From the NCBI GenBank assembly GCA_016744575.1, contig JADGEC010000027.1, positions 1 through 32,575 of the forward strand: a stretch of 32,575 bases of DNA, read 5' to 3'. Positions within the stretch are counted from its first letter, which is position 1, and each line of letters begins with the position of its first letter. The translations under genes were made by a program, and so were the position numbers. This DNA comes from Sulfurimonadaceae bacterium. Lineage in GTDB: Bacteria > Campylobacterota > Campylobacteria > Campylobacterales > Sulfurimonadaceae. Positions 1 through 32,575 of this stretch are shown here, piece after piece. Under the pieces are notes generated by a model. It saw nothing but the letters and a program-made list of their open reading frames with translations, was not told the DNA's origin and searched no databases.

Positions 1-235
1 CTATCATCTCTATACCGCTCATGACTGGCATCCCTATATCGGTGATGATCAGATCGAACTCACTCTGCTCATAGTTCTCAAGACCCATCTTGCCATTTAC
101 GCAGACAGTGATATTGTGAAAAAAGTGATAAAGTAGTTTAAGCGTAGCTATTCGGACTTCTATATTGTCTTCGACATAAAGCAGACGAAGATCTTTACTA
201 TTGTCTATTAATGATAGGACTCTATCTGTTTGCAT
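1..235 (-). CDS. Response regulator receiver domain protein (C-terminus outside window)
   Basis: The minus-strand frame from ATG at 235 runs to the window edge for 78 codons and reads as the first two thirds of a CheY-like receiver domain. An acidic pocket (Val-Glu-Asp, about residues 21-23) follows a hydrophobic strand, and a DLIITDIGMPVMSG segment holds the phospho-acceptor Asp and the conserved Pro. The start is backed by a strong AGGGAGG ribosome binding site just upstream on the minus strand. Receiver domains accept phosphate from a histidine kinase. What output domain, if any, follows cannot be seen. It lies downstream of murI in the same orientation but separated by 166 bases holding a 9-bp inverted repeat, so it may be transcribed independently. 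Confidence 0.85.
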   Translation of the reverse strand, partial: MQTDRVLSLIDNSKDLRLLYVEDNIEVRIATLKLLYHFFHNITVCVNGKMGLENYEQSEFDLIITDIGMPVMSGIEMI

Positions 236-287
236 CGTTGCCTCCCTCTATGATTTTATGCTACCCATATGTGGAAGAATAACATCT

Positions 288-322
288 CATCATCTGTCAA
301 ATATAACATTTTTCAGATGATG
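288..322. repeat. 9-bp perfect inverted repeat upstream of the response regulator
   Basis: CATCATCTG (288-296) and CAGATGATG (314-322) are perfect complements around a 17-base AT-rich spacer. The site lies about 55-85 bases upstream of the response regulator ATG (minus strand) and downstream of murI. No T-run follows on the minus strand, so an operator or a processed 3' end is as likely as a terminator. Confidence 0.4.
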
Positions 323-401
323 ATCATACCCTGTTTTAAGGGGTTTTTAATAGTGATGGATGGGAAGTTGCGTGATGTTTTGTTGCGTTTAAAAACAGTT
401 G

Positions 402-1151
402 CTAGTGTTGATCATAGAGCCATTTTTTTGCTACAGCTTTGAGTGCATCAGGGTTTTCTGAAGCGAAGAGTCTAAGCTTAGTATGATCGAAACGGTCTCG
501 AAAGTCGTAGTGTCGCTCGAGATACTCGACAATAGCCTCTCCAGAGTGGATCAAGAGGCTTTTCTTATCAAAATAGTCATCGATGGCATTGGCTATAAGT
601 GGGAAGTGCGTACATCCGAGGATAATGGCATCGGGTGTTGTAAGCTCACCAAAATAGTGGTGCAGGGTACTTTTGAGGATCTCACCCTCAAAGAGCCCCT
701 CTTCGACGATCGGTACGAAGAGACCGGTCGCTTTGGTAGTTACGTTGTTATATCCATGTCTTGAAAGTAGGGTGTCGTAAGCCCTGGAAGCTACGGTCGC
801 TTTGGTCCCGAGTACAAGTACATTCGCATCCTTATCAGCTAAAGCATTCTCAGCAGCGAGTATCCCAGGTTCAACGACTCCGATGATGTCAAAGGGAGCG
901 TGCTCTCGCATCTCCGTCAGTGCGTAAGCACTTACGGTGTTACAGGCTGTGATAAGAAGATCGATATCGAAATTTTTGAAAAACTCTATAGCTTCAAGGG
1001 AGTAGCGGATGATGGTGTTTTTGTCTTTGACCCCGTAAGGGACCCTTGCAGTATCGCCAAAGTAGACGATCTCTTCAAAAAGGTGATGTTCGAGCAGTGA
1101 TTTCACAACAGTCAGACCACCGATCCCGCTGTCGAAGACGCCTACTTTCAT
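402..1151 (-). CDS. murI: Glutamate racemase
   Basis: MurI interconverts L- and D-glutamate in the cytoplasm, supplying D-Glu for MurD in peptidoglycan synthesis. It is cofactor independent and uses two cysteines. The 249-aa protein has the family hallmarks: an N-terminal DSGIGG motif (D7), the first catalytic cysteine in ACNT (C70) and the second in GCTHFPL (C180, with H182). Length matches the family. The ATG is preceded by AAGG seven bases upstream on the minus strand. It starts 21 bases after the rho stop codon, so the two are almost certainly cotranscribed. Confidence 0.96.
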   Translation of the reverse strand: MKVGVFDSGIGGLTVVKSLLEHHLFEEIVYFGDTARVPYGVKDKNTIIRYSLEAIEFFKNFDIDLLITACNTVSAYALTEMREHAPFDIIGVVEPGILAAENALADKDANVLVLGTKATVASRAYDTLLSRHGYNNVTTKATGLFVPIVEEGLFEGEILKSTLHHYFGELTTPDAIILGCTHFPLIANAIDDYFDKKSLLIHSGEAIVEYLERHYDFRDRFDHTKLRLFASENPDALKAVAKKWLYDQH

Positions 1152-1172
1152 GCTTTGCCTTTTTTTACGCTT

Positions 1173-2489
1173 TTAGCCGTTGTTCATACTTTCGAGAAAC
1201 TCTTCGTTGGTCTGACTCTTCTGCATCGTCGTGTAGAGGAACTTAAGGGCCTCGATCTCGTTCTCCTGCTTATGGAGCATAGAACGAAGGATAAAGACCT
1301 TTTGCAAGATCTCCGGTCCGATAAGCAGTTCTTCTTTTCGGGTACCGGATTTTAAGAGGTCCATGGCTGGGAAGATCCGGCGATCAGCGATCTTTCTGCT
1401 CAGGACTACTTCAGAGTTACCGGTTCCTTTGAACTCTTCGAAGATCACTTCGTCCATACGACTTCCGGTCTCGATAAGGGCGGTCGCGATGATGGTGAGG
1501 CTACCTCCAAACTCGATATTACGTGCGGCTCCGAAGAAGCGTTTTGGTTTGTGTAGGGCATTGGCATCGACACCACCGGAGAGGACTTTACCACTCGATG
1601 GTGTGACGGTGTTGTAGGCGCGGGCAAGACGGGTGATGGAGTCGAGCAGGATGATGACATCCTTACCGATCTCGACACGGCGTTTTGCACGTTCTATCAC
1701 CATCTCGGCGACTTTCACATGGTTTTTAGCCGGCATATCAAAGGTCGAACTGTAGACTTCGCCTTTGACAGAACGCTCCATGTCAGTGACCTCTTCAGGA
1801 CGTTCATCAACGAGTAGGACCATCAGTTCAGCTTCTGGATGGTTTTGTGCGATGCCGTGGGCAATATCTTTCATCAACTCGGTCTTACCTGAGCGTGGCG
1901 GTGCGACGATCAGTCCGCGCTGACCTTTACCGATTGGGCAGAAGAGGTCCATCATCCGTCCGGCAAGCTTAGTCGGCTGGTATTCGAGTGTGAGCTGGTC
2001 AAGTGCATAAAGCGGTGTCAGGTTCTCAAAGAGTGGTCGTTTCTTGCTCTCTTCGGGAGGCATGTAGTTGATGGCTTCGATCTTGAGCAGAGCATAGTAG
2101 CGCTCCTGCTCTTTTGGCGGACGTACCTGTCCTGTGACCACATCTCCGTTTCGCAGGGCGAACTTACGGATCTGTGTACTGGAGACATAGGCATCATGAA
2201 GTGAGTCACTGAAGCTTTGGTCGATGGCGCGAAGGAAGCCGTAACCGTCTTGCATGATCTCAAGGATCCCGGTAAAGAGGATGAATCCTCCCTGAGATAC
2301 CTGCGATTTCAAGATCTCAAATATCAGGTTCTGACGTTTTAACTCATTACGCTCTTCGATCTTGAGTTTTGCCGCTATATCAAGAAGTTCACTGAGGCTT
2401 TTTGTACGGAGTTCTTCTACTGAGGGGCCTTTGACAGGCGTATGGGTACGGGATTTGGAGTTTTTGTTCGGGCGTGAGTTATCACTCAT
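1173..2489 (-). CDS. rho: Transcription termination factor Rho
   Basis: Rho is the hexameric RNA-dependent ATPase that releases RNA polymerase from untranslated transcripts. This 438-aa protein shows a short basic N-terminal extension, the Rho N-terminal helical domain (about 22-65), the cold-shock-like primary RNA-binding domain (about 67-125), and the RecA-type motor. The motor carries Walker [10 protein letters not shown] (about 196-204), Walker B VIILLDS (D283), the Q-loop/RNA-contact stretch around SGGVDANAL (about 304-312) and the conserved [19 protein letters not shown] region. The start has AAGGT six bases upstream. It is first gene of a rho-murI operon and is divergent from the deformylase-like gene. 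Confidence 0.97.
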
Positions 2490-2644
2490 GTAGTACCTTG
2501 GACATTTGATTTTCTTAAAGTTTAGAAGTTAGATTGCAGAGATCTTTTGTGCTGAAAGTGCTTTAGTTGGACGTATTCTAGTGTATTGGTCAAGTAAATG
2601 TCAAGAAAGGTGTTGGATTCGCTATAGTTTGGCAATAATTTTTG

Positions 2645-2661
2645 TTATGATTCTCATTATA
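2645..2661. promoter_or_regulatory. Fur-box-like palindrome
   Basis: TTATGATTCTCATTATA (2645-2661) reads on the other strand as TATAATGAGAATCATAA, close to the classical Fur consensus core AATGATAATCATTAT with about three mismatches. It lies about 50 bases upstream of the 34-codon ORF at 2711 and overlaps a possible -10 (TATAGT, 2658-2663). Iron control of the downstream genes is an inference from resemblance only. Confidence 0.35.
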
Positions 2662-2710
2662 GTCTTTGGGAGTTGGTAATCTTAGGCCCAGAGAGATCAA
2701 GGAAAAGAAT

Positions 2711-2815
2711 ATGAAACATGTAACATTATCAAGACTAGAAGAGATGGAGCTGGAGATAACAAGTCAGCTCATTGACATAGATAGCCTATCTGATCTATTA
2801 GTGTTGGTAGCGTAG
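2711..2815 (+). CDS. 34-aa small ORF translationally coupled to the deformylase-like gene
   Basis: ATG at 2711 opens a 34-codon frame (begins MKHVTLSRLEEMELE, ends LLVLVA) whose TAG stop (2813-2815) is immediately followed by the ATG of the next gene at 2816. An AAGGA ribosome binding site lies 7-10 bases upstream of this small ORF, while the downstream gene has no clear site of its own, which argues that ribosomes finishing here restart on the large gene. The peptide is acidic and probably helical. I recognise no family. It may be a genuine microprotein, a coupling leader, or the degenerate front of an older longer gene. Confidence 0.5.
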   Translation: MKHVTLSRLEEMELEITSQLIDIDSLSDLLVLVA

Positions 2816-3634
2816 ATGGCAGCGGAACTATTAGTCTATCCAGATACACGTATAAGAGCGATCTCACAAGAGATCGACCGCTTTGATGATGAGGTGTTCG
2901 ATCTCATCGATGAGATGAAGCTGGCTATGGAAGTGCATAAGCTTGATGGGTTGGCTGCGATCCAGCTCGGTTATAAAGCTAAAGTCGTCCTGATCAAAGA
3001 TGAGAATGGTGATATCCTGGAGCTTATGAACGCCCGTGTCAGTGAGGCGGAAGACCCTGAGATGATAGAAGAGATCACACACTATTATCCGGGGATCACG
3101 GTCAACATCAACCGTTACAACAAGATCAAAGTCTCTTATCAGGATAGAGAGGGGACTTTCCGCTCACTACGTCCTTCTGTCGAACTTGGTCGGATGATAC
3201 AGCGAAAGATCGATTACACTTTCTCTGCTACCAGTATCCAAAAAGTCTCAAAAGATGAGCGAAAACGGATAGAGAAGCTTCTTGAGCAAGAGAATGGTCC
3301 GGTAGAGATCAGTTTTGAGAAGACCGTGAACTACCGTGACTATCTATATAAGACCATCAGGTACCTTCTGATCCTCGGATTCGCCTCACTACTTTTACCG
3401 TTTTTTATCGATTCAGAGACGACATTGGGTAGTCTTTATCTTTTTGAACAGGTACTCTCCGGTCTGCTTCTGGTACTGATCGTCACTTACTTCTTCTTTG
3501 CACAGTATGAGGCCAAACACCAGAAGGTCTGTACCTCCTGCCAAACGACGAACATCGCCGGTCTATCAGCCATCGCGCTGGGGGCACTGGTCGTGTTGTC
3601 TGGTATCAGCTACTTTTGGATGAACCCATCATAG
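2816..3634 (+). CDS. Peptide-deformylase-like membrane protein, catalytic motifs lost
   Basis: The first 145 residues of this 272-aa protein follow the peptide deformylase layout (start LLVYPDTRIRAISQEI, then DGLAAIQLG at 44-52), but the three active-site motifs are altered. GxGLAAxQ survives only partly. The EGCLS position reads HYYPGITV (89-96) with no cysteine. The metal-binding HExxH helix reads GRMIQRKIDYT (125-135) with neither histidine nor glutamate in place. It should not bind the catalytic metal. A charged linker follows, then three membrane segments (about 180-198, 207-229, 250-268) and a CxxC pair (C239, C242) between the last two. Known deformylases are soluble, so this looks like a repurposed fold tethered to the membrane, perhaps binding nascent N-termini. 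That role is inference. Confidence 0.7.
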   Translation: MAAELLVYPDTRIRAISQEIDRFDDEVFDLIDEMKLAMEVHKLDGLAAIQLGYKAKVVLIKDENGDILELMNARVSEAEDPEMIEEITHYYPGITVNINRYNKIKVSYQDREGTFRSLRPSVELGRMIQRKIDYTFSATSIQKVSKDERKRIEKLLEQENGPVEISFEKTVNYRDYLYKTIRYLLILGFASLLLPFFIDSETTLGSLYLFEQVLSGLLLVLIVTYFFFAQYEAKHQKVCTSCQTTNIAGLSAIALGALVVLSGISYFWMNPS

Positions 3635-3657
3635 CTGTAAGTGAGCTTTAGGAAATC

Positions 3658-4563
3658 GTGATGCAGCCAGAGATCATAGCCCTTATCTTTGATTTTGATA
3701 TAACGCTCTCTCCCGAGTTTCAGCAGCAGGTCATCTTTGATGCCTGGGGTATTGAGTCAGAACGCTTCTGGAGAGAGTCAAGAGAGAACATGCAACGTGG
3801 ATATGATATGGAGCATGCCTATCTTAAGAACTTCATCGACTACGGCCGCAGAGACGCTGCCTATGCTTTGACAAATGAGCGACTCTATGCATTTGGAAAA
3901 CAAGTAAAGCTGTATGATGGTCTGAGTAGACGCGGTGGAGCACACTCTGTCTTTGATGATCTTCAGGCGGTACTGGCACGTGATGAGTTTACCGAACATG
4001 ATATCAGACTAGAGTGTTACTGTGTCAGCGGCGGTCTCAAAGAGATGATCCGGGGTGCATTGGAAGTCAATGCGTTGGAGGGTTATTTTAAAGAGGTCTT
4101 TGCCTGTACGATGGATGAGGATGAGAGTGGAAGGTTGGGTTTTGTCAAAGAGACCGTCGGTCACACCATCAAGACACAGAAACTCTATATGATCGCTAAA
4201 GGGGTCTCTCCCGAGCAGGGGGATGACCCTTCCGATGTGAACGAAGTCACATCTAAGCTGCGGATCCCTTTTGAGAACATGATCTTTCTCGGAGATGGGC
4301 AGACAGATATCCCTGCGTTCTCACTGGTCAACAAAAATGGCGGTACATCCATAGCTGTCTACCGGGAAGAGAAGAGCGTAGATGGCACTATTGATGAGCA
4401 GAAGACACTGCGGACCTATGAGCAGGGATATAAGTTGGCGATAGAGTCAAAACGTGCCGAACAGCTTTTACCTGCTGATTACTCCAGCGGGAAACCGCTG
4501 AAGATGGCGCTGCTGGGTTATGTGGAGAAGATCGCTAAGAAAATCATCTCCAGACACTCCTGA
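3658..4563 (+). CDS. HAD-superfamily phosphatase
   Basis: A 301-aa haloacid-dehalogenase-type hydrolase. Motif I is FDFDITLS (nucleophile D12, general acid D14), motif II is the serine in CVSGGLKEM (S124), motif III is likely a Lys near 163-174, and motif IV is LGDGQTDIPAF (D213, D217). A helical cap of roughly 90 residues lies between motifs I and II. These enzymes dephosphorylate small metabolites or proteins, and the substrate cannot be read from sequence. It begins 24 bases after the deformylase-like gene and has AGGAA seven bases before ATG 3658. A second ATG (3661) follows directly. Likely same operon as the two preceding ORFs. Confidence 0.85.
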   Translation: MMQPEIIALIFDFDITLSPEFQQQVIFDAWGIESERFWRESRENMQRGYDMEHAYLKNFIDYGRRDAAYALTNERLYAFGKQVKLYDGLSRRGGAHSVFDDLQAVLARDEFTEHDIRLECYCVSGGLKEMIRGALEVNALEGYFKEVFACTMDEDESGRLGFVKETVGHTIKTQKLYMIAKGVSPEQGDDPSDVNEVTSKLRIPFENMIFLGDGQTDIPAFSLVNKNGGTSIAVYREEKSVDGTIDEQKTLRTYEQGYKLAIESKRAEQLLPADYSSGKPLKMALLGYVEKIAKKIISRHS

Positions 4564-4582
4564 AAGTATCGTGTCAGCTCTT

Positions 4583-4777
4583 TCAACCCACTACTTTGCG
4601 TACTAATATTTTGACCATCTTTGTAAGTATCCCGTTTCCATTATCTTTGAAAAGATAGACTGAACCTGATCCGTCTCTTCTGTCATCATCGTCTTGGGTC
4701 CCGACTATTACATCGGCACCGTCAATCACGACACTGTTTCCAAAGTGATCCTCAATCGCTCCATCTGACGCTGACAC
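4583..4777 (-). pseudogene. FG-GAP (integrin-alpha beta-propeller) repeat protein remnant
   Basis: The minus-strand frame (ATG at 4777 is arbitrary) encodes one and a bit FG-GAP units: SASDGAIEDHFGNSVVIDG, then DVIVGTQDDDD, then GSGSVYLFKDNGNG. This is the familiar pattern of an FG box, a hydrophobic strand, a Ca-binding-like acidic loop and a YLF strand. Intact FG-GAP proteins have many such repeats and a secretion signal. Here the frame is closed by a stop codon shortly upstream and drifts into unrelated residues downstream, so it is a relic. The rest of the 4564-5014 gap shows no other recognisable coding sequence. Confidence 0.65.
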
Positions 4778-5014
4778 TCTCTGTCTCTCACTACTGCTTA
4801 AGGTGATGATGACATCCCATATTTATTCTTAGACTTATCGAACATCGAGAGCCAGATAAAGGAGTCCTTGCTTTAGAGGATGCTCTTAATGGAGAAAGAA
4901 GTCACAGTGTCATAAGCACTATCATGTTTTAAACTAACTATAGGTGCTCTATAACAAAGCTACTCATTTATCAGGCTTAATGAAAAGATAATAGGTCATT
5001 CTTGATTTGCAACA

Positions 5015-5043
5015 TTCAAAATAGGTAAAAAGTGTGTTATATT
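5015..5043 (+). promoter_or_regulatory. Putative sigma70-type promoter of the chemoreceptor gene
   Basis: TTCAAA (5015-5020), a 17-base spacer and TATATT (5038-5043) precede the chemoreceptor. A start site near 5050 would exclude the upstream TTG codons at 5045/5048 and supports ATG 5069 as the true start. Confidence 0.4.
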
Positions 5044-5068
5044 ATTGTTGATAAAAAAGGGAGTTCGT

Positions 5069-7303
5069 ATGTTTAGAAATATGACGATCAATAAGAAGTT
5101 GAAGGTCATGGTCTCGCTTCTGGTCGGGGTCTTGCTTATCTATGCTGTTAAGATGTCTGTAGATGATCATGACGGGTATAGTGATGCGGTACAGACAGTC
5201 GAGATATCAAGGCTTTCGACCACGATGAGTGCGCTACTACATGAACTTCAAAAAGAGCGTGGCGCAAGTGCCGGTCTTCTTAGCTCAAAAGGAGCGAAGT
5301 TTAGTGATGTCTTGCCTCCGCAGCGGCGTATCACTGATGGGAAGATCGAACAGTTGAATACAGTGTATAGTGAGATCAAAGGTGTGTACAGTGAACAGGC
5401 CAGGCGCAGTATAGACCTTTCTGGACTTGAGGGGATGCGTAGTCGTGTCACCTCTTTAGAGATAAGCGTACAAGAGGCAGTGGCTTATTATACGGTACTG
5501 AACACATCCATAATAGATATGATCGCCAGCTTCTCATTGAATATAAAAGATCAAGATGCTCGTACGGCCTTTAACTCATTCTTGGATTTCATCAGTGCCA
5601 AAGAGCGTGCCGGGATCGAACGTGCCGTCGTATCGGGTATCTTTGCAAAAGACTCGGTCACCTCTTTTTTACGTACAAAGTTCATATCCGTGGTATCACA
5701 GCAAAGTGTCTTACTGCATCTATTTGAGACAACGGCCGAAGAGGCGGTCTTAGAGCAGTATAAGGGGATATTACGTGATCCAGCATTCATAGAAGTGGAG
5801 AGGATGCGGAGTATCGCATCGAGTAAGGATGAGGGATTTGGGGTCGATCCTGGGTACTGGTTCAAGACGATCACACAGAAGATCGATAAGTTGAAATGGA
5901 TGGAAGACTTGATCGCCGAAAGGGTCATAGATATTGCTGAAGAGCACAAACAGCATGCTGTGATGGCGGGAATCGCTACAACGCTCTTCTCTCTTGTGAT
6001 GATGATGCTTGCCATAAGTATTGCCAGGGGCGTGATCGTCTCTATTAATAGGGCTATTAAACGCCTGAGTTCTGTGATGGACCGTATTAACGAGGGTGAG
6101 CTCTCTATTGAGGTAGACCGCAGGAAGGTCAGCCGTAATGAGCTCGATGATATGACAAGGATGCTGGCACAGCTTGTCCATAAGATCAAGACACTTACCG
6201 AACGTATCAACAGCTCTGTCTCACAGGCTGCAGCGGGGGATTTTTCGTATGATCTCAATGAAGAAGGGCTCCAGGGTGATTTTGCAGAATCGATCCGCAT
6301 GGTCATACAGGGGATCGATGCGATGCGTGATGCCCATGAAAAACAGAAGCTTATCAATTTTAGCGCCAATATCCGCTCCATCGGTGATGTGGGAGAGGGA
6401 CTTTCACTTATGCGAGAGGAGATACTTGGCATCATAAACAATCTTAACGATGTCTTGAATATCACCCATACTACAAGTGGGCACTCTACGCAAAGTATTG
6501 GTGTAGTCCAACAGATATTGGAAAGACTGAACACGCTGACTGAACAGATCGCTGACAACAATACCTCTATAGAGAACCTCAATGAAAGAAACAGTGAGAT
6601 CACATCTGTAGTAGACCTTATCAAAGATATCGCCGATCAGACTAACCTGCTTGCACTCAATGCGGCTATTGAAGCTGCCAGAGCAGGAGAACATGGACGG
6701 GGCTTCGCTGTCGTGGCAGATGAAGTACGTAAACTTGCCGAGCGTACCCAAAAAGCCACTAGTGAGATCAGTGTCTCGATAAATACCATGAAACAGGAAT
6801 CTGGCTCGATTATGGAGAAATCTGAGGCGATGAACTCCCTTGCAGGAGAGGTATCTACCTCTGTAGGTGATTTTGAAGTGACTATGAACGAACTAAACAG
6901 TGGAGCCACAAAGATAGCCGAGACTATCGATTATACGGAGTCAGAAGTCTTTATCGTCCTTGCGAAGATCGATCACATCATCTTTAAATCCACCGCTTAT
7001 GATGCAGTCGTCGATGCAAATACGAGTGCGAAGTTTGCAAGCCATACTGAGTGCAGGCTAGGAAAATGGGTCGATACCACCGGAAAAGAGCGTTTTGGAA
7101 AGACTGCGAGTTTTAAGGAATTGACTAGACCTCATGCAGCGGTTCATACGACTGTTCATGAGAATATGGGATGCTTTAAAGATGATGATCGACGTTTAGA
7201 CAATGAAGAGATGATAGTAGATAATTTTAGATCGATGGAAGCCGCGAGTGATGAACTGTTTAAGTTATTAGACAAGATGAAAGATGAGAGAAGAGCCTCC
7301 TAA
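5069..7303 (+). CDS. Methyl-accepting chemotaxis protein with NIT sensor and CZB zinc-binding tail
   Basis: A 744-aa transmembrane chemoreceptor that signals through CheA/CheW. TM1 (about 12-29) is followed by a periplasmic nitrate/nitrite-sensing (NIT) domain recognised by [21 protein letters not shown]2 (about 295-318), a HAMP region, and a helical region. The MCP signalling hairpin tip includes [19 protein letters not shown] and [18 protein letters not shown]. The last about 110 residues form a chemoreceptor zinc-binding (CZB) domain with DHIIFK, CRLGKW and [10 protein letters not shown] supplying the His/Cys/His/His ligands. ATG 5069 is chosen over TTG 5045 because AAGGGAG lies six bases upstream. 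Its stop interlocks with that of the convergent epimerase gene. Confidence 0.93.
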
Positions 7304-8334
7304 GAGAGGATAAGCTGATTCTTTTGGAAGCTGATCGGACTCTCGGTCGGCAGAGCCCGGTAGAGTAGTGGACTGTCGAGGTCAAGATAGCGAACAGTCT
7401 TCGGATAAGCCATGGCAAGATGCAAAGCAGCAGCGATGGAAGAGGGCCCTTCAAGCATCGAACCCAGCATACATCTGATGTCATGACTCTCACACAGCTT
7501 GATGATCTCCAATGCTTTATAGATACCACCGCACTTCATCAATTTGATGTTGATCATATGGGCTGCTTTACTCTCGATGACCTTTTTAGCATCTTCAAGG
7601 TCAAAGACACTCTCATCAGCAAGGATAGGGATCTTACTTCTAGCAGTGATCTGCTGCATACTTTCAAGTGCCTTGGCTGAGACAGGTTGTTCGATAAGGG
7701 TGATGTTCAGATCACTTATGGCATCAATGATCGTTAATGTCTCCTCTTCACTCCAGGCCTGATTGGCATCGATTAAAAGGGCAGCATTCGGTACGGCTTC
7801 TCTTACCGCTCTGATGCGGTCAGTATCAAGTCCATCCTGACCGCCTACTTTGACTTTTAAGATATCAAACCCATCAGAAACAGCACGCTTTGCGTCTTCA
7901 GCCATCTTTTGAGGATGTTTCAGGCTGATAGTGACATCCGTCCTAAGTTCTTGTACATTGCCGCCAAGATAGTCATAAAGTGGTCTCGCTACTTTTTGAG
8001 AGAAGAGGTCATAGAGGGCGATGTCGATGGCAGCCTTGGCACTGTTGTTACCTTCACAGCTTGTATGCAGGACCTTCTGGGCTTCATCCATCGAAGTAAA
8101 GTGATGGTGAAGCAGTCGTGGTACGATGAGCTCTTTGATGGCTGAGGTGATACTCTCAATATCCTCACCGGTAATAGCTTTTGTCGGAGGAGCCTCTCCA
8201 GTGCCAGTCAAGCCATCACTAGTATGTAGTCGGACTCGGACAAAAGTGACGGCATCAACGCGGCGAAGGGCCGTGATAAAGGGTGTCCGTAAAGGGATGG
8301 ACTCGTGCGTGATGGTGATATCGGTAATAGTCAT
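7300..8334 (-). CDS. L-Ala-D/L-Glu epimerase (dipeptide epimerase), enolase superfamily
   Basis: A muconate-lactonizing-subgroup enolase fold enzyme: N-terminal capping domain, then a barrel with KVKVGG (catalytic KxK lysine pair), the metal-binding acids in IDANQAW, LIEQPV and ILADESV, and the second catalytic lysine in [10 protein letters not shown]. Family members epimerise L-Ala-D-Glu from murein breakdown so it can be degraded or recycled. About 344 aa from ATG 8334. That codon overlaps the upstream TGA in an ATGA arrangement, which is preferred over ATG 8346. It forms an operon with the DUF819 membrane protein, which may import or export the substrate (inference). Stop codons of this gene and the chemoreceptor overlap. 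Confidence 0.88.
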
Positions 8335-9464
8335 GCTGCTATCCATCGTAAGCTATAACCGACTAAAAGGCCGCCGAAGGTTCCGATGAGGTAACCCATG
8401 ATCGCCATCAGTACGGCTACTCCTATGAGTGCCTTGTCGTAAGCGGCTGCGAGTATAGGTGCTGAGGCGACACCACCGATATTTGCCAGACTGGCGATAC
8501 CGATGCTAAAGAGGTCGAGTCGGAAAAGTTTGGCAGCTAAGACCATGACAGCACCATGTATCAGTAAGATCAGAAGTCCGGCAAAAAGATAGAGAGGGAC
8601 ATCATCAAAACCACTGAAGTCCGCCCGTGAGCCTATGAGTGCGACGAGCAGTAATAGCATGGTCGAAGCGATCTCAGTACTTCCGTTGACTTTTCCCAAA
8701 GGACTATAGGCACCGATCAGTCCGGCAAAGGTCGCAAGCATGACCATCCAGGTGGTCGTACTCAGTCCGCCTAGCTGTAGGGCGATGATCTGTGCGACTA
8801 AGGCGATGAAGAGTGAGACAGCGAGAAGTAGCCAGTAACGTTTAGGACCGATGGTACAGGCGCAGCCGAGTTCATTGAAGACACTACTGCTTTGCACTGC
8901 TTTTGTCCAGCGGTTAAAGCGCGGTGCAGCGCGAACGAGTGCAAGCAGTAAGACTACCCAGAAGGTGTAGTCCACGGCATCGGTCACGAGGGCATAACCC
9001 ATCATCGTCTCTTTCACCTCAAGTGCGGCGCCAACGGCCAGCATATTGGCAGTCCCTCCCATCCAGCTTCCTGCGAGTGCGGCAAAAAGCCCGGCTTCAT
9101 CAGCGTTAAGACTAAATAGCCAGAAGATAAGAAGAAAAGATAGACCGATCGAGATGACTGCTGTTGTGTATGCGATGAGCAGTGTCTTTCCCAGTCGGGC
9201 GAACTGTCGCAGATCGACTTGCAGAAGCATCAGGAAAAGCATCGCCGGAAGTAGATTGTCTTTAGCAGTGGAATAGGCACCGCCAAGCATCTCGTTCTTC
9301 TCCCATAGACCTGCTTGTGCAAAGAGCATACTTGACATATAGATAAGTACGACGGCAGGCAGATAAGAGAAGAGCTTTTTTGTCTTTTTATAGCGCTCTA
9401 ATATACCAAAGAGGGCGGCAATAGACGCTATGCTTAAGAGGTAACCTAGGGGGGTATCGATCAT
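8331..9464 (-). CDS. DUF819-family multispanning membrane protein
   Basis: A 377-aa hydrophobic protein with roughly ten membrane segments. Features typical of DUF819 (YjcL-like) include the early SSMLFAQAGLW, the mid-protein GSWMGGTANMLAVGAALEV motif, TDAVDYTFWVVLL, and a near-repeat late in the protein (ASLANIGGVASAPILAAAYD). The duplicated Gly-rich re-entrant motifs suggest an inverted-repeat transporter, but no substrate is established. It is translationally coupled (4-base overlap) to the dipeptide epimerase, so a role with murein dipeptides is plausible. ATG 9464 has AGGT about seven bases upstream on the minus strand. It is divergent from the small gene at 9566. Confidence 0.8.
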   Translation of the reverse strand: MIDTPLGYLLSIASIAALFGILERYKKTKKLFSYLPAVVLIYMSSMLFAQAGLWEKNEMLGGAYSTAKDNLLPAMLFLMLLQVDLRQFARLGKTLLIAYTTAVISIGLSFLLIFWLFSLNADEAGLFAALAGSWMGGTANMLAVGAALEVKETMMGYALVTDAVDYTFWVVLLLALVRAAPRFNRWTKAVQSSSVFNELGCACTIGPKRYWLLLAVSLFIALVAQIIALQLGGLSTTTWMVMLATFAGLIGAYSPLGKVNGSTEIASTMLLLLVALIGSRADFSGFDDVPLYLFAGLLILLIHGAVMVLAAKLFRLDLFSIGIASLANIGGVASAPILAAAYDKALIGVAVLMAIMGYLIGTFGGLLVGYSLRWIAA

Positions 9465-9565
9465 GTATTTACCTGAGCTGTTTTTTTAGGGCACTTTTAA
9501 AGACCCTGTATGTCATCAGAGACGCCCTTTAAATGTCACAGAAAGAAGCAGAATAGATCTGAGAC

Positions 9566-9919
9566 ATGCCGTATTGTATCGTGATTCAAGCAGCTCTATG
9601 GCAAAATCATCTCATGTTTTATAATCTACAGTTCTCGTTTTGGTACCTCTTCCTTGGTTCTATCTTGACTTACCTTGTCTGGGGTTTTGTCGTAGCGTTT
9701 GAAGTGATCCTGGCGATGAGTGGGTCAGAGTCGGCTAGACGATGGATACTTGATCGTTATGCCTATAAGTCACTTGCACGGGAAGTCAAGATATTCTATC
9801 CGATGGTCTTGCTGGGTTATCTGTTTTTAGAGATAGTGCCGTATTACCTGTTTGGTGTCCAGAATATGGTCGTCTTTGATCTCGAGAAACTCTTTGATAC
9901 TCTTTTTGAAGATGACTAA
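9566..9919 (+). CDS. Small two-helix inner membrane protein of unknown function
   Basis: The frame encodes up to 117 aa. ATG 9614 (starting MFYNLQFSFWYLFLG) is an alternative start giving 101 aa and a cleaner N-terminus; neither has a clear ribosome binding site. Two membrane segments are visible (about residues 25-49 and 77-99 of the long form), joined by a charged cytoplasmic-type loop with ARRWILDRYAYKSLAREVK, and an acidic tail. I recognise no family. It is followed after 19 bases by another unknown gene in the same orientation and may be co-transcribed with it. Confidence 0.65.
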   Translation: MPYCIVIQAALWQNHLMFYNLQFSFWYLFLGSILTYLVWGFVVAFEVILAMSGSESARRWILDRYAYKSLAREVKIFYPMVLLGYLFLEIVPYYLFGVQNMVVFDLEKLFDTLFEDD

Positions 9920-9938
9920 ATATTAATTACTGTATAAT

Positions 9939-10346
9939 ATGGTTAATATGAAGAGCGATGCATTAAATCCTTTTATCGATTTTACCCTTAGTAAAGATGC
10001 GATAAAACTGGCAAATATGATCTACAATACCTATAAACAGGAGAACGATCCCTATCTGGTCGTCTCTGTACAACGACTCTGTGCGGTCTTTGGCTTTAGA
10101 CATTATACGTGCAGTAAAAAAGAGAAGCAGATACTCCGTGATCTTTTTGATGAGCTCAATGAACCTATCCGCGTTATCGACTTTAAATATAAAAACCGTA
10201 CCTATGAGTGGAAGTCACTTCAGTTTTGTACTTTTGAGAAGAGCTGGGAAGATGAGGATACCTCTATTGAGCTGATGCTCAACGAGATGTATATTGCTGC
10301 GATGAAGGAGTATCTTGAAGAGGACTCCTTCATACCCACCTTCTGA
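9939..10346 (+). CDS. Hypothetical protein, about 133-135 aa
   Basis: A soluble, helix-rich protein of mixed charge, with no signal peptide or membrane segment. It has one Cys pair far apart, an aromatic centre (FKYKNRTYEWKSLQF), and an acidic C-terminus. I do not recognise a domain. Two in-frame ATGs (9939 and 9948) are possible. A perfect TATAAT (9933-9938) abuts the first, so if that is a real -10 then only ATG 9948 could be translated, near-leaderless. Otherwise the gene is read from the preceding small membrane protein gene 19 bases upstream. Confidence 0.65.
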   Translation: MVNMKSDALNPFIDFTLSKDAIKLANMIYNTYKQENDPYLVVSVQRLCAVFGFRHYTCSKKEKQILRDLFDELNEPIRVIDFKYKNRTYEWKSLQFCTFEKSWEDEDTSIELMLNEMYIAAMKEYLEEDSFIPTF

Positions 10347-10515
10347 TCTATTACATCAAACGAACCCATCTACGTTTCTATGTGTATCCGTGTTGACTAA
10401 GGGCACAGAACTGTTTTGGACTCACTTGTCTCCAAGCTCATATCACTAATGATCGACTGTCTGTATTTGATACTGTCAGAATGTACTTTTTACGCTTATC
10501 CGTATATCAGATCAG

Positions 10516-10521
10516 TATAAT
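10516..10521 (+). promoter_or_regulatory. Putative -10 element of the exonuclease gene
   Basis: TATAAT at 10516-10521 would place transcription start near 10528, leaving a short leader with AAAAAGG before the TTG start at 10551. No convincing -35 was found. The rest of the 10347-10550 gap has no gene, but 10354-10420 shares short motifs with the intergenic repeats described at 11300 and 18600. Confidence 0.4.
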
Positions 10522-10550
10522 ACGAGATAATTAGTGTAAAAAGGCTTTTT

Positions 10551-11300
10551 TTGGCAAGATTTATCATACTAGATACAGAGACTACCGGTGTGGGAGAGCG
10601 TGACCGGATCATTCAGTTGGGTTATATCGTGCTCACCCCGGGAAAAGTGACCGAAGTCCATAACGAACTGTGCAGTTCGGAAGTCCCTATTGGCTTTGGT
10701 GCGATGGAGGTGCATGGTGTCACACCTGAGCTGATCGAAGGCAAACCGGTCTGTACAGATACGGAAGCTTATCGTCATCTTGAAGGACTAAACACGCCCG
10801 ATAACTACATGATCATCCACAATGCCCCTTTTGATATCGGGATGCTGGAGAAAGAGGGTTTCTCGTTAAAGATGCAGCTTATCGATACCCTGCGCTGTGC
10901 GAAACATATCTTCAGTGACGAGGAAGCCCATCGGTTACAATATTTTCGCTACCGTTTGGGTCTCTACAAAGAGGAGCAAAAAGAGGCAGATGCTCTGGGC
11001 ATCGAGGTCAAAGCCCATGATGCCATTGGTGATGTATTGGTACTAAAACTCTTTTTGACAGCACTGCGTAAAGCAGTCCAGGAACAGTTTCCTGGTGTGA
11101 ACCCTGTGGAAAAGATGGTCGCATTGACGAAAGAGCCTGTCTATATCACGGCGCCGATGCGTTTTGGTAAACATAAAGGTAAGACGATCCAGGAGCTCCT
11201 AGATGAGGATGCAGGTTATCTACGCTGGATGTTAAACAATATGGAGAACTTGGATGAGGATATGCGTTATACGATTAGCAAGGTGTTGGAGAGCTCATAG
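10551..11300 (+). CDS. exoX: DEDDh 3'-5' exonuclease, ExoX-like (exodeoxyribonuclease X family)
   Basis: A 249-aa DnaQ-superfamily nuclease. Exo I is ILDTETTG (D8, E10), Exo II is HNAPFD (D95), and Exo III is AHDAIGD (H156, D161), giving the full DEDDh set for two-metal hydrolysis of DNA ends. The C-terminal 45 residues carry MRFGKHKGKTIQELLDED then AGYLRWMLNN, the small tail domain found after the nuclease in E. coli ExoX. That makes ExoX (repair/recombination end trimming) a better match than the polymerase III epsilon subunit. Start is TTG with AAAAAGG upstream; no better ATG precedes the first motif. Appears monocistronic. Confidence 0.82.
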   Translation: MARFIILDTETTGVGERDRIIQLGYIVLTPGKVTEVHNELCSSEVPIGFGAMEVHGVTPELIEGKPVCTDTEAYRHLEGLNTPDNYMIIHNAPFDIGMLEKEGFSLKMQLIDTLRCAKHIFSDEEAHRLQYFRYRLGLYKEEQKEADALGIEVKAHDAIGDVLVLKLFLTALRKAVQEQFPGVNPVEKMVALTKEPVYITAPMRFGKHKGKTIQELLDEDAGYLRWMLNNMENLDEDMRYTISKVLESS

Positions 11301-11320
11301 CGTTCCATTAAGTCAAGCAT

Positions 11321-11500
11321 CTTAAGTCTATCATGTGCTTCGAAATGGTACATAACACACGTCTTTGGAAATGGAGAGTCTTAGGAGGGCTAACCCTTGG
11401 CACTCTCCACTATGATTCCCGAACTGTGGAGGCAAAGCCTTCCGATTCCAAACCTTATAGAGCGATCATAGCTCTTGACTTAAGGGCATTGAGCCTCCCT
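11321..11500. repeat. Structured intergenic repeat region (copy A)
   Basis: The 11301-11571 gap is dense in inverted repeats: TGGAGAGT (11372-11379) with ACTCTCCA (11402-11409); GGAGGC (11428-11433) with GCCTTCC (11437-11443) or alternatively with GCCTCC (11493-11498); and AGAGC (11459-11463) with GCTCT (11471-11475). Its left part, around GCTTCGAAATGG and ACATAACACAC, resembles two elements near 18640 and 18760. The 63-codon frame across it looks incidental. Candidate structured RNA or dispersed repeat. Confidence 0.4.
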
Positions 11501-11559
11501 ATGGGTTTAAAGATCTCTGCATAATCTCTATTAACTTACCCACCTTTAATAGAATGGAC

Positions 11560-11565
11560 TATAAT
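11560..11565 (+). promoter_or_regulatory. -10 element placing transcription start at the ATG of the repeat-protein gene
   Basis: TATAAT (11560-11565) is followed by six bases and then ATG at 11572. The usual 6-8 base distance from -10 to start site would put +1 on the A of the start codon, i.e. a leaderless message. No Shine-Dalgarno sequence is present before 11572. Confidence 0.4.
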
Positions 11566-11571
11566 ACCGCC

Positions 11572-12915
11572 ATGAAAATAGAAGAACTAAATGGAAAGAG
11601 TATCCGCCTATTTGGTAAAAGCCGTGCCCTGAAGGGTGATGAGTTTACCGCACAACTTAAAGTCCATAAGATCGTACTTGCGACTTCATCTGATGAGAAG
11701 ATGGATCACATCGTCGAAGGACGAATGATCAATCCCATAGAACAAGATGAGTTTGATGCCCTTTACAAACAAAAAGCTGCACCTATCATCACCATTGATG
11801 AGTTGGAAAGAGTGCTTTGTGAGAGCATTGAAGGTTCGAGACTGTTGATGAGTCTGAAGTTAAGCGGAGATAAAGAGCGCCTTCTTGGTTATCTTCAAAA
11901 CCGTTTTATCGACAATGCACTCTTTTTAAAACTGCTAGCTCTGTATGACTGGCAGGGTGAAGGTTTTTTTGAGAACGATGTCAATCGCGATGTGACAGCA
12001 GCTTTGATCACGCGTTTTTATGAGAACATCGAACGTAACCATAATGTCCAGTACGCCAATATGGGACTGATGCACCTTATCGCTCAGACGGATGATAGTG
12101 AGCTTATCGAGACTATCGCACTGCTTGCACCACTGCAAGAGGGGCTAAAAAATGGCTGTGACAATTCCACACGTAAGATCTTGTTCGCCATAGTCGAAGA
12201 GCCTGCGACTCCAGAGCGTGTCCTAAAGCGCTATATACGTTCGGGGGATGTAGATCTACAGACCGTCATCGCACTACGAGCCGGTATCTCGCCAGCCTTG
12301 CAAAAAGAGCTGTTGATGTCAGGTCAGGAGATCATCACAGAAGCACTTTCGTTCAACCCATCACTTGAGACGGCATCAGCATTGATGATGCTCGATAAAT
12401 ATGGAGAGAACATCGCTTCGCATAGTAGACTTGAAAGTGGACTTTTTGAGATCATAATAGAGCGATCTCCTGAAGCAGCTGCACTTAACAGCTCCCTTGA
12501 TCTTGAGATGCAGCTTAGACTTGCCGATCTTGACGATAGCGTCAGAGCCTCTCTGGCTTCTAATGAGATAGTAGACCTTTCCATACAACGTAGACTTTTT
12601 GAGACGGGTGAGAGCAAGACTATCGAGGCACTGGCAAGGAACTCTGCTACCTCTGTCGATCTGCTTGTCGAGATAGCTGCACACGAAGAGTATTATGAAG
12701 CATTAGGTGCTAATATCAATACACCCGAAGCCATCTTTCATACACTCTTCGCCTCTTCAAAGACTCCAGTCCTTGCAGCCTTGGCACAAAATAGAGCGAC
12801 TCCGACTGAACTGCTTCACCAACTACAGGTAGATCAGCGCTTCGCACGTTATGTGATGGAGAATCCGGGTTTTGGTGAATATATACAGAAAGAGAACATC
12901 GGTTGGTTGGTATGA
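11572..12915 (+). CDS. LRV/HEAT-like alpha-helical repeat protein, partner of the MoxR-VWA pair
   Basis: About 447 aa, cytoplasmic. The N-terminal about 100 residues look like an independent domain (KSIRLFGKSRALKGDEF). The remainder is helical, and from about residue 230 shows leucine-rich-variant style units of roughly 25 residues: VRASLASNEIVDLSIQRRL, then TIEALARNSATSVDLLVEIA, then VLAALAQNRATPTELLHQL, each with a LAxN/LARN turn and an LL helix. Such solenoids act as protein-binding scaffolds. It precedes the MoxR ATPase by 46 bases, suggesting it presents substrates to, or is remodelled by, that machine (inference). ATG 11572 is preferred to 11554, which overlaps the -10 element. Confidence 0.65.
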   Translation: MKIEELNGKSIRLFGKSRALKGDEFTAQLKVHKIVLATSSDEKMDHIVEGRMINPIEQDEFDALYKQKAAPIITIDELERVLCESIEGSRLLMSLKLSGDKERLLGYLQNRFIDNALFLKLLALYDWQGEGFFENDVNRDVTAALITRFYENIERNHNVQYANMGLMHLIAQTDDSELIETIALLAPLQEGLKNGCDNSTRKILFAIVEEPATPERVLKRYIRSGDVDLQTVIALRAGISPALQKELLMSGQEIITEALSFNPSLETASALMMLDKYGENIASHSRLESGLFEIIIERSPEAAALNSSLDLEMQLRLADLDDSVRASLASNEIVDLSIQRRLFETGESKTIEALARNSATSVDLLVEIAAHEEYYEALGANINTPEAIFHTLFASSKTPVLAALAQNRATPTELLHQLQVDQRFARYVMENPGFGEYIQKENIGWLV

Positions 12916-12961
12916 TGCCTTGTAGTAGCAGATACGAAATAGAGAAGAGAGAGGGAGTCAG

Positions 12962-13957
12962 ATGAGAGCAAGTGAGATCACGGCGTCATTGGAAGCACTG
13001 ATAGAAGAGAAGATACCGACCTTTCTCTGGGGTCCTCCGGGGATCGGAAAATCCTCTATTGTCAAGCAGATAGCCGATAAGAACGAGATAGGCTTTATAG
13101 ACCTACGACTTTCATTGATGGACCCGACTGATCTTAAAGGGATCCCTTTTTATGATAAACATGACCATCAGGCCGTCTGGGCTTCACCCTCATTTCTGCC
13201 TACAGAGGGGAGCGGCATCCTCTTTTTAGATGAATTAAATGCTGCGCCGCCTTCGGTTCAGGCTTCAGCTTATCAGCTTATCCTCGATCGCCGAGTTGGT
13301 GAGTACATGCTGCCTGATGGCTGGGCTATTGTCGCGGCAGGAAACAGAGAGAGTGACAGAGGCGTGGTCTACCGTATGTCTTCTCCTTTGGCAAACCGGT
13401 TCGTGCATCTGGAGATGGAGGTCCATGTCGACGACTGGCGTGACTGGGCTTACCTCAATGGTGTCGACGAACGCATCATCGCGTACATCGGTTATAAGAA
13501 CGAGGACCTGTTCACGTTTGATCCGACAGCCAATGAGAAGAGTTTTGCTACGCCGAGAAGCTGGGAGTTTGTACACGGGGTCTTACGTAGCAGTATGAAT
13601 GAAAGATTGCTTTTAGATACCATCGGGGGAGCTGTAGGCAAAGAGCTCGCCGTAAGGTTTCTAAGTTTTGCCAGAGTGATGCACCGTTTACCAGACCTTG
13701 AGAAGATCTTGGAAGAGGGCAGTGGAGAGTACCCTAAAGAGGTCGATGTGCTCTATGCGCTTAGTACCGGTCTGGTCTCAAAACTGCTTGCCGATCAGAC
13801 AGAGGAGAGAGTAGACAACCTCTTACGTTATACCTTGGAACTTGAAAGCGAGTTTGCGGTCATGATCGTCCAAGACCTTCAGCGCGCAGGCATAAGCATG
13901 GAACACTCCGAGACTTTTGGTGACTGGGTCAAAAAGTTTGCCTACCTTTTGGCATAG
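12962..13957 (+). CDS. MoxR-type AAA+ ATPase
   Basis: A 331-aa AAA+ protein of the MoxR/AAA_5 type. Walker A is GPPGIGKSS (24-32), Walker B is ILFLDELNAA (D90, E91), sensor 1 lies in AAGN (N128), and the arginine finger is probably R146 in SPLANRF. An ATRPRS-like sensor 2 region lies near ATPRSWEFVHG. MoxR ATPases partner with VWA proteins to remodel or activate client enzymes. Here the VWA gene follows at 14386, but 428 bases of repeats separate them. The ATG has a GAGGGAG ribosome binding site. Forms an operon with the LRV/HEAT-like gene upstream. Confidence 0.87.
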   Translation: MRASEITASLEALIEEKIPTFLWGPPGIGKSSIVKQIADKNEIGFIDLRLSLMDPTDLKGIPFYDKHDHQAVWASPSFLPTEGSGILFLDELNAAPPSVQASAYQLILDRRVGEYMLPDGWAIVAAGNRESDRGVVYRMSSPLANRFVHLEMEVHVDDWRDWAYLNGVDERIIAYIGYKNEDLFTFDPTANEKSFATPRSWEFVHGVLRSSMNERLLLDTIGGAVGKELAVRFLSFARVMHRLPDLEKILEEGSGEYPKEVDVLYALSTGLVSKLLADQTEERVDNLLRYTLELESEFAVMIVQDLQRAGISMEHSETFGDWVKKFAYLLA

Positions 13958-13983
13958 CTAAGAAATAGGAAGGTCAGGAATGC

Positions 13984-14035
13984 GGGGACATTGGTTTACT
14001 TTTTCATTATTATGAAAAAGTAAAGCTGTGTCCCC
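13984..14035. repeat. REP-like palindrome, copy 1
   Basis: A 52-base near-perfect hairpin: GGGGACA (13984-13990) pairs with TGTCCCC (14029-14035), and inside it TTTACTTTTTCAT (13995-14007) pairs perfectly with ATGAAAAAGTAAA (14012-14024) around a TATT loop. A mismatched bulge separates the two stems. This is the architecture of REP/MITE-type elements mobilised by Y1 (RAYT) transposases, but no transposase gene is in the window. Confidence 0.75.
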
Positions 14036-14153
14036 CTAATGTCTATACGACCATTATTGTAAAGAGCAGTTTGCATTATGTATAATTGTAAATCGTCCAA
14101 AAGAGTAACTGATGCATATACAATCATTGATGAAAAAAGCAGGTTAGTATTAT

Positions 14154-14294
14154 CATGAGTAAATATTCGTCCAAAAAGTATAAAAGATCTATTGCGTCAT
14201 TTCATGTGGACATTGGTTTACTTTTTCATCATTATGAAAAAGTAAAGCTGTGTCCCCCTAATGTCTATACGACTATTATTGTAAAGAACAGTTG
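14154..14294 (+). CDS. 46-codon ORF starting in duplicated start-unit 2 and crossing REP copy 2
   Basis: ATG 14154 begins MSKYSSKKYKRSI, similar to the start of the downstream VWA protein (MKNDLSKKQNIPAS), and reads through the second palindrome (LLFHHYEKVKLCPPN) to TGA at 14292-14294. It most likely is a duplicated gene start that lost its gene body, so translation may have no function. It could act as a decoy or upstream ORF. No strong ribosome binding site is present. Confidence 0.25.
14206..14257. repeat. REP-like palindrome, copy 2
   Basis: Almost identical to the copy at 13984: TTTACTTTTTCAT (14217-14229), CATT loop, ATGAAAAAGTAAA (14234-14246), closed by GTGGACA/TGTCCCC, so the first outer base pair is lost. 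The loop change TATT to CATT and the outer G to T show divergence since duplication. About 70 bases downstream of each copy are also conserved. Confidence 0.75.
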
Positions 14295-14385
14295 ATATTA
14301 TGATGAATATCAATTCGTCCAAAAAGTCAATATCCTCAGTCTGCCTTCAAAATATATATAATTGTAAAAAGCACCCAGTATTATC

Positions 14386-15594
14386 ATGAAAAACGATTTA
14401 TCCAAAAAACAAAACATCCCAGCCTCCCTCCAACAAAAGATCTCCCAGGCCAAAGCCAGACTGCTTGTAGAACAGCCCTATTTTGGCACACTGGCAAGTC
14501 GTTTAGAACTTAGACAGAGCGATGAACTGGGTACTTTTATCAGTGATGGGACAGAACTGGCGTACAACGATGACTATCTTGATACGCTGAACATCGATGA
14601 ACTCGGTTTTGTCCTTAGCAACGGTGCGATGCATGCGGTACTGGCACATGATACCCGCCAAAAAGGGCGGATGAGCTGGTTATGGCAGTTAGCTACAGAC
14701 CATGCCATCAATGCGATGCTCGTAGATAATGGGCTCTCGGTGCCACCGATGATCAACTATGAACAGCGCTTTGACGGTCTCTATGCAGAAGAGATCTATG
14801 CGACCTTAAAAGATGAGATCAAAAACGAAGAGTTCAACGACGATGAAGAGAACGAGACGGGGTATAATGAAGACAATAAGAAACAACAGGAGCAGATGAG
14901 TCAACCTGATCAGGACGAGGCAAAAGAGAAGAACCGTCCGAAGATGGAGGTGGAGAACGAGTACCGTGCGCAAGAGAGCGAGACTTTAGAAGAGCAGTTC
15001 AAGCAGATGCAAGAGCAGAGCATGCAGAAGTTCCTTGATGAACTTCCCCATGGCATAGAGCGTTTTGTCGAGATCACCAAAAGTGCGGTCATCGACTGGC
15101 GTTCGGAACTCTCTCATGCTCTGGATAAACATTACCGTAGTGACTACCGTACTCTGCCCCCAAGTAAAAGACTGCTCTATATGGGGACCTATCTTCCCTC
15201 TTTGCACTCTGAGAGGCTGCAGCTTGTCATAGCCATAGATAGTTCCGGCTCAGTCGATGAAGCATTGCTGGGAGATTTTATCACTGAGATCGAGTCGCTT
15301 ATGCTTCATTTTCATGACTATGAGATCGAGCTATTGGTCTGTGATGCCAAGATACACTCTTCTCAGACATTCCTCAGTGGTGATAAGCTGGAATATGAAC
15401 TCAAAGGAGGGGGCGCTACTGATTTCAGGCCGGTCTTTGAGAGAGTCGAAGAGGAACTTCCTTTTACCCAGTTACTTCTCTATTTTACTGATATGCAGGG
15501 GACTTTTCCTAAGATGGAGCCACTATATGAGGTCCTTTGGATAAGCCCATCATCTACAGAAGCCCCCTTTGGACGAGTGATCTCTATGCAGTAG
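14386..15594 (+). CDS. DUF2201/VWA-domain protein (CoxE-like MoxR partner)
   Basis: A 402-aa protein. The N-terminal domain (about 20-125) resembles the putative metallopeptidase domain of DUF2201 proteins (WLWQLATDHAINAML), but the HExxH position reads SNGAMHAVLAHD, so the leading His-Glu is missing and metal catalysis is doubtful. A charged Gln/Glu-rich linker (about 140-215) follows. The C-terminal VWA domain has an intact MIDAS: DSSGS (D285, S287, S289), the Thr in GGGATDF and an Asp in YFTDMQ. VWA proteins bind clients or metals for their MoxR ATPase. The start lacks a Shine-Dalgarno sequence and lies in the last of four repeated start units. Confidence 0.8.
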   Translation: MKNDLSKKQNIPASLQQKISQAKARLLVEQPYFGTLASRLELRQSDELGTFISDGTELAYNDDYLDTLNIDELGFVLSNGAMHAVLAHDTRQKGRMSWLWQLATDHAINAMLVDNGLSVPPMINYEQRFDGLYAEEIYATLKDEIKNEEFNDDEENETGYNEDNKKQQEQMSQPDQDEAKEKNRPKMEVENEYRAQESETLEEQFKQMQEQSMQKFLDELPHGIERFVEITKSAVIDWRSELSHALDKHYRSDYRTLPPSKRLLYMGTYLPSLHSERLQLVIAIDSSGSVDEALLGDFITEIESLMLHFHDYEIELLVCDAKIHSSQTFLSGDKLEYELKGGGATDFRPVFERVEEELPFTQLLLYFTDMQGTFPKMEPLYEVLWISPSSTEAPFGRVISMQ

Positions 15595-15652
15595 TATCAG
15601 GTGCTTTTATAACGCTGTTTGTTACGATATAAGTGTATATTACTAAAGATAT

Positions 15653-15670
15653 AAGTAAAAGTGTTTACTT
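15653..15670. terminator. AT-rich hairpin after the VWA gene
   Basis: AAGTAAA (15653-15659), AGTG loop, TTTACTT (15664-15670), followed by TT. A weak candidate terminator for the MoxR-VWA cluster. A TATAAT (15690-15695) just downstream may be the -10 of the next gene. Confidence 0.3.
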
Positions 15671-15721
15671 TTGAGATACAGCACTTGGTTATAATCGCAG
15701 ATCAAAAAAGAACGGATCACT

Positions 15722-16336
15722 ATGAAATACTTAATAATAATAGTAATAATCGCCTTAATAGCTTACCTTTTATGGACACGTACTAATACATCTTTACAGC
15801 TTATAGAGGGACAGGCACTACTGTTGGAAGTCAATAAACAGAAGGTACACTTCGATACGACATCAGTCGAACAAAAAGAGCTTGCTTTTGGGACAGTGAG
15901 GATCATACAGACCATCTTGCAAGAGAAAGAGGCTTCACTGCTTGTCTTTGAACGCGCCGTGACAGATGAGTTGTATCAGTTTGACCATCGTAGTAAAGCG
16001 CAGTTGATGAAGGCGGCCTTTGATGCGAAAAAACTCGTTGAAGTCTATCATGTCAGCAATCTTGCCTTCTATCAGCTCTTCACCGATGATGAAGAAGCGA
16101 TAAACATCATCGTTCATCAAAGTGATGATCAGGCGATACGTTTTGCCTATGGCTTTAGTAATACTGACTTTAGCAAGATACTAGAGACGGTCGCAACATC
16201 AGAGCGTCCAATGGATACTGTATTAAAAGCAGAGGCTATCACCTTTGATGATCCAGACAGAGCGGTACGAACAAGATGGAACACACCTTTACACACGATA
16301 GAGTCATTGATCATCCCACTGGACTCTTCAAGTTGA
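15722..16336 (+). CDS. Membrane-anchored protein of unknown function
   Basis: 204 aa: a single N-terminal membrane anchor (residues 3-18, followed by WTRTNTS) and a soluble domain of about 180 residues with alternating strands and helices. The anchor probably leaves the domain outside the cytoplasm. No motif is recognised; cysteines are absent. It precedes the M48 lipoprotein protease by 34 bases and both are preceded by a probable promoter (TATAAT, 15690-15695), so the two may act together at the envelope. That link is based on position only. Confidence 0.7.
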   Translation: MKYLIIIVIIALIAYLLWTRTNTSLQLIEGQALLLEVNKQKVHFDTTSVEQKELAFGTVRIIQTILQEKEASLLVFERAVTDELYQFDHRSKAQLMKAAFDAKKLVEVYHVSNLAFYQLFTDDEEAINIIVHQSDDQAIRFAYGFSNTDFSKILETVATSERPMDTVLKAEAITFDDPDRAVRTRWNTPLHTIESLIIPLDSSS

Positions 16337-16370
16337 TGATGCCTATCGAACACTTAAAGGAGGCGGCTCT

Positions 16371-17162
16371 ATGAGACAGCTATTGATTCTTTTTCTACTA
16401 CCGCTTCTGTTGACAGGCTGTCTTTATCAAAGCAGTACCAGTGTAGGTGAGGTCGGAGTCGACCGCAGGCAGCTGATGCTGGTTCCCTCTGAGACGATGG
16501 TCGCCGGAGCAGATGAAGCTTATGCAAAGATGATGAGTGAGGCAAAGAGTAAACATCTCTTAAATCAGGACAAGCGTGAACTTTCTCGTATCAGGACTAT
16601 CGGTTCCCGGCTTATCAAACAGACTGGTACCTTTCGTGCAGATGCCACAGCCTGGGATTGGGAGATAAACCTTATCACCTCTACTGAACTCAATGCATGG
16701 TGTATGCCTGGAGGCAAGATCGCTTTTTATACCGGCATAATCGAGACACTAAAGTTAAGTGATGATGAGATAGCTGCCATCATGGGTCATGAGATAGCCC
16801 ATGCGCTGCGTGAGCACTCAAGAGAGCGTAGCTCACAGGCGATGGTGACTCAAGGTGCACTTGGTATCGGTGCACAACTACTTGGTTTTGATGCACAGAG
16901 TGTCGATATGGCCTCATGGGTGACCAATGTCGCTATTATGCTACCAAACAGCAGAGGGCAGGAGACGGAAGCTGACAGGATGGGTGTGGAACTGGCCGCA
17001 AGAGCAGGTTATGACCCTAAGGCCGCTGTCAATGTTTGGAAGAAGATGGAGCAGATCTCCAAAGAGAGTCCGCCAGAACTCCTAAGTACCCACCCCTCAA
17101 ACAGTAGCCGGATCAAGGACCTGGAAGTCTATGCAGCGAGGGTCATGCCACTTTATAAGTAA
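16371..17162 (+). CDS. M48-family zinc metalloprotease lipoprotein (LoiP/YcaL/BepA type)
   Basis: 263 aa. A lipoprotein signal ends in LTGC (C17 is the lipidated residue). The catalytic motif MGHEIAHALREH (H140, E141, H144) and the third zinc ligand in ETEADRMG (E200) are intact. Family members degrade misfolded outer-membrane proteins or process envelope substrates on the periplasmic side. No TPR extension like that of BepA is present, so LoiP/YcaL is the closer form. A strong AAAGGAGG ribosome binding site lies upstream. Convergent with dbpA, 20 bases apart; a short GATCG/CGATC hairpin sits between the two stops. Confidence 0.9.
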   Translation: MRQLLILFLLPLLLTGCLYQSSTSVGEVGVDRRQLMLVPSETMVAGADEAYAKMMSEAKSKHLLNQDKRELSRIRTIGSRLIKQTGTFRADATAWDWEINLITSTELNAWCMPGGKIAFYTGIIETLKLSDDEIAAIMGHEIAHALREHSRERSSQAMVTQGALGIGAQLLGFDAQSVDMASWVTNVAIMLPNSRGQETEADRMGVELAARAGYDPKAAVNVWKKMEQISKESPPELLSTHPSNSSRIKDLEVYAARVMPLYK

Positions 17163-17182
17163 GGTCTGACGCGGATCGTTTA

Positions 17183-18562
17183 TTAATCGATCAGCACTAC
17201 CTTGAACTTACGCCCTTTTATCTTTCCATCTCGTAGACGCTCAAAGGCTTTTCGTGCGACAGAACGTTCGATGGCTACATAGGTCACGACTTTAAAGAGG
17301 TCTATCTGACCGACAGCCTTGCCATCTATGCCAGCATCTCCGGTCAGTGCACCGAGGATATCACCGGGTCTGACCTTATCTTTCTTACCGCCAAAAATAA
17401 GCAGTGTCACCATGGCCGGGATCAGTTGAGTCCTCTTACTCTTCTCAAAAAGGCTGATGTCCTCATCTTGTAGTGAGAGTCCGAGGTACTCATCGATAGC
17501 GTTGACTTTTTTACGTTCTGAAGGGGTGTATAGACTCAGTGCCAAGCCCTCATTACCCGCACGACCGGTCCGGCCGATGCGATGGACATAGACTTCAGGG
17601 TCATGGGGCAGGTCATAGTTGACGACGGCCCCGACCTCTTTGATATCAAGTCCCCGCGCGGCGACATCGGTAGCGATGAGTACAGGACAACTTCTGTTAG
17701 CAAAAAGTACAAGTACTTCCGTTCGCTCTTTCTGGTCGAGATCACCGTGAAGTGTGAGTGCATGGATACCTTCATGGTTTAGATCATCGGCGACTTCCTG
17801 GCATTCGAGTTTGGTATTACAAAAGACGATGGTACTCTCTGGAGAGTAGTGCATCAACAGTGTTGAGAGGGCATCAGTCTTTGTATGAGCAGGCACCTTA
17901 TAGAGATGGGTCTCGATGCTATTATTATCATGTACTGCTTCCACAGTGACCTGCAGTGCATTGCGCTGAATACTGCTGCTAAGCTGCTTGATACTCTCTG
18001 GAAAGGTAGCGGAGAAGAGCATTGTCTGGCGTTCATTAGGGACATTGGAGATGATCTTTAAAATAGCCTCGGAAAAGCCCATGTCGAGCATACGGTCTGC
18101 TTCATCCAAGACCAGGGTATGGACATCATCAAGGATGAGTGTACCTTTTCCTATATGGTCCTGCACTCGTCCGGGAGTACCGACGATGATATGGGCGCCA
18201 TGTTCAAGTGATCCCTTTTCCGGACCGAAAGGCATGCCGCCGCTGAGCAGTAGTACTTTGACATTATGGGTAAAACGTGCGAGTCGGCGGATCTCTTTGG
18301 CGACCTGATCAGCAAGTTCACGTGTGGGACATAGTATAAGGGTCTGGATGCGAAAACGTTTGACATCAAGACGGTCGAGCAGTCCGATACCAAAGGCAGC
18401 TGTTTTTCCGCTACCGGTCTTGGCTTTAGCGATGACATCTTTACCTTCAAGTATATGTGGCAGACTTTCAGACTGAATAGGTGTCATCTCAGCATATCCG
18501 AGTGAATCCAGGTTTTTTAACATATCTTCACGTAGTGGTAAGGTCGAGAATCTTTTAGACAT
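17183..18562 (-). CDS. dbpA: DEAD-box ATP-dependent RNA helicase DbpA
   Basis: 459 aa. The helicase core shows the Q motif (MTPIQSE, Q30), Walker A AKTGSGKT (47-54), PTRELADQ, GTPGR, DEAD (153-156), SATFP, and the C-terminal helicase motifs ATDVAARGLDIK and HRIGRTGRAG. The last about 75 residues (MVTLLIFGGKKDKVRPGDIL, then VAIERSVARKAFERL and KGRKFKVVLID) form the DbpA RNA-binding domain, which targets hairpin 92 of 23S rRNA in characterised DbpA proteins, so the role is large-subunit assembly. Single gene, divergent from the PIF1-like helicase across a 333-base repeat-bearing gap. Confidence 0.93.
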   Translation of the reverse strand: MSKRFSTLPLREDMLKNLDSLGYAEMTPIQSESLPHILEGKDVIAKAKTGSGKTAAFGIGLLDRLDVKRFRIQTLILCPTRELADQVAKEIRRLARFTHNVKVLLLSGGMPFGPEKGSLEHGAHIIVGTPGRVQDHIGKGTLILDDVHTLVLDEADRMLDMGFSEAILKIISNVPNERQTMLFSATFPESIKQLSSSIQRNALQVTVEAVHDNNSIETHLYKVPAHTKTDALSTLLMHYSPESTIVFCNTKLECQEVADDLNHEGIHALTLHGDLDQKERTEVLVLFANRSCPVLIATDVAARGLDIKEVGAVVNYDLPHDPEVYVHRIGRTGRAGNEGLALSLYTPSERKKVNAIDEYLGLSLQDEDISLFEKSKRTQLIPAMVTLLIFGGKKDKVRPGDILGALTGDAGIDGKAVGQIDLFKVVTYVAIERSVARKAFERLRDGKIKGRKFKVVLID

Positions 18563-18638
18563 AGGTGCTCTTTTATTATTGGGTGTGGTTACAACACGAT
18601 TACTTAAGACACCAAACGAACAAGTACCCCTCTTGCCT

Positions 18639-18787
18639 TATGCTTTGAAATGGCATAGGACATACAAGTGACGGAGGTATTGGCATCTAGTGCCAGTTCT
18701 ATTTGCTACATTAACGCTAAGTCTGCTTCGGCAGCAGGCCCCGACTTCGTTTACATCCTATGCTTGTGATGGCATAGGACACATGTG
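18639..18787. repeat. Pair of hairpin-forming intergenic repeats (copies B and C)
   Basis: Copy B begins TATGCTTTGAAATGGCATA (18639-18657) and is followed by GGACATAC. Copy C begins TATGCTTGTGATGGCATA (18759-18776) and is followed by GGACACAT. Each has a TATGC/GCATA stem. Between them are TGGCA/TGCCA (18681-18695) and a CTGC-TTCG-GCAG tetraloop hairpin (18723-18734). A related element lies at 11333. The 18563-18895 gap otherwise holds only the promoter region of the helicase gene. Confidence 0.5.
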
Positions 18788-18860
18788 CTCCTGGGTCGCT
18801 CGTCTCAAATCATTGTCATGTAATACTCATTTGCTTAAGTCAATGGTATTGTGGATGTGG

Positions 18861-18866
18861 TATTAT
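18861..18866 (+). promoter_or_regulatory. Putative -10 of the PIF1-like helicase gene
   Basis: TATTAT (18861-18866, overlapping TATACT) lies downstream of ATG 18851 and upstream of GTG 18896. It fits a start site near 18874 and a 20-base leader carrying GGAG, which decides the start codon of the next gene. Confidence 0.35.
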
Positions 18867-18895
18867 ACTTTTCTTTTCTAGGTTATGGAGCATAT

Positions 18896-20176
18896 GTGAT
18901 TGAAAGTGATGATATTATTGGTCGACTCAGTGCAAAACAGAACGTTTTCCTGACGGGAGGTGCGGGTACAGGGAAGACTACGATGACACGTGCGATCATC
19001 ACACATCTTGAATCCGAAGGTAAAAAGGTAGCAAAACTGGCTTCGACCGGTATGGCGGCTACGCTTATCGGCGGTCAGACACTGCACAGTTTTTTAGACC
19101 TAGGTATTGCTGATTCACTTGAGGACCTCAAGCGTCGTGGAAAACTCGAAGTCAAGAAGAAGGTCAAGAAGCTGATAAACTCTATGGAGCTGATCGTCAT
19201 CGATGAGATCTCGATGGTGAGTGCGGCATTGATGGATATGATCCGGATGCGTCTTCTTCAGGCTGAGTTTGATGGTGCGCTTTTATGTGTAGGTGATTTT
19301 TTACAGCTTCCTCCTGTCGTTAGAGGTTATGGAAGTGTACATTTTGCGTTTGAAGCGGAGAGTTGGGCCCGTTTTGAGTTTGAGACGGTACTTCTGAGTA
19401 AAAATTATCGTACATCTGACCTGGAGTTTATCGAGGTCCTTGATGCTGTTCGTTTTGGACGGGTCGGTGATAAGGAACATCTATTTTTGCATGACCTGAT
19501 AAAACCCATTGGCGAAGACCTGAGCCAGTACACCTTTTTGTATGGTAAAAATGCTTCTGCCCAACAGCACAATATTGCCCAGCTTGATTTTATTGACTCC
19601 GACGAGTCCACTTTTGAGACGCAGATCATCCGGCATGATGCCAAAGTAAGTGACCAGGTCATCGAACGTTTTATGAACGATGCCCGGGTGGAGAAGGTCT
19701 TGCGCCTGAAAGTAGGGGCACCGGTCCTTTTTACCCGTAATGCATGGAACTTCTTTAATGGAGAGCGCGGACGCATCATCAAGATAGAGGAGAAGATCGT
19801 CTATGTCGAAAAAGCGGATGCTCAGGTGGTGAAGCTTGAGAGTGTCGGTATCTCCAAGGAGATCTGGAAAGAGAAGACGCTCAAGGATAAGAAGGAGATG
19901 GTAGAGGAGGCACAGTTCACGCTATATCAATACCCACTTGTTCTGGCTTTCGCGATCACCATCCACAAATCACAGGGGATGAGCATCGAAGACCTTATCA
20001 TCGAAAGTGATGAGATCTTTGCCCCTTCACAGTTCTATGTCGCGCTTTCCCGGGCAGTCTCAGTCCATCGGCTTATCTTACGACAGCCGAGCAGGGACTG
20101 GAGATATCTTGCATTTGTGCATGAGAAAGCGATCGCTTTTGTGTATGATGGCCTGAAAGAACAAGATAGAAAGTAG
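18896..20176 (+). CDS. PIF1/RecD-like superfamily 1 DNA helicase
   Basis: About 426 aa from GTG 18896. Motifs: Walker A FLTGGAGTGKTT, motif Ia ASTGMAATLIGGQTLHSF, Walker B LIVIDEISMVS, motif III GDFLQLPPV, motif IV-like LSKNYRTSD, and the C-terminal pair AITIHKSQGMSIEDLI and YVALSRAVS. This is the PIF1 arrangement of a 5'-3' SF1B helicase acting on forks, G-quadruplexes or recombination intermediates. The GTG start has GGAG six bases upstream and immediately precedes the domain. The ATG at 18851 would add a non-conserved leader that overlaps the probable -10. Single gene, last of the housekeeping block. Confidence 0.88.
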   Translation: MIESDDIIGRLSAKQNVFLTGGAGTGKTTMTRAIITHLESEGKKVAKLASTGMAATLIGGQTLHSFLDLGIADSLEDLKRRGKLEVKKKVKKLINSMELIVIDEISMVSAALMDMIRMRLLQAEFDGALLCVGDFLQLPPVVRGYGSVHFAFEAESWARFEFETVLLSKNYRTSDLEFIEVLDAVRFGRVGDKEHLFLHDLIKPIGEDLSQYTFLYGKNASAQQHNIAQLDFIDSDESTFETQIIRHDAKVSDQVIERFMNDARVEKVLRLKVGAPVLFTRNAWNFFNGERGRIIKIEEKIVYVEKADAQVVKLESVGISKEIWKEKTLKDKKEMVEEAQFTLYQYPLVLAFAITIHKSQGMSIEDLIIESDEIFAPSQFYVALSRAVSVHRLILRQPSRDWRYLAFVHEKAIAFVYDGLKEQDRK

Positions 20177-20619
20177 GCGTTCCTTTTTCCCAGTATCGAT
20201 GAGCGGTTGCTTAAAACTATCTTGGGAGATATATCGTCGAGAGCATAGGACAATTATAGCTCACTGATATCTATAAGCAATACAGTGGTCAGGGCAAGGA
20301 CGGGTATGACTCCAAGGCTATATTGTTCTAGAGATATGCTATTGATATCTTCTTCAGTCGAAAGGAGCCACTATTTCAGATAGGCTGACACAGCCTAGAT
20401 CTAGTAATATAGGGCTTTATATAGATGACAATGGAAATCATTTACGAATCTTTTTGAGTTTTTATAAAATAGGAGAAAACTATCAAAGAATACTTACATT
20501 TACCGGAGTAAGAGGCATGTATAAGAGCTTCTTTTAGCTAAGGTATGTGAATAAATGGAACTGGACCTGCTGCAGGTGAGTGACGATCGGGATATGAATG
20601 TATTGGGACTAATATTATG

Positions 20620-20648
20620 TTTACATTTGTTTAAAAAAATGATATAAT
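20620..20648 (+). promoter_or_regulatory. Strong sigma70-type promoter
   Basis: TTTACA (20620-20625), a spacer of exactly 17 AT-rich bases, and TATAAT (20643-20648). One mismatch to TTGACA and a perfect -10 make it the best promoter in the window. Transcription would start near 20655, first crossing a CGATTC/GAATCG hairpin. It could serve the 35-codon ORF at 20724 or the polysaccharide operon from 21315 via a roughly 660-base leader. Confidence 0.6.
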
Positions 20649-20723
20649 CGAAAAGATTTCCCCGATTCTCTAGAGTCGTTTGGAATCGAGTTTAAGAGTT
20701 TTTATAAGTTTGATGAGGAATAC

Positions 20724-20831
20724 GTGAGTGTAGTTTCAAAAGTCAAAATAAGACAGTCTCGTTGTATCACTAAGTCTTTTCAGGAAAAAAAAGAAGGTTC
20801 TTCAACAACTATATCGAAGAGGTTTCGATGA
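20724..20831 (+). CDS. 35-codon basic small ORF
   Basis: GTG 20724 with GAGGAA five to seven bases upstream opens a 35-codon frame (start VSVVSKVKIRQSRCITK, end TTISKRFR), rich in Lys, Arg and Ser. It is the first ORF after the promoter at 20620. No family is recognised. It may be a leader peptide or the stub of a lost gene. Its good spacing to both promoter and ribosome binding site is the only support. Confidence 0.25.
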   Translation: MSVVSKVKIRQSRCITKSFQEKKEGSSTTISKRFR

Positions 20832-20868
20832 GTGATTAGATGATTATGTATGGGTTGATGGTTCATGA

Positions 20869-20908
20869 GATTTGATGTTTCACGTCCCCTGTTTTAGGGC
20901 ATCAAATC
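20869..20908. terminator. Nested hairpin, possible attenuator or terminator
   Basis: GATTTGATG (20869-20877) pairs perfectly with CATCAAATC (20900-20908), and an inner CCCT/AGGG pairing lies between them. Only a short TTTAAAG follows, so termination is uncertain. It lies just after the 35-codon ORF, a position suited to attenuation. Confidence 0.35.
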
Positions 20909-21214
20909 TTTAAAGTACTCTATCAACTACTCATATTGACTAGGCCAAATAAATGCGAATCTCAAAAGGAATAAGATCAATTCCTTTGAAATCAGAATAT
21001 GATGAGAGCAATGTCCATATTTTGATTCAAGGACTCTAAGAATACTAGTGTCTCCTACTGTTTAAGTAGTCAAGAGTATTTTAGTATGGGACGTGTTCTT
21101 GAGATTACTATAGGGTAGGGTCCTGTTGATAAGTGGTATATGCAAACACAGTCGGACGATTCGTAGGTGATGAGATCATCAGAGGCTTTGTCCAAGATTA
21201 GGGGAGGTCATATG

Positions 21215-21237
21215 CAGGTCTGTTGATACTAGACCTG
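21215..21237. repeat. 7-bp inverted repeat upstream of the flippase gene
   Basis: CAGGTCT (21215-21221) and AGACCTG (21231-21237) are perfect complements around nine bases, followed by TTATGT. About 80 bases before the probable flippase start. May be an operator or an RNA hairpin. Confidence 0.3.
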
Positions 21238-21314
21238 TTATGTCAGTAAATCGATGATACCCTGTTAGTTATAGTGGGGTGGATCATTTGAAAAACAATA
21301 TGAAATGAGTAAGT

Positions 21315-22580
21315 TTGCTTGAGCTGTATAATAGAATAGTTAATAGTACGTACATTATGCACATTATAACACTGATGTCGGGTACTATACTTGCACAAGT
21401 CATTATGTTTATATTTATGCCCATACTAACAAGACTATATACACCAAGTGATTTTGGAGCATATGCATTATTCTTTTCTATAGTAACTGTTATAGGAGCA
21501 GCCTCAAGTTGGAAGTATGATCAAGCGATTATGTTGCCAGAATCAGCTCGAGACGCTCAATCGTTGGTCTTTCTATCTACAATGATCACCATCGCAATGG
21601 TACTTTTTGTTGTAATAGTGTTGTATTTGTCTTATGATCTCTTTATATTATATTTTGAGGTTTTGTCTGATGTTATTTGGATACTTCCTGTCGGTATTCT
21701 ATTAGTAGGATTAAACCAGATTGCAAATGCATTCACAAGCAGGCATCAATTCTATAAAAAACTTGCTAGTACCCGTGTAGTTATTAGTACAGTGACCGTT
21801 TCTGTACAAAGTATTAGTCAGTATGCATATAAAATTGATGGTCTGATCTTTGGAAAATTGTTAGCAGATGCTGTTGCACTATTCTTATTAGTCAAATATC
21901 ATATGCATAGGAAAACAGTACTCTTACGTTACATTTCTTATAGACGAATATATGCTAATGCAAGAAAATATAATAAATTTCCTAAATATGAAGCTCTTGC
22001 TGGATTTATTAATGGAGCGTCACAGATGATACCGGTGTTTATATTGACATATTTGTATTCAGCTGAGATCGCCGGACTATATGCTTTGACTGTACGAGTA
22101 TTACAAGTCCCAGTTACTCTAATTGGTGGTGCGACAAGACAGGTTTTCTTTCAAAGGGCATCGAAGATGTATGCAGCTGGTGAGGATATCTTCAAAATCT
22201 ATACCAATACTACATTGACATTAATAAAAATATTTATTATCCCACTATTTATCTTTCTTTTTTTTGGGGAAAGTCTTTTTAGTTTTGTTTTTGGTGATGA
22301 ATGGAAGATGTCTGGCAAGTTTGCACAGATATTGATCGTATGGTTTTTCTTTATTTTCATTAACTCACCTTCTATGATCAGTTATAGTATTTTAGGTTTA
22401 CAAAAAACTGCATTAGTCCTTCAGTCCATCTCTATGACAATGATGGTACTGGGCATGTATATTGGTTATTGGAATGAATCATTATATATGTCAATTGTAT
22501 TATTTGTCCTTGTAAGTGTCATTGCTAGTATTATTAATATGAGTATCATTTTTACGAGATTACGAGATGATCGTGTTTAG
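21315..22580 (+). CDS. Polysaccharide flippase/translocase (Wzx, MATE-like oligosaccharide exporter family)
   Basis: 421 aa with about 12 membrane helices. The N-terminus has the typical GTILAQVIMFIFMPILTRLYTPSDFGAYALFF pattern spread over residues 24-55 (Pro-rich first helix, then LYTPxDFG), and the centre has KYNKFPKYEALAGFINGASQ and SAEIAGLYALTVRVLQVP, as in Wzx/RfbX proteins. It flips lipid-linked repeat units across the inner membrane. Start is TTG 21315 or ATG 21357 (MHIITLMSG); neither has a good ribosome binding site, and the homologous N-terminal helix begins near residue 15, so the shorter start is possible. AT-rich, unlike the genes to the left. First recognisable gene of the locus. 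Confidence 0.88.
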   Translation: MLELYNRIVNSTYIMHIITLMSGTILAQVIMFIFMPILTRLYTPSDFGAYALFFSIVTVIGAASSWKYDQAIMLPESARDAQSLVFLSTMITIAMVLFVVIVLYLSYDLFILYFEVLSDVIWILPVGILLVGLNQIANAFTSRHQFYKKLASTRVVISTVTVSVQSISQYAYKIDGLIFGKLLADAVALFLLVKYHMHRKTVLLRYISYRRIYANARKYNKFPKYEALAGFINGASQMIPVFILTYLYSAEIAGLYALTVRVLQVPVTLIGGATRQVFFQRASKMYAAGEDIFKIYTNTTLTLIKIFIIPLFIFLFFGESLFSFVFGDEWKMSGKFAQILIVWFFFIFINSPSMISYSILGLQKTALVLQSISMTMMVLGMYIGYWNESLYMSIVLFVLVSVIASIINMSIIFTRLRDDRV

Positions 22581-22949
22581 AGCTAATATTTGATGATTAT
22601 ATATAAAGCCTATTATCTAAGTCCTAGTGTTCATTATTTGAGTAAAGAGAGAAAAAGGAGTATGACGGTGGCTTACTTTGAATGAGTATTACATGATATC
22701 TAGATTCTCCTCCGACCTTGTGTCGAGGCGTTAGTAGTTTAAGATGGATATATCTGTATAGTAGCTCAGATATCAAGCTATTACCAACACCCAGTTACGT
22801 GAAGTCTAGAATAAATCATAGGAGTTGAATTGATGAGTTTTTTAGCACATTTTTCTAAAACTACACAGCAAGACAACATTTAGTATAAGGTATACTCGAT
22901 TTTTTGGAATTTGACCTTTTAAAGCTTTATATTTCAGAGAGGTAAAATA
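22581..22949. other. Gap without recognisable gene between flippase and ATP-grasp genes
   Basis: Only a 16-codon frame (22833-22883, start MSFLAHFSKTTQQDN) with GGAG seven bases upstream stands out. No domain or repeat match is visible. Probably decayed DNA from rearrangement of the locus. Confidence 0.4.
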
Positions 22950-22994
22950 GTGTTTAATAGTAAAACTGATTTAGGTAATTTAAAATGGTATTAG
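22950..22994 (+). CDS. 14-codon upstream ORF overlapping the ATP-grasp start
   Basis: GTG 22950 with AGAGAGG about eight bases upstream begins MFNSKTDLGNLKWY and stops at TAG 22992-22994, overlapping the ATG (22985) of the ATP-grasp gene by ten bases. A second short ORF with the same opening (MFNNK) overlaps the start of the next gene at 24098. The match suggests either a shared translational-coupling leader or duplication of one start region. Confidence 0.35.
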   Translation: MFNSKTDLGNLKWY

Positions 22995-24010
22995 CAATAC
23001 ATTACGATGACAGTATCAATTCTTTTAGCGGTAGATGGGTAGAGTTTTGTAAAAAGAACAGTATAGAATTCATAGAGGTCGATTGTTATGCATCTGATAT
23101 TCTTGAACAACTTCATGATTGTGATGCACTTTTTTGGAACTGGAACAATAGTGATTATAAAGCAAAAAAGTTTGCTCGTCAATTAGTATATTCATTAGAG
23201 ATGATGGGTAAAAAGGTTTTTCCAAATAGTAATACATGTTGGCACTATGATGATAAAGTCGGCCAAAAATATTTATTGGAGGCAGTAGATGCTCCACTTG
23301 TTCCGACTTATGTCTTTTATGATAAAGAAAGCGCTTTCTCATGGGTTGAAAAAACTAGTTTTCCAAAAGTCTTTAAACTAAGTAGTGGTGCCGGTGCTGT
23401 AAATGTCAAGCTGGCATATACTAAAGAAGATGCAAAGAAGTTAGTGAGACAATCCTTTGGAAAAGGTTTTTCTCAGTTAGATAGAGTCGCCTCATTTGAA
23501 GATAAGTTTAATGCTTGGATGAGAGATAAAAACAGTACTACTTTGAGAACAGCCTTTAAAGCTTTTGGTCGAATTTTCATCCCTACAGAGTTTGAAAATA
23601 TGGAAGGGAAAGAGTTAGGTTACATATATTTTCAGGACTTTATACCTAACAATGATTTTGATATAAGAGTAATCACTATAGGCAATAGAGCATTTGCGTT
23701 AAAAAGGATGTGTCGTACTGGAGATTTTCGAGCTTCAGGCAGTGGGATGATAGTATATGAAAAAGAACATATAGATGATAGGTGCGTTAGTATAGCATTT
23801 GATGTATCAAAGAAATTGGGTACACAAAGTACTGCTTATGATTTTGTTTTTGATGTTGATGGTAATCCTTTGATCGTTGAGATCAGCTATGCATTCTCAG
23901 TTTTAGCATATGATAAGTGTCAAGGGTATTGGGATGCAGAGTTGAATTGGTATGAGGAGGAGATCAAGCCTCAAGATTGGATGATAGAAGATTTACTTGT
24001 TAGTCTCTGA
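22985..24010 (+). CDS. ATP-grasp family enzyme in polysaccharide locus
   Basis: 341 aa, cytoplasmic. It has a pre-ATP-grasp N-domain with DALFWNWNNSD, then the ATP-grasp fold: FPKVFKLSSGAGAVNVKLA for the nucleotide-binding lysine and glycine loop, YIYFQDFIPNNDFDIRVI as the central strand with FDIRV, a conserved ALKRMCRTGDFRASGSG segment, and the metal-binding acid in NPLIVEISYAF. The layout is RimK/tubulin-ligase-like, so it should couple an acid to an amine using ATP, possibly adding an amino acid to a sugar acid. The substrate is not readable. Translation is probably coupled to the 14-codon ORF that overlaps its start. Confidence 0.8.
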   Translation: MVLAIHYDDSINSFSGRWVEFCKKNSIEFIEVDCYASDILEQLHDCDALFWNWNNSDYKAKKFARQLVYSLEMMGKKVFPNSNTCWHYDDKVGQKYLLEAVDAPLVPTYVFYDKESAFSWVEKTSFPKVFKLSSGAGAVNVKLAYTKEDAKKLVRQSFGKGFSQLDRVASFEDKFNAWMRDKNSTTLRTAFKAFGRIFIPTEFENMEGKELGYIYFQDFIPNNDFDIRVITIGNRAFALKRMCRTGDFRASGSGMIVYEKEHIDDRCVSIAFDVSKKLGTQSTAYDFVFDVDGNPLIVEISYAFSVLAYDKCQGYWDAELNWYEEEIKPQDWMIEDLLVSL

Positions 24011-24066
24011 ATGAATAATACAAAGACTGACACATTAGTGATATTTAGAATTGGGAGGGTATATTA

Positions 24067-24105
24067 ATGTTTAATAATAAAGAGATTGGAAAAGTTGATG
24101 TATAG
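24067..24105 (+). CDS. 12-codon upstream ORF overlapping the polymerase start
   Basis: ATG 24067 with GGGAGGG about eight bases upstream encodes MFNNKEIGKVDV and ends at TAG 24103-24105, overlapping ATG 24098 of the next gene by eight bases. The ribosome binding site before this short ORF is much better than any before 24098. It resembles the short ORF at 22950. Confidence 0.4.
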   Translation: MFNNKEIGKVDV

Positions 24106-25306
24106 TTTTTTTCAAAGGTCCTTGTCACTTTTTTTGACATTATACATAGCAAGTATTATTGTGTTCAGGCAAAATTATATTGAAGTGACGTATGTGATAA
24201 ATGGTATATTCATAATGATTTACCTTTTTATGTCTTTATTATCAAGGGACACTACTATTACATTCAATAAAGTAGTGCTAGGTTATGCGTTTTTCGTATT
24301 ACTTGCATTTAGTAGTACTTTTTGGGCTTTAAATTTTGACCTTGTATCCTTAAAAAGTGCACAGCTATTATTGATACTAATAAACTTGTTGATTATATAT
24401 AATGCTGTAGTGAAATATAATTTAGAAAAAGCATTTATAACAGGAGTTATTCTGGCTTCTTTTGTAAACTTCATATTCTTATTTGGAATCGTTCAGGCTC
24501 CTTTTGAGATCTTTACTTATTCAAGAGCGATGGGTACTCTAGGAAATGCTAATCTATTGGCACTGACTATGGTCATGTCAATCTTACTAAGTATTGTATA
24601 TTTGTATAGATACAAGAGTAGTAATAAATTTATTTTATACTATCAATATGTCAATATTTTCCTGGCAATATATGTAATAGTATTGACAGCTTCAAAGAAA
24701 GGTATACTATTTGGAAGTGTATTGGTATTAGTGTATTTTCTTTTGTCACTTAAGAATCCAAAGTATTTTTTCAGGTTTGGAATTCTAGGTACAGTTATTA
24801 TAGCGCTCCTCGTAAATTTCATTGATCTAGAGGGTTTACTACGGAGTTTTGAATTAGTTCAAGGAAGGTTCGAAGCTTTTGGAACTGAACTTCAGGGTAC
24901 AGATCGTACGGGTAGTACTGCACAGCGTTTAGAGTTTATTAAAATAGGATTGAGTCATTTTAGCAGTGGGCCTTTCTTGGGACATGGAATAGACACTTTC
25001 CGAATTTATGGTGGTACCTATTCTCATAATAACTTTATTGAAGTACTGTTTGGTCTTGGTATGCTGGGATTATTAGCATTCTATGCGATGTATATGTTCA
25101 CATTAAGTAGTATCTTTTATATGAAAGATACATACTTAAAGGTTCTTTTGCTTGTAGTGATAGTAAATATGTTAGTAGTGGATATGGCACTAGTCTCGTA
25201 CGGAGATAAACTATATATATACATGGTGTTATTTATATCGATTCTTGCAGAAAAGGGTTATTCAGAGAGTTCTGATAGAAAAGCTGTTGATGCTAAAAAA
25301 GACTAA
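24098..25306 (+). CDS. O-antigen ligase/polymerase family membrane protein (Wzy/WaaL-like)
   Basis: About 402 aa with 10-12 membrane helices and a large loop in the second half. The family signature is the loop-and-helix LEFIKIGLSHFSSGPFLGHG, then YSHNNFIEVLFGLGMLGLL, as in Wzy_C proteins. A FSSTFWALN segment occurs early. Wzy polymerises flipped repeat units and WaaL transfers chains to lipid A; sequence alone does not separate them, but beside a Wzx the polymerase role is favoured. ATG 24098 is preferred to TTG 24086 because of the stop-start overlap with the preceding 12-codon ORF. Overlaps the next gene by 17 bases. Confidence 0.82.
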   Translation: MYSFFQRSLSLFLTLYIASIIVFRQNYIEVTYVINGIFIMIYLFMSLLSRDTTITFNKVVLGYAFFVLLAFSSTFWALNFDLVSLKSAQLLLILINLLIIYNAVVKYNLEKAFITGVILASFVNFIFLFGIVQAPFEIFTYSRAMGTLGNANLLALTMVMSILLSIVYLYRYKSSNKFILYYQYVNIFLAIYVIVLTASKKGILFGSVLVLVYFLLSLKNPKYFFRFGILGTVIIALLVNFIDLEGLLRSFELVQGRFEAFGTELQGTDRTGSTAQRLEFIKIGLSHFSSGPFLGHGIDTFRIYGGTYSHNNFIEVLFGLGMLGLLAFYAMYMFTLSSIFYMKDTYLKVLLLVVIVNMLVVDMALVSYGDKLYIYMVLFISILAEKGYSESSDRKAVDAKKD

Positions 25307-26366
25307 AATCTTATTTTTTCTCGCCCAGATGGGTGGAGGTGGAGCTGAAAGAGTAACAATTAATATTATTCGGTTATTAGATAGAGGACTTTTTGATATT
25401 CATCTAGTTGCGGTCAGTGCTGAGGGACCGCTCTTAGAACATATACCCAAAGATATTACTCTTCATGACCTGAATACTTCAAAGACAGTTTTTTCAATCT
25501 TAAAGTTAAGAAAAACAATTATAAACATCAAGCCAGATGTTGTCTACTCAACTCTTTTTAGAACGCATCAAGCTTTGTATCTTTCAATTTTAGGTATGAG
25601 GAATAGTCCTAAAATTGTAATGAGAAGTCCAAATTCTCCTAAGTTATTATTGGAAAATAAAAGTTTAGGTCTTTTTTCAAAAGTATTGTTAGAAATCGCA
25701 TATGCAAGAGCAGATATTATCATTGCTCAAACTCCTGAGATGAAAGATGAAATCGTAAAATATCATCACATTAACGAAAAGAAGGTATATGTTTTTTTAA
25801 ACCCTTTAGATACTGATTCAATAGATAAGAAGATAGTAAATATTACGAATCCTTTCAAGACAAAAGATATAAATGTTGTTGCAGCAGGAAGACTTACTAA
25901 GCAAAAAGGTTTTGATGTCCTTATTAAGGCATTCAAATATATTGTGGAAAAAGATCCTGACTTTGTTTTACACATAGTTGGAGATGATCAAGGTGAAAAA
26001 CAGAGACTTATCGATTTAGTAGATCATTACTTATTGAAGGACAATGTCAACTTTTTGGGGCACCAAAAAAACCCATATCAGTATTTCTTTTTCTCAGATG
26101 TTTTCGTCTTATCTTCAAGATGGGAAGGTATGCCAAATACTGTGATCGAGAATTTATATTTAAAAAAACCAGTAGTTGCGACTAAGTGTATTCCTTTTAT
26201 GAATGAACTGATAACAAATGGAGATAATGGTTTTTTAGTTGATGTGGATGATAGTCATGAATTGGCAAAAGCGATTTTGAACTATAGAAAAATAAGATTA
26301 AAGTTTTCAAGTCCTATAGATTTTAGGAGTAATGTCAATAATTTTTTTACTTCGATTATATCCTAA
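25290..26366 (+). CDS. Glycosyltransferase family 4
   Basis: About 358 aa, GT-B fold. The N-domain opens KILFFLAQMGGGGAERV, the glycine-rich acceptor-side loop of GT4 enzymes. The C-domain has VAAGRLTKQKGFDVLIKAF and the donor-binding FVLSSRWEGMPNTVIENL with the EGMPNTVIE diphosphate-binding acids. It adds a sugar from a nucleotide donor to the growing repeat unit at the cytoplasmic face. ATG 25290 (MLKKTKILFF) is chosen although weakly preceded, as the longer frame from 25245 only extends into the upstream gene. Strongly AT-rich. Followed directly by IS3 debris, which may have separated it from former partners. Confidence 0.88.
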   Translation: MLKKTKILFFLAQMGGGGAERVTINIIRLLDRGLFDIHLVAVSAEGPLLEHIPKDITLHDLNTSKTVFSILKLRKTIINIKPDVVYSTLFRTHQALYLSILGMRNSPKIVMRSPNSPKLLLENKSLGLFSKVLLEIAYARADIIIAQTPEMKDEIVKYHHINEKKVYVFLNPLDTDSIDKKIVNITNPFKTKDINVVAAGRLTKQKGFDVLIKAFKYIVEKDPDFVLHIVGDDQGEKQRLIDLVDHYLLKDNVNFLGHQKNPYQYFFFSDVFVLSSRWEGMPNTVIENLYLKKPVVATKCIPFMNELITNGDNGFLVDVDDSHELAKAILNYRKIRLKFSSPIDFRSNVNNFFTSIIS

Positions 26367-26462
26367 CTAGAGTACCTAAGGTATTCTAGTAGAAAACTTC
26401 CATACTTTAGGGGGATATCTAGCTAGGTGACCCTAGATCTTTAATACAGTAAAAATCAGGTT

Positions 26463-27057
26463 TTATTCTCAAATAGTTAATATTGACTAATGATCATTGA
26501 GAAAAAGAGCTTCGTCGTAAAGGTACAACGTATAGCAAAGCTTTTATGAGGAAGCTAATGTTGGAAGTCTCAAAGACCTTCAAGTAAAAAATGACGAGTA
26601 TACGAAGACTATCGGTCAGATCACTGTGGAGAAAAAAAAGCTTTGATAGACTCCAATCTCACGACCTTATCGATCTTAAAGCCGTACTCTCATACCGTAT
26701 CTCTAATACGGGAGATATGAGCTTTGTCATGGACGTATCGCAAGACGCTTTGAAGTAGTGTGATAAGCCTAAAGTTTAATACCTATCAAGGTAGCCAATC
26801 ACGAGTCATATCCATACACAGACACAAAAAGGCAGTTCGATTACGATTTTGATGGATCAAAAGTCGAGTGACAGACAATATTGCCATTGAACGCTGCTGG
26901 TGAATGTGTCTATCTGAATTTATATGCTTCTTTTTTCGAGATAAAAGACTATGTGGCATTTTATAACCATAAGCATGTCCATTAGAGATCTTCCTGTAAC
27001 AGACCGATAAAGGCTAATGACGAAGCGTATGAAGGTCTTTCTGAAGATGTAGGCTAA
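26463..27057 (+). pseudogene. Decayed IS3-family transposase (OrfA-OrfB) remnant
   Basis: Fragments in shifting frames follow the IS3 order. The OrfA tail is GSLKDLQVKNDEYTKTIGQI then TVEKKKL and stop (26563 on), with an A-run before the stop suited to -1 frameshifting. The OrfB core is AVLSYRISNTGDMSFVMDVS (from about 26675), then RVTDNIAIERCW with the DDE glutamate (26889-26891), and ECVYLNLYASFFEIKDYVAF then DEAYEGLSEDVG to TAA 27055. The OrfB N-terminus (over 100 residues) is missing between OrfA and AVLSYR, so there is an internal deletion as well as frameshifts and stops. Not functional. It marks the border between the AT-rich and higher-GC halves of the locus. Confidence 0.82.
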
Positions 27058-27094
27058 AGTGCTAGCTTGAGATAGAATAAGGATCTAGAAAATA

Positions 27095-27122
27095 TTGTGT
27101 TGGCTTTTTGGGATAGTATAAA
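27095..27122 (+). promoter_or_regulatory. Possible promoter at the edge of the IS3 remnant
   Basis: TTGTGT (27095-27100), 16 bases, TATAAA (27117-27122). Lies just past the transposase stop, so IS-edge DNA may drive the following glycosyltransferase operon. Confidence 0.25.
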
Positions 27123-27186
27123 GTGTCGATTATTATATATTATGTCACAAAGGAACACAAAGTCTAATCCCACTAAAAGGATAGTG

Positions 27187-28209
27187 ATGAAAAAAGATAT
27201 GACACGATTATTGTTGATGGGACCACTTCTCAATAAAAAAAGCCCTGAAATAGCGGGTGGAGCAATCGTCCTTTTTGCTGAGTTGCTCAAGGAGCTTCAA
27301 AAGAGTGGAATCGACTATAGTGTCATCGATACTAATAAGAAAAACTATGTAAACCTTCTTATTGCATATCTGTCGATCTTGATGCAGTTATTATTTAAAC
27401 AAAAGGGTCGTACACACATCGCATTGCATAGTTCCAGGGACTATCTGTTCCTTGGCCTGGCTACGCTTTTTATCGCACGAATATTTAATAAAAAGGTAAG
27501 TCTGCGAAAGTTTGGAGGAGAAGCAGCACGATCTTACGAAGAGAGCAGGGGAATTAAAAGATACCTGCTAGATACGATCTTCTCTCGTACAGATACACTC
27601 TTTTTTGAGACTAAGTATCTGGTGGAGTATTTCTCTAAGATAAATACAAACACATTTTGGTTTCCCAATGTACGAGAACGTCTTCTTCAGCCAGATATGC
27701 CAAGAGGATTTCAAAAGAGATTTGTCTTTATTAGCCATGTCATAAGGGAAAAGGGTATTGATGAGATCGTGGAAGCATGTAAGCGACTTGATGAGAGTTA
27801 TACGGTAGATATATTTGGCCCAATAATGGATAACGAATACTCAGAGACATATTTTGAGGCGCAAGGCGTATCCTATAAAGGAGCATTAGAGTCTACTGAT
27901 GTACTTAAAAGACTGAATGAATATGATGTAGTCTTATTGCCAAGTTATAAAGAGGGGTATCCTGGTATTGTGATCGAAGCATATTCGCTTGGACTACCAG
28001 TCATCACGACGCTCTTACCAGCGATCAAGGAGATCGTAGAACCCTATAGCACTGGTCTCTTGATCAAACCAGAGAGTATTGATGAACTTGTAGATGCTGT
28101 GAAGTATTTTGACGACTCAAACTATTCTGATATGTCATTAAACGCGTATTTGAGATTTGATGACTTTGAGTCTACTTTACAGACGCAGAAGTATTTGGAG
28201 AGAGTATAG
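27187..28209 (+). CDS. Glycosyltransferase (GT4-like)
   Basis: About 340 aa from ATG 27187, which has AAAGGA six bases upstream. The longer frame from 27097 runs into IS debris and is rejected. GT-B features: N-terminal LLLMGPLLNKKSPEIAGGAI (acceptor loop with Gly-Gly), KFGGEAARSYEESRG, then the C-domain RFVFISHVIREKGIDEIVEA and VVLLPSYKEGYPGIVIEAYS, where EGYPGIVIE is the donor-phosphate-binding motif. Expected to extend the repeat unit at the inner membrane. Stop and the next ATG are directly adjacent (28209/28210), so it is the first gene of a tight three-gene operon whose composition differs from the upstream block. Confidence 0.85.
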   Translation: MKKDMTRLLLMGPLLNKKSPEIAGGAIVLFAELLKELQKSGIDYSVIDTNKKNYVNLLIAYLSILMQLLFKQKGRTHIALHSSRDYLFLGLATLFIARIFNKKVSLRKFGGEAARSYEESRGIKRYLLDTIFSRTDTLFFETKYLVEYFSKINTNTFWFPNVRERLLQPDMPRGFQKRFVFISHVIREKGIDEIVEACKRLDESYTVDIFGPIMDNEYSETYFEAQGVSYKGALESTDVLKRLNEYDVVLLPSYKEGYPGIVIEAYSLGLPVITTLLPAIKEIVEPYSTGLLIKPESIDELVDAVKYFDDSNYSDMSLNAYLRFDDFESTLQTQKYLERV

Positions 28210-29784
28210 ATGGATAAGCTGTTCAAACTGTTTCACACCATAAGATATTTGAAGATGATACAGATCTATTATCGTCTCTATTATCTCTTTAGAAGAAAGC
28301 TTCGTCAACTAAGAGGTCATGTGTATCCGGTATCTATCCCATCAAACTCGACTCTGCTTTTATCAAACTCATCACTCTTCTCTTCAGACGTGCTCAAAGA
28401 GAGTAAGTTTACCTTTTTAAATATATCACATGACTTTGATGGGAAGATAGACTGGAACTATATGGGTCATGGTAAACTCTGGACTTATAATCTGACCTAT
28501 TTCGATTTTTTAAATCAGAAAGATATCTCGAAAGAGAGAGGTCATGCCCTTATAGATGATTTTGTCAAAGAGATCAGACTGATCAACGATGGTATGGAAC
28601 CTTATCCGATCTCATTGCGTGGGATAAACTGGATCAAGTTTTTAAACAGACATAAGATAAAGGAGCAAAAAGTAGATGACTCTCTCTATGCTCAGTATAA
28701 GATCTTGATGGATAACATTGAGTATCATCTTTTAGGAAACCATCTATTGGAAAATGGCTTCTCTCTTCTTTATGGTGCCTATTATTTCAAAGAAGAGAGC
28801 TTCTATACAAAGGCAAAAATAATCATTACAGCTGAACTATCGGAGCAGATATTGGAAGATGGAGCACATTTTGAGCTTAGTCCTATGTATCACCAGATAA
28901 TGTTTTTTCGTGTTCTTGATAGTATTCATCTTATTAAAGAGAACCACTGGAAAGATGATGAGTTATTGGTAGTGCTCAAGGAGAAGGCATCTCTGATGCT
29001 GGCATGGCTTAATAATATGACATTTAAAGATGGACAGATCCCTCTGTTTAATGATAGTGCGAATGGTATTGCACCAACGACTCATGAGCTTAACGAATAT
29101 GCAAAAGATCTGCAAGTGAAAGAAGAACCTACGAAACTCTCCTCTTCAGGTTATAGGACTGTAAAGAGTGGATTGTATGAGATGATGATCGATGTTGGAA
29201 ACATAGGCCCTGATTATATTCCTGGACATGCGCATAGCGATACATTTAATTTTGAACTTTACTATAGAGGAAGACCGATAATAGTCGATACGGGACTTTC
29301 GACTTATGAAAAAAATAAAAGGCGAACTCTGGAACGTTCTACTGCTTCGCACAATACGGTAGAACTAGCCGATCTAGATCAGAGTGAAGTCTGGGGAGGG
29401 TTTCGTGTGGCCAGACGTGCTTATATCACTAAACTTAGTGAAGATGAGAATAAAAGAATCGAGGCTATTCATAATGGTTATGAAAAACGTCTAGATGTCT
29501 TACATCAAAGAAGATTTATGTATGATACTCATCAAATCATTATTACCGATTTTATTATTACCGATGAGATAGTACCAGCAATTGCTAGACTCCATTTTCA
29601 TCCGGATGCCCAAGTAGAAATAGAGGGCGATCTGATACGATGTGATGATATTGTGATCAAGGTCACTAATGCGGCACTAGAGATCAAGCAATATCAATAT
29701 GCACCAAGATTCAACACATTAGAGGATGCCAAGGTAGTAGAGATGACTTTCAGTGAGCAAATGGAGATAGAGATACGATTATGA
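28210..29784 (+). CDS. Heparinase II/III-like protein (alginate-lyase-type fold)
   Basis: 524 aa. A helical toroid N-domain (WTYNLTYFDFLNQ, then YPISLRGINWIKFL, and the segment HLLGNHLLENGFSLLYGAYY) is followed by the beta-sandwich domain with PGHAHSDTFNFELYYRGRPI, DTGLSTYE and RSTASHNTVELADLDQSEVW. The Tyr/His pattern matches heparinase II/III family lyases. No signal peptide is visible, so it would act in the cytoplasm unless exported otherwise. In polysaccharide clusters such proteins sit next to a GT4 enzyme and may cleave or modify the nascent uronate-containing chain; the exact role is not known. It overlaps the next gene by four bases (ATGA). Confidence 0.82.
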   Translation: MDKLFKLFHTIRYLKMIQIYYRLYYLFRRKLRQLRGHVYPVSIPSNSTLLLSNSSLFSSDVLKESKFTFLNISHDFDGKIDWNYMGHGKLWTYNLTYFDFLNQKDISKERGHALIDDFVKEIRLINDGMEPYPISLRGINWIKFLNRHKIKEQKVDDSLYAQYKILMDNIEYHLLGNHLLENGFSLLYGAYYFKEESFYTKAKIIITAELSEQILEDGAHFELSPMYHQIMFFRVLDSIHLIKENHWKDDELLVVLKEKASLMLAWLNNMTFKDGQIPLFNDSANGIAPTTHELNEYAKDLQVKEEPTKLSSSGYRTVKSGLYEMMIDVGNIGPDYIPGHAHSDTFNFELYYRGRPIIVDTGLSTYEKNKRRTLERSTASHNTVELADLDQSEVWGGFRVARRAYITKLSEDENKRIEAIHNGYEKRLDVLHQRRFMYDTHQIIITDFIITDEIVPAIARLHFHPDAQVEIEGDLIRCDDIVIKVTNAALEIKQYQYAPRFNTLEDAKVVEMTFSEQMEIEIRL

Positions 29785-30986
29785 GAATATTGTTTATTAC
29801 AGATAACTTCCCCCCTGAAGTGAATGCTCCAGCCACACGTACATATGAACATTGTATGGAGTGGATAAAGGAGGGTATAGAGGTACAGGTCATCACCTGT
29901 GCACCAAATTTCCCTCATGGGGACGTCTATGAAGGGTATAAAAACAAACTATACCAGAAAGAGGACATAGATGGTATAGAGGTGATCAGAGTGTGGAGTT
30001 ATATCTCTGCTAACACTGGATTTGTTAAGAGAATACTGGATTATTTCAGTTTTGCTTTCATGGCATTTTGGGTGGGATTGTTTCAAAGACATGATGTCAT
30101 CATCGCAACATCTCCCCAGTTTTTCACTACTTGGGCAGGCTGGGGCATCTCTAAGATACGTAGAACACCTTGGGTATTTGAACTGAGAGATCTATGGCCA
30201 GAGTCCATATTGACTTTAGGTGCGATGAAAGAGGGCCGTGCGATCGAGATCCTGAAGAAAATAGAACTTGGTCTTTATAAGGATGCGGATAAGATCGTAG
30301 CGGTGACTAAGGCCTTTAAAGATCACCTTTTGAAGAGAGGAATCGATGCTAAGAAGATCGAAGTGATTACGAATGGTTGTAATGTAGACCTCTATTCTCC
30401 TCGAAAAAAAGATGATGTACTATTACGATCACTTGGCTTAGAGAACAAGTTCGTCATAGGCTATATTGGAACACATGGTATGGCACATAATCTGGACTTT
30501 GTTGTTACGACTATCTCTAAGATAGAAGATAAAGACATCTATTTTCTTTTTATAGGCGACGGTTCTATGAAAAGTAAGATCGTAGAGATGGCATCGGAAT
30601 TGTCTTTAAAGAACATAAGGTTCCTTGATCCTATTGGTAAGGCAGAAGTCCCACGATATCTATCTGTGATCGATGTCTCATTAGCTCCTCTGATAAAGTC
30701 TGATACCTTTAAGACAGTGATCCCATCCAAGATATTCGAAGCATCTGCTATGCAAAGGCCGACGCTTCTTGGTGTCGAAGGTGAGGCTTATGATATCATT
30801 AAAAAATATAATGCAGGGCTCTGTTATGAACCGGAGAACGAGAAGGACTTTATTGATAAAGTCATGATCTTGAAGAGTGATAAGAGTGTCTACGATAGTT
30901 GTCAGGTAGGTTGTAAACTACTTGCAGATGATTACGATAGAAAACATCTGGCAAAAAAAATGTTAAATGTGCTAGAAAGTCTATAG
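29781..30986 (+). CDS. Glycosyltransferase family 4, WbuB-like
   Basis: 401 aa. The N-terminus RILFITDNFPPEVNAPATRT, then EHCMEWIKEGIEVQVIT, and the block WVFELRDLWPESI are characteristic of the WbuB/CapM-type GT4 enzymes that transfer amino-sugars such as FucNAc in O-antigen and capsule synthesis. The C-domain has VIGYIGTHGMAHNLD and IPSKIFEASAMQRPTLL. Membrane-associated, cytoplasmic. It overlaps the heparinase-like gene by four bases (ATGA), indicating coupling. Donor and acceptor sugars are not readable. Last gene of the tight operon; 253 non-coding bases follow before the acyltransferase. Confidence 0.88.
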   Translation: MRILFITDNFPPEVNAPATRTYEHCMEWIKEGIEVQVITCAPNFPHGDVYEGYKNKLYQKEDIDGIEVIRVWSYISANTGFVKRILDYFSFAFMAFWVGLFQRHDVIIATSPQFFTTWAGWGISKIRRTPWVFELRDLWPESILTLGAMKEGRAIEILKKIELGLYKDADKIVAVTKAFKDHLLKRGIDAKKIEVITNGCNVDLYSPRKKDDVLLRSLGLENKFVIGYIGTHGMAHNLDFVVTTISKIEDKDIYFLFIGDGSMKSKIVEMASELSLKNIRFLDPIGKAEVPRYLSVIDVSLAPLIKSDTFKTVIPSKIFEASAMQRPTLLGVEGEAYDIIKKYNAGLCYEPENEKDFIDKVMILKSDKSVYDSCQVGCKLLADDYDRKHLAKKMLNVLESL

Positions 30987-31239
30987 TAAGTCGTGTTAAT
31001 ACAGGTATGTGGTCTTAGCAACAAACGTATCGTTTAAATAATATTGAGACTTTCTTCAAAAATATATTTTCATGTAAGATCTTTTGTCAAGTGCTGATTT
31101 TTTTGAAAACTCGAAATACTATCATTTAAGTTGGTTCTCTCTTTTTTGAACTTACGATTATAGGATTGGGGAAGAGGAGCACATGACTCTTCATTGATCG
31201 ACTATGCAGGTAAATATTGTTACTTAAAGGAAATAAATT

Positions 31240-31869
31240 ATGTTGAAGCAAATTTTTAATGTGATACTAAATGATCCACTGAGTATTCCTATGAGAATAT
31301 GGAATGAACTTGTTATTATTTGGATTACAAAAAAACACAATGTGGAAGTAGATGGTAAGCTGATTCTTAATGGTAAACCATTGTTGGATATTCGAAAAGG
31401 AAGCTACTTGTCTCTTGGTGATAGAGTGACGTTGAATTCAAGAAACCAAGGATACCATATTAATATGCATTCACCAATAAAATTATTTGCCGATAGGCCT
31501 GGAGCACAAATACGAATAGGAAATAATACAAGAATACATGGGACATGTATACATGCGTATGAACTAATTGAAATAGGAAATAATTGTTTGATAGCAGCAA
31601 ACTGTCAAATCTTTGATGGTAATGGTCATGATATCTCATTTCCAGATGTGGAAAATCGAATAAATACTATAGGTGTGAGTAGACCTATTAAGATAGAAGA
31701 CAATGTTTGGATCGGAGCTGATTCGATTATTCTTCCAGGCGTTACAATTGGAAATGGCTCAGTTGTTGCAGCGAATAGTGTTGTTGTGGAGGATGTGCCT
31801 TCAATGGTAGTCGTTGGTGGGAATCCTGCTAAGATTATTAAAGATGGTTCTATCTCCAAGGAACATTAA
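31240..31869 (+). CDS. Hexapeptide-repeat acyltransferase (left-handed beta-helix)
   Basis: 209 aa. Imperfect [LIV]-G-x4 hexapeptides build a left-handed beta-helix: [36 protein letters not shown], then the catalytic-type His in [28 protein letters not shown] and [14 protein letters not shown], ending [13 protein letters not shown]. This is the WbbJ/CysE-NodL pattern of O-acetyltransferases using acetyl-CoA. It probably O- or N-acetylates a sugar of the surface polysaccharide. ATG 31240 has AAAGGAAA upstream. AT-rich and flanked on the right by IS3 debris, so it may be a transferred module. Confidence 0.88.
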
Positions 31870-31887
31870 AAAATCTGTAAGCTTCTC

Positions 31888-32110
31888 CTAAACATTGACT
31901 AGTCCAAGCGGAACTATTCTTGTTCTGATCGTACTGATCCCAAACTGTGAGACGATATGCTTGACAAACTCACGCTTATCATCAGGCTTTAGAGCTTTTT
32001 TTCGATGACATCCTTTAACGCCTCATTCATGAGTGCCATATCTGCAGACATCTTCTTGAGCTTCGCGTTCTCTTTCTCAAGCTCAAGCTCTCGTAACCTT
32101 ATAATGGCCT
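31888..32110 (-). pseudogene. IS3-family fragment: OrfA end, frameshift site and OrfB start
   Basis: The minus strand reads RLRELELEKENAKLKKMSAD, then MALMNEALKDVIEKKL and stop (31989-31991), the coiled-coil tail of an IS3 OrfA. The codons GAA AAA AAG form an in-frame A-AAA-AAG slippery heptamer (31995-32001). After a -1 shift, translation continues ALKPDDKREFVKHIVSQFGI, the usual start of OrfB, but ends at a stop (31888-31890) after about 35 residues. OrfA's DNA-binding half and most of OrfB are absent. It lies beyond the 3' end of the neighbouring OrfB fragment, so it comes from a different or rearranged copy. Confidence 0.75.
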
Positions 32111-32164
32111 GAAAAATCAAGACAGCTATTCATCTCGATCTATTTCCACCTCATGTCTGTTGCT

Positions 32165-32575
32165 TTACGCCACATCTTGTATTGATTCCAGATACAGGTT
32201 CATCGGCTTTTGATAGCCGATGGATGAGTGGAATCGCTTGTAGTTGTACTTATGCATAAAGTCTTTTATCCCCTGTCTTAGCTCCTTGATAGTCTGATAG
32301 TCACTGATATAGATGTCGCTATGTTTGAGTGTCCTGAAGAACCTTTCGATCATGATATTATCGATCGATCGGCCTTTACCGTTCATCGATATCTGGATAT
32401 CGTGGTCTTTGAGTATTTGCGTGTGCTCATGACTGGTGTACTGGCTACCCTGATCACTATTGAATATCTTTGGTTTGGGATATTTCGCTAGTGCTTCTTT
32501 CAACACATCAGTGGCAAGTGTGGCATCCATCGAGTTTGATAGCTTATAGGAGAGTATCGCTCGTGTATGCCAGTC
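32165..32575 (-). mobile_element. IS3-family transposase OrfB, C-terminal part (runs off window)
   Basis: The frame is open from the window edge (DWHTRAILSYKLSNSMDATL) to the stop at 32165, 136 codons in view. It holds the second half of the rve/DDE integrase core: FNSDQGSQYTS (second catalytic Asp), SMNGKGRSIDNIMIERFFRT (catalytic Glu in IERFF), and the C-terminal YNYKRFHSSIGYQKPMNLYL typical of IS3 OrfB. The first Asp and OrfA should lie to the right. No frameshift is seen in this part, so the element could be intact. ATG 32530 is internal, not a start. Confidence 0.88.

Follow-up and report, generated by a model that had tools for sequence, protein, structure and literature searches.

A hairpin-and-tail repeat array between MoxR and VWA genes of a Sulfurimonadaceae bacterium and its apparent part in the VWA gene start

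A MoxR-type AAA ATPase gene and its VWA-like partner usually overlap. In the DNA analysed here, termed the window (the whole 32,575-nt stretch of contig JADGEC010000027.1 from a Sulfurimonadaceae bacterium), the MoxR gene ends at 13957 and the VWA gene starts at 14386, leaving a gap of 428 nt. The locus thus raises the question of what fills this gap, and of how the filling relates to the start of the downstream gene, from which an earlier note on this DNA had derived it. The features of the locus are the following.

12962..13957, + strand: MoxR-type AAA ATPase gene (Pfam AAA_5, AAA_3), upstream of the array
13984..14035, + strand: hairpin P1 (fold -30.2 kcal/mol, z -8.7; family covariation across 29 sense copies)
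14037..14102, + strand: tail unit U1 (model R1 match, 61 bits)
14078..14158, + strand: upstream ORF 1, 26 aa, in U1-U2 (mechanical ORF; not kept in the sister species)
14110..14178, + strand: tail unit U2 (model R1 match, 58.7 bits)
14155..14295, + strand: upstream ORF 2, 46 aa, through P2 (open in both species)
~14193-14200, + strand: 5' box TGCGTCAT of hairpin P2
14206..14257, + strand: hairpin P2 (fold -23.5 kcal/mol, z -7.2; model R2 match)
14259..14326, + strand: tail unit U3 (model R1 match, 69.9 bits)
14300..14389, + strand: upstream ORF 3 (its TGA overlaps the VWA ATG, as ATGA, in both species)
14361..14408, + strand: degenerate tail unit U4 (matched by a model that leaves it out, E 8.6e-4; 0/2000 shuffles)
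14386..15594, + strand: DUF2201_N/DUF2201 (VWA-like) gene (Pfam DUF2201_N and DUF2201; predicted start)

Composition of the gap

The gap was found to be a mosaic array in the order P1-U1-U2-P2-U3-U4, lying in an AT-rich region (GC 0.30), in which P is a near-perfect hairpin of 52 nt and U is a tail unit of ~68 nt. Two palindromes 222 nt apart, each followed by shared bases, had been reported in the earlier note; they were located at 13984-14035 and 14206-14257, with starts at 13984 and 14206, and together with their shared bases they form 117-nt blocks (13986-14102 and 14208-14324) that are 89% identical, in agreement with the tandem growth of a palindrome-plus-unit block that the note had proposed. 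Its four degenerate units correspond to U1-U4, whose boundaries were set by an alignment of 60 copies and of which U4 is the degenerate one. The ATG followed in frame by S-K-K/R was present in all four units, with the ATGs at 14078, 14155, 14300/14303 and 14386; the positions given before for the second and third, 14154 and 14302, were one or two bases off.

The hairpins fold far better than shuffled sequence, with z-scores of -8.7 for P1 and -7.2 for P2. Across 29 sense copies of P, 92% of pair cells are kept with compensatory exchanges, in an alignment made to the structure of the model, which biases it towards that structure. The P consensus reads GGGGWCA...TGWCCCC, often with an ACGTC box before it, and the stems measure about 19-24 bp. 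The 60 U copies have a variable interior and are bounded by the shared boxes GTCYATACR and TTCGTCYAAA. The kinship of U4 with the other units, for which comparison with shuffled DNA had been suggested as a check, held: the U4 region against the other units outscores 2000/2000 dinucleotide shuffles in both species, and the coding part of U4 alone gives a weaker result, its score being reached by 19/2000 shuffles. Furthermore, a genome-wide search with a model from which U4 had been left out still recovered it (E 8.6e-4 per genome).

A search for a folded RNA in U gave no consensus structure in sets of 15 or 60 copies, and U as a structured RNA was rejected, with single-copy z-scores of -0.75 and -1.31. 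That the 5' ACGTC box might pair with the GTCYATACG box was considered by eye and likewise set aside, since the box variants do not appear to covary, and no intrinsic terminator was found in the array. Rfam 15 returned 0 matches above the gathering score for the window and seven loci.

A genus-specific repeat family and its nearest known kinds

P and U make up a dispersed, genus-specific family of intergenic repeats, the element being a hairpin P followed by one or two U units of ~68 nt. In model searches, on which the genome-wide counts rest, the U model (R1) has 28 matches in this genome and 32 in the sister genome, and the P model (R2) has 27 in each, part of these being the same palindromes read in antisense. 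In 29 other genomes, R1 gave no convincing match to U, only weak isolated ones, while R2 also picked up weaker relatives of P, lacking the U tail, in a few other genera. In GTDB genomes, a pattern scan returned two contigs of the sister genome and two single matches in unrelated organisms, which is about what chance would give. The same tail is preceded by several types of hairpin, and the copy number of units varies at orthologous loci with the same flanking genes. In both sister genomes, family hairpins (L107 1787-1907 and L127 2640-2760) have a similar extra stretch of ~30 nt ahead of the 3' arm. An empty site, which would bear on a comparison with MITEs (terminal inverted repeats with target-site duplication), was sought in the sister for two elements; the flanks were not found for one and the sister's contigs end near the site for the other. 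No empty site was found in a close relative.

The siting of the family bears out the REP-like character ascribed to the palindromes in the earlier note: they are dispersed intergenic hairpins, and among the 22 loci of this genome with both neighbours called (by simple longest-frame calls) 11 lie between convergent and 11 between co-directional genes, with 0/22 between divergent genes. The 11 co-directional loci show a weak bias, genes running along the element in 8 and against it in 3. A siting after gene ends, convergent or co-directional rather than divergent, has been reported for REPs (PMC3733652).

The closest known kinds are REP/BIME and the GGGGWSAS-type repeats of RAYT-like transposases. 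The TIR repeats of RAYT-like (TIRYT) transposases (Di Nocera et al. 2013, PMC3733652) are likewise dispersed, moderately abundant and in part self-complementary; the P arms begin GGGGWCA, and RAYT-like genes flanked by GGGGACAGGG...CCCTGTCCCC occur in the family (L156). They differ in that the window copies read GGGGACAT, without the last S of GGGGWSAS, and in that P is accompanied by a tail unit of 68 nt, which invariably stands on the one side. GGGGWCA occurs in nearly all P copies, and the full GGGGWSAS in the GGGGTCAG subfamily only. No transposase gene with exactly matching ends was found in this genome; its one clear Y1_Tnp gene has flanks of the GGGG(T/G)CAGGTGATTC type, not the P hairpin. 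This RAYT-like gene (L037, 1093-1863 and ~2100-2547) has partial repeats of its own 5' end alongside.

Like REP/BIME, the array is an intergenic mosaic of palindromes and other motifs, the family lying after gene ends, with no copy placed between divergent genes. In GTAG REP/BIME, however, the tag GTAG stands at the end of a palindrome of 20-40 bp and clusters alternate in orientation, whereas GTAG is absent at the hairpin ends in the 29 sense copies, P1 and P2 are direct repeats, the stems are of about 19-24 bp, and the copies are fewer. Nor does P conform to the CGTC REP (CGTC next to a stem of 8-9 bp with an A-T start and a loop of 4-5 nt), as the ACGTC box sits several bases before a longer stem that starts with GGGG. 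The hairpin-plus-tail family was found to have no counterpart in Rfam or in the literature searched.

The VWA gene start and the history of the junction

U4 carries the predicted VWA start codon and the first eight or so codons, and the N-terminus MKNDLSKKQNIPAS that precedes the conserved KISQAKA region coincides with it. The VWA proteins of relatives begin a few residues before KISQAKA, without MKNDLSKKQNIPAS; in the next relative, of one genus (L009), the N-terminus is extended too, by a different sequence. No other in-frame ATG, GTG or TTG was found from the preceding stop to 90 nt past 14386.

The earlier note had taken the units for copies of the gene's start, a reading that the family does not support: dozens of U copies, most of them lacking ATG-SKK, adjoin unrelated genes. 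The gene start therefore appears to have been made from the repeat rather than the repeat from the gene start. The ATG-SKK pattern, found in 7/9 array units and in 1/51 units elsewhere, marks the subfamily of this locus; shared descent accounts for it.

A 4-nt overlap of the VWA start with the MoxR stop (often ATGA) is seen at eight loci of other genera; in the remaining loci the gap is at most 16 nt, with one exception at 156. The spacer is missing from these genera, so that the array does separate MoxR from VWA, as had been noticed before. The sister species has the whole array in the same order, P-U-U-P-U-U', and also a second, cut-off version on contig C367; since both sisters have it, the array predates their split. 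P1 is 96% identical to P2 and 86% identical to the sister's P1, which points to homogenisation within the array, judged from these identities.

Altogether, it is probable that a genus-specific REP-like repeat entered the MoxR-VWA junction and expanded there, and that its decayed last unit came to form the 5' end of the VWA gene. The element would have entered in the ancestor of the two species, P perhaps having been mobilised by a RAYT-like transposase, and the array would have grown in place through tandem duplication together with homogenisation. Its last unit would then have decayed and been taken over as the VWA 5' end, giving the start codon and the first eight or so codons, so that the ancestral start, overlapping or adjoining the MoxR stop, would have been replaced by that of U4. 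As a predicted effect, VWA translation would most likely have lost its direct coupling to the MoxR stop; a literature search on MoxR-VWA translational coupling found nothing. The hairpins, if they have any role, would most likely act within the shared transcript, as RNA structures of the REP type.

Rickettsia palindromic elements and intragenic REPs are precedents for repeats entering proteins, where a dispersed repeat likewise adds amino acids to the host protein (PMC10969869, PMC3733652). These differ in being in-frame internal inserts, whereas here, where two genes of an operon meet, a tail unit gives the start codon and the N-terminus. The locus offers a case that can be traced, of a dispersed intergenic repeat that appears to have parted two usually overlapping genes and to have become the 5' end of one; two sister genomes and many outgroups make the states before and after comparable. 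It has been cautioned that repeats found in N-terminal coding regions may in many cases stem from misannotated starts (PMC3733652). Gene starts adjoining such arrays need direct checking.

A possible translation relay, a possible promoter and the source of the units

The array may have gained a function of its own, replacing the lost MoxR-VWA coupling and compatible with an origin of the start from the repeat. A relay was considered in which the repeat-derived ORFs (14078-14158, 14155-14295, 14300-14389) pass ribosomes to 14386 by termination-reinitiation, and it was judged unlikely. The ATGA overlap of ORF 3 with VWA and the spacing of ORF 2 and ORF 3 are kept in both species, a MoxR-VWA overlap is the ancestral state, and a clear Shine-Dalgarno sequence is absent, by eye, before 14386. 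However, such an ORF 3 arises in 2-3% of shuffles for each species, the two species are not independent, ORF 1 is not kept in the sister, and the substitutions in ORF 2 are without coding bias. In fact, ORF 2 has 10 amino-acid-changing and 3 silent codon differences between the species and, in contrast to the VWA gene, no excess at third positions; these substitutions give no sign of peptide selection. Similarly doubtful is the fuller version, that a mobile-type repeat broke the overlapping junction and then rebuilt it with an ORF chain, an ATGA overlap and a new start, VWA being translated by reinitiation.

It is somewhat less likely still that the array holds its own promoter for VWA. Seven promoter-like sites were counted, compared with 2.1 +/- 1.3 in shuffles, the best being TTGTAA-18-TATAAT at 14057-14086; yet the sites are no more than matches to a consensus, they occur on both strands, and some of them overlap the palindromes, in a region that is AT-rich (GC 0.30).

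The least probable is the original proposal that the VWA 5' end was the source, duplicated upstream with the palindrome to leave decoy starts or short ORFs tuning VWA relative to MoxR: ATG-S-K-K/R is near-confined to the locus (7/9 versus 1/51), and the array units therefore descend from a local ancestor, which may already have had the start codon, but units with the same boxes adjoin many unrelated genes, the spacer and the N-terminal sequence are both missing in other genera, and U4, the most degenerate unit, is not an evident source.

Two further observations concern the gene and its surroundings. A second DUF2201/VWA paralogue, 41% identical to that of the window, lies in the same genome (L033, 1501-2634, contig C74), and an integrase-core (rve) ORF on the minus strand at 32165-32530 of the window, near the contig end, is probably part of an insertion sequence.
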